Source: Methanobacteriota archaeon
GTDB taxonomy: Archaea; Halobacteriota; Methanosarcinia; Methanosarcinales; Methanosarcinaceae
Reading direction: 5' to 3'
NCBI GenBank assembly: GCA_016841625.1
Contig: JAENYU010000002.1
Location: forward strand, 72,491-118,420
DNA length: 45,930 bases
Position 1 is the first letter of the stretch. The number at the start of each line of letters is the position of its first letter. Position numbers and translations under genes: made by a program. The notes under the pieces were generated by a model that saw only the letters and a list, made by a program, of their open reading frames with translations, did no database searches and was not told where the DNA came from. Positions 1-45,930 of this stretch are shown piece after piece.

Positions 1-59
1 GGTTGAGTATCTCAGTGGTTGAGTATCTCAGTGGTTGAGTATCTCAGTGGTTGAGCATC
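1..59. repeat. 16-bp tandem repeat, about 3.7 copies, cut by window edge
   Basis: Unit GGTTGAGTATCTCAGT is repeated exactly at 1, 17 and 33, with a partial diverged copy from 49. It lies just beyond the 3' end of ablA. The array probably continues outside the window. The reading frame that runs through it looks like chance. Confidence 0.9.
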
Positions 60-156
60 CAAAAGCCGAAAAAGAGGATTATTTAGCCCCTTTTCGATGT
101 GCATATTTAGAAATGAATGCATTCTTAGATAGTTATTTAGATGCCTCTCAGTCATA

Positions 157-1413
157 TTAGAAGCGATGTTTTCGGTCAAGCCCTTCGGGTTCAAGGGCGA
201 TTGTATTGTTCTCGTCGTCGTAAAGCTTTGCAACCCCAATCTGGTTCTTAAGCTTGGGATGGTCGTCACAGATCTGGCACTTTTCGGGGCATTCCCCTTT
301 GTACTCAGGTTCCGGGTATACGCAGATGACACCTTCATAATTCCTGAGAGTGACCTTCGTATCCGAGCTTGAGATCAGGTAATTCGGACCCACCGGGATC
401 TTCCCCCCACCCCCGGGAGCATCCACTACAAAAGTCGGGACCGCAAGCCCTGAGGTATGTCCTCTCAACATCTCCATGATTTCTATGCCCTTGGAAACTT
501 TTGTCCTGAAATGCTCAAGTCCGTAGGACAGGTCACACTGGTAGAGGTAGTAAGGCCTGACCCTTATTTTGAGCATTTCCTGGCACAGGTTCTTGATTAT
601 AATGGGACAGTCGTTAACACCCCTAAGGAGAACGGACTGGTTGCCCAGGGGCACTCCCGCATCTGCAAGCATTTCGATGGCTTTTGTTGATTCAGGGGTA
701 ACTTCCTTCGGGTGGTTGAAATGGGTATTTAACCAGACCGACGGATACATTTTCAGGATATTGCACAGCTCAGGGGTTACTCTCTGAGGAAGGGTAACAG
801 GCACTCTTGACCCGATTCTTACAATCTCCACATGAGGGATTGAAAATAATTCGTCCAGAAGCCAGTCGAGTCTCTCATCGGAAACAAGAAGAGCATCCCC
901 TCCGGAAAGCAGAACGTCCCTGACTTCCCTGTGTTCCCTTACGTATTCGATACCTTCCCGGATCATCTTCTCGGAAAAGTCACATTCTCGGTTCCCCACC
1001 CTCCTTTTTCTTGTACAGTGGCGGCAGTACATCCCACAGCGGTTTGAAATGAGAAAGAGAACCCTGTCCGGATACCTGTGGGTGATACAGCTCTTTTCCG
1101 AAGGAGAATCCGCGTCTTCACAAAGCGGGTCTTCGAACTCCCAGGAAAATGTCTGGAGTTCGGCTGCCTGAGGTATCGCCTGCATCCTGATAGGACATGT
1201 AGGGTCATCGGGGTCCATAAGGGAGGCATAGTAGGGAGAAATCGCCATGGGAAATACTTCAAGAGCCTCCTTTATGTCCTCTTTTTCCAGATCTGAAAGA
1301 GGAATCAGCTTTTCAAGCTCTTCAACTGTCGTAACACGGTGTTTATACTGCCATTTCCAGTCAGAATATACTTCATCGCATACTTCATAAATTTCATTTA
1401 TTTTAGATTTCAC
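157..1413 (-). CDS. ablA: Lysine 2,3-aminomutase (radical SAM, PLP)
   Basis: The enzyme converts L-lysine to beta-lysine, the first step to N-epsilon-acetyl-beta-lysine, a compatible solute of salt-stressed methanogens. The 418 residues show the radical-SAM triad C126-x3-C130-x2-C133, a PGGGGK segment with the PLP lysine at K338, and the substrate-binding aspartates D293 and D331 expected from clostridial KamA. Cysteines near 375-383 (CPEKCQIC) fit the C-terminal zinc site. Length is normal for the family. The ATG at 1413 follows a GAGGT about 12 nt upstream. The usual partner, the beta-lysine acetyltransferase gene ablB, is not inside the window; it could lie just beyond the left edge. Identification is strong; the osmolyte role is inferred from known Methanosarcina biology. 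Confidence 0.95.
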
Positions 1414-1594
1414 AATAGAACCTCAAGTGGGAGTCGGAAAGTGAATAAAACCTTAAAATCCCCAAAAATATTAATTACAAATATTGTATCTTTCCGACTT
1501 TCATTAAAGAAAATGGGTTTTAAATCAATCACATTATCATTAAATGCATCAAATATATAGTTTTTCATTAAATGGGGACATATTATTGCTTATT

Positions 1595-2010
1595 TTTCAA
1601 AAAGAGACAATTAAAAACGCCTTTTATTTGTAATAGAATCTGATAATCACTTATTAAACATAATAGATCGTAAAATAAGCTATTTAGATGATATTAATTA
1701 TAAAATAAGCCAATTAACATAAATGAATCTTCAAATACATTCATTAGCCACAAAGAACATTAAAATGCCTCCTATATCCGCAAAGAATATTAAAATCCTT
1801 CCATTACCCACAAACAATATAAAAATACTCCAATGATACATGATTAATCATTAGAAGTCCCCTTTATATTCAAGCAATCTTCAAATTACCCCATCATTTC
1901 AAAGCAATCATATAATACCAACATAAAACCCAATTATATGCATTATACTTCCGTTAACTCCGATTGATCCCAAAATACTCCTGTTAAGCAGAATAGATTC
2001 TAACTAAATT
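1595..2010. repeat. Degenerate ~30-bp repeat array in the ablA / antiporter spacer
   Basis: About 13 imperfect units of 28-32 bp follow one another between ablA and the antiporter gene. Typical units begin TAAAAT or TCAAAT, then a C-rich CCTCC or ACTCC patch, then a core like CCACAAAGAAT. The clearest run is 1730-1830, where three successive units share CCxCAAAxAATAT. The rest of the 820-bp spacer (1414-2237) is AT-rich with no credible gene. Units touch each other without unique spacers of constant length, so this is not a CRISPR array. Confidence 0.6.
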
Positions 2011-2100
2011 TTATTTATATTCAATTAATCGAAAAATAATAAAATTATAAGGAATAAATCCGGGATAAATTCCTTCATGCCCCTTTGATTGGTTATAAAA

Positions 2101-2160
2101 AGTGAACTACCCCTCCCTGCGTCCTTCGGAGTCGAGGAAGGGGCTTCCCGCCTTCGGAGT
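2101..2160. other. GC-rich hairpin resembling an IS200/IS605-type end
   Basis: An AT-rich spacer is interrupted by AGTGAACTACCCCTCCCTGC followed by an imperfect inverted repeat: CCCCTCC at 2110-2116 against GGAAGGGG at 2136-2143, with a small inner TCC-TTC-GGA hairpin. From memory, GTGAACTACCCC next to a subterminal hairpin ending in GGGGCTTC is typical of archaeal IS605/IS1341-group ends. No transposase or TnpB is nearby, so at most this is a solitary remnant. Confidence 0.35.
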
Positions 2161-2237
2161 TAAATATTGGATTCAGGATACAACAGATTCAGGTATTGAT
2201 ACCATATTATAATTAATTGAAAATCAATCTATAAGTA

Positions 2238-4229
2238 ATGACATCTCTTCTGCTCAGGGACCTACTGATTATTTTCGGGCTTTCGATTCCGGTAGTCTAT
2301 ACATTTTCCCGGTTAAGGATTGCCCCTATTATAGGTTTTTTAATGGCAGGCATCCTGGCCGGACCTTTTGGTCTGGGACTGATTACGTCGGGAGAAGAGA
2401 TTGAACTCCTGGCTGAAATAGGAGTAGTGCTCCTGCTTTTTACCATAGGAATTGAATTTTCCCTGAGCGATCTTCTGCAAATCCGGAAAATAGTGCTGCT
2501 CGGCGGAGGGCTTCAGGGCTTTATAACTTCACTTACGGTTGCTTTATTCTTTTATTTCTTCGTAGCTTACCCTCCGGAAAAGGCCCTTTTTATGGGGTTC
2601 CTGATAGCCCTCAGCAGCACGGCAATCGTTCTGAAACTTCTTCAGGAAAAAGGAGAAATTTACAGTGCGCACGGAAGGATTGCGCTCGGGATCCTGATTT
2701 TCCAGGACGTTGCTGCGGTGGTGATCATCATTCTGACTCCGTTTCTCGCAGGGGCGCAGACCTCTGGAAATATTTTTATCGAGCTTGCATTCAGGGGGCT
2801 GGGACTCATCCTGTTCACCTTTTTAAGTGCACGCTTTTTTGTGCCTTTTCTTATGTACCAGGTGGCAAAGACGCGAAACAGTGAACTCTTCCTGCTCAGT
2901 GTTGTGGTAATCGGGCTTTCCGTTGCCTGGCTAACCTCCCTGGCCGGCCTTTCCCTCGCCCTCGGGGCTTTCCTTGCCGGGCTCATTATATCAGAATCCG
3001 AATATTCAGCCCAGGCTCTAGGGAATGTTATTCCTTTCAGGGACATGTTCATGAGCATCTTTTTTATTTCCATAGGGATGCTCCTTGACCTGGATTTATT
3101 GAAAGAGCACCTCTTTCTGGTCTTGGGAGCGACCCTGCTTGTGATTTCCCTGAAAACTGCAATAAACGCCCTGGCCACTTTTCTTGTAGGCTTCCCTCTC
3201 CATACAATGCTCCTTGTAGGCTTTTCCCTATCCCAGGTAGGGGAGTTTTCGCTGATTACGGCAAATGTGGGATTTGAAAACGGGCTGATCTCGCCGGAAG
3301 TATATCAGGACTTTCTTGCCGTAACAGTGATTTCCATGGCCCTGACACCCTTTGTTATGGGGCTCGGCCACCGTTTTGCAGCTTTTTCGCAGAGACTTTC
3401 GCTGCCCCACTCGTTGAAATACGGCAGGTACGGAGAACTGGGGAAAGGAAAGGCTGAAAAAAGGCCTGAAAACCACCTGATTATAATCGGTTTTGGAATA
3501 AACGGGAAGAATGTTGCGACGGCTGCCCGGGAAGCATTGATACCTTACCATGTGATCGACATTAACCCGGAAACTGTCCGGCAGGAAAAAAAGAAGGGAG
3601 AGCCGATTCTTTACGGGGATGCAGCCCAGGAAGCCGTGCTGGAACACGCAGGCATCAAAACTGCAAAAGCGGTGATTATTACATCAGGAGACCCGGTCAG
3701 CACCCGCAGGATCATTGAAGAAATAAGAAGGTTGAACCCCGCCGTACATGTCATTGCAAGAACCCATTTCCTGAGCGAACTGGATCGGCTCTACGCACTG
3801 GGAGCTGACGATGTTATCTCGGACGAGTTTGAAAGTTCGATAGAACTCTTTTCAAGAGTGCTTCACAGGTATCTTGTCCCGGGAAATGAGATCGAAAACC
3901 TCAGTTCCGAACTCCGAGCTGACCATTACCAGATGCTCCGCAGCCCCGGAATTCGCAGAACGGGGATCTGTGACCTTGTTCTCGATTTTGCCGAGGTTGA
4001 AATCCAGAGTGTGCGGCTGGAGAAAGGTTCGCAGGCTACAGGAAAATCCCTGGGGGAACTTGATATCCGGAAAAAATATGGGGTTTCCATCATTGCCATC
4101 TCCAGGGACCACAGGCTAATTCCGGACCTGAAAGCTGAAACCGTACTTCATCCGGGAGACCTCCTGCTCATCATCAGCCCCCCCGAAAAGATCGAAGAAT
4201 TTGAAGCTTTTTTTACCGGAAAGAAGTAA
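2238..4229 (+). CDS. KefB/CPA2-type cation:proton antiporter with TrkA-N and TrkA-C domains
   Basis: The 663 residues divide into about 12-13 membrane helices (1-385), a linker, a TrkA-N/RCK Rossmann domain (about 410-530, GFGINGKNVA nucleotide loop) and a TrkA-C domain (about 565-655). This is the standard layout of monovalent cation:proton antiporter-2 proteins, which export K+ or Na+ in exchange for protons under nucleotide control. No KefF/KefG-like ancillary gene is adjacent. A TATA-like ATTATAAT centred near 2207 puts transcription start about 6 nt before the ATG, so the mRNA may be nearly leaderless; no ribosome site is visible. The transported ion cannot be told from the sequence. Confidence 0.88.
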   Translation: MTSLLLRDLLIIFGLSIPVVYTFSRLRIAPIIGFLMAGILAGPFGLGLITSGEEIELLAEIGVVLLLFTIGIEFSLSDLLQIRKIVLLGGGLQGFITSLTVALFFYFFVAYPPEKALFMGFLIALSSTAIVLKLLQEKGEIYSAHGRIALGILIFQDVAAVVIIILTPFLAGAQTSGNIFIELAFRGLGLILFTFLSARFFVPFLMYQVAKTRNSELFLLSVVVIGLSVAWLTSLAGLSLALGAFLAGLIISESEYSAQALGNVIPFRDMFMSIFFISIGMLLDLDLLKEHLFLVLGATLLVISLKTAINALATFLVGFPLHTMLLVGFSLSQVGEFSLITANVGFENGLISPEVYQDFLAVTVISMALTPFVMGLGHRFAAFSQRLSLPHSLKYGRYGELGKGKAEKRPENHLIIIGFGINGKNVATAAREALIPYHVIDINPETVRQEKKKGEPILYGDAAQEAVLEHAGIKTAKAVIITSGDPVSTRRIIEEIRRLNPAVHVIARTHFLSELDRLYALGADDVISDEFESSIELFSRVLHRYLVPGNEIENLSSELRADHYQMLRSPGIRRTGICDLVLDFAEVEIQSVRLEKGSQATGKSLGELDIRKKYGVSIIAISRDHRLIPDLKAETVLHPGDLLLIISPPEKIEEFEAFFTGKK

Positions 4230-4255
4230 CCGGACATTTGGGAAATCGGGCCATG

Positions 4256-4335
4256 TAGTAACCAGGTAATTTAGTAACCAGGTAATTTAGTAACCAGGTA
4301 ATTTAGTAACAGGGTAGTTCACTAACAGGGTGATT
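4256..4335. repeat. 16-bp tandem repeat, 5 copies
   Basis: Unit TAGTAACCAGGTAATT is exact at 4256, 4272 and 4288; two diverged copies follow to 4335. It lies directly after the antiporter gene. The rest of the 4230-4692 gap holds the promoter of the next operon (TATA-like CATATTTATCC near 4668) and no convincing gene. Confidence 0.9.
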
Positions 4336-4692
4336 TTTTCAAAACGAATTCTATTTCCGATAAATGCGGGAATTTATAAAAAATATTTAGTATGTTGGGG
4401 CTTTAAGGAGAGATATCTTGCGAAATATTATCCTACATAAATCATTCTTTTTGTTTCAAGACTCCTTAATTTAAATAAGATGTTTTCCGCCGAAAACTCG
4501 TATAGTTGCTCAAGGGATATGATGATGGAGAGGAGATACGAAACGAAGGTGGATTTAGCATATGTCGATATATGAGAGCGGAAGAAAGTGTAATTTTTGA
4601 AATTGTGGCATCTTTTACCATATATCAAAAATGTGTAAGTATCTTTCCAAAAAAAACCAAAACATATTTATCCACATTTAGTATTTTGAATA

Positions 4693-5496
4693 ATGGATAC
4701 GATGAAATCAAAATTAAGCCACTATTTTTCGTCTGTGACTCTGCTGTCAGGCTTTCTTCTGGCATTAGCGGGTATTTTTTATGCCCTCTCCGTGCACCTT
4801 ACGAGGAGATCTGACCCGGGAGAGATAACCATAACCTATGGTTTCATCGGTTTAGGGTTATCCCTCATCCTTACAGGTATTAACCTGATGATCAAGGAAC
4901 CGAAGGAGTATCACAACTATGTGATTGGAGGAGGGCTTGTCCTCAATTTTATCGGAGTAGGGGTTTTTGCCCTGATATACCCCGGAGGCTGGCAATATCC
5001 AAACGTGACCTACGTGGCAGGTACCTATGTCGCAGGGACCTGCTTGCTCGCAGGAAACGCCTTTGCAAACTCGGTTTTGAATCAGATTGAAGAGAGAGCA
5101 AGACAACTTTTTGAGAAGAAAGCCGAAAATACGCAGAAGTATAGTGAAGAAGAGATCGAAAGAGAGGTTCAGAGGACCCTTGAAGAATCCCTATCCGAAA
5201 AAGACGGTTTTTCGAGTTTTAAACTTGGAGTCAAAAAAGAAGATTACGACTTTATTCTCGGAAAAGCGCTTACTGACTCAGAAGAAAAGAAGATTGTTGT
5301 CAAGGACGACATTTCGGAAGTTGAAAGCTTGCGGCTTGCAAGAAGCGGAAAGCTAAAAGTTAGCGATGATGGGCTTGATTCGGCATCAATGCTGCTTGCT
5401 CAGGCCATCAGTACCGATCTGGCTACGCAAAGTAGCAGTAAGAAAGGCATATTCAGAAGTAGAATGAAGATGTTCAAGAGGCACAAAAATGGCTAA
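4693..5496 (+). CDS. Four-helix membrane protein with coiled-coil tail, partner of actin-like protein
   Basis: I do not recognise a named family. The 267 residues have four hydrophobic segments (about 13-33, 44-66, 74-96, 103-122), then a charged, probably coiled-coil stretch (about 125-170) and a polar tail ending in basic residues. The C-terminal half should therefore be cytoplasmic. The stop overlaps the start of the actin-like gene by 8 nt, indicating translational coupling. An in-frame ATG at 4702 is an alternative start. By inference this could be the membrane anchor or polar receptor of the filament-forming partner; nothing in the sequence proves contact. Confidence 0.75.
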   Translation: MDTMKSKLSHYFSSVTLLSGFLLALAGIFYALSVHLTRRSDPGEITITYGFIGLGLSLILTGINLMIKEPKEYHNYVIGGGLVLNFIGVGVFALIYPGGWQYPNVTYVAGTYVAGTCLLAGNAFANSVLNQIEERARQLFEKKAENTQKYSEEEIEREVQRTLEESLSEKDGFSSFKLGVKKEDYDFILGKALTDSEEKKIVVKDDISEVESLRLARSGKLKVSDDGLDSASMLLAQAISTDLATQSSSKKGIFRSRMKMFKRHKNG

Positions 5497-6574
5497 AGGA
5501 CTTGATGTAGGAACCATGAACATTATTTGTGCTGACAAAGGGGATGGCTCGATTTCCTTTGCTCAGCAGAGAAATGCATTCCTTGAAATGGAATCCAACG
5601 ACCTGACAAAGCACATGCTTGACAATGGAAAGGTACTGTACACCCACAGAGGAAACAACCTTAATATCCTGGGGGAAGATGCCTTCAAGTTTTCCAATGT
5701 CTTCAACAAAAGCATCAGAAGACCTATGAAGCAAGGTATCATCAGCCCCGAGGAAAAGGAATCCATCTCGATGATCAAAGTTATCATCGAAAGGGTGCTT
5801 GGAGCTCCTGAAAAGAAGGATGAAATCGCGTACATCTCCGTCCCTGCAAACCCCGTGGACAACCAGCTCAATGTGCTCTACCACAGCAAAACCGTAGAGG
5901 CACTTGCAAAACAGCTAGGCTACAACACTTACCTGATCGATGAAGGACTTTCAGTGGTCTACTCGGACCTTAGCGAATCCAACTTCACCGGTATCGGGAT
6001 AAGCATCGGGGCTGGGATGACAAACGTCACCGTGGCTTACATGGCAACCCCAATTGTCTCCTTCAGCATTGCCCGCGGCGGCGACTGGATCGACGAACAG
6101 GTGTCAATCGCAACCGGGATGGCAAGGGAAAGGATCACAGCAATCAAGGAAACGGACTTCGCCATTGGTTCCCAGTACGAGATAGGAAGCGTTCAGGGAG
6201 CCCTTGCCGTGTACTATGATGCTCTCTTAACCTATGTCCTCCAGCACCTCAAGCGCAAACTCTCCGAGACCGCACCTCCTGATGCAGAGTTCCAGGTCGC
6301 AATAGCCGGTGGAAGCACCAGGGCCAAGGGCTTTGTTGATATGTTTGAAAAGAGGCTGGCACAAGCAGACCTCCCAATAAGGATTTCCAGCGTCAAGAAG
6401 ACCAGGTACATAAGCTCCTCAAACGGTGGAGACTCCAGGGACCCGATCTACGCCATTGCCAGAGGCTGTCTGATCGCAGCTCTCACAAAAGAGGCAAGCC
6501 TTGCCCCGGAAGCCCAGTCCGCCGTATCCCAGGCCCAGATAGCAGAGCCGGTAGGATCTGAAGAAGAGGACTGA
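5489..6574 (+). CDS. Actin-like ATPase (actin/Hsp70/ParM superfamily)
   Basis: The 361 residues carry all three nucleotide-binding signatures of the actin fold: phosphate-1 (DVGTMN, 6-11), phosphate-2 (GISIGAGMTNV, 170-180) and adenosine (AIAGGSTRAKGF, 271-282). The length is that of MreB/ParM-type filament proteins, not the longer Hsp70. No lysine methyltransferase, chaperone or partition DNA-binding gene is adjacent; the only operon partner is the upstream membrane protein. It ends in an acidic tail (GSEEED). Possible roles are shape control, membrane organisation or segregation, by analogy to MreB, ParM and haloarchaeal salactin. A strong terminator follows at 6604. Confidence 0.85.
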   Translation: MAKGLDVGTMNIICADKGDGSISFAQQRNAFLEMESNDLTKHMLDNGKVLYTHRGNNLNILGEDAFKFSNVFNKSIRRPMKQGIISPEEKESISMIKVIIERVLGAPEKKDEIAYISVPANPVDNQLNVLYHSKTVEALAKQLGYNTYLIDEGLSVVYSDLSESNFTGIGISIGAGMTNVTVAYMATPIVSFSIARGGDWIDEQVSIATGMARERITAIKETDFAIGSQYEIGSVQGALAVYYDALLTYVLQHLKRKLSETAPPDAEFQVAIAGGSTRAKGFVDMFEKRLAQADLPIRISSVKKTRYISSSNGGDSRDPIYAIARGCLIAALTKEASLAPEAQSAVSQAQIAEPVGSEEED

Positions 6575-6603
6575 ACAGGCAAAACCATTACAAACACATT
6601 TGA

Positions 6604-6637
6604 AGAAGGGTAAAAGCCCTTCTCCTTAATTTTTTTC
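6604..6637 (+). terminator. Stem-loop terminator after actin-like gene
   Basis: A perfect 7-bp stem, AGAAGGG (6604-6610) with CCCTTCT (6617-6623) around a TAAAAG loop, is followed by a run of seven T near 6630. It sits 30 bp after the actin-like stop codon. Confidence 0.8.
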
Positions 6638-6694
6638 ATTTTCAATTATTATTTACCGGATTTCTGCCAATTTCCTTATTGCTCCTGCTCCAAC

Positions 6695-6812
6695 TTCTGT
6701 TCTTGCTTTTGTTCTTGCTTTTGTTCTTGCTTTTGTTGTGTTCTTGTGCTTGTGCTTGTTCTTGTGCTTGTGCTTATTCTTGTGCTTGTGCTTGTGCTTG
6801 CTCTTCTTGATT
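6695..6812. repeat. Nested short repeat: 12-bp then 18-bp units
   Basis: About three copies of a 12-bp unit (GTTCTTGCTTTT) run into about three copies of an 18-bp unit (GTTCTTGTGCTTGTGCTT). Both are built from CTTGTG/CTTGCT hexamers. The reverse strand could encode a Lys/His-rich peptide, but that looks fortuitous. The rest of 6638-7250 contains no credible gene; a TATA-like AAATTTATAAGG near 7152 probably serves the next gene. Confidence 0.85.
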
Positions 6813-7250
6813 CTTTTTAATTGCAGGTAAATGGCTTTGATTCGCCCACTCCCTGTATCCCTCCCGGGGCGAGACAATTAAAGCCAGATTAAATAGTTTT
6901 TCCGCCGTGTTTTATATTTTTATCAGATTTTTCGAAAATATAGTCTTTCTGCTGTTTTTTAAAGTAAACTTAGCTTTCCTGAATCCCCTAACGCAAATAA
7001 AACTGAAATAATCGGGCGTATTAATAGTCCATTTATTTCCCGGGGAAACAGCGGCAGCGCGGGAAGCTGGCTTTCGGGTGCGTAAGAGAACTTGCCCTGA
7101 AACTTAATGTGGCGGTACATCCCGAAAAACAAATTTAGTTTTCAAACAAATTTATAAGGAATGAGTTTGTTATTAAAATTAGAGGCGCCTGCGGACGTAC
7201 AGAAGGTGTGAAATTCCTTTAATAGCAAATATACGGGAGGAAAAAACGCT

Positions 7251-7427
7251 ATGCAGCCATTTATTGTGGAGCATTACCTGAAAAAGACCGTAGATGTCTA
7301 CTGTGGTGGACCGGATTTATTCAGAGGAACCATAGAAGCCTGTGCGGATAACGTACTTACTCTCAAAAAAGAGGGAAAACTTACCCATATAGCCATTGGT
7401 AAGGTCATAGCCATATGGGCTCAGTGA
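7251..7427 (+). CDS. 58-residue Sm-like small protein, copy 1
   Basis: The gene reads MQPFIVEHYLKKTVDVYCGG and ends in GKVIAIWAQ. A strong GGGAGG lies 10 nt before the ATG. The pattern, a VDVYCGG strand, FxG turn, D-N-x-LTL strand and IAIxKxIxIW ending, resembles the five-stranded Sm/SH3-like barrel of very small proteins. It is closely related to the gene at 7779, so both are real. From memory similar proteins are annotated in Methanosarcina as an MM0924-type family of unknown function; I cannot verify that. RNA binding or a small regulatory role is only a guess. Confidence 0.85.
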   Translation: MQPFIVEHYLKKTVDVYCGGPDLFRGTIEACADNVLTLKKEGKLTHIAIGKVIAIWAQ

Positions 7428-7778
7428 TCCCTTAAAGTCGCTAGCACAAGTTACAACTCAATACAAAGGGATTCTCAGATCCCTATAAATAATTAATAAT
7501 AGTTGGATTTAAGGTTTTCGATTTTTATTGAGTAGAGGTAAGGCTGGCAAGTTCCCAGCACCGAAGCTGCACAGGTATAAAGGAAAACAGAAGGGAAAAC
7601 AGGTTTCCAGAAAACAGATCGGAATTTTCCCCCTGTAAAGAGCATCGGACAGGTGCAAAACCATCTCCTTGAAGCCGAAGTGAAATGTGCGAACGGGCAG
7701 AGAAGCGAAAAACGAACGAACAGATAAAACTCCGATACACGGAAGAATACACAGAAGAAATCTAAGAGGTGTAAAGCA
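7428..7778 (+). promoter_or_regulatory. Promoter and long leader before the second Sm-like gene
   Basis: A TATA box CCTATAAATAATT (about 7480-7492) predicts a start near 7510 and a leader of roughly 265 nt before the ATG at 7779. A second TATA-like GGTATAAAGG lies near 7575. The leader is purine-rich and contains no credible coding frame. The first paralogue has only a short leader. Confidence 0.5.
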
Positions 7779-7955
7779 ATGCAGTCCTTTATCGTAGAAC
7801 ACCATCTCGGTGAAATAATTGATGTCTACTGCGGCGGTCCCGACGTTTTCACCGGAAAAGTCGAAGCCTGCGCAGACAACGTGCTCACCCTTATAAAGGG
7901 TGACAAGTACACCCACATAGCCATCGACAAGATCATCGCCCTCTGGCGCGCATGA
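7779..7955 (+). CDS. 58-residue Sm-like small protein, copy 2
   Basis: It has the same length as the gene at 7251 and is alignable from end to end without gaps. Shared blocks include FIVEH, VDVYCGGPD, EACADNVLTL and THIAI. It ends in KIIALWRA. A GAGGTG lies 8 nt before the ATG. The single cysteine pair (VYCGG, EACAD) is conserved in both copies. The two copies have separate promoters, which suggests different expression, not simple dosage. Function unknown; the barrel-like strand pattern is as for copy 1. Confidence 0.85.
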   Translation: MQSFIVEHHLGEIIDVYCGGPDVFTGKVEACADNVLTLIKGDKYTHIAIDKIIALWRA

Positions 7956-8156
7956 TCCGGGCCTTGATTTGCTGAAAAACAGGTTATGTGTAAAACCTGA
8001 AGAGAAAAATAGGCAGAATCTCCCAAAGACCCAATAAATCTCACTGAAGATGACAGGTCTCTCAAAGAGATAATGCTTTGAAGTGGAAAAGCCACGAAGT
8101 TCAGAAGCTTCGTTCTTTTCCTACCGTTTTTAGATTTCAGTATTTTTTACTGTAGT

Positions 8157-8222
8157 TTTTGCACTTAGCTTTTAGACTTAACTTTTGCACTTAGCTCTTA
8201 GACTTGACCATTAGACTTAGTT
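8157..8222. repeat. 26-bp tandem duplication plus a half copy
   Basis: A 26-bp unit beginning TTTTGCACTTAGC and ending TTAGACTTRAC occurs at 8157 and 8183, followed by a partial TTAGACTTAG and a T8 run. It lies between the second Sm-like gene and the convergent agmatinase gene. The remainder of 7956-8255 shows nothing else; the T-run could end plus-strand transcription. Confidence 0.75.
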
Positions 8223-8255
8223 TTTTTTGGACCTGTCTGAGCCTTCTTATTATGA

Positions 8256-9125
8256 TTACCTGTGACTGGCGGCGTGGGCGGCGATAAATTCCCGCATGAG
8301 TTTTGCCCCCAGCATTGCCGTCTGTCCGGAATCATATTCAGGGGCAATCTCCACTATGTCGAAAGCCATTGAGAAGGGGGCGAGGGTCCTGACCGCGGTC
8401 CTGACATCCCGCGCATTCAGGCCGAAGGGTTCCGGGGTTCCGAGCCCTGGGGCATATGCAGGGTCGAGGGCGTCCATGTCCAGGGAAAGATAGAGCCGGG
8501 AGCAGTCCAGCCAGTCCAGGGCTTCTTTCAGGACTTCAACCATGCCGAGAGCTTCCACATCATCGGCGGTGTAATATTTCAGCTTGTTTTCCTTTGCAAA
8601 GACCCATTCATCCTCAGGGCCGCTGCGGATCCCGATTGATACGAGGTTTTTCGTGACTTCCGAAAGAATGTTCCTTGAAACGCAGGCGTGGTTGTGCTTG
8701 AAGCCGCGGTACCCGTCCCGGAGGTCGAAGTGGGCGTCCAGGACAAGGACCCCGAAGTCATCCCCTGCGGACTCGGCACAGGCCTTTACCGGTGCATAGG
8801 TCAGGGAATGCTCGCCTCCGAGCATGATTGGCAGTTTCCCGTCGGAAAGGAGGTCTTTTGTGTCCTCGTAAAGGTCCTGCAGAGTTTCGTCAACGGATGC
8901 CGAGGTATCGAGGTTTCCTGCGTCGTGGATGAGCAGGTCCGCAAGATCGATATCGAAGGTGGGGTTGTAGCTCTCGAAGTTTGCGGAAGCCTGGCGCATT
9001 GCGTCCGGGGCCCAGCGGCTGCCCGCCCTGTACGAGGAGGTGTTGTCAAAGGGTACCCCGAAGATTACATAGCGTGCGGACTCGTAATCTGCAAGGGCGT
9101 CCACAAAGGTACTGGGGAAAAACAT
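8256..9125 (-). CDS. speB: Agmatinase-like ureohydrolase
   Basis: The 289-residue protein has the full ureohydrolase metal set: GGEHS (H106), DAHFD (D130, H132, D134) and SLDMDALDP (D216, D218). It should bind a binuclear Mn centre and hydrolyse agmatine, or an agmatine-like guanidino group, to urea and an amine. It lies 115 bp downstream of aIF5A on the same strand. In Haloferax, as I recall, an agmatinase-like protein is needed for hypusine formation on aIF5A by an agmatine route, so the substrate here may be protein-bound. Arginase is less likely given the NHACVSR active-site segment. The symbol is by family only. Confidence 0.9.
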   Translation of the reverse strand: MFFPSTFVDALADYESARYVIFGVPFDNTSSYRAGSRWAPDAMRQASANFESYNPTFDIDLADLLIHDAGNLDTSASVDETLQDLYEDTKDLLSDGKLPIMLGGEHSLTYAPVKACAESAGDDFGVLVLDAHFDLRDGYRGFKHNHACVSRNILSEVTKNLVSIGIRSGPEDEWVFAKENKLKYYTADDVEALGMVEVLKEALDWLDCSRLYLSLDMDALDPAYAPGLGTPEPFGLNARDVRTAVRTLAPFSMAFDIVEIAPEYDSGQTAMLGAKLMREFIAAHAASHR

Positions 9126-9181
9126 ATTCTAATCTACCTTAAATCATACTGATAAAATTATGCCAACAAAATTGAGCTAAT

Positions 9182-9220
9182 AAAAAAGAGGGCCCCAGGT
9201 TGATAAAAACCTGAGTTTTT
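9182..9220 (-). terminator. Stem-loop between aIF5A and agmatinase genes, T-run on both strands
   Basis: CAGGTT (9196-9201) pairs with AACCTG (9208-9213). On the minus strand a U-run follows at 9187-9182; on the plus strand T6 lies at 9215-9220. It could attenuate aIF5A transcription ahead of the agmatinase gene. Confidence 0.5.
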
Positions 9221-9240
9221 TGCAGTTATTTTCCGAAATT

Positions 9241-9627
9241 TTATTTCCTGATGTCGAATTTGATCTTGCCAAGGGCAGTGATGTAAGAGACTTCCTCTCC
9301 TTCCTTTATCCTTTCCTTTAAATCCTCGGGGATTGTGATCTCGAAAGTCGTGAAGTCCCCCATGTCCATGAGCTGGGCGATGTCGCCAGTGATAGAGAGG
9401 ACCTGGGCGTTCTTCCTTTCCACGAGGGGCACGTAGATCTTGTTTGCAACGGAACCTATGAAGGAACGCTTCTGGCCGTCAAAGAGCCCGATTGCTTCGA
9501 CTCTTGCCTTGGCGGACCCGTGTTTCCCGGGTTTGGACTTGGAAATGCTCTTGATGACGCATGCTTCGTCGTCGATGATTACGTATTTACCTTCTTTGAG
9601 GTTCTTAACTTCTACCTGTTCTTTCAT
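9241..9627 (-). CDS. eif5A: Translation factor aIF5A (hypusine-containing)
   Basis: The 128 residues match aIF5A/eIF5A: an N-terminal SH3-like domain with the hypusination loop KPGKHGSAK, where K35 is the expected modified lysine, and a C-terminal OB-fold domain. The factor binds the ribosomal E site and relieves stalls, for example at polyproline. The ATG follows AGGAAGGATC. A promoter lies upstream (AATTTATCC on the minus strand near 9660). Deoxyhypusine synthase is not in the window. The downstream agmatinase-like gene probably belongs to the same modification pathway. Confidence 0.95.
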   Translation of the reverse strand: MKEQVEVKNLKEGKYVIIDDEACVIKSISKSKPGKHGSAKARVEAIGLFDGQKRSFIGSVANKIYVPLVERKNAQVLSITGDIAQLMDMGDFTTFEITIPEDLKERIKEGEEVSYITALGKIKFDIRK

Positions 9628-10085
9628 GATGATCCTTCCTGTAAATTCGCATTTTAGCGGATAAATTGGTTAACGTAAACGCCGCGATCGGACCTTTTCC
9701 AGAGGGGATGCCCGACAAAGGCTTTCTGTGCAGGGCTTTTTACAGATATGCTTCCCTGTCTTTATTCTTATCTTTATGTATTTACATGCCTTTTGTGATA
9801 GTTAAAATGCAATATAACGGAAACCCGGGGATTCATCCAAACCTGAACCGGGCCGAAACTAATACGGTTAATTATCCTAGACTATATAATGCTTATGTGA
9901 AAGACTCCGTTTTTAAGCCGTCTTCCGGGAAAAGTTCCAGGAAATTAAGGGAAATGACCCCGGATTTTAGGGAAATTCCCTGCATTTTGAGGGCAAACAC
10001 CGGAATTTTTGAGTAAAAGCACTATTTCAAGAAGTCAACGGTTCCAGGCCGTGTAGGGTCCTGCTCATCCCCAGGAATATTCCCA
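9628..10085. other. Spacer with aIF5A promoter; no credible gene
   Basis: The region separates aIF5A from the 3' end of the oxidoreductase gene. It contains the minus-strand aIF5A promoter and a TATA-like ACTATATAATGC near 9892 with no obvious gene behind it. A 116-codon plus-strand frame (9666-10016) has no recognisable features, biased composition and no ribosome site. Confidence 0.5.
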
Positions 10086-11858
10086 TCAACTCCTGAGTCC
10101 CAGCTCCTCCAGTTTTCGGGCTGAAGGTAGCCCTTCGTCATCCCAGCCCCTGAAATGATAGTATTCCAGAAGGGCAACTTCAAACTCAGGCAGGGGAATT
10201 CCGGCCTCGGCTCCATCTTCCCCTTCATTCCAATTCCCTTCAACTCCTCTTTTTTCCCCGCAGGCTTCGAAAAGCCTTTCCGGAAGGGTATCGTCTGCAC
10301 GTGTAAATCCTGCTTTCAGGTTGAAAATCCTCTCGAGATTCCAGATCCTCTCCCCTATATTCAGGAGTTCTGCCGGAGAAAGCTGCTTTCCTGCAGCGGA
10401 AAGCAGAAGGTCGGAACAGGGACCTTCGTTCAGGGCAAATACCGAATAAGGACAGAGGGCAAGGGAGTCAAGCACCGCAGTCAGGTTTTCAAAGACCTGC
10501 AGGATACCTGCTTTCCCTCTCAGGCCCAGGCGGTCAAGACCGAGGGGTTTTCCAAGAACTTCAGGACCCACCATAAAGGCTGTCAGGTAATCAGCCCCAT
10601 GGGGAGATGTCGCATAGGCAAGGGCCTGCCCCCTGATCCCCCGCGGGTCAAAACCAGCAATTTCAAGCCCTTTAACGTCCATGCTGAGCTCTCGCCGGCC
10701 TCTTGCAGAGAGATACTCCAGGGCTCCTTTTCCAGCTTCGATTTCCCCCTCCCCAATTTCGAGAAGGAGGGCTTCGATTTCCAGGGGACCGAGGACGCAG
10801 GACTCAAGTTCCGCATAAGCCCCGAGGACGGAACCTGCGGATACGGGGTCAAGCCCGTAGTCCATGCAGATGCGGTTTGCCCTGAGCACGGATTCGAAGT
10901 AAGGGTTTTCCAGGTTCAACCCGAATGCCCAGAGACCGTCATAGCCCGGAACCAGCTGTTTTGTGGATTTGATCCTGTGCATGCAGCCCAGGGGACAGGC
11001 AGGACAGCTTTCTTTTTCAAGCTCGAATCCGGCTTTGATGTGTTCTCCCGAAAGCCGGTCAGCGACCTGAGTGCCCCTCTTCAAAAAATTCCTGCATGGG
11101 ATTAGGCCCAGGTAATTGAGCAGTTTGACAAGCACGGGAGTTCCATAGTTTGCCAGCCCTTTGGAAAGCACGGGATTTGCCTCGAAAAGCTTCAAAACCC
11201 TTGATTCTGTCTCTTCGAACCTCTCAGGATCTGCAGGCTTCAGCCCTTTGCCTGGACCTTCTTTGCCTTTTACAACAACTGCTTTTAGCATTTTGGAGCC
11301 TGCTACGGCCCCTAAACCCCCTCGCCCGCTGTGAACGGAGTCACATACGATGGAAGATATCCGTACCAGTTTCTCTCCTGCCCTGCCTATACAGACAACA
11401 CTTCCTTCTGTACCCAGAATGCCGGTACATTCTTCCGTGTTTAGTCCCCAGAGCTTCTCTGCATTTTTGACCGAAACTTTTCCTTCCCGGATCTCAATAT
11501 AGACCGGCTTTTTAGCCTTTCCTGTGACTATAAGGGCATCAATGCATTCTTTTTTCAGTTCCTGCCCGAAATTTCCCCCGGCATTCCAGCTGAACACGGT
11601 ACCTGTGAGAGGGGATTTCGATGTAAGGACAAAACGCCCTGCCATGGGGGCAAGGCCTGTTAGCGGCCCGGATGTAAAGATAAGGGGATTTTCAGGAGCC
11701 AGGGGATCAGCCCCGGGATCCGTGAGGTCGAAGAGCAGTTTCACTCCAAGCCCCCTGCCCCCCAGGTATCTTTCCTGTAACTCCCCATCTGTCCGGGAGG
11801 TACATATCGATTCGGAACTCAGGTCAATGTGTACGGTTTTTCCTGTCCAGGCTTCCAT
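10086..11858 (-). CDS. Aldehyde:ferredoxin oxidoreductase family (tungsten pterin enzyme)
   Basis: The 590-residue protein is of normal AOR length. Recognisable parts are an N-terminal domain with YLGGRGLGVKLL and SGPLTGLAPMAGRF, the [4Fe-4S] ligands C285-x2-C288-x3-C292 (CPACPLGC), GGLGAVAGSKMLKAV near 180-195, and a late cysteine in LALCPYSVFAL for the fourth ligand. These proteins oxidise aldehydes to acids with ferredoxin through a tungsto-bispterin cofactor in the cytoplasm. The substrate is unknown. AGGGGAT precedes the ATG. No MoaD-like or ferredoxin gene is adjacent. Some AOR homologues have other roles, so only the family is sure. Confidence 0.9.
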   Translation of the reverse strand: MEAWTGKTVHIDLSSESICTSRTDGELQERYLGGRGLGVKLLFDLTDPGADPLAPENPLIFTSGPLTGLAPMAGRFVLTSKSPLTGTVFSWNAGGNFGQELKKECIDALIVTGKAKKPVYIEIREGKVSVKNAEKLWGLNTEECTGILGTEGSVVCIGRAGEKLVRISSIVCDSVHSGRGGLGAVAGSKMLKAVVVKGKEGPGKGLKPADPERFEETESRVLKLFEANPVLSKGLANYGTPVLVKLLNYLGLIPCRNFLKRGTQVADRLSGEHIKAGFELEKESCPACPLGCMHRIKSTKQLVPGYDGLWAFGLNLENPYFESVLRANRICMDYGLDPVSAGSVLGAYAELESCVLGPLEIEALLLEIGEGEIEAGKGALEYLSARGRRELSMDVKGLEIAGFDPRGIRGQALAYATSPHGADYLTAFMVGPEVLGKPLGLDRLGLRGKAGILQVFENLTAVLDSLALCPYSVFALNEGPCSDLLLSAAGKQLSPAELLNIGERIWNLERIFNLKAGFTRADDTLPERLFEACGEKRGVEGNWNEGEDGAEAGIPLPEFEVALLEYYHFRGWDDEGLPSARKLEELGLRS

Positions 11859-12075
11859 GTCAAATCCCCTGCATTCTTTCCGGTAATACTTCCCTTTCCC
11901 CGGATTTTTACTATCCTATGCCGCCACCCATTTTAAATGCTTGTCCTCCCGATCTATGAAATAGAACCTTGAAAAATCTAAAATGAAATCTTAAAAATCA
12001 AAATAAAACTGTATAATAGTCTAAATATATTAAAGAAGCTAGCCTTTAAAGCAGGGGAACCTTAAATATTAAGCT

Positions 12076-12492
12076 ATGAAACTCAAGAAGCCTTACATCA
12101 TTTCGGTCTATGCCCTTGTCCGGAATGAGAAGGGGGAGTACCTGCTACTCAGGCGCTCGGAGAATTCCCGCACTAACCCGGGGAAGTGGGACCTTCCGGG
12201 GGGAAAGGTGGATCGGGGGGAAACCCTGAAAGAAGCGGTTGCAAGGGAGGTTCAGGAAGAAACCGGGATTTCGGTCAATCCGGGGGGAATCGCAGGGGAG
12301 GTAACTTTCGAGCTCCCTGCAAAAAAGGTTATTGCCATTGTCTATGACGGCGGGTTCAATGTGATAGACGTGCAGCTGAGTTATGAGCACGTGGAGTACG
12401 CCTGGGTTGCCCTTGAAGAGATCGTGAAAATGGAAGCCCTTCCCGCCTATTTCAGGAATTTTTTCAAAGAACATGCCCTGGAGAGCCTTTAG
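12076..12492 (+). CDS. Nudix (MutT-type) hydrolase
   Basis: The 138-residue protein contains a complete Nudix box, GKVDRGETLKEAVAREVQEE followed by TGI, which fits G-x5-E-x7-REVxEExGI. Such enzymes hydrolyse nucleoside diphosphates linked to another group, with Mg2+ bound by the box glutamates. The single-domain form near 140 residues fits housecleaning dNTPases or ADP-ribose/NADH pyrophosphatases; the substrate cannot be assigned. A TATA-like CTGTATAATAG lies near 12012. It is monocistronic and convergent with the metalloprotease gene. Confidence 0.92.
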   Translation: MKLKKPYIISVYALVRNEKGEYLLLRRSENSRTNPGKWDLPGGKVDRGETLKEAVAREVQEETGISVNPGGIAGEVTFELPAKKVIAIVYDGGFNVIDVQLSYEHVEYAWVALEEIVKMEALPAYFRNFFKEHALESL

Positions 12493-12575
12493 CCTTCCAG
12501 AGCTTCCGTTTAACTCCTTTACGGAATTATTTCACATCCGTTCCCAGAGTTATTTCAGGAATTTCATTCCAGGAC

Positions 12576-13265
12576 TTATTTCAGGTATTTATCTTCAAGT
12601 TTCTTTCTTTTTTTCCTGCTGGAACGCCAGCTTATCCCAATGAAAAGCAGGACTACAAGAGCCGCGAGGGTTCCTGCGCGTAAAAAAGAGCCGTACTTGC
12701 TGAGAAGGAGGGGGTTTACATCATCCCGCAGTTCGTATTCGGGATACATGATGTCCCGCGAGTCATCGCTGTGTCCGAGCCCGAGGGCATGCCCGAGTTC
12801 GTGCTTTGTGATGTCGAACATTGTTCCGTCCCCGTACTGTCGCCAGCCCCTGCCCTGATAGTTCCCGACTTCCAGGACGATGTCCACCTGCACGAATTGC
12901 TCGTCCACAAGATATGGCCTTGCATACCCTGCCACTCCGGAAGGTGCCCCCTCAACGCTTTCCAGGTTTTCGACCCAGCGGATCCTGATGTCGGCTTTTT
13001 CAGAGTCCGTGAGTTCAAAAACAGGCGTGTAAGCCAGCTTTCCATTGCCTCCTTCCTCCCAGTACTCCAGGGATTTTTCTACCTGTGCATAGTAGGTTGG
13101 ACTGTAGTGGAGAGGCACGTTATCATCATCGATAAAAACCGTGATAGGGGAATGATCCCACGGCTCATCGAGGATTCTTCCATAGCTGTATGCGGAAGCC
13201 GTGGGGGTGAGAGATAAAACAAGAAACAGCAGTAGTATTATACGCAGTAATTTCATGTGGAGCAT
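12576..13265 (-). CDS. Matrixin-like zinc metalloprotease with signal peptide and C-terminal anchor
   Basis: The 229 residues begin with a signal peptide (about 1-25, ending TASA), followed by a compact protease domain with HELGHALGLGHSDD (HExxHxxGxxH, three zinc histidines and catalytic Glu) and a downstream DIMYPEY that supplies the Met-turn. The C-terminus has a single hydrophobic helix followed by a basic KKRKK stop-transfer. The predicted product is a cell-surface M10-type endopeptidase tethered to the membrane. Unlike animal matrixins it has no cysteine-switch prodomain. M1 and M4 are both possible starts. Substrates are unknown; S-layer or surface protein turnover is a guess. Confidence 0.87.
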   Translation of the reverse strand: MLHMKLLRIILLLFLVLSLTPTASAYSYGRILDEPWDHSPITVFIDDDNVPLHYSPTYYAQVEKSLEYWEEGGNGKLAYTPVFELTDSEKADIRIRWVENLESVEGAPSGVAGYARPYLVDEQFVQVDIVLEVGNYQGRGWRQYGDGTMFDITKHELGHALGLGHSDDSRDIMYPEYELRDDVNPLLLSKYGSFLRAGTLAALVVLLFIGISWRSSRKKRKKLEDKYLK

Positions 13266-13450
13266 AAGGTTTCGATTAATAAAAACGACTCTGCATAATA
13301 AATAAGTGACTGATAAAATTTATTGACAGGCGGTGTTCACATGTCCGGTTGTTAGCTTCGGATCGCTCGGAATGGTCTGACACGTAAGCGAGTTTGCCCC
13401 GGGCTAAATTCAAAAAAGAATAATCAGGAAAGAAATCTCATCCTGATTTA

Positions 13451-13918
13451 TTATTTGAGAGATGCTCCGGAAATATTACAGACCTCACAGTTAGGGTCGC
13501 AACACTGGCCTGTTTCTTCGTCCTCACCTTCGAACTCGGATGCCAGGGCTCTCGTGCTTTCGGCAAGCACTGCGGCATTCGAGAGGGAGGCCCCAATCAT
13601 GATTGCATAAAAGATGCTTTCTTTCGGAATGCCTTTTCTCTTTGCAATCCTGATATGCATCTTCAGGCAGTGCTCACAGCGAAGGGCAGATGCCACACCT
13701 ATGGAAATAAGTTCCACGGTTTCAGGGTCAAGATTCTTGAACTCCCGCATGATCGAGTTGTCATAAAGGGCTTTCGGGATGAAGATTTCCGGCATATCTT
13801 TCATGAAATTCATGATGTAAGGGACTTCCCCATACTGTTTCCGGACATCTTCAAGAAGTGCAGGGACTGCATTTTCAGGGTCCTTTTTTAAAATTTCCAC
13901 AATGTTTTCAAGTTCCAT
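13451..13918 (-). CDS. AhpD / carboxymuconolactone decarboxylase-like protein
   Basis: The 155-residue helical protein carries the AhpD signature C81-x2-C84-x3-H88 (CEHCLKMH), the redox-active pair of alkylhydroperoxidase-D-like proteins. The tail has an unusual extra cysteine cluster (CCDPNCEVC, about 138-146), which could bind metal or a second disulfide. A role in peroxide or disulfide reduction is inferred from the family. GGTGG lies before the ATG. It lies downstream of the mmp transcript on the same strand, but 131 bp away, so it may be read independently. Confidence 0.82.
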   Translation of the reverse strand: MELENIVEILKKDPENAVPALLEDVRKQYGEVPYIMNFMKDMPEIFIPKALYDNSIMREFKNLDPETVELISIGVASALRCEHCLKMHIRIAKRKGIPKESIFYAIMIGASLSNAAVLAESTRALASEFEGEDEETGQCCDPNCEVCNISGASLK

Positions 13919-14048
13919 AAGAAACCACCAGCATACATAAGATGTGGATGCCGGATTTTAGATAGCTGTTTTACGCTTTCAAGCTTTACAGTTTAAAGGA
14001 TCGGTTCCAAACAAACCCAATAAAAATGTAAAGTGGACAAAATCCGGG

Positions 14049-14984
14049 TTAAATTGCAAAACCAACGTCAGACTTAGATTTGATTTTTATCAATATATAA
14101 TTTTTCATTTTTGATCTGGAAACATTTGCAAGCTCAGAAAGTACCACCCCTTCATCAAACTCCAGGTTTTCAATCTTCTCGTGGTATTCGTCATAGGACA
14201 GTTTGACCCTGAGCCCGTTTAACTGCATGGTAATTGGGGCCGGAGAAAGTATCCTTTTGATATCAGGGACCTGGTTCTCGATTTCCTTCATAACCCTGGC
14301 AGGTAAAACGGCAAGGGGGTCTTTTGCAAGCTGCTTTCGGATCCTGTCTGCGACCTTTCCGACTTCCTCGTTGAGCCTATCCAGGGCGTCAGTTTCCTTT
14401 TTTCGCCTGAGCCGGTGCGAAACCCGCCCTATGTCCCCCACGTAGAGGTCTGCCCCGGGAACTTCTTCGGTCTTCAGTTCCGGGCCACCTGTGACCACGA
14501 TAGGGATCTCGATACCCTCGAAGAGTTTGGGTTTTTTATTTATGATGCAGTCGCTAAAGGACCCGAACGTGAACACCGCGATGTCATGCTCATTTATCAG
14601 CTTTCGTTCATAGTCCATGGACAGGGAGACTCTTCGTCCCATCCCTCGCGCAAGCCCGATCATGTTGGTATTAGCTCCGGGGTGGCGGAGGTACTCTGCC
14701 ACGTCACATGCGGAGTGAGGAAGATGGTGCGAGGCGAGAGTGGGAGAAACAACTGCTATTTCAACTCCCGTCAGTGAAGCCACAAGCAGGACCCCTAGCA
14801 ACTCGTCGGAAAGCTCCTTTACCAGGTGCACGTCCTTCTCAGGGATGAGCATAATCAGGTTGACCTCGGTTCCAGTAACCACTTTCTGGATTATGTAGCC
14901 TCCAAGGTCTTCCAGCAGTTCCAGAATAAGCCCGTGCTTATGGACTCCTCCGGTGTAAAGATATGGAAGGAATATGCCTGTCAT
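14049..14984 (-). CDS. mmp7: Methanogenesis marker protein 7 (MCR activation complex)
   Basis: The 311-residue protein is the last gene of the mmp6-5-15-17-7 transcript and overlaps mmp17 by 4 nt. Its features (GVHKHGLILELLEDLGGYI start, a SACDVAEYLRHPGANTN segment, FSDCIINKKP, VVTGGPEL) fit the McrC-related Mmp7 family. It is recognised partly from the invariant neighbourhood. Recent structural work on the methanococcal MCR activation complex, as I recall, places Mmp7 with McrC, Mmp17, Mmp3 and component A2 around complex Fe-S clusters that deliver electrons to F430. The conserved cysteines here are candidates for cluster ligands. T-rich sequence follows the stop. Confidence 0.85.
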   Translation of the reverse strand: MTGIFLPYLYTGGVHKHGLILELLEDLGGYIIQKVVTGTEVNLIMLIPEKDVHLVKELSDELLGVLLVASLTGVEIAVVSPTLASHHLPHSACDVAEYLRHPGANTNMIGLARGMGRRVSLSMDYERKLINEHDIAVFTFGSFSDCIINKKPKLFEGIEIPIVVTGGPELKTEEVPGADLYVGDIGRVSHRLRRKKETDALDRLNEEVGKVADRIRKQLAKDPLAVLPARVMKEIENQVPDIKRILSPAPITMQLNGLRVKLSYDEYHEKIENLEFDEGVVLSELANVSRSKMKNYILIKIKSKSDVGFAI

Positions 14985-15586
14985 CTTGTTTTCCCTCCTG
15001 CCAGTAGTTCTTCGAGCATTGCTCCTGCTTCCTCAATCCATTCCTTTTTCATGGCTTCTTCGGATGCCACGAAGACAAAACGGTTGCCTTTGAACAGGTG
15101 GTAGCGGACCCTGAACCCTTCAGGGGTCACCCGGATTGCAAAGTCCACAAGGTCTTCGTGCAGGGTGTGTCTGGGATCGGCCACAATCATCTTTTCGATA
15201 AACTCGGCTTCTTCCAGGGGCCTGTTCGAGTCCACTGCCACGGTCCACCGGTCAGGTTGACTGATGTTTCCTTTCCCATAGCGTCCCCAGAGTTTCTTAA
15301 GAAGATCCGGGAGATACCTTTCCTTCTTGATCGAAATGACGACCTCGTGTGCAGTCCCGGCTTTCGCTTCCACGTCGGCAATGTCAAGGGTTGTCAGCTT
15401 CGAGCCGACATCCCGGAGAATGATTACCATCTGGAAAAGGGAGTCTTCCGGCCGCAGCACAACCTTAATCCTCCCTACTGCGGGCCCGAGCCTGAGACTT
15501 GATAGGTTATCCTCGATAATCTGCCTGTAAAAGGCCGTTTCCGAATCAATTGCCGATTCAACAATAAAGGTCTCAAGCACTTCCAT
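14981..15586 (-). CDS. mmp17: Methanogenesis marker protein 17 (MCR activation complex)
   Basis: This 201-residue soluble alpha/beta protein lies between mmp15 and mmp7. It is 6 nt after mmp15 and overlaps mmp7 by 4 nt, so it is translationally coupled. It has no cysteine motif or membrane segment. Assignment rests on size (family about 190-200), the start MEVLETFIVESAIDSETAFY and the fixed gene order. The family is restricted to organisms with MCR and is reported as a subunit of the ATP-driven MCR activation complex. No enzymatic function can be read from the sequence. Confidence 0.82.
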   Translation of the reverse strand: MEVLETFIVESAIDSETAFYRQIIEDNLSSLRLGPAVGRIKVVLRPEDSLFQMVIILRDVGSKLTTLDIADVEAKAGTAHEVVISIKKERYLPDLLKKLWGRYGKGNISQPDRWTVAVDSNRPLEEAEFIEKMIVADPRHTLHEDLVDFAIRVTPEGFRVRYHLFKGNRFVFVASEEAMKKEWIEEAGAMLEELLAGGKTR

Positions 15587-15592
15587 GCCGCC

Positions 15593-16837
15593 TCACTCCT
15601 CCACATAGCCGGAAGCAAGCAAGGCCGCCCCGACTGCCCCAATCATGTGGGAGTTCTTTGGCACAAGGACATCTATCTTGAGAAGGTCACCGAGAGCTTT
15701 CGGGACCCCTTCGATCAGGGACGAGCCCCCGACCAGGATAAGGGGTTCTTTTACGTCCACTTCCTGCAGCTGCTGTTCGAAGATCTGCTCGACCACACTG
15801 TAGCAGGCTGCTGCGGCAACGTCTTCCGGGAGAGCCCCCTTGGCAAGGGAGTTTACCAGAGACTGGATCCCGAAGACTATACAGTAACTGTTCATCGTTA
15901 CTTTTTCCTGCATGCCTTTAACTGCCAGGGCTCCGAGCTCCGTGATGTCCACACCCAGGCGTTTCGAGATCATCTCAAAGAAGCGCCCCGAAGCTCCGGC
16001 GCAGATCCCTCCCATGGTGAACATGCCAGGGATTCCGTCGTCCACGGAGATCGCTTTGTTGTCCATCCCACCAATATCAATGACAGTTGCAGGGCCTTTC
16101 TGGATGTCTGCCAGGTAGACCGCTCCCTTGGAGTTTACCGTGATTTCTTCCTGAATCAACCGGGCATTGAAATGTTCTCCGACCAGGAAACGCCCGTACC
16201 CGGTGGTCCCGAGGGCCTGGATTTCGTCCCTGGAAACCCCGGCTTCTTTAAGGGCCAGGGAATACGCTTCTTCGGCACTTTCAAGGACTTTGGTGGTGGG
16301 CACCCAGCCTGAACCTATGATCTCGTTATCTTTCATGACAACGGCTTTGGTCGTGGTGGAACCCGAGTCAATGCCCGCAGTCAGGCCTGTCTGGGTTTCC
16401 CTTGCCAGCAGGTGCCTTCTCCTGGCAACGGTTGTCAGGGCTTCCAGCCTTGTTAACAGGGTTCCGGAAGTGGTCCTTTCGGTGAAGGAATAGCTGATTA
16501 CCGGGAGATCCGAATACCTGTGGATGTACCTTCTGACTTCGTTTCGGACAATCGCCCCTTCAGCACAGCGAAAACAGGTGGTGATAAAGACCCCGTCCAC
16601 CTGGGTCGTGCCTTCTACAACGGCTTTTGCCCTTGCCATCATGAGCAGAAGGTCCCCGCTGGCCACCTCGAGCCCAAACTCCTTGCCTATGCTGTCCAGG
16701 CCTGCAACATCAATTTCGGGATACACGAACTTTGCGTTTACCTTTTCGGCAGCAGCTTCAAATTCTGGCTGTACCCCGGAATATTCGGAGCCGCAGGATA
16801 CCAGTGCTATTTTGACAACTCCGGTCTTGTCACCCAT
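15593..16837 (-). CDS. mmp15: Methanogenesis marker protein 15 (BadF/HgdC-type ASKHA ATPase)
   Basis: The 414 residues combine an N-terminal domain (1-150, containing TCFRCAEGA) with a C-terminal ATPase of the 2-hydroxyacyl-CoA dehydratase activator type: phosphate-1 [25 protein letters not shown], and two cysteines in [13 protein letters not shown] and MNSYCIVFG. In HgdC the equivalent cysteines of two subunits hold one [4Fe-4S] cluster, and ATP hydrolysis drives a low-potential electron transfer. A similar electron-pushing role for F430 reduction is an attractive inference. It overlaps mmp5 by 1 nt and leads mmp17 by 6 nt. Confidence 0.88.
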
Positions 16838-17292
16838 TATTCTTCCTCCCGGGGCAGTGATTCCAGAAACGCTACTATTTTGTACACGAACTCCTGGGCG
16901 TACTCTTCGGCTTCAGGGTACCTGAGCTCAAGGATCGGGATATCTTTCGAGCGGACAAGATACTTCATAAGTTCATTTGTACGATTGCAGCCCACACAAC
17001 CGAAGTTAGTCGGGGGGTCAGAAACGATTATTGCTGCTTCCGCGTCCTCGATCAGGGGACCTATAAGGGCCATCCTCCCCCTTACCCCGGGAGGCACCTC
17101 CACTGCAGCGTAGCGAAGACCGATTTTCGGGTCTTCAGGGGTAATATTGATAGGGGGTGAGTCAAGGCTTATTTTAGTAACTTTTTCACGCACCTGGTTC
17201 ATTACAGCAAGGGGTTTGTGCCCGAAGCGCTCCACCAGGTCAGCCAGGATAAGACTGTTTACAGGATAAATGAAAACTTTCGCCAAACACAC
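16837..17292 (-). CDS. mmp5: Methanogenesis marker protein 5
   Basis: The 151-residue protein is packed between mmp6 (adjacent) and mmp15 (1-nt overlap). It contains a [13 protein letters not shown] segment with a CxxC pair, in FGCVGCNRT. The annotated GTG at 17292 sits only 2 nt after GAGGTGA, which is the end of mmp6; a TTG two codons later ([14 protein letters not shown]) has a 6-nt spacing and is the better start. The family is confined to methanogens and related MCR-bearing archaea. Its biochemical role is unknown to me. Confidence 0.82.
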
Positions 17293-17733
17293 TCACCTCG
17301 CAATTTCCGCTTCAATGATCCGTTCTAACTCTGATACCTTAAGTTTGTCCTTTTTCGCCGGGCTTTTCACGGGTTCCTTTGCCTCCAGTTCATCCAGAGC
17401 AGTTCCTATGGCAGAGAGCATCTGCACTTCTTCCCTGAGGAAATGAAATCCGGGCCTTGGCCCTCCGCCCCGGACTGCACGACAGCGCCGTTCGTCTCCT
17501 GCGGGGAATCCTCTGTCCTTAACAAAAATATGGTTTTTGTCAAGTTTCCGGATTTCTTCCGTCACCGCCAGGACCTCTTCTGCAGGCCCGGTCACGATAA
17601 GCCCGAAACAGGTTTCCTTTACCGTGACAGGAAACTCTGATTCGTAAATCCTCATGGCTGCATCTACAGGCAGCACCTTATCCGAACTGATTACAATGAC
17701 CTTTGTAATCTCTTCCTGTTTAACGTCTGTCAT
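17293..17733 (-). CDS. mmp6: Methanogenesis marker protein 6
   Basis: This is the first gene of the mmp6-5-15-17-7 transcript. The 146 residues start MTDVKQEEITKVIVISSDKV and include VKETCFGLIVTG and an Arg/Gly-rich turn (RCRAVRGGGPRPG); the tail is lysine-rich. The ATG follows GAGGCGG. The family occurs only in MCR-containing archaea and has no assigned reaction. The upstream region is unusual: a leader of up to about 170 nt and three tandem palindromes lie before the start (separate entry). Confidence 0.82.
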   Translation of the reverse strand: MTDVKQEEITKVIVISSDKVLPVDAAMRIYESEFPVTVKETCFGLIVTGPAEEVLAVTEEIRKLDKNHIFVKDRGFPAGDERRCRAVRGGGPRPGFHFLREEVQMLSAIGTALDELEAKEPVKSPAKKDKLKVSELERIIEAEIAR

Positions 17734-17769
17734 TTTCCGCCTCTTTTGAGCTTGCGGGAGACTTTACCT

Positions 17770-17818
17770 GCGGTGAAATCCGCCTGTGATAAAATTCACA
17801 CGCGTGAACCTACTCACG
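17770..17818. promoter_or_regulatory. Three tandem palindromes upstream of mmp6 (operator or leader element)
   Basis: GCGG-TGAAAT-CCGC (17770-17783), GTGA-TAAAAT-TCAC (17786-17799) and CGTGA-ACCTAC-TCACG (17803-17818) follow each other with centres 16 and 18 bp apart. All have 6-bp loops. The second and third share the exact GTGA-N6-TCAC dyad. They lie between the predicted upstream TATA and the mmp6 start, so could be a repressor site or RNA stem-loops. Confidence 0.6.
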
Positions 17819-17892
17819 GATATTGTATTTAGATAACTGGAATGATGAACGGGTTTATTTTACGTAATTACCAACACTCTGATTGAGCTTAT

Positions 17893-17929
17893 GTTATCTA
17901 TAGACCCATTTTGAGAAGGGTTATTTATA
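17893..17929 (-). promoter_or_regulatory. Predicted promoter of the mmp6-5-15-17-7 transcript
   Basis: On the minus strand TATAAATAA (17929-17921) is a good archaeal TATA box, predicting a start near 17900. A weaker CTATAGATAAC lies near 17895 and CTAAATACA near 17833. No T-run or strong hairpin separates this from the mmp3 stop. Confidence 0.5.
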
Positions 17930-17969
17930 CGTAAGCCCGGTTTAGATGGCATTTTACTTACGTGTAGCT

Positions 17970-19550
17970 TTACTTACGTACAGCTTCACGTACGTATATC
18001 ACATCTCCTTCCCTGACGCCCTTCAGTTTCTCGGTGTCAATGACCCTGCCAATGATATTTGTTGAGGAGAACTTTTCCCCGCTAGGGCCGAAAAGGTCGT
18101 CATCCACAAGTTTTACCCCGATGTTTCCCATCCTCTTTGCCGATTGATTTGTGATACCGAATTCTCCGGCAAGGACTTTGCCTGTGGGGGTGTTTTCGGG
18201 CAGGATTTCTTTGTACTTAATGGCTTCTACCTTCTCAGCCCTGAAAAGGTAGGTATTTTCATAGACCATGCTGACAAGCAACTGTCCCACGGTTTTTATC
18301 TTGAGTTCCAGGGAATGACGGAAAAAGTCCACTGATTTAGGAGCTTTTTCAGGGTAGAGTTCCACTTCTACGAGTTGTGACCCGGGCACAGCAAAAACCG
18401 TAACCTTAGCTTCCCCGAGGATATCGAGGGTGGTGGCAGGCTCCTGCCTCACAATTACCGCATCTTCCCCTGTATACCCTTCTTTTACCAGTTCCACCCC
18501 TATGGCCGAAAGCACGGGTTCTACCTCTTCAAAACTGTGACCCAAAAGAACGATCTGGGGCGGAAGACTCTCTACCGCAAGCTCCTGTCCTTTCTCGACA
18601 AGTTTCACGAGTTCCAGACCCTTCGTCACATGCCCTACGACAGAGTGTACTAAACTGGAAGGCCTGTCATCTCTTGAGATGTAGACCCTACCTGTCCCGT
18701 ACCCCACGGTCCTGACCGAAATAGTGCCTTCTGTCCGCAGTTCAAAGTTTTCATAAGGAGCGATTTCTTCCCGGAGAGTATCATCCGAAATAAAAGAACT
18801 GGCTACAAAGTCAACTTTCAGAGTCCCTTCCCGGGTCAGGGCATAGAAATGTTCCGCACCCTGGGGAGCATTTCTGGAAAGCTCGACCTCAAAATAAGTG
18901 AATATGCTTGCCCCGTCTTCAATAGGAGTTGAAAGGTCACCTGTGCAGGTTTTTTCTGCAAGCTGCTCCCATTCGATTACCGGTTCTATGTTCAGAATGG
19001 AGTCATCTTTTGAAACCCGATTTAATAAGTTTTTTCCACTTATGACTTTTGCAAAAACTCCGTCTTCAGGAGTTCCGTATTCTGCAGGATGTCTTTTCCT
19101 GGAAATTATCAGATGTGTGTTCCCGGGATCAAATCCACCTGCTCCGAACACAACGTCAAAAGCTTCAAAACTTCTGGACCCACTCACTGGCTTCAATTCG
19201 GCTTCAAAAGGCCCGAAAGCCAGAGCTTCCGGACTTGCCCAATGGACGCTTTTTCCTTCATATTTTTTGAAGTTTTCAACCCATAATTTTCTGGAGGGAG
19301 AATCGGAATCTTCAAGTTCGATCCTGAATTCCCCTTTCGTTGTGTTGATAGCGTATTCAGTGATGACTTCCGTTTTCCTTTCAGCGGTCATTTTCAAAAT
19401 TCCGATCGCTGTACCGGCTCTATAGGGGGCGTTGGAAACTTTCAGGGCGTCTCCAAGGGTAGAGCCTGCAGGCAGCTCGAATTGTTGCCCGTTCACCTCT
19501 ACGCTAATCTGTTTACTCGTAATCCAGCACCTCATATTAGTATTTTCCAT
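17970..19550 (-). CDS. mmp3: Methanogenesis marker protein 3 (UPF0288, cyclophilin-like)
   Basis: The 526-residue protein is encoded 20 bp downstream of atwA on the same strand and probably co-transcribed. It opens with a ubiquitin-like ISVEVNGQQFELPAGSTLGDAL segment and contains a central cyclophilin-like domain (RVYISRDDRPSSLVHSVVGH region). It is a reported subunit of the MCR activation complex with A2, Mmp7 and Mmp17. The start is uncertain: ATG at 19550 and 19535 both lack a clear ribosome site, and family members usually begin close to the VNG segment. Two 16-bp direct repeats (TTTACTTACGTxxAGC) overlap the last codons. Confidence 0.87.
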   Translation of the reverse strand: MENTNMRCWITSKQISVEVNGQQFELPAGSTLGDALKVSNAPYRAGTAIGILKMTAERKTEVITEYAINTTKGEFRIELEDSDSPSRKLWVENFKKYEGKSVHWASPEALAFGPFEAELKPVSGSRSFEAFDVVFGAGGFDPGNTHLIISRKRHPAEYGTPEDGVFAKVISGKNLLNRVSKDDSILNIEPVIEWEQLAEKTCTGDLSTPIEDGASIFTYFEVELSRNAPQGAEHFYALTREGTLKVDFVASSFISDDTLREEIAPYENFELRTEGTISVRTVGYGTGRVYISRDDRPSSLVHSVVGHVTKGLELVKLVEKGQELAVESLPPQIVLLGHSFEEVEPVLSAIGVELVKEGYTGEDAVIVRQEPATTLDILGEAKVTVFAVPGSQLVEVELYPEKAPKSVDFFRHSLELKIKTVGQLLVSMVYENTYLFRAEKVEAIKYKEILPENTPTGKVLAGEFGITNQSAKRMGNIGVKLVDDDLFGPSGEKFSSTNIIGRVIDTEKLKGVREGDVIYVREAVRK

Positions 19551-19570
19551 ACTAAGAGGTGAAAGCCTAT

Positions 19571-21184
19571 TTATAATTCTTCTGCAGCTTTGATTTTTTC
19601 TTCGGAGGTAAGTTGAGAAAGTACGGATTTCGGCACACCAAGATCCACGATCTTTCCGTTGCGCATAAGGGCGACCCTGTCGCAGATTTCATTTACAAAA
19701 TCCATGTCGTGGGAGACGACGACGAAAGTCTCTCCAACTTCTTCTCTGGCTCTGAGAATTGAGTTTGTGACCGCAACCTTTGTAATCGGGTCCATTGTCC
19801 CGGTAGGTTCGTCCATGATCACTATTCTCGGCTCCTTAATAAGAACCTGGGCAAGTGCAATCCTGTGCCTTTCCCCTTCACTCATTTCATCGGTCATCTT
19901 GGTCAAAACGGCTTTTGCTTTATCATCATCAAAACCAGCGGCCTTGAGGGTCATAAGGGCTTTCCTGACCCCCAGTTCGAAGGGGAGGTCCAGGCTGATG
20001 GACTCGGTCAGGTTGTCGATGACAGAGCTGTGGGTGTAGAGCCCATATTCCTGGTGCAGGAAACCCATGTACTTGGTTGCCCTGCCTTTGTTGTCCACAC
20101 CGAGTTTGGTCATGTCCACCCATTCGTCCCCGACGCGGACTTCTACTTCCCCTTCGGTGGGGGGTAAAATTCCCATGAGGATCTTGGAGGTGGTTGTCTT
20201 GCCCGCGCCGCTCACTCCGACAAGCCCGAAGATTTCACCTTCTTTTACGTCAAATGAGATTTTGTCCACTGCCCTGACAACCCCACGGTCCACCGATATG
20301 TAGCGCTTTGAGAGGTCTCTTACGCGGATGATGGGTTCACCTACCATGGCATTATATTCCTTCCTGACCATGGACGCGCTCTGCATGAAGGTTGTGGAGA
20401 CTTCCATGGGGTCCCCGGCCATGATGACCTCCCCGTTTTCGAGCAGGATTGCCTTATCCGCCAGCTGTTCGATAACCTCGGGCCAGTGGGAAGTCAGGAC
20501 CATGCTCATATTATAAGTTTCAACGGCCCGGATGACGGCTTCATGGACCAGCTTTGCGGTAAGGGGGTCAAGGGTTCCTGTGGGTTCGTCTGCAAGAAGA
20601 AGTAGCGGGTTCCTTACCAGCTGCCTTGCGAGTACGACTCTCTGTTTTTCACCGCCTGACAGTTCCCTTGCCACGTGCATCATGCGGTGACTCAGGTTGA
20701 CCTCTTCTAAGAGTTCCACCGCCTTTTTCATAGCGCCTTCTCCCTGGTATCCGATTTCGTTCAGGGAATTAATGACGTTTACAAGGACCCTTTCGTCCCC
20801 GTAGAGGGCAAAGGTCCGCTGGAGCATGATTGCAATCCTTTTGGCAACTTCTTTCCTGAGGGGGTCGTACACGGAAAGTTTTACGAAGTCTGCTTCAAAA
20901 GCCTGGAGTGGCTCGCCGCAGACCGGGCATTTCTGGCTTACCCTGCTGGGGCGTTCTATATACCCACACTTCTCGCAACGGGCAAAGTGGTAGATCACTT
21001 CTCCGGAAATGTTTTCAAAAGATTCGGTTCCGCGTAACACGTGCATGAGGATGGTTTTCCCGGATCCGCTTCTTCCCAGAATTCCGACGACTTCTCCCTC
21101 ATCGATGGTCAAGCTTACGTTTTTCAGGGCCTTGACGCCGTCGAAATCTACGGTCAGGTTTTTGACTTCAATAAATACTGGCAT
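19571..21184 (-). CDS. atwA: MCR activation system component A2 (double ABC ATPase)
   Basis: Component A2 powers ATP-dependent reductive activation of MCR. The protein has two ABC domains, with Walker A GRSGSGKT and GVSGAGKTT, signature LSGGEKQ and a variant MSEGERH, and Walker B/D-loop DEPTGTLDP and DEPTGTMDP. There are no membrane helices. Between Walker A and signature of domain 1 sits a Cys4 zinc-ribbon insertion ([10 protein letters not shown]...CPVCGEP). The longer reading frame begins at 21253, but ATG at 21184 has GGAGG 8 nt upstream and starts directly at [14 protein letters not shown], giving 537 residues. A TATA-like TTAATATACC lies near 21299 on this strand. Confidence 0.93.
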
Positions 21185-21439
21185 GAATTTTCCTCCGTAA
21201 ATTATGAGCTGGAAATAATATTTCAAGTTGGATTTTACCGCTTTCCGGGGCACTTTCCACAGAGTATGAATGGGAAGTATTCTGGTGGAGCAGGTATATT
21301 AACGTAAACGATTAATTTCACACATATGGGCAATAACTAGATAAGAGTAAACATTACATAAACATAACGTATTATTTTCTCACTGTTAACTCCCAAAATC
21401 AAGAGCCTAAGCCGGATTTGCCTGATTTAGTATCTCCTC

Positions 21440-22240
21440 TTAAAGTCCCTGTACCACATCCACGACTTTGATAATGTTATCAAGCACAAGATCGGCTGCT
21501 TCTTTGAGGTTCTCAGGCCTTTTGTCGCCCTGCTGGACCGTCATGATTCCTACGTCTGCTGCTCTCAGGGCAAGAATGTCGTTGATGCCGTCTCCTACCA
21601 TGACCACCTTTTCATATTTGTTTTTTAGCTTGAGTACAACTTCTTCCTTCATATTGGTGGTTGCAAGGGCAAAGACCCTTTCGGGGGGAATTCCTATGAA
21701 TTCTGCTAGCTGTGAGAGGGTCCGCATGCTGTCCCCGGATGCGATATAGGTGTCCACTTCCATTTCCTGGAGGGTTCGGACGGTCTCCAGGGTGGTATTA
21801 AAGACCTGACCACCCGTGCTGAGCACATAGGGCACGTCCCGGGCCTCCGAGTCCACGATCAACCCTGCGGCCAGGTAAAAGATGTTCGGGCAGCGGGCAG
21901 ATACCGCATGAAGAACCTCATGGAGGTCTCCCATTCGGAGTTGCGTTCCTTGTAAAATCTCACAGACGGTCTCCGCGGACAATTCTCCCTTTGAGCAGCT
22001 AATCCCTATCTTGATCCTGTACTCTTCTATGAACTCAAAAAGGGGCATTTCTGCCCTGGAATGAAGTATGGTTTCGTTTTCGGTATTCAGAACAACTAGC
22101 CCGCACCCGTTCTTTTTTGCGACAATTGCGGTGCTCTCTATATTTTCAAGAATACGACCTGTGGAGGCTTCTTTTGCGACCCGGTACATGTGGAGAAGGG
22201 TCCCGGCACTGTCGAAGACCACGGCGATTCGTTTGGCCAT
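21440..22240 (-). CDS. HAD phosphatase resembling a soluble P-type ATPase domain
   Basis: The 266 residues contain HAD motif I as FDSAGTLL (D10, with Ala at the usual second Asp position, as P-type ATPases also lack that Asp), motif II/III region SGDSMRTLSQL, and the P-type-like MVGDGINDILALRAADVGI. No membrane helices are present, so it is the isolated phosphorylation domain. It lies directly upstream of atwA on the same strand, but with 256 bp and a separate atwA promoter between. A phosphatase or phospho-transfer role is inferred; the substrate is unknown. I have an impression that this gene is common in methanogens, which I cannot check. Confidence 0.83.
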   Translation of the reverse strand: MAKRIAVVFDSAGTLLHMYRVAKEASTGRILENIESTAIVAKKNGCGLVVLNTENETILHSRAEMPLFEFIEEYRIKIGISCSKGELSAETVCEILQGTQLRMGDLHEVLHAVSARCPNIFYLAAGLIVDSEARDVPYVLSTGGQVFNTTLETVRTLQEMEVDTYIASGDSMRTLSQLAEFIGIPPERVFALATTNMKEEVVLKLKNKYEKVVMVGDGINDILALRAADVGIMTVQQGDKRPENLKEAADLVLDNIIKVVDVVQGL

Positions 22241-22348
22241 AGGAAATAATAAACCTATAAATTAAAAAAATCTTGTGATAACGGAGAAGACAGCCTGGGG
22301 GATGAATATTATAAAAATAAATGAAATGGGAAGGGGGAAATTTACGTT

Positions 22349-22432
22349 GCAACATTCACAAAGCAACATTCACAAAGCAACATTCACAAAGCAACATTCA
22401 CAAAGCAACGTTCACAAGGCAACATTCACATT
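22349..22432. repeat. 14-bp tandem repeat, 6 copies, reaching into the presenilin-homologue gene
   Basis: Unit GCAACATTCACAAA occurs six times without gaps (22349, 22363, 22377, 22391, 22405, 22419). The fifth copy has a G substitution, and the last ends over the stop codon of the minus-strand gene at 22426. Confidence 0.95.
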
Positions 22433-23358
22433 ATTGACGATATTGATGACCCTGAGACGAGAAGCCCTGCGAAAAAGCCGAGAATCACCCCGCTGTTCAG
22501 GAAAGGAAGCCCTGCCTGGGGATTCCCTTTCATGACAAGGATGGAGAGGGCAAAGTATCCTGCAAGGGTCCCGAGCATGGCCCCCAGTACCGGATAGCTT
22601 GCTGGCCCGCCGTTTTCCAGAAAGACACTTGCCGAGACCACCAGCAAGGTAGGCATGACAGCATCCCCGAGCCCCATGAAAAAGGCTTCTCTCTTTTCTC
22701 CTTCCGCAAAGGTTTCCTCCAGGAAAGAGTAACCGCGCTTTTTGGGGATTACGAAAAGGATGGGGAGTTTCAGGTCCATTACCCCTTCGGCAAGGGTGAT
22801 CATATGCTTTGTCTTGTAGACGGAGATTGCATCATAAATTGCAAGGAGCAGGAGAAGGACGACTACCGGGATAACGGACAGAGAAATCCCTAAAAGGGCA
22901 CTGACTCCGCTGGCTATGCAAATTCCCAAAATGTCAATAACATACCATTCAGGATATTTGTAAAGCAGCAATGTCAACCCTGCAGAGAGCAGTGCTGAGA
23001 TCCAGACTTCAAGCCCTTCGAATGAAGGGAAAAGGGCCAGCAGAGCGATGAACACATAGTAAAGGGTGCTGAGAATCGCAAAGTATATAGATAAGCTGAT
23101 GAACCACTTCATATTCTTTTTTATTGCGATCAGGATGAGCAAGGTGAAGGCCAGGATCAGGACGAGGTAGTAGATTGAATTAGATACCTGTGTCGGGTCA
23201 TCAAATGCCTGCATTTCACTTATTTCCATCGGGCTGGCCAGTAACAGCGCCAGAACCTGTACTAAAAGGATCAGCCCTGCCATGGTAATCATTGGAAAAT
23301 ATTCCGCTAGTGATTGTTTACTGGAAGTCAAGTACCTGTGCTCCTCAATTCTTGACAC
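22426..23358 (-). CDS. Presenilin / signal-peptide-peptidase homologue (A22 intramembrane protease)
   Basis: The 310-residue, roughly nine-helix protein has the GxGD-protease catalytic pair: YD in LLAIYDAISVY (D176) and GLGD (D232). The PAL motif appears as GLPFLNSG (P285, Ala replaced by Phe). It should cleave transmembrane segments, as the structurally solved Methanoculleus homologue does. The start is a GTG at 23358. A TATA box (TTTATAAA, 23377-23384) lies so close that the mRNA may be leaderless. No obvious substrate gene is adjacent. The last codons overlap a 14-bp repeat array. Confidence 0.88.
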   Translation of the reverse strand: MSRIEEHRYLTSSKQSLAEYFPMITMAGLILLVQVLALLLASPMEISEMQAFDDPTQVSNSIYYLVLILAFTLLILIAIKKNMKWFISLSIYFAILSTLYYVFIALLALFPSFEGLEVWISALLSAGLTLLLYKYPEWYVIDILGICIASGVSALLGISLSVIPVVVLLLLLAIYDAISVYKTKHMITLAEGVMDLKLPILFVIPKKRGYSFLEETFAEGEKREAFFMGLGDAVMPTLLVVSASVFLENGGPASYPVLGAMLGTLAGYFALSILVMKGNPQAGLPFLNSGVILGFFAGLLVSGSSISSIM

Positions 23359-23408
23359 TATGCCTTTACTATTCCTTTATAAATGTAGTGTCTTTCTGCA
23401 ATGTTATA

Positions 23409-23463
23409 TTATAAAGTTATTATAAAGTTATTATAAAGTTATTAGAAAGTTATTATAAAGTTT
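23409..23463. repeat. 11-bp tandem repeat, 5 copies
   Basis: Unit TTATAAAGTTA is repeated five times (copy 4 has G for T) just upstream of the TATA box of the presenilin-homologue gene. The 11-bp period puts each unit on nearly the same face of the helix. The rest of 23464-23946 is without a credible gene; GAGG before 23947 serves the next gene. Confidence 0.9.
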
Positions 23464-23946
23464 ACTGGTAAATCCACCATCTGGCAAGAGGAAGGAAGGA
23501 AGAACTCACCCTTAAATTTAATTCTGTATTCAGGCATTCCGACTCCAGGTAACGGAGTTTCCCCCTAAATCTTCTTGTTAAGATATGCAATATCATATAT
23601 TTACCTATGCCACCAGTTAAAGTGCGCAAGAGATAACGTTTTGAGAACGGGTTTATTCTTTCAATCCAAGTTTACCAAAACATCCCCGGACCTTTCGAGC
23701 TTTTACGGTGTCAAAGCTATTTTTCGACAGCTTAAGGGAAGGAGACAGGAAATGGAAAAAGGAAACATAAATAATTTGTGCAAAAAAATAAATAGCATAT
23801 CTGTGTAAAAAATAAGAAAAATAGAAAAACCGTAAATACTTCGGCAAAAGTACTATCCATCAAAAAAATTTGGAATACTTGATATATTTTCACGGTAATC
23901 ATGGCAGTGCAGAGAATTTCCATAATGAGTATGTTAGAGGTATACA

Positions 23947-24270
23947 ATGGAAACAAGAGATACCGTATTTTTTGTTGTGATGATCCTGTCATCTTTCCTT
24001 CTATCCTTTGAATGGCTTAGAAGGTTCACGTACAAGCCCTCAAACCCCCTTATCATCATCTCGGTAATGATCCTCATCGGGACGTTATCCGCAATGCTGA
24101 TCTCAATAGATGGCAGGCTCCGGAGTCTCGAGGAGAAGATGGAATCAAAGGACCGTTCCCTCAGGGCAAACATCCAGAACACAGAAAACAACATGGAAGA
24201 CAAGATGAATGAGCTCGTAAGCAAGGTCGACAACGCTATTTACGAATTCAACCTCAGGAAATACCACTAA
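23947..24270 (+). CDS. Small membrane protein with coiled coil
   Basis: The 107-residue protein is not recognised. It has two hydrophobic helices (about 6-24 and 35-53) separated by a basic loop, then a charged heptad-like coiled coil (about 56-98: RLRSLEEKMESKDRSLRANI and on). GAGGTAT lies before the ATG. It stands alone and is followed at 24292-24308 by AAAAAG-GCTGG-CTTTTT. The layout suggests a membrane-tethered oligomeric scaffold, but no function can be assigned. Confidence 0.7.
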   Translation: METRDTVFFVVMILSSFLLSFEWLRRFTYKPSNPLIIISVMILIGTLSAMLISIDGRLRSLEEKMESKDRSLRANIQNTENNMEDKMNELVSKVDNAIYEFNLRKYH

Positions 24271-24824
24271 GCTTTGCAGCACTCCTTATTAAAAAAGGCT
24301 GGCTTTTTGCGAAATGGAAACGTTGAGCCCACATAGCTGCTTTTTGTAATTTGAGGAGTGCGGAGTTCCAGAATCAGGAGTTCCAGAGTTCATTATTTGT
24401 AGTGCTCCCTTTCCTACAATAATTTATACTCCTGTTTTCTTTTCAGCGGCTCTTATTAACCATTTACCGATTTATAACTCCCTGCAATCCCCTGTTTTTG
24501 CGTCTTCTGTCTAATTTATAAGGGGATCTAAATCAAAAGCAGAGAGATAATTTAGAATAATTAATATGAGACTGATAAAGAAAAATAGCATTTAATAATA
24601 AAAAGTTCAAAAATAGTATTAACAGGAGGAGAGATGTTTTCGTCCAGATTGACATCGGCACCGAAAACTATATAAAAGGAATATAATGTATTACGGCAAA
24701 TGTCGGAAAAACATGATTGGTACAAATATATATTTAAAGTAATTCTCGATCGGAAGTTATTATTACCTAAATCGGTATAATCTAGTTATCCTTTGGTGTA
24801 AATAGGAAAAGAAGGAACGCAGAT
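24271..24824. other. Spacer with terminator-like hairpin and two TATA boxes
   Basis: AAAAAG (24292) and CTTTTT (24303) form a short stem at the end of the upstream gene. Two TATA-like sites (ACTATATAAAAGG near 24670, AAATATATATTTAAAG near 24728) point rightwards to the TrmO-like gene, leaving a leader of about 70-130 nt. No gene seen. Confidence 0.5.
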
Positions 24825-25127
24825 ATGCACCTTAGTCTGGAACCAATCGGTATTATTAAAAAGGCTGTTAATAAATCGGAGATTTTAATTTACTCCGATT
24901 TTGAGCAGGTAATACGGAATATAGTTTCAAAAATGGGGGAAGGGGCCGAAGCAGGGCAGAAACTTCTGGTAATCCACAAGAGCGGTGGAAAAAAACCGTC
25001 TGACGGGCACCAGGTCCAGGTTACGAAGACAACTTTGCTGGAAAGAAAAGGTAATCTTCTGACCGTATCCAAGATTGATGCTAATGAAGACCCCGTAATC
25101 GACGTTCGTCTCGATGTCATTGCCTGA
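24825..25127 (+). CDS. Truncated TrmO-like (UPF0066) small protein
   Basis: The 100 residues align by eye with the N- and C-terminal parts of the TrmO/TsaA tRNA methyltransferase domain: LEPIGIIKKAV resembles the family start (IGVIRSP), LLVIHKS resembles the FHxS strand, and the end GNLLTVSKIDANEDPVIDVR resembles LTVxGLDxLDGTPVxDIKPY. The SAM-binding GVFATRSxxRPNPIG segment is absent; only GGKKPSDGH remains there. It therefore should not methylate tRNA. It could be a decayed gene or a binding-only descendant. The frame is intact and the composition normal. The ATG is preceded only by a weak AGGAA at about 13 nt. Confidence 0.6.
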   Translation: MHLSLEPIGIIKKAVNKSEILIYSDFEQVIRNIVSKMGEGAEAGQKLLVIHKSGGKKPSDGHQVQVTKTTLLERKGNLLTVSKIDANEDPVIDVRLDVIA

Positions 25128-25248
25128 CCCCCCTTTGAAGGTGATTGGGCATGGAGGCATAGAATAAACTAAATATATTCGCATTTTTTTCATTGGACCG
25201 GAGAGCCCGTATTAGATTTTCGGGAGTTTCCGGACCTGGGGATAAGGA

Positions 25249-27141
25249 ATGAAAAGGGTGGGGACCATAGCAGTTATCCTCATATGTCTTCTGGGTAGCG
25301 GCTGCTTTGATGGTGGCGTTGGTCCTGAAACCGGGGGAATGGAGGGAAGTACACCTGTTGCCGACGGAACGGAAACAGGGTCCGGAAAGCTCCGGGTTTC
25401 TACCCTTGTAGCTGTCTATATGGTCGGAAGCGACCTTGAGTCTGAAAGCGGATATGCGAGCCTGGATATCCTTGAAATCCTTGAAGGCACGCCCATAAAC
25501 CAAACGGACATGGAAGTTGTGCTGGCTTACGGGGGGGCTGCTGCAGAGGGATGGAAAGGCATGACCATTGCCGACCTGGAAGACCTCAGGCAGGATGCGG
25601 CTGACGAGGTCGTGGGCAACGAGGCCTACCGCCGAAAAGTATATAAACGGGTAAACATGGGGGACAAAGAAAGCCTGGAAACCTTTCTTTCCTATATCCG
25701 GGACAATTACGAAAGTGAAAAAGTCCTGCTAATTTTCTGGGACCACGGGGATGCCTACAGGGGGCTTTGCTTTGATGAAAACCACGGCTACGACAGTCTT
25801 GAAATTCCCGAACTCGAAAGCGCCCTTGCAGCCTCAGAGCTTCATTTTGACCTCATAGGCTTTGACGCCTGCCTCATGTCCACCCTCGAACTTGCAAAAG
25901 CAGTCGGACCGTTTGCCGATTATATGCTAGCCTCCGAAACAATCGAACCTACGCACGGCTGGGACTACACCGCTTTTGCGGAATATGCCGCAGAACACCC
26001 GGATGCCCCGCCTGAAACCGTGGGCAGGGAAATCATTGACAGCTACCTGGAAAACCCCGCACATGTACGCCCACTTACCCTCTCCCTCCTGGACCTTTCA
26101 AAAACCGATGCCGTGCTGGAAAGTTTTGATGCCCTTGCAGCGGGACTGGAATCCGAAATTGCAAACCCCAGGGCTTACTGCGGACTCGGGGCATCCTTTA
26201 CCGGAGCCAGGAAGTTCGGGGTCGAACCCCGGCAGGAAGCCGAAGTTTCGATGGACCTGAAGGGTTTTACCCTTGAAGTCCGGGAAGAAGTCCCCCACCT
26301 TTCGACGGAGGCCGAAACCCTTCTTGAAACTCTTGATACTTTCGTAGTCTATGCGCGGCATGATGGATCAGTCCCGGGGGCACATGGCATCTCCGTTTAC
26401 TCGCCTCACGCCACGGAAAGTTATTACCGGCAATACCGCGAAGTTTCGGTTTCCGAGACCTGGTACGGCGTTCTGGGAGAGTACATGGACAGGACCTGTA
26501 CGGATCTGAAGGAACCCGATATTTCGAAAAAAGGGGATTCTTTTACGGTTAAAGATGATTCGGGGGTGGCTTCGGTTGAGCAGGTCTACTTCATAAACTC
26601 AGCCCGGGGAGTCATCCTTCTCGGAAAATGGCCTGTCGTCTGTTCCGGGGACAGTACCTACTGCCTCCCGGAATGGGATGGGAAATGGGTCTACTTCCGG
26701 GACAATCGATCTGGTGCCTACTCCCTCATATCCGCGACGTATGAAGGGGAAAACGAGGATGGAATCCGAATTCTCTCCACGGAACTCGAACTTCAAAGGG
26801 GAGGAGAGGGCAGGGACTGTCTTGCTTACCTTTACCTGGACCCGGAGAACGGGACCGTGGATACATATCTTAACCCCTACGAGATACTGGAAAACGGGAA
26901 CATTCTTTTTTCGCGGGAGGTGTTGAGCCTGAAAGCGGGGGATGACCTCACCGCATATGCTCCCCTTTACGGGAATGACGGGACCCGGAACTGGACAGCG
27001 CTGGAAACGATTTCAGTGACCGACGATGCGGGATTCATCTTTGACTACCTGCCGGAGGGGACCTACTACACCGCACTCTATGCCAGGGATTTCGCCTCTA
27101 ACTTCAATATGAGCGAATCGGTGGAAGTGGTTCTGGACTGA
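25249..27141 (+). CDS. Clostripain-family (C11) cysteine peptidase, lipoprotein-like
   Basis: The 630-residue protein begins with a lipoprotein-type signal (LLGSGC, Cys19) and a Gly/Thr-rich linker. The peptidase domain follows: VYMVGSDLESESGYAS near the start, catalytic His in FWDHGDAYRG and catalytic Cys in GFDACLMS. The region after about residue 400 is a beta-rich C-terminal domain. C11 enzymes cleave after Arg or Lys and often self-process at an internal basic site. The likely location is the outer face of the membrane. GGGGATAAGG precedes the ATG. Cargo and role are unknown. Confidence 0.87.
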   Translation: MKRVGTIAVILICLLGSGCFDGGVGPETGGMEGSTPVADGTETGSGKLRVSTLVAVYMVGSDLESESGYASLDILEILEGTPINQTDMEVVLAYGGAAAEGWKGMTIADLEDLRQDAADEVVGNEAYRRKVYKRVNMGDKESLETFLSYIRDNYESEKVLLIFWDHGDAYRGLCFDENHGYDSLEIPELESALAASELHFDLIGFDACLMSTLELAKAVGPFADYMLASETIEPTHGWDYTAFAEYAAEHPDAPPETVGREIIDSYLENPAHVRPLTLSLLDLSKTDAVLESFDALAAGLESEIANPRAYCGLGASFTGARKFGVEPRQEAEVSMDLKGFTLEVREEVPHLSTEAETLLETLDTFVVYARHDGSVPGAHGISVYSPHATESYYRQYREVSVSETWYGVLGEYMDRTCTDLKEPDISKKGDSFTVKDDSGVASVEQVYFINSARGVILLGKWPVVCSGDSTYCLPEWDGKWVYFRDNRSGAYSLISATYEGENEDGIRILSTELELQRGGEGRDCLAYLYLDPENGTVDTYLNPYEILENGNILFSREVLSLKAGDDLTAYAPLYGNDGTRNWTALETISVTDDAGFIFDYLPEGTYYTALYARDFASNFNMSESVEVVLD

Positions 27142-27309
27142 ATTTGCAAGCAGGTTTTTCTGTTTATGCACCCCCTATTCACCCATCCTTCTGTTTACCC
27201 ATCCTTCTGTTTTTCCTTCCGAGTATTTCACTGTTCCACTGAGATAAACAAATACTTAAGTAAGCAAATGATGCGGTAAACATAAAATTTCAGTACGCAT
27301 AACCTTATA

Positions 27310-27369
27310 CCAAGCACATAACCAAGCACAGAACTAAGCACAGAACTAAGCACAGAACTAAGCACAGAA
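27310..27369. repeat. 12-bp tandem repeat, 5 copies, upstream of fen
   Basis: Unit CTAAGCACAGAA (first two copies CCAAGCACATAA, CCAAGCACAGAA) ends 50 bp before the FEN1 start codon. It lies inside the likely promoter or leader of that gene. Confidence 0.9.
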
Positions 27370-27419
27370 TAAAGCGCCATGTGCGCTGAAGGAAATTCAG
27401 AGGAAAACCGAGGGAAAAC

Positions 27420-28436
27420 ATGGGTACAGATATCGGCGACCTGCTCCAGAAAAAAAAGATTGAACTCTCGTACCTTGCAAACCGTGTAGTTGCAATCGAT
27501 GCGTTCAACACCCTGCACCAGTTTTTAAGCATCATTCGCCAGAGGGACGGAAATCCCCTGCAAGATTCCTCAGGGAGAGTAACCTCCCACCTTTCAGGCC
27601 TGCTCTACCGGACCGCAAGCCTTGTGGAAGTCGGAATCAAGCCTGTCTTTGTCTTTGACGGCAAAGCTCCGGACCTGAAGGCTGAAACCCTGAACAAAAG
27701 AAAAGAGGTCCGGGAATCGGCGAGGGAAAAGTGGGAGACGGCTAAAGCCGACGGGGACCTGGAAGCTGCCTACAAGTACGCCCAGGCTTCTTCAAAGGTC
27801 GACCAGCAAATTGTGGAGGATGCCAGGTACCTGCTCGACATTATGGGTATCCCCTGGGTCCAGGCTCCCTCCGAAGGTGAAGCCCAGGCTGCCTATATGG
27901 TCCTTAAGAAAGATGCGGATTTCGTTGCCTCACAGGACTACGACTCTTTCCTTTTCGGGGCTCCGGCGGTTGTCCGGAACCTGGCAATTACGGGAAAAAG
28001 AAAGCTTCCCGGAAGAAATGTTTACGTTGACGTCGAACCCGAGAGTATCGAACTCGAAGAGACTCTCAAAGCCCTTGAAATCAACAGGCAGCAGCTAATA
28101 GACATTGCAATCTGCGTGGGCACGGACTACAATAAGGGTCTTGAGAAGGTAGGCCCGAAAACCGCCCTGAAACTGGTCAAGAAGCACGGGGATATCCATG
28201 CAGTGCTCAGGGAGAAAAAGGTTGAAATCGAATCCCTTGACCGGATAAGAGATTTCTTTACCTCCCCGGAAACCACGGACGACTACGAACTGAAGTGGAA
28301 AAAACCGGACCATGACAAGTTTATCGAATTCCTCTGCAAAGAGCATGGCTTTTCAGAGGACAGGATGGAAAAAGCTTTCGAACGCCTGAAAGCGGCAGCG
28401 GGGGGACGGCAGCAGACCCTGGACCAGTGGTTCTGA
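27420..28436 (+). CDS. fen: Flap endonuclease FEN1
   Basis: The 338-residue protein matches archaeal FEN1 in length. The N region has [13 protein letters not shown] (first metal Asp) and [11 protein letters not shown]; the intermediate region has PSEGEAQAA and [12 protein letters not shown]; a helix-hairpin-helix follows at [20 protein letters not shown]. The C-terminus QQTLDQWF is a canonical PCNA-binding PIP box. It removes 5' flaps during Okazaki fragment maturation and long-patch repair. GAGGG lies 8 nt before the ATG. The upstream leader contains a 12-bp repeat array. Confidence 0.96.
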
Positions 28437-28584
28437 GAATGCTCATTGCGGTTATGAGAGACCCCATATCATTCTTCCGGGAGACTTCAGATCTTTCCGG
28501 GCAGAAAGCACGTGTCGGGCAGGTACCAAAGCAATTGAGATCAAAGAGAAGTTGAGATCCATGAGAAGACCGGTAATAATATTG

Positions 28585-28668
28585 TAGGGTACGGCGAGGT
28601 GCTGTGAGGTGAGGTGAGGTGAGGTGCTGTGAGGTACGGTGGGGTACGGTGGGGTACGGTGAGATACG
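28585..28668 (+). repeat. G-rich 5/10-bp repeat forming a Shine-Dalgarno array before the CDF gene
   Basis: GAGGT pentamers and GTACGGTGGG decamers repeat up to the start codon. The last one supplies GGTGAG (28658-28663), 5 nt before the ATG at 28669. Several earlier units (GTGAGGTGAGGTGAGGTG) would also pair with the 16S 3' end. Confidence 0.8.
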
Positions 28669-29715
28669 ATGATAGAGTTGGTACAAAAGGATCCAAAAGG
28701 AGAGGAGGATTACGGAAAACGTCCCCGTGCAGAAGAAATTGACAGGGGGAATCCCCAGGCCCACACCCACGGTGTGGTTGATCCGGAACTCCTTTCCACG
28801 GAGAGGGGGCTCTACGCGGTCAAGTGGTCTTTTGTAGGGCTAATGCTTACAGCGCTCTTCCAGGTCGCCATTGTCTGGCTTTCGGGCAGCGTGGCTCTTC
28901 TTGCCGACACCATCCACAACTTAGGAGATGCCGTAACTGCGATACCCCTGGGTTTTGCCTTCCTTCTTGCCCGAAAGAAGCCCAGCAAACGCTTCACATA
29001 CGGGTACGGGAGGGTAGAAGACCTCGCAGGGCTCATAATTGTGTTTTTGATCTTATTCAGTGCCGCCGTTGCTGCCTATGAATCCATGCGAAGGCTGCTT
29101 TCCCCACAGCCTGTGGATTTCCTGGGTGCGGTGGTTGTCGCATCCATAATAGGCTTTCTAGGCAACGAACTGGTTGCCAAATTCAGGATAGGCATAGGAA
29201 AAGAAATAGGAAGTGCCGCCCTGGTGGCTGACGGATATCATGCTCGTGTGGACGGGTATACAAGCCTTGCCGTGCTCTTCGGGGTGCTTGGGGTCTGGCT
29301 TGGTTACCCGCTTGCAGACCCACTAATCGGACTGCTCATAACCGTTGCAATCCTCCACATTGTCCTGGACGCGGGAAAAGCCGTTTTATCCCGCATGCTC
29401 GACGGGGTTGACCCTGAAATCGTGGATGAGATAAGGCAGGAACTCGGCACGATAAAGGAAGTCAGGGATGTGAGCGAGGTCAGGGTACGCTGGCTCGGGC
29501 ACAGACTGCATGCCGAGGTGAACATTGCGGTTGACCCGGGACTCTCGGTGGAAGCCGGCCACGCCATTGCAGTGGAGGTGCGGCACAGGCTGCTGCATGA
29601 CCTGGCTTACCTTTCAAATGCTGTAGTCCATGTGGATCCCCTTGGTTCCTCAGGAGAGGAGTTTCACAGTATCCCGGAACATGAACACGGTAGTTTGCCT
29701 CCGCATTCTCACTAA
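28669..29715 (+). CDS. Cation diffusion facilitator (zinc-type) transporter
   Basis: The 348 residues comprise a hydrophilic N-terminus (1-45), six helices, and a cytoplasmic C-terminal domain (about 245-325) of the CDF ferredoxin-like fold. The metal site reads HxxxD in ADTIHNLGD and HxxxD in DGYHARVDG, the pattern of Zn/Co exporters such as CzcD and ZnT, unlike the DxxxD of YiiP helix 2. A His-rich tail (EHEHGSLPPHSH) supports zinc handling. The transporter exports metal against proton influx. The ribosome site is furnished by a tandem repeat (separate entry). Confidence 0.9.
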   Translation: MIELVQKDPKGEEDYGKRPRAEEIDRGNPQAHTHGVVDPELLSTERGLYAVKWSFVGLMLTALFQVAIVWLSGSVALLADTIHNLGDAVTAIPLGFAFLLARKKPSKRFTYGYGRVEDLAGLIIVFLILFSAAVAAYESMRRLLSPQPVDFLGAVVVASIIGFLGNELVAKFRIGIGKEIGSAALVADGYHARVDGYTSLAVLFGVLGVWLGYPLADPLIGLLITVAILHIVLDAGKAVLSRMLDGVDPEIVDEIRQELGTIKEVRDVSEVRVRWLGHRLHAEVNIAVDPGLSVEAGHAIAVEVRHRLLHDLAYLSNAVVHVDPLGSSGEEFHSIPEHEHGSLPPHSH

Positions 29716-29794
29716 ATTGGGTTTCCAGATTAAGTTCCCAGAAGTTAAGTTACAAAAAATTGAATTTGGGATTCCAGCTCTCAGCTTTCCGGAC

Positions 29795-30751
29795 TCAAAG
29801 CCTGGTGATCTCCGCACCACTATTTTTGGCTTTTGTCATGAAGACTGTCCCGCCGACGGACTCATCGAGCATTTGCTGGACTTCTGCCTGGAGTTCCCGC
29901 CCTTCAGCTTTGTTGTCCACCAGGGAATAGACCACAGGCCCGAATGAGCTCACCCCGGCACCGTAGCTGCGGGTACGCATGAAGCCTGAGACTTCCTTGA
30001 CAATATCCGGCCAGACGTAGTGTTCAAGCCTGTTGAAGCCCACGTTCTGGACATGGTTTACGGCTGCCCCGAAGCTCTCGATGTCCTCTTCCACCACGGC
30101 AGGCATCATTTGCATGAGCACGACGTGAGCAACTTCCCGGACCTCTTCGATGGGAAGGGGGCAGAATTTCTTGAAAACCGCCACTTCCTCCTCATCGTGC
30201 ATCCCCTTGTCATTCGGGACGGCAACTACCAGGTTCCAGTCCGGGAAATCTTTCCTGAAGAGCACGGGGCCTGGAGGCACGCTGCTGGCAGCCGAGGGTA
30301 AAAAAGCTCCTTTATCCTTGAACCTGTGCCCTCCGTCCACAATGAACCCGCCGTTTTCAAATGCCCCTACTCCTATTCCCGAGGTTCCCCCCCGCTGAAC
30401 GGTGAATGCGAGATCCCGGACGCTCATCCCGAGCCCGTATAGCTCGTTCACAGTTGCTGCAGCCGAAAGAGAGGTCTGGGTCCCGGAGCCAAATCCGACA
30501 TGAGGGGGAATGAGAGACTCAACGTTTATCCTTATACCTTCCCCTTCCGGGAGTACGGCTTCAACGGCCCGTTTCATGCGGTCGGTAAAAGCCCCCGCAC
30601 CTTCGATCCGGATTTCGTCTGCTTTTTCAGCTGTTAGCGTGACGTTAGGAGTGGGAAGCGCAAGGCCTGCCCCCCCATCCACCCTTCCGATCTCCGCATT
30701 TAAGTCAATAAGAGTTATATGAAGCCTGCAAGATGTAACTATTTTGATCAT
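29795..30751 (-). CDS. mptG: Beta-ribofuranosylaminobenzene 5'-phosphate synthase (methanopterin pathway)
   Basis: The enzyme joins 4-hydroxybenzoate or p-aminobenzoate with PRPP in the first committed step of tetrahydromethanopterin/sarcinapterin synthesis. The 318-residue protein has the GHMP-kinase-like fold with PPHVGFGSGTQTSLSAA as the phosphate loop, RGGTSGIGVGAFENGGFIVDGG, and a C-terminal SYGAGVSSFGPVVYSL. It lacks kinase function in the family, where the GHMP fold binds PRPP. TATA-rich sequence lies upstream (30780-30800). It is convergent with the CDF gene (79 bp between stops). Confidence 0.93.
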   Translation of the reverse strand: MIKIVTSCRLHITLIDLNAEIGRVDGGAGLALPTPNVTLTAEKADEIRIEGAGAFTDRMKRAVEAVLPEGEGIRINVESLIPPHVGFGSGTQTSLSAAATVNELYGLGMSVRDLAFTVQRGGTSGIGVGAFENGGFIVDGGHRFKDKGAFLPSAASSVPPGPVLFRKDFPDWNLVVAVPNDKGMHDEEEVAVFKKFCPLPIEEVREVAHVVLMQMMPAVVEEDIESFGAAVNHVQNVGFNRLEHYVWPDIVKEVSGFMRTRSYGAGVSSFGPVVYSLVDNKAEGRELQAEVQQMLDESVGGTVFMTKAKNSGAEITRL

Positions 30752-30961
30752 TTTGGGTCCGACCTGGAAATTACCATTTCCTTTGATTTATAATATTTTA
30801 AAAATGTGTAGTGTCTTTAATTATTGTTAATGATATTTAAGTTTTAAAGAAATTTATGAAATGGGAAGCAGGGTAAAATAAAAATGAAGAAGGAAAGAAA
30901 ACTTGAAGAAAAGAAGGAAAAAGAAGGAAAAAATAGATTGATAAAAATCGGCAAAATCAGG

Positions 30962-31660
30962 TTAAAGCAAACTGATTCCACTCGACCCTATTTCAAACCT
31001 TATCAACTCCAGTTTGATGCAGGTTCTTCGCATTTTCGGGATCTGAATATGGTGCTCGAGGTTGCCGGTATAGGGATTTTCACTCAGCATTAGCCTGATA
31101 GAGCCGCAGGAAGAATACTCTGCAAGGCCCCGGGTCATTTTGCACGCGGTTTTGTCCATGACAAACATGGCCGTACAACCTTCTTTTGTGCTGAGGATGA
31201 AGTTAAGGGCATCGAACTGGTCCCTGAAGTCCTGGATCGAAAGGCGAAGAGTGAAAACCCCGAGATTGTCAACAACAACGACATCGGCACCTTCGGGCAC
31301 ATAGTCAGCAAGTGAAGGCAGTTCGATTTCCAGGCCCTCGGGAGTGAAACCGAATTTGGAGGTCTGGACTTTCTCTGACCGGTTCTGGAATGCCTTTTCT
31401 ATAGACAGTTGGCCGTTTTTGTAGAACCTCGAGAGCCCTAACCCGAGCATTTCCGACTGCTGGATAATATCTTCAGGAAGTTCCTCGGTCGCGATCAGCA
31501 CGCAGCGCTTACCATCCATGCATGCCCGGTACAGGAAATGGATGCCTAAGACGGTCTTACCCGTACCGGTACTCCCGGTAACCAGGATTACCCTGCCCTC
31601 GGGATAGCCACCGTTAAGTCTTCCATCCAGTTCAGGTATGCCCGATGATATGCGTTTCAT
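30962..31660 (-). CDS. Single-domain KaiC/RecA-like ATPase
   Basis: The 232-residue RecA-fold ATPase carries Walker A GSTGTGKT, a KaiC-like catalytic Glu pair in IATEELPEDI, and Walker B DVVVVDNLG. It starts RISSGIPELDGRLNGGYPEG, typical of archaeal KaiC-like/GvpD-like proteins. It has one domain, unlike cyanobacterial KaiC, and no circadian partners. GGGGTG precedes the ATG. Such proteins often signal through interaction with transcription or chemosensory partners; none is adjacent. The exact role is unknown. Confidence 0.85.
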   Translation of the reverse strand: MKRISSGIPELDGRLNGGYPEGRVILVTGSTGTGKTVLGIHFLYRACMDGKRCVLIATEELPEDIIQQSEMLGLGLSRFYKNGQLSIEKAFQNRSEKVQTSKFGFTPEGLEIELPSLADYVPEGADVVVVDNLGVFTLRLSIQDFRDQFDALNFILSTKEGCTAMFVMDKTACKMTRGLAEYSSCGSIRLMLSENPYTGNLEHHIQIPKMRRTCIKLELIRFEIGSSGISLL

Positions 31661-31865
31661 TTTTAATGCACCCCTTTTCCTGTTAAATAATAATTGTTAA
31701 ACGGTTAATAGCTGAAAAAAGCCTGAATCCAGAATCCTGTGCCACAAAAAATATCTGATTTTACCTGCAGATTAAACTCCCTGCCTACACTTAACAGACT
31801 TTGTTCATAATTTGGCATAAGGGGGGGCACTCTATAAAATACTATCCACAAAAATGACCCAAATC

Positions 31866-31959
<94 letters not shown>

Positions 31960-32249
31960 GTTTAGATAATATATAAAAATTCCATAAATTCCTGGGCAGA
32001 GATCCCTGTCTGCAAAAATCTCAGGATCACTGAAAAAACGATAGTTCAGGAACCGGAAAATATCCGAGAAAGTAGAAACCCTACAACATTAAGGTGATCT
32101 ATAAAAAAACAATCATTAATAGAGACGAAAAACTGCAAAAGAGCATACAAAATCAAGGTCTTCCGGTATTATTCGGTTAATATTTTCAAGTAAAAAAGAG
32201 TGACTGCTTGCTCTGAATCCTTAGTTATGCCCCTTACAACCGGAACTGT

Positions 32250-32288
32250 CCGCCCTTTGCCGTTCTTGTCCCCGGGCGGCGAAGGCGG
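32250..32288. other. Isolated GC-rich stem-loop
   Basis: CCGCC (32250-32254) pairs with GGCGG (32284-32288) and TTTGCCG (32256-32262) with CGGCGAA (32277-32283) including one G-U; C32255 bulges and the loop is 14 nt. A 12-bp stem this GC-rich is striking in an AT-rich spacer. No long T-run follows, so it is not a simple terminator. Confidence 0.5.
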
Positions 32289-32696
32289 CCGGCTTTTGCA
32301 GAATAAAGAGTAGACAGATAAAAGGAAGAGAAAAAAGAAAACCGAGAAGAGTGCAAAAAAATAAATGCAATCTGTAAATACTGCTTTTTCAGATGTCTTT
32401 ATTATTCTTTTTTGTGAGGGCCGCCAGGCAAGCTGGAGAAGGCACTTTTAGCAATCTAATTGAAAAACGGTTTTAGGGACCAGTGGAATATTTCTCTGAC
32501 CAGGCGAGCATTCCTCGAGCTTATAAAAGCAAAAAATGTATAATTTTTGGGAATTTGGGAATACATCAACCGATTAATGAGAGAGAACCAAAATCAAAGA
32601 GAACTAAAAAAAGAAAAAGCAAGCGTGAAGAAAAAGAAGAAAAAAGAAAAACAGTGAATACAGGGGAACCCCATTCACTGTCTTAGTTTGTGTTTA

Positions 32697-35372
32697 TCAG
32701 TTCTTCACGATTACCTGAACGGTCTGTGAATACCCTACCCCCCCTTCAGGCGTGGTACCCACGGCTCTGATGTAATACGCCCCATTGGGCAGAGTCCTGT
32801 AACTTATATAGGCTGCCCAGCTGTTCCGCCCTTCAGAGTCCTCTGCCAGGTCAGTCCATGTTATGCCGTCAGGCGAACCCTGGAAAATGACCTTTGTGAC
32901 ATCTGAGTCCGCCGATGCCATAGCTACCTGGCTACTCCTCACTCTGTACCCGTTGCGCGGGTAGAGAAGCCGGACATTGGGAGCAGGGACCTCATTGTTT
33001 ATTTTTATCGAAATCTGGTCAATGCCTTCCTGCCCGATTTCATCTCGCATTGTTACCCGCAGCAGGTAGTTTCCATTCGAAAATTCGGAACTGTCCCAGC
33101 TTACACCCCAGCCGTCCAGGGCCTCGCTGTCCGTTCCAATTTCGACCCAACCTTCATTTTCGGGGGAATAATCAAAGCGGCATGAAACAGCATTTCCTAC
33201 CTCGACTGCAGCCTCAAGGTTCACAACCCCGCTGAGCACGGTGCCCTCTACAGGAGAGGTAATCTTCGGAACAGGTAGCTGCGACCCGGAAGCCGGGCTG
33301 TCATCAAACTCTGAAACCGGACCATCATCAAGTCCGGAAACCTGGAAGTCATCAAACTCTGAAATCTGACCATCATCCAGCCCGGAAGCCTGACTGTCAT
33401 CAATCACCCTGATAACCGGGTAACAGCTGACATTGAACCCCGAATAATCTTTTATTGTTACACGCAGGTAGTAGGATCCTTCAGGCAGCCTTTCGAGAAG
33501 GTCATCCGGCAGACCCGATCCCCCGGAGGCACCTGTAGCATAGATATCCTCCCAGTTGCATCCGTCCTGCGAAACCTGCAGGACCAGATCCATACCTTTG
33601 GATTGAGCCATCTGATACATCAAAGGTGCAAGTTTGGAGAGTTCAGATTTTACCTTGGATGCCGGGACGGTGAACTTCGGCTCCTGACAGCGCGTAACTT
33701 CCAGGGAGATCTGGTCAGAGCCCTGGAAACCGGCTTTATCATCCATCGTAGCCCTGATGTAGTACGTACCTTCAGGGAGGAACTCCGAATTCCATTCCAC
33801 ACTCCATCCTTCAGATCCGTCGAAATCCTTGCTGATCTCCGTCCAGCTGCTCCCACCATCTGCAGAGTATTCAAAGCTGGTGGATTCAATGTCATGGGAA
33901 CCCTTATCCTCTGCTACAATCTCGACAACGTCGCAGACAAAACTACCTGATGTCGGCTGGATAATGAGGGGCTCAGGGGAAGAACCTCCGGAACCGCCAG
34001 AACCGGGGTCACCGTTGCCCCCGGGCCCTGAACCTCCATCATCTCCACCGGAATCAGGACCATGGGAACTTCCAACACCAGCAGGTTTATTCGACCCCTG
34101 ACAGAAGGTATACCAGATACTTACCTCTGAAACCGGATTATTAAACTCAATTACAATAGCCTGACCCTCTTTCGGATGATTTCTCAGCAAGTTGCTGCCC
34201 GAGCGAGCCGCGTCCGAAGAATAAACTTGTGCCTCATTTGAGAAGTTCACCCAATGGTAACCTTTCCCAGCTGGAGTACCTGAAACGATGGCATTACCCT
34301 CAGGATCTTCATCGAAAGAAACAGACTTATCAGTGCCTGAAGGACACCAGGACATCAGGTCATCATACCTGACCTTGCCTTTACGGGAATTTGCACTGAG
34401 GTGCACATAGCTGATTTCACCACCAGCTGAACTGACTTTCAGCTCACTATAATTTCCCCAGTTCACGGGTTTCCCCTCGAAACTGTCTATGAGGGTTCCG
34501 TCCCCGTCATAAGCATAAATGCTTGCCGTTGCGCCTTCGCCGTGATCGGAGGAACCTTCGGAGCCTGAATCACCATTTTCATCAGAACCTTCGGAACCGC
34601 CACAACCGCCGGAATCGGAAGACTCACCACCTTTTCCACCGGGACCACCTTTTCCACCGGGACCGCCTTTACCACCATGACCGCTAGATTCATCACCGGC
34701 ATCAGAACCTTCGGAACCACCACAACTGCCGGAATCGGAAGACTCACCACCTGAACCACCGGGACCACCTTTTCCACCGGGACCGCCTTTACCACCGGGA
34801 CTGCTAGATTCGTCACCGGCATCAGAACCGCCACAACTGCCGGAATCGGAAGACTCACCACCTGAACCACCGGGACCACTTGAGCCACCGGGTCCACCGG
34901 GACCACTTGAGCCACCGGGACCACTTGAGCCACCGGGTCCACCTTTACCACCGGGACCACCCTGAGAAGGTCCTCCCGCAGAGGAGACGTCGGAACTTTC
35001 AGACTGAAGGGATTTCCACCATGGTCCGGGGCTCCAGCCTAGGAAACTAAACCTTGGATCCCCTTTCCAGGCAGGACCTCCTTTCCATGAGATGGTGCCG
35101 ATTCCATCGGAACCGCCCATCCCACCGGGACCACCAGAGCCACTATGTTCTTCACCAGGATCAGCTGAATCTACATCGGAAGTGTCGGGCCCGGATTCAC
35201 CGCCGGAACCACCTGGAAGTCCAGAACCTCCGGACTCACTATTTGATTCAGAAAAAGTCTCATCAAGATACTGGGAAAGAACATCATCCGTGCTTTCCGC
35301 ACCAGCCGGGATGCCCGCGGCTGCTATAATGAAAAGCACTATCGTAATAACCATAAGATCATTGGATCGCAC
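32697..35372 (-). CDS. Secreted Gly/Ser-rich surface protein with collagen-like triplets and Ig-like repeats
   Basis: From a GTG at 35372, which has GGGGGT 8 nt upstream, the protein is 891 residues and starts with a signal peptide (MRSNDLMVITIVLFIIAAAG, cleaved near AGA). The frame extends to an ATG at 35408 without a ribosome site. Then come an acidic Ser/Gly region, a collagen-like stretch of uninterrupted G-x-y triplets (GPG GKG GPG GSS type), and three Gly-rich blocks each ending in a GGESSDSGxCGG cysteine motif. A domain with paired Trp/Cys follows, then at least three Ig-like repeats with GxYYIRA strands. It has no C-terminal anchor. A structural or adhesive surface or matrix role is likely. 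Confidence 0.85.
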   Translation of the reverse strand: MRSNDLMVITIVLFIIAAAGIPAGAESTDDVLSQYLDETFSESNSESGGSGLPGGSGGESGPDTSDVDSADPGEEHSGSGGPGGMGGSDGIGTISWKGGPAWKGDPRFSFLGWSPGPWWKSLQSESSDVSSAGGPSQGGPGGKGGPGGSSGPGGSSGPGGPGGSSGPGGSGGESSDSGSCGGSDAGDESSSPGGKGGPGGKGGPGGSGGESSDSGSCGGSEGSDAGDESSGHGGKGGPGGKGGPGGKGGESSDSGGCGGSEGSDENGDSGSEGSSDHGEGATASIYAYDGDGTLIDSFEGKPVNWGNYSELKVSSAGGEISYVHLSANSRKGKVRYDDLMSWCPSGTDKSVSFDEDPEGNAIVSGTPAGKGYHWVNFSNEAQVYSSDAARSGSNLLRNHPKEGQAIVIEFNNPVSEVSIWYTFCQGSNKPAGVGSSHGPDSGGDDGGSGPGGNGDPGSGGSGGSSPEPLIIQPTSGSFVCDVVEIVAEDKGSHDIESTSFEYSADGGSSWTEISKDFDGSEGWSVEWNSEFLPEGTYYIRATMDDKAGFQGSDQISLEVTRCQEPKFTVPASKVKSELSKLAPLMYQMAQSKGMDLVLQVSQDGCNWEDIYATGASGGSGLPDDLLERLPEGSYYLRVTIKDYSGFNVSCYPVIRVIDDSQASGLDDGQISEFDDFQVSGLDDGPVSEFDDSPASGSQLPVPKITSPVEGTVLSGVVNLEAAVEVGNAVSCRFDYSPENEGWVEIGTDSEALDGWGVSWDSSEFSNGNYLLRVTMRDEIGQEGIDQISIKINNEVPAPNVRLLYPRNGYRVRSSQVAMASADSDVTKVIFQGSPDGITWTDLAEDSEGRNSWAAYISYRTLPNGAYYIRAVGTTPEGGVGYSQTVQVIVKN
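34580..34990 (-). repeat. Internal coding repeats of the Gly/Ser-rich protein
   Basis: Three DNA blocks of about 90-110 bp (roughly 34583-34690, 34691-34800, 34801-34890) repeat the Lys/Gly/Pro-Gly triplets plus the DSGSCGG motif. Next to them, 34870-34960 is built of 9- and 18-bp GPGGSS units. In-frame multiples of 9 allow length change without frameshift. Confidence 0.75.
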
Positions 35373-35818
35373 ACAATATACCCCCAAACTAAATGAAATA
35401 ATCGACATTATGAAGGAAAACTATATGAATATTTTTGTACAAATCCAAAAAATATATATGAAATGATAAAAATTAGACTGATGCATAATTCCACCCACAT
35501 ACTGTATTTGAAACTGCATGTAAAACCCCTAATTTACATCAAGAAGAGGGACTTTAAAGCTCCAAAGATAGCGTTTTTATCGAAAAAATAGAATATCTCA
35601 GACAACTGTGGGATAGGAAAAGAAAATTCATTTTAGGAGCAAGGATCGTAATCCCAACCCCTGGTGACGCCTCTACTGCCCCATAAATATTAAATATTGA
35701 TAAATAATTTTTAATGGATGAAAGAAAGTCCTGAAAACAGCCAGACGGATTTCAGGATAAAAATACCAGAGAATAAGGAAAAGCAATAAGATAGTCAAAA
35801 CCAGAGAATAAAGAAAAA
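35373..35818. promoter_or_regulatory. Spacer with promoter of the Gly/Ser-rich protein gene
   Basis: A minus-strand TATA-like CATATATATTTT near 35450-35460 predicts a start around 35425 and a leader of about 50 nt before the GTG. The rest, up to the tRNA gene, is AT-rich and shows no gene. Confidence 0.5.
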
Positions 35819-35903
35819 CGACGAGAGGGGGATTCGAACCCCCGAGATGCGAAGCATCACAGGATTAGCAATCCTGCGCCATACCGGGCTTGGCTATCTC
35901 GTC
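35819..35903 (-). tRNA. tRNA-Ser (anticodon GCT)
   Basis: On the minus strand the acceptor GACGAGA pairs with TCTCGTC, the anticodon stem-loop is AGGATT-GCT-AATCCT, a long serine-type variable arm follows (GATGCTTCGCATC), and the T arm contains GGTTCGAATCC. The discriminator is G and CCA is not encoded. There is no intron. A TATA-like TTAAATATCT lies about 40 bp upstream. Confidence 0.96.
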
Positions 35904-36059
35904 ATTCAGGTTGTAGAAGACGCGTTTTCCTTAGATGCATTTCAGATATTTAACCTTTTCCGGGAAAAAACAGTTTGCAAAAACTGGATCTCCACTTCAC
36001 ACACGGAGTTTTGTTTTTATGTTGAAAGTTTTGAAGGGAACCGATTCAAGTTGTTTAGT

Positions 36060-36372
36060 GATGAGCACGCCGCAGGTCGATATACCTCGGAGATCCCAGG
36101 GGACTGGCACCTCTCCTCCACCTCGCGACCCCGCAAGCGATAGTTGCCCACGGTAAGTCTGCTCCCTTCCGGGCCTCGACCGGTTTCCACAGTTAAGGTA
36201 GGAAGACCTGTTCTCCAGCAAGCCCTCAAACCAGCACCATCCAAGCAGGACGGGGCTTCTCAGTTGAGATCCCAGGCTCGAATCTCTTCGATAAACCTTC
36301 CATTGGCTTCGTCCCCCGCGTATCGGCGATTTCGGGTTACAGGTAACGCCGGGCTACCCGGACTAGCTCATC
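36060..36372 (-). ncRNA. Archaeal 7S (SRP) RNA
   Basis: The RNA is read on the minus strand. The conserved helix-8 motif GGCCCGGAAGGGAGCAGAC near 36155-36175, the GGGTAGCCCGG / TGTAACCCGAAA Alu-side motifs near 36320-36355, and GGGATCTC repeats fit archaeal SRP RNA of about 310 nt. The ends were set by the terminal helix GATGAGC (36372-36366) with GCTCATC (36066-36060). A TATA-like TTTATAAATTAC lies about 25 bp upstream. It is the scaffold for SRP19 and SRP54. Confidence 0.93.
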
Positions 36373-36785
36373 AACCATACAACACGCTAGTAATTTATAA
36401 AAGTATCCCTACTGATGTGCATTTTTTTCCGACATGCGAGCAGGACATCTCATATCTCCCGGCCCTCCGGAGAAAAATTAAGAGCCTATAAAACCCCCTT
36501 TTCAAAATTGTGAATTCAAAAAAGGGAATTATAAATCGGGGTCCCCGTAAAAGCCCCCTTTCCCGAAAAAAAATGTTTTTTTGAGTTCAAAAATATATAA
36601 AAAGAACTATAATTGCCCCTACGTATTTATACGTCGATTTACAAAGTAATACACATCAATAGATCTCAGACGACTGATGGATCTTAAACGACTACAAAAG
36701 ACCGATAAGTGTCAAGCGACTTACGGAAAATACTTACGTAACACACCGGGAAACCGGAAAAAGTTAGATTGACGGGGGGAATTTT
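36373..36785. promoter_or_regulatory. Divergent spacer: 7S RNA promoter and ramA upstream region
   Basis: The left part has the minus-strand 7S RNA promoter. Rightward, AAAATATATAAAAAG (36590-36602) is a strong TATA box, giving a start near 36621 and a leader of about 165 nt. At that point lies a perfect palindrome ACGTA-TTTA-TACGT (36621-36634). Further on are direct repeats GATCTxAxACGACT (36662, 36680) and ACTTACG (36719, 36732). Confidence 0.55.
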
Positions 36786-38399
36786 ATGAGAGTCGGAGTT
36801 GCAGTAGACCTGGGAACGAGCGGGTATAGAGCTCAGAAAGTAGACCTTGATCGGGACGAAATCAAAAGAACGGTAATCACACTGAGGAACCCTCTGCCGG
36901 GAGCGAATGTGATGGACCATATGGACTTCGCGATTCACTACGGGCAGGACCTGGCCCACGGACTTTCCGTGAATGCGGTAAAGAACCTGCTCCAGGCCCT
37001 TGATGTGGAAACAGGGGAACTTGAAAGACTTTCCATCTGCGGGAATCCCATCCAGCTATCTATATTCCAGGGGATTACCATTGAAGACCTTGCCTACGCA
37101 GGGGAGCGGAAGAAAAAGAAATACCACATCGAAGACCAGAAAAGAGACGCAATGATAGTGCCAAGCAGTGAAATCCCCGGACTTGAGGAACTTGAATGTG
37201 AGGTGAGGGTGCCCCCGGCAATCAAGCACGAAGTTGGGGCTGATGCCCTTGCCCTGATCGTAAAATCCGGGATGCTTGAGAGTGAGGAGATTTCGATTGC
37301 AACGGACTACGGGACAAACGCCGAGATGGCCCTGAAAGTAGGAGACGTTATTTACACCGGCTCTGCGGCTGCCGGACCTGCACTGGAAGGGCAGCAGATA
37401 AAGCACGGGAACCTTGCATCCCCGTTCACGATCTCCGACATCGAATTTGAAAACGGGGCACTCCGGAACTATGTGTTGGACGAAGAGATGAGATCAGTCC
37501 CAGGAGACCTTGTTGACCCGGCAACCGGGGAAATTCTCGAGGAGGGCCAGATCAAAGCCAAAGGGATTACGGGTACAGGGGTTATATCCCTGATCGAAAA
37601 AGCGCTGGAAAAAGGCCTTGTCGTGCTTCCGAAAATCAAGACCCCCGAAGAAATCATTCACCTCCAGAATAAGATACTTTTCTCGGAGCATGACCTGAAA
37701 GAAGCCGGAAAAGCTATCGGAGCAATTCGTGCGGGGCATATAACCCTCTGTGCGACTGCCGGAATTACAATGGAAGACATCAAGACTGCTTACATGGCAG
37801 GAGCCGCAGGAACCTACATGGATGCGGCAAAAGCCCAGAAAATAGGACTGATCCCCTACGGTACAGGCCGGATCTGCCAGCTCGGGAACACCTCGCTTAT
37901 CCTGGCAAAGGAAATCCTTGTTTCCGAAGATAGGCTCTGGGAACTGCAGGACGTTGCAAACAAGATCATAGGTACCCACACCATGTTTGCGACTGCCCCT
38001 GAATTCAGTAACGCTTACGTCCTCGAACTCGCCTACTGGGAAGAGGGAATGCCCATGAAAATGTTCAAGAAGTACCTCAAAAAGAAGGGACTTCCCGTCC
38101 TTGGCGACCCCCTGGAAAACCCGATAATCGAAAAACGTGTTGAAAGGGACATCCCGGTACTTGGTGAAGAGGGGCTGCACGTACTCGAAAGGGTGGGAAC
38201 CTACCTCTCAATGCTTGTCGAAGACTGCCCCGAGTGCCAGAAGTGTATAAAAGTCTGTCCCAATGACGCTATCAGCATTGACGAGAACAACAGGGTCTTG
38301 ATCAGCACCGACCTCTGTGACGGATCTCACTGCCAGAAATGTATCCGGGCCTGCCCAGGGGACAAATTCAACTGGGAAAACCTGGAAGTCTCCGTGTAA
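36786..38399 (+). CDS. ramA: RamA-type corrinoid protein reductive activase
   Basis: The 537-residue protein reduces the Co(II) form of methyltransferase corrinoid proteins to Co(I), with ATP. It has an ASKHA-like RACo core (VDLGTSGYRAQKV at the start, TDYGTNAEMALK near 170, ITLCATAGITMEDIKTAYMAGAAGTYM) and a C-terminal ferredoxin domain with two clusters: C-x2-C-x2-C-x3-CP (CPECQKCIKVCP) and C-x4-C-x2-C-x3-CP (CDGSHCQKCIRACP). Length and lack of an N-terminal [2Fe-2S] domain match RamA of Methanosarcina barkeri. Paralogues exist, so the partner (methylamine, methanol or methylsulfide corrinoid protein) is open. No methyltransferase gene is in the window. GGGGGG lies before the ATG. Confidence 0.88.
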   Translation: MRVGVAVDLGTSGYRAQKVDLDRDEIKRTVITLRNPLPGANVMDHMDFAIHYGQDLAHGLSVNAVKNLLQALDVETGELERLSICGNPIQLSIFQGITIEDLAYAGERKKKKYHIEDQKRDAMIVPSSEIPGLEELECEVRVPPAIKHEVGADALALIVKSGMLESEEISIATDYGTNAEMALKVGDVIYTGSAAAGPALEGQQIKHGNLASPFTISDIEFENGALRNYVLDEEMRSVPGDLVDPATGEILEEGQIKAKGITGTGVISLIEKALEKGLVVLPKIKTPEEIIHLQNKILFSEHDLKEAGKAIGAIRAGHITLCATAGITMEDIKTAYMAGAAGTYMDAAKAQKIGLIPYGTGRICQLGNTSLILAKEILVSEDRLWELQDVANKIIGTHTMFATAPEFSNAYVLELAYWEEGMPMKMFKKYLKKKGLPVLGDPLENPIIEKRVERDIPVLGEEGLHVLERVGTYLSMLVEDCPECQKCIKVCPNDAISIDENNRVLISTDLCDGSHCQKCIRACPGDKFNWENLEVSV

Positions 38400-38470
38400 C
38401 CCTTGGTCCAGGATCTTTAATCCTTAGTTCACGCAAATAGGGGTAAGCCCGAAATCCAACAAAAAATTTG

Positions 38471-38534
38471 CTTTCGCCAACAGGTCACCGACGGGACCAG
38501 CGGCATGCCACTGAATAGGGCAACCCCTGTTGCC
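38471..38534 (+). other. GC-rich patch downstream of ramA with mutually exclusive hairpins
   Basis: GGCAAC (38519-38524) pairs with GTTGCC (38529-38534) over a CCCT loop. CAACAGG (38478-38484) pairs with CCTGTTG (38526-38532), which overlaps the first stem. Inside are GGTC-N8-GACC (38483-38498) and GGCATGCC (38502-38509). It may be a 3'-UTR element or small RNA. The rest of 38400-38760 shows no gene. Confidence 0.4.
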
Positions 38535-38760
38535 ACACACCTAAAACCTTTCCGCTTAATTCAGAAACAAAACAGAAAGTGGACGTGTGTTGGGAAAAGA
38601 AGAGAAAAATGAGCATTACATAAAAGAATTGAGATCATGAGCCATAAAAGAAATAGAAATTATTCAAGAATACCGTTCAAACCAGATGACAAAAACATAC
38701 CAAATTTAAAGAAATGTTGGGACTATTGAGGAGTATTGGGTGGTTGTGCGCATATTCAGC

Positions 38761-38793
38761 ACAAAATATATAAACAAGCTCATCATAGGAAAT
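38761..38793 (+). promoter_or_regulatory. Promoter of ncRNA copy 1
   Basis: CACAAAATATATAAAC (TATA centre about 38769) sits 25-27 bp before the 5' arm of the closing stem. TGGTTGTG lies at about 38740. Both blocks recur in front of copy 2. Confidence 0.6.
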
Positions 38794-38794
38794 T

Positions 38795-38908
38795 ATTGAG
38801 GCATCTAATCCACTTTCACACCGTAAATCATCTACCACATTTTGCCCAAATAGACCTTTTAAAGTTACGCAACGCCTTTATTTAGGTGCCTCAATATACC
38901 CATTTTTA
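38795..38908 (+). ncRNA. Structured small RNA, copy 1
   Basis: An 11-bp closing stem TTGAGGCATCT (38796-38806) with AGGTGCCTCAA (38884-38894, one G-U) encloses about 77 nt. TATACCCATTTTT follows as a T-run terminator. The interior is C-rich and G-poor near the 5' side (TAATCCACTTTCACACCG) and has GTTACGCAACGCCTTT near the 3' side, both conserved in copy 2. No reading frame is present. The position directly after a TATA box and the conserved end make an independent transcript likely. I do not recognise a named family; a base-pairing regulatory sRNA is a guess. Confidence 0.7.
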
Positions 38909-39513
38909 AGCAACGCTTTTTGGGGTGGTAATTCATTATATATAAAGTGGTATATTTTGTTTACAAATAAAAATTGAGTAAGCTATCCGTCTTTTTTTAA
39001 AGTACCACACATAAATAGCACCCCTGAGCTAGAAAGAACATTGAAACCCAGACATATACAAACAGATAACTAACTCTAAAGAACTAAATACGTCTCTTTT
39101 TCATGCTGAACCCTGTCAGGGCAGAAGGCAGGGCATATTAATACTACAGGGGAAAAACTGCCCACATGTATGTGAAACTATTTCAAGCCTGCAAAACGGG
39201 TTCAAACCCTGCAAAACGGATTCAGGCCCTACATGTAAAAAGAAAAAGCAAAGAATTCCTGCAGCTTTACGGGGTCCCCCCTAAAAAATCCGGGGGAAAA
39301 CCCAAAGAAGTAACAAAGAGGGGAGAAAAAAGTAAAAAATGAGGACAGATTAGAATTGAAGGGCGGAATAGTAAGAAAAAACAGAAAAAAAGGAGAAACG
39401 TTGAGATTGGAAGAGCATTAGTGAGAATAAAAAGCAAATAGTGTGAACGTAGGAAGAAGAATAAGAAAATGAGTGAGAATAGTTTTGGATGGTTGTGTAC
39501 AGAACGAACACAA

Positions 39514-39542
39514 AGTATATATGCAACTTTCACATAGGAATT
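39514..39542 (+). promoter_or_regulatory. Promoter of ncRNA copy 2
   Basis: CACAAAGTATATATGC (TATA centre about 39518) lies 25 bp before the stem. TGGATGGTTGTG precedes it at 39486-39497, as in copy 1. The 38909-39513 gap is AT-rich and purine-rich, with no credible gene. Confidence 0.6.
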
Positions 39543-39654
39543 GCTGAGGCATCTAATCCACTTTCACACCGTAATTAATCTACCACATCTAAGCCCAAAT
39601 ATACCTTTTTAAGTTACGCAACGCCTTTAAGATGCCTCAATATACCCATTTTTA
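39543..39654 (+). ncRNA. Structured small RNA, copy 2
   Basis: This is homologous to the element at 38795 over its whole length. The stem TGAGGCATCT (39545-39554) with AGATGCCTCA (39630-39639) has a T-A pair where copy 1 has T-G. The 22-nt block from GAGGCATC to CACACCG is identical, as are ATCTACCACA, GCCCAAATA and AAGTTACGCAACGCCTTT. Small length changes fall in the loop next to the 3' arm. TATACCCATTTTT follows, as in copy 1. Both copies and their promoters are conserved while the surrounding spacer is not. Confidence 0.7.
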
Positions 39655-39900
39655 TGAAGACGAGATGAGGATAAGAATCGTCATATACAAACATTTATAT
39701 TCATAATTCTAGATATAAATGGAGAAGAGGATATCCCACATAATTTAAGGCAAGAAACTGCCGTTAATGCACACATTATCACAGAAAAGCCCTGAAATGT
39801 ACAGCCCGCTGAATTGACAGGGAAAAAAGAGAGAGACAAAAAGTAAAAAGTGCCCCGTAGAAGGTAAAAAAGAAGGAAAAGGGGTAAAAACTTTTTTTTG

Positions 39901-39995
39901 GATTTTTTGAATTGTTTTGGGTTTTTTGAATTGTTTTGGATTTTTTGAATTGTTTTGGGTTTTTTGGCTTGTCCAGGATTTTTTGGCTTGTCCAG
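39901..39995. repeat. 19-bp tandem repeat, 5 copies
   Basis: Units of the form GRTTTTTTGAATTGTTTTG (three copies) and GRTTTTTTGGCTTGTCCAG (two copies) run without gaps, so there are two sub-types of one 19-bp unit. The array lies just beyond the 3' end of purB. On the purB strand a T-rich stretch (about 40033-40021) between array and stop may serve as terminator. Confidence 0.9.
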
Positions 39996-40034
39996 GATCT
40001 TTGGATTTAAATTGGGAGAGGAAAAGAAAAAAGG

Positions 40035-41381
40035 TTAGAGGTCGTAAGCCTCCCGCAGTTTCACGACAAGGGATTCGACCTGTTCTACAGCAGTCCCGAT
40101 GTATTTGTCAGGGTTTACAAGGTTTTCGATATCCCCGGCACTCAGGTATCTTACGACCTCCGGAGCTTCCAGAAGCACGTTTTTGAAGTGTTGTCCGGTT
40201 TCATGGGCTTTCATTGCGGAGTCCCTGACAAGTTCATGGGCTTCCTGACGGCCGACCCCACGTTTTGCAAGTTCGATCATGACAGCTTCCCCCATGTTCA
40301 GGCCCCGGAGCAGTTCAAGGTTTCGACGAATGTTTTCAGGATAGAAGCGCAGATGTTCGATCACACTAATTCCGAGTTTCAGGATATGGTCCGTTAACAC
40401 GCAGGTTTCGGGGAAGACCACCCTTTCACAGGAAGAATTTGTCAGGTCCCTTTCATCCCAGAGGGTGTTGTTCAGGAGTTCAGGCTCGATCATAGCCCGC
40501 ACGATCCTTGCAAGCCCGCAGATCTGTTCGGACTTGATGGGGTTTCGCTTATGCGGCATGGTGGAAGAACCCACCTGTTTTTTCCCGAAGCTTTCTTCTA
40601 CTTCCGCAATCTCACTGCGCTGGAGAGACCTTATTTCAACGCCAATTTTATCAAGAGTCGTAACTGCGTTTGCCATCCACATCACAAATTCAGCATGCCG
40701 GTCCCTCTGGATGATCTGATTGGAAACATCGACCGAACCGACTCCCAGGTGCTGCATGGTGAGTTTCTGGACCATAACCCCGGCAGACCCGAAAGCAGCC
40801 TGGGTCCCGACCGCCCCGGTCATCTGTCCAACAGTTGCTCTTGGAGTCAGCTGAGCCAGGCGCTCCAGATGCCTCGCGATTTCAGAGGCCCAGATCGCAA
40901 AACGGAGCCCGTATGTTGTGGGGACTCCGATCTGCCCGTGGGTCCTTCCACAGCAGACCGTATGCTTGTGAGCTTCCGCCTTATTAAGGAGGACCTTGAG
41001 TAAAATTTTCAGTTTATCGTCCAGGATGTCAATAGCATCTTTTATCTGGAGTGCCGTCGCCGTGTCCAGAATATCGTTTGAAGTGGCCCCGAAATGCACC
41101 CACTTTCCGGCATTATCCCTGCACTGTTCGGAAATTGCAAGAACCACCGCCATCATATCATGGTGGATCTCAGCTTCTATCTCGTTTACTCGCTCGGCCT
41201 TCACCAGACCAATGCTCTCAGAAATAATCTCAGCAGCCTCGGCCGGAATCAGTCCCATGTCCGCCTCGGCCTGGGCAAGGGCAGCCTCGGTCTGTAAGAT
41301 CCGGGAAAGCCGGTTTTCCTGACTCCATACGTACTTCATTTCTGCGGTACCGTAACGGTATTCTATCGGATGAATTGCCAC
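40035..41381 (-). CDS. purB: Adenylosuccinate lyase
   Basis: The enzyme splits SAICAR and adenylosuccinate in purine synthesis. The signature GSSTMPHKRNPIKSE of the fumarase/aspartase superfamily is complete, as are the CGRTHGQIGVPTTYG and FGATSNDILDTATAL blocks. The open frame begins with ATG at 41393, but the GTG at 41381 gives the usual MAIHPIEYRYGTAEMK start, and GGTGAT lies 5 nt before it, overlapping the ATG. From that GTG the protein has 448 residues. The gene stands alone; a 17-bp repeat array lies in its upstream region. Confidence 0.95.
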   Translation of the reverse strand: MAIHPIEYRYGTAEMKYVWSQENRLSRILQTEAALAQAEADMGLIPAEAAEIISESIGLVKAERVNEIEAEIHHDMMAVVLAISEQCRDNAGKWVHFGATSNDILDTATALQIKDAIDILDDKLKILLKVLLNKAEAHKHTVCCGRTHGQIGVPTTYGLRFAIWASEIARHLERLAQLTPRATVGQMTGAVGTQAAFGSAGVMVQKLTMQHLGVGSVDVSNQIIQRDRHAEFVMWMANAVTTLDKIGVEIRSLQRSEIAEVEESFGKKQVGSSTMPHKRNPIKSEQICGLARIVRAMIEPELLNNTLWDERDLTNSSCERVVFPETCVLTDHILKLGISVIEHLRFYPENIRRNLELLRGLNMGEAVMIELAKRGVGRQEAHELVRDSAMKAHETGQHFKNVLLEAPEVVRYLSAGDIENLVNPDKYIGTAVEQVESLVVKLREAYDL

Positions 41382-42030
<649 letters not shown>

Positions 42031-42036
42031 TCCTTT

Positions 42037-42780
42037 TTGCAGGTGGAAGCACACCTTCAGAAAGTTATTGATAAAGACGGGAAAGTTCATCTTACCCTTA
42101 TTGACCCGGCTTCTCAGGCGCCGGAGCAGGCAGCTGCAATCGCCCTTGCCGCAGTGGAAGGGGGAAGCGATGCTATCATGATCGGAGGCTCTACGGGAGC
42201 TTCCGGGACCCTTCTGGATGAAACCGTCATACAGATCAAGGAAAAGGTAGATGTACCTACCATCCTTTTCCCGGGCAGTTCAGCCGGGCTTAGTAGCTAT
42301 GCTGACGCCGTGTTTTACATGAGCCTTTTGAACTCCAGGGATGTAGGGTATATCATCACGAACCAGGTGCTTGGAGCTCCGCTTGTGTACATGAGCGGAA
42401 TTGAGCCGATTTCCATGGCCTACCTCATAGTCGAACCGGGGGGAACCGTGGGCTGGGTAGGGGACGCAAAACTGATCCCCAGACAGAAACCGGAAATTGC
42501 TGTAGCCTATGCTCTTGCAGGCAAATACCTCGGCATGCACTATACCTACCTTGAAGCCGGGTCAGGAGCTCACACGCCCGTTAACCCGGAAATGATAGGC
42601 GCTGTCAAGAAAGTGCTCGGAGACAACAAACTGATCGTAGGAGGAGGGATCCGAGACGGGAAAACCGCAAAACTCTGCGCCGCCGCAGGTGCGGATATGA
42701 TCGTTACGGGCACGATTGTTGAGGAAGTAGAAGACGTTGCGGTAAAGGTGGCCGAAATAGTTGCTGCCATTAAGGGATGA
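42037..42780 (+). CDS. Geranylgeranylglyceryl phosphate synthase
   Basis: The enzyme makes the first ether bond of archaeal lipids from sn-glycerol-1-phosphate and geranylgeranyl diphosphate. The 247-residue TIM barrel shows LTLIDP, IMIGGSTGASG, ILFPGSSAGLS, YLEAGSGAHTPV and VGGGIRDG, with AGADMIVTGT at the end, which fits the phosphate-binding site. The start is TTG at 42037, preceded by GGAG inside the end of rpl40e; a GTG at 42043 is an alternative. Co-transcription with L40e is likely. Some homologues use other prenyl donors. Confidence 0.94.
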   Translation: MQVEAHLQKVIDKDGKVHLTLIDPASQAPEQAAAIALAAVEGGSDAIMIGGSTGASGTLLDETVIQIKEKVDVPTILFPGSSAGLSSYADAVFYMSLLNSRDVGYIITNQVLGAPLVYMSGIEPISMAYLIVEPGGTVGWVGDAKLIPRQKPEIAVAYALAGKYLGMHYTYLEAGSGAHTPVNPEMIGAVKKVLGDNKLIVGGGIRDGKTAKLCAAAGADMIVTGTIVEEVEDVAVKVAEIVAAIKG

Positions 42781-43206
42781 GAGCCAGGAAAGTTCTCATG
42801 AAACAGAAAGGTTAGCTACCGGGAGACATCTCACCTCAATTTTTAAAAATATTGACGGCATTTTCATACGCTTTTTTTCAGGACCGTTTTTCAAAGAGTG
42901 GAGACTCTCAAAAATCCGAGAAGACAGCAGGCATCGGAGCATAGAACATGCATAGAGTTATATAAAAGGCATCTGGGTATACAGAAGGCGATTATAATAA
43001 ATAGTTTTAAAGGTAATACTGCTTTCCTATTTTATTATATAAGCAAAAATCATATCTGGACAGGGCCGGGGCTCGTAAGGCACCTGGACAGCCACCGATG
43101 ACACTATCGAAGATCACAGGATATCAATCACAGGATATCAGTCACAAGATATCAATCATCGAACATCACCCGGATAGATCCAAGAAACATTCAAGAGGCG
43201 AATAAC
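42781..43206 (+). promoter_or_regulatory. Spacer and leader before the AtwA-like gene
   Basis: TATA-like sites occur at 42958 (TTATATAAAAGGC) and 43035 (TTATTATATAAGC); the second gives a leader of about 145 nt. A 14-bp repeat lies in that leader at 43114-43155. No gene seen. Confidence 0.5.
43114..43155. repeat. 14-bp tandem repeat, 3 copies
   Basis: Unit TCACAGGATATCAA at 43114, 43128 and 43142 (one substitution each in copies 2 and 3) lies 50 bp before the start codon of the AtwA-like gene. Confidence 0.9.
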
Positions 43207-44931
43207 ATGCTCAAAATCTCCAATCTGGTAAAGGATTATGAAGTCAATTCCGAAACCATTAGGGTGCTGGACAATATCGACCTGACAGTACAGGACGGGG
43301 AAATTCTCGGAATCACAGGTCTAAGCGGGAGCGGGAAATCAACGCTGTTAAGGATCATCAGGGGAGCCGAATCCTTCCAGGAAGGAAGCGTGGAAGTGGA
43401 CGGAGAAACAGTAACCCCTGATTCGGGAAAGGAAGGGGAATGGTTCCTGAAGAAGGTAACCGCAATCCATCTCCAGCGGAACTTCGGGCTATGGAACGGT
43501 CCCGCTATCGAGAATGTGATAAGGAAACTTAATTACATGAAAGTTGGCAATGAATCGCTCCCTGAAAAGGACGCCCATGACTATGACGGGCTCTATGCAG
43601 AGGCGATGGAGTACATGAAACTCGTGGGGCTCGAGCAAAAAGCCCTCCATTCCACCAACCTCTTAAGCGGGGGAGAAAAGCAGAGGATCGTCATGGCCAG
43701 GCAGCTTGCCGCAAAGCCGCGGATCCTCCTCCTGGACGAACCCGTAACGATGACCGGACCGGACACGAAACAGGAAGTTCTCGACGTAATAAAGAGCCTG
43801 AGAGAGAAGCTTGACATTTCCATTATCGTGGTCTCCCACCTTCCGGAAATTCATGCCTACATTGCTGACAGGCTGATCTTCCTGGAAAACGGGAAGATTG
43901 CAGCAGACGGAAAGCCCGCCGCCGTGCTCAAAAACTTCCTGAAAGATATGAAACCCAGGGAAGAACTTACAGCCCTCAACTCCCGGGAAGCCTGCATCCG
44001 GGCAAGGGATATCTCCAAACGCTACTCCCTGATCCGGATGGGAGAAGTCCTGAACATCAAAGACTTTTCCCTTGACGTCAACAGAGGAGAGATCTTAGCC
44101 TTCATCGGTCCTTCAGGAGCCGGGAAAACGACCCTCATAAAGCTCATGGAAGGGTTGATCAAACCGAAAAGCGGGACAGTCGAGTACAGCTGCAACGGGG
44201 AATGGGTTGACGTAATCAATTACAGCAAGAAGCGCATGGAACTCCGCAGGATAATGAGCATCATGAACCAGGAGTTTTCCATGTCCCTGCACTCCACGGT
44301 CAGGGATCAGATCCGCTTCAGGCTCAGCATGAAAAAGAGAGGAGCTATCGAGTATGCCAGGAAAAAGGCCCAGGATATCGGGATGTCAGACGAGACCCTG
44401 GACAATGTCTACAGGCTGCCCGACATGCCGACAGAAGAAAGAGACACCTTCTTAAATGAAATGAACATCCCCGAAACAATTTACTCAGAACTTTTCCCCT
44501 CGATCCCGGTAACGGACGTGGACACCTACGCAAAGCCGGTCTTCGAAGCCCTGGACCTGTCAATGGAAGTCCTGGACAAGACCCCCTACCAGATCAGCGG
44601 AGGAGAACATGTAAGGGCCTTCATCGCGCTCAGCCTTGCAACCTCCCCCGAATACCTGCTCCTTGACGAACCCTTTGGGGACCTCGACCCGGTAACCCTG
44701 AGGGATGTCACCAACTCTCTGAAAAGGATAAATGAGCTTTTTGGGACCACAATCGTCCTCGTGAGCCACCACATGGACTTCGTCCGGGAAGTCGCCCACC
44801 GGGCCTTGCTGATAGAAAACGGGGCACTGGTAATGGAAGGGGAACCCGCAGAAGTCTGCCAGGAACTGATTAACAGGAGCAATGCCCCTTACATGGCGCA
44901 CAACCTGGAAGACCTTGTCGAAGGCAAATAA
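43207..44931 (+). CDS. Second AtwA-like double ABC ATPase (component A2 paralogue)
   Basis: The 574 residues have the same two-ABC layout as atwA at 19571, with similar flanking phrases (MLKISNLVKDYEV start; VVSHxMDFV near the end). Walker A: GLSGSGKST and GPSGAGKTT. Signatures: LSGGEKQ and ISGGEHV. Differences: the Cys4 zinc ribbon of domain 1 is missing, the first Walker B is followed by DEPVTMTGPD, not TGTLDP, and domain 2 has a longer insert (about 390-450). There are no membrane helices, so it is not a transporter by itself. GAGGCG precedes the ATG. Activation of an MCR-like target or other F430/corrinoid protein is inference. Confidence 0.88.
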   Translation: MLKISNLVKDYEVNSETIRVLDNIDLTVQDGEILGITGLSGSGKSTLLRIIRGAESFQEGSVEVDGETVTPDSGKEGEWFLKKVTAIHLQRNFGLWNGPAIENVIRKLNYMKVGNESLPEKDAHDYDGLYAEAMEYMKLVGLEQKALHSTNLLSGGEKQRIVMARQLAAKPRILLLDEPVTMTGPDTKQEVLDVIKSLREKLDISIIVVSHLPEIHAYIADRLIFLENGKIAADGKPAAVLKNFLKDMKPREELTALNSREACIRARDISKRYSLIRMGEVLNIKDFSLDVNRGEILAFIGPSGAGKTTLIKLMEGLIKPKSGTVEYSCNGEWVDVINYSKKRMELRRIMSIMNQEFSMSLHSTVRDQIRFRLSMKKRGAIEYARKKAQDIGMSDETLDNVYRLPDMPTEERDTFLNEMNIPETIYSELFPSIPVTDVDTYAKPVFEALDLSMEVLDKTPYQISGGEHVRAFIALSLATSPEYLLLDEPFGDLDPVTLRDVTNSLKRINELFGTTIVLVSHHMDFVREVAHRALLIENGALVMEGEPAEVCQELINRSNAPYMAHNLEDLVEGK

Positions 44932-44945
44932 AAGAAGAGAAACGA

Positions 44946-44980
44946 AAGGTTTTGCCCCCCGCAAAAACCTTTTTTCTGTT
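44946..44980 (+). terminator. Stem-loop terminator after the AtwA-like gene
   Basis: AAGGTTTTGC pairs with GCAAAAACCTT across a short C-rich loop, followed by TTTTTTCT. T-rich repeats (AAACCTTTTTTCT-like) continue to 45033. Confidence 0.75.
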
Positions 44981-45035
44981 TTCAAACCTTCTTTCATTTT
45001 TGAAACCTATTTCGAAACCTTTTTTCTAAACTTTT

Positions 45036-45770
45036 TTAAGCCGCATCAGGCCCTTTATTCTCAATCATGTGGACCATTTCTTCGTTCCCGAATTTTATAT
45101 AAAGATAATCGGGGACAATTGATTTTTCAAGTTTTTTCCGCAATTCGTCGGAAATTTCCTGATTCTCCACAATAGACCGGCCCGCACAGCGCAGGAGTTT
45201 TTTGTATTTTGAGACGAGGGGTTTTACCAGGAGGTTTTTGACTTCCAGGACTTCCCCCTCCCCCCTATAGATTTCACCAATTACTTCAGTGTGAAGAGCC
45301 CTCGCAAGCCTCCTGAAAAAGAGGGCCACAACCTGGAAATTGGGAAGTCCGGGAAGCCCGGAGTTTGAAAGAACGACGATTTTGGGATACTTTTCAAAGC
45401 GATTGCCATGCCTGTACTCGCCCTCTTCATCTTCCTCGAAGTGGGGCAAAAGGACAGGAAGCAGCCGATCGATAAAAGTTTTCATAAGCGCCGGGACGTT
45501 GTCAAAGTAGACCGGAAATGCGAACACCACAACGTCCGATGCCATGAAGCCCGGGATAAGGGCATCCATATCGTCATGAAGCGTGCATTTTCCGGGAGTT
45601 TTGAGCCAGCAGTCAAAGTCACCCTTGCAGTACCGGATGTTTTTTTCGGCAAGGATGATGTTTTCGGTCTCTGCCCCTGCCTCCTCTGCCCCTTTCAAAA
45701 ACTCCTCCACCATAAGAAGGGTATTGCCTTCCCCCCCTTTATGGCTCCCGCTGAATACTGTAATTTTCAT
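45036..45770 (-). CDS. Flavodoxin-fold NAD(P)H-dependent FMN reductase-type protein
   Basis: From ATG at 45770 the protein has 244 residues; the open frame reaches 45785, but GGAGTGG lies just before the MKITVFSGSHKGGEGNT start. GSHKGGEGNT is the FMN-phosphate loop and FAFPVYFDNVPALMKTFIDR the flavin-binding second motif. A cysteine-bearing segment (YCKGDFDCWLKTPGKCTLHDD) resembles the cluster region of iron-sulfur flavoproteins, but spacing does not fit the compact Isf motif exactly. Use as an electron carrier or quinone/azo reductase is possible. The C-terminal third is less familiar. Confidence 0.83.
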   Translation of the reverse strand: MKITVFSGSHKGGEGNTLLMVEEFLKGAEEAGAETENIILAEKNIRYCKGDFDCWLKTPGKCTLHDDMDALIPGFMASDVVVFAFPVYFDNVPALMKTFIDRLLPVLLPHFEEDEEGEYRHGNRFEKYPKIVVLSNSGLPGLPNFQVVALFFRRLARALHTEVIGEIYRGEGEVLEVKNLLVKPLVSKYKKLLRCAGRSIVENQEISDELRKKLEKSIVPDYLYIKFGNEEMVHMIENKGPDAA

Positions 45771-45853
45771 GTGACCACTCCCCATTTTATACCCCAGCCA
45801 AACGGAACTATGTAAACGGAAGAATTGCCTGATATGACTGTAACTAAATATTG

Positions 45854-45930
45854 TACCTTAACCGAATACTACCTTAACCGAATACTACCTTAACCGAATA
45901 CTACCTTAACCGAATACTACCTTAACCGAA
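45854..45930. repeat. 16-bp tandem repeat, 4.8 copies, cut by window edge
   Basis: Unit TACCTTAACCGAATAC is exact at 45854, 45870, 45886 and 45902, with a partial fifth copy at the window end. It lies upstream of the FMN reductase-like gene. Confidence 0.95.

Follow-up and report, generated by a model that had tools for sequence, protein, structure and literature searches.

The analysed stretch of DNA (hereafter the window, 45,930 nucleotides) contains, in the spacer between the convergent genes for RamA (TIGR04270, 865 bits) and PurB (TIGR00928, 531 bits), two elements of ~105 nt that lie 748 bp apart, copy A at 38794-38908 and copy B at 39543-39654 (Table 1). A sequence-only reading of this DNA had described two ~110-nt elements ~750 bp apart, and these are real: blastn within the window aligns the two copies at 90.3% identity over 113 nt (E 5.7e-39), with gapless blocks that are 92-95% identical. 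As that reading also held, each copy is preceded by its own TATA box, with the closing stem beginning ~20-24 bp 3' of it in both copies, and the common 3' tail ATATACCCATTTTT was found as well. The surroundings of the two convergent genes show further features, as the 3' end of purB is adjoined by tandem ~19-bp repeats (TTTTTTGAATTGTTTTGGR, window 39893-40002), and minus-strand tRNA and archaeal SRP RNA genes stand immediately upstream of ramA (window 35819-35903 and 36059-36373), in an order that is the same in genomes G074 and G083.

Table 1. Features of the twin elements in the ramA-purB spacer (window coordinates)
Feature	Position	Strand	Sequence or remark
Upstream element, copy A	38734..38752	+	TATTGGGTGGTTGTGCGCA; family consensus TTTTGGRYGGTTGTGNNCA
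TATA box, copy A	38767..38774	+	TATATAAA
Putative small RNA, copy A	38794..38896	+	closing stem 38794-38808 / 38882-38896, ~73-nt loop
Copy A tail, likely U-rich 3' end	38897..38908	+	TACCCATTTTTA; termination predicted from sequence
Upstream element, copy B	39483..39501	+	TTTTGGATGGTTGTGTACA; without counterpart in g13 B copies
TATA box, copy B	39516..39523	+	TATATATG
Putative small RNA, copy B	39543..39642	+	closing stem 39545-39554 / 39630-39639, ~75-nt loop
Copy B tail, likely U-rich 3' end	39640..39653	+	ATATACCCATTTTT; termination likewise predicted
AT-rich palindrome-like element 3' of copy B	39685..39700	.	TACAAACATTTATA; family form TATAAATATTTATA

The proposed closing stem is borne out in both copies, with 10 pairs in copy B and 15 in copy A, the latter comprising 14 Watson-Crick pairs and one U-G. 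Compared with dinucleotide shuffles, folding energies are low for copy A (-21.5 kcal/mol, z -4.6) and copy B (-16.3 kcal/mol, z -3.5), and z-scores among the copies tested range from -3.5 to -6.5. The stem encloses a G-poor loop of ~75 nt without strong inner structure; two possible inner hairpins are paired in 77-85% of cells, with no support beyond shuffles. The compatible stem change noticed between the two copies recurs among the 31 homologues described below, since 26 copies have U-A at stem pair 11-97, four (the A copies of the window's genus, g1) have U-G and one (the B copy of G008) has C-G, and this is the strongest single covariation signal. Over the structure as a whole, however, covariation does not exceed that of column shuffles, 104 of 500 of which reached the score, because the stem and the sequence hardly vary.

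A DNA search followed by a covariance model, as the sequence-only reading had suggested, was carried out over 186 genomes of the order and identified 31 copies in 16 genomes from three Methanosarcinaceae genera, namely all four genomes of g1, 10 of the 31 of g13 (Methanosarcina) and two of g4, with no copy in other genera or outside the ramA-purB spacer. Two copies share one spacer in 14 genomes; in G008 one copy lies at a contig end and the other at the start of the next contig beside purB, which fits a single pair split by the assembly, while in G007 one copy was detected. The pair lies between ramA and purB in every genome whose assembly includes the flanks. In g13 genomes without the pair, ramA and purB are still convergent where both are present, with a spacer of 93-494 bp as compared to 1.3-2.0 kb in carriers. 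Two such genomes retain relics, as in G075 a copy survives as its upstream element plus TATA box (nhmmer E 5.6e-5) and in G085 another as its 3' half (E 0.013), and therefore the pair is ancestral and was subsequently lost. The covariance-model search of Rfam 15 matched no family at gathering or relaxed thresholds.

Conservation is concentrated in the RNA part. The 31 copies hardly vary in the stem and in the loop blocks TCTAATCCACTTTCACACC, ATCTACCACAT and GCCCAAAT, and the core diverges by ~16% between g1 and g13 whether the same copy (0.160) or the other copy (0.159) is compared, as against 0.375 (same copy) and 0.448 (other copy) for the upstream 90 nt and 0.55 and 0.63, respectively, for the downstream 110 nt. 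A core divergence of 16% with flanks at 38-63% therefore reveals selection on the RNA part. Since copy identity is kept by the flanks and not by the cores, the two copies deserve the earlier designation of siblings, and their cores are held together by a strong common constraint, by gene conversion or by both. The spacer between the copies had been considered not conserved, which is correct for the comparison of copy A with copy B and does not extend to the same-genus genome G001, with which the spacer aligns at ~79%; outside the window's genus, only the elements and short flanks are alignable.

Two additional conserved parts go beyond the earlier description. The upstream element TTTTGGRYGGTTGTGNNCA has mismatch-free matches solely before these RNA genes in the six genomes searched, and is retained by most A copies and by the g1 B copies but not by the g13 B copies, and hence copies A and B probably differ in their regulation. 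Downstream, most of the 31 copies have the palindrome TATAAATATTTATA or a near form of it at 42-62 nt from the stem (e.g. L087), an element that could be an antisense promoter reading back through the RNA, a termination site or a protein-binding site. Presence of this palindrome-like AT element after most copies would also suit a regulatory or mobile DNA element in place of an RNA gene. This explanation we regard as very improbable, because the constraint spans the region from the expected start site to the end of the stem, the TATA box is at a fixed spacing (30-31 nt 5' of the stem GAGGC in nearly all copies), the copies are confined to the ramA-purB spacer, and the viral contigs of IMG/VR contain no match to the twin elements.

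Another explanation to be weighed is a leaderless small mRNA for a histidine-rich peptide of ~21 residues ((M/L)RHLIHFHTVNHLPHLAQIDF), possibly as part of a dual-function RNA. An ATG, TTG or GTG is located at the expected transcription start in 28 of 31 copies, the frame runs on for 15 codons or more in every copy, and a leaderless 20-aa ORF has been reported for the M. mazei sRNA154 (PMC11456600). However, the frame is shifted in G000 B, G082 A, G083 B, G007 and G008, the start codon is gone in G080 B, G000 B and G099 A, the position of the stop drifts from 15 to 57 codons, and the TTG of the A copies doubles as stem sequence. Variable sites are distributed about evenly over the codon positions (3:2:4) without favouring the third, and hence neither the frame-keeping nor the codon-position bias of a small-protein gene is found. 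Judged from these patterns, constraint at the RNA level appears to fit the data better than a peptide gene, which we consider improbable. The mobile-element or coding match that could have spoken against RNA genes thus did not emerge, the viral collection giving no match and the codon signal being absent. With 31 homologues in the same spacer, promoters that are kept, a U-A/U-G/C-G pair and no Rfam, viral or convincing coding explanation, the earlier proposal of twin structured RNA genes is well supported, and we hold it very probable that the elements are RNA genes.

From these features we infer that each copy is transcribed from its own TATA promoter, as tandem intergenic genes giving rise to RNAs of about 105-120 nt. 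Pairing of the 5' and 3' ends over 10-15 bp would protect the RNA ends and at the same time present the G-poor, nearly invariant loop of ~75 nt, mostly in single-stranded form. Its segments UCCACUUUCACACC and UCAUCUACCACAUC may base-pair in trans with mRNA, which is the most likely mode of action, and equal cores behind different upstream regions would allow one RNA activity to answer two signals. As in intergenic trans-acting sRNAs, each copy has its own promoter between convergent genes and a conserved stable non-coding fold, with weak covariation. Overall, we favour, with some reserve, duplicated RNA genes under separate promoters acting by base pairing in trans.

Concerning the targets, it had been suggested that the loop could pair with purine-rich ribosome sites, and this could not be upheld. 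When the loops were compared with ~100 start regions, the mean energy equalled that of shuffled loops (0.33 of shuffles were as low), which lends no support to a general anti-ribosome-site role, and no signal above shuffles was obtained for start regions, ACDS starts or mmcA. Complements of the first loop block, searched genome-wide, amount to a few scattered sites near control numbers. Near-matches to the complement of the second loop block exceed those of the reversed pattern, many of them being coding codons. A partial complement of the second block recurs in the mtrE leader of four species, and this candidate was discarded since a similar site is also present in genomes without the twin. 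Independently of the twin, the mtr operon has, ~130 nt before mtrE, a long and strongly conserved leader (L209-L236), in which 28 genomes share the inverted repeat CGTCATCATCATT ... AATGATRTGGCAGACG, and which is a possible structured leader. A text search of 5.4 million papers did not find the loop sequence. The lack of an mRNA target signal above shuffles, together with a long loop that is invariant and lacks strong inner structure, and with two copies per genome, is equally what would be expected if the conserved C/A/U-rich loop sequestered an RNA-binding protein, as a protein-binding, decoy or sponge RNA predicts the same picture as a trans-pairing sRNA. A repeated binding motif was, however, not identified in the loop, and sequestration seems to us an unlikely function. 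To our knowledge, targets have been established for very few archaeal sRNAs. The twin RNA is strongly conserved, duplicated and present in genetically tractable methanogens, and is thus directly testable.

The best single target candidate, without statistical support, is the start of the mmcA-rnf mRNA, whose translation the twin RNA might tune by start-region pairing as a member of the Rnf/MmcA electron-transport regulon. In a comparison of g1, g4 and g13 genomes, the pair or a copy is present in all 14 rnfC-positive genomes and in only two of 23 rnfC-negative ones (G082 and G099), of which G082 has low-scoring copies and G099 (an assembly 79% complete) has a ruined copy-A promoter; two more of the 23 retain the relics described above. 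G099 also carries a ramA gene disrupted by a large internal deletion (L092 5140-5780). A three-protein tree indicates that Rnf was lost about twice, with decay of the RNA in both groups. Between -14 and codon 11, the mmcA start region hardly varies among 14 genomes, synonymous changes appearing only from codon 12, and its AUGUGGU is complementary to ACCACAU of the loop, with AUGA/UCAU and GGUGU/ACACC being collinear. Against this, the Fisher p of 2e-8 for the association of rnfC with the twin ignores kinship. Rnf-negative lineages make up 59% of the tree length, so that two or three losses falling there have p about 0.35 or 0.21, and, with about two Rnf losses, the association loses its significance when phylogeny is taken into account. 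Furthermore, Rnf occurs without the twin RNA in other genera, and the mmcA duplex energy is no better than with column-shuffled loops (0.26-0.44). The co-distribution is thus a lead and not a proof; membership of the twin in this regulon we rate as unlikely, and the full model, in which translation of the multihaem cytochrome-Rnf operon is gated by two separately promoted sRNAs and loss of Rnf is always followed by decay of the pair, as improbable. If the link were true, the electron-transport branch by which Rnf-dependent methanogens differ from hydrogen-based ones would be under post-transcriptional control. As an observation on its own, the mmcA start AGAATGTGGTCRTTATGAATAGGTTAAATCTGNTGGTGTCGGGAGTCGC (L238-L251; L239 about 1522-1570) is nearly invariant across three genera and lacks a canonical Shine-Dalgarno sequence, and from its sequence looks like a site of RNA-level control.

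Among known sRNAs, the closest are sRNA162/sRNA171, sRNA154 and sRNA41 of M. mazei. Like the twin, sRNA162 and sRNA171 are intergenic homologous duplicates in the same archaeal family. They contain three stem-loops with a 39-nt linker, map to MM2440-MM2442, are present in M. barkeri and are duplicated only in M. mazei (PMC3510493), whereas the twin has one closing stem, resides in the ramA-purB spacer and has both copies ancestral to three genera. Identity with them is excluded by the single closing stem and by the lack of the twin in 21 of 31 g13 genomes, taken to include the barkeri group. The sRNA154 of M. mazei is likewise intergenic, ~130 nt in length with its reported leaderless short ORF, and its locus, flanked by MM3337 and MM3338, has an NrpR operator (PMC3177094). 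Its primer sequences are published (PMC11549558), and the best primer match in the twin region has 9 mismatches in 21, which rejects identity; the NrpR operator GGTA-N6-TACC was not found upstream of any twin copy. The third intergenic M. mazei RNA, sRNA41, is reported to mask several ribosome-binding sites, with ACDS operons as its targets (PMC5867862). Twin loops show no preference for ACDS loci (mean -16.2 kcal/mol versus -18.3 kcal/mol for others in a simple duplex model), and hence identity with sRNA41, set apart here by its described targets and not by sequence, is disfavoured. The M. mazei transcriptome survey of 2009 yielded 208 sRNA candidates according to a review (PMC3600222), and the twin may figure among these. 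Thus, with sRNA162/171 and sRNA154 excluded and sRNA41 disfavoured, the twin elements represent a new, uncatalogued pair of putative intergenic sRNAs.
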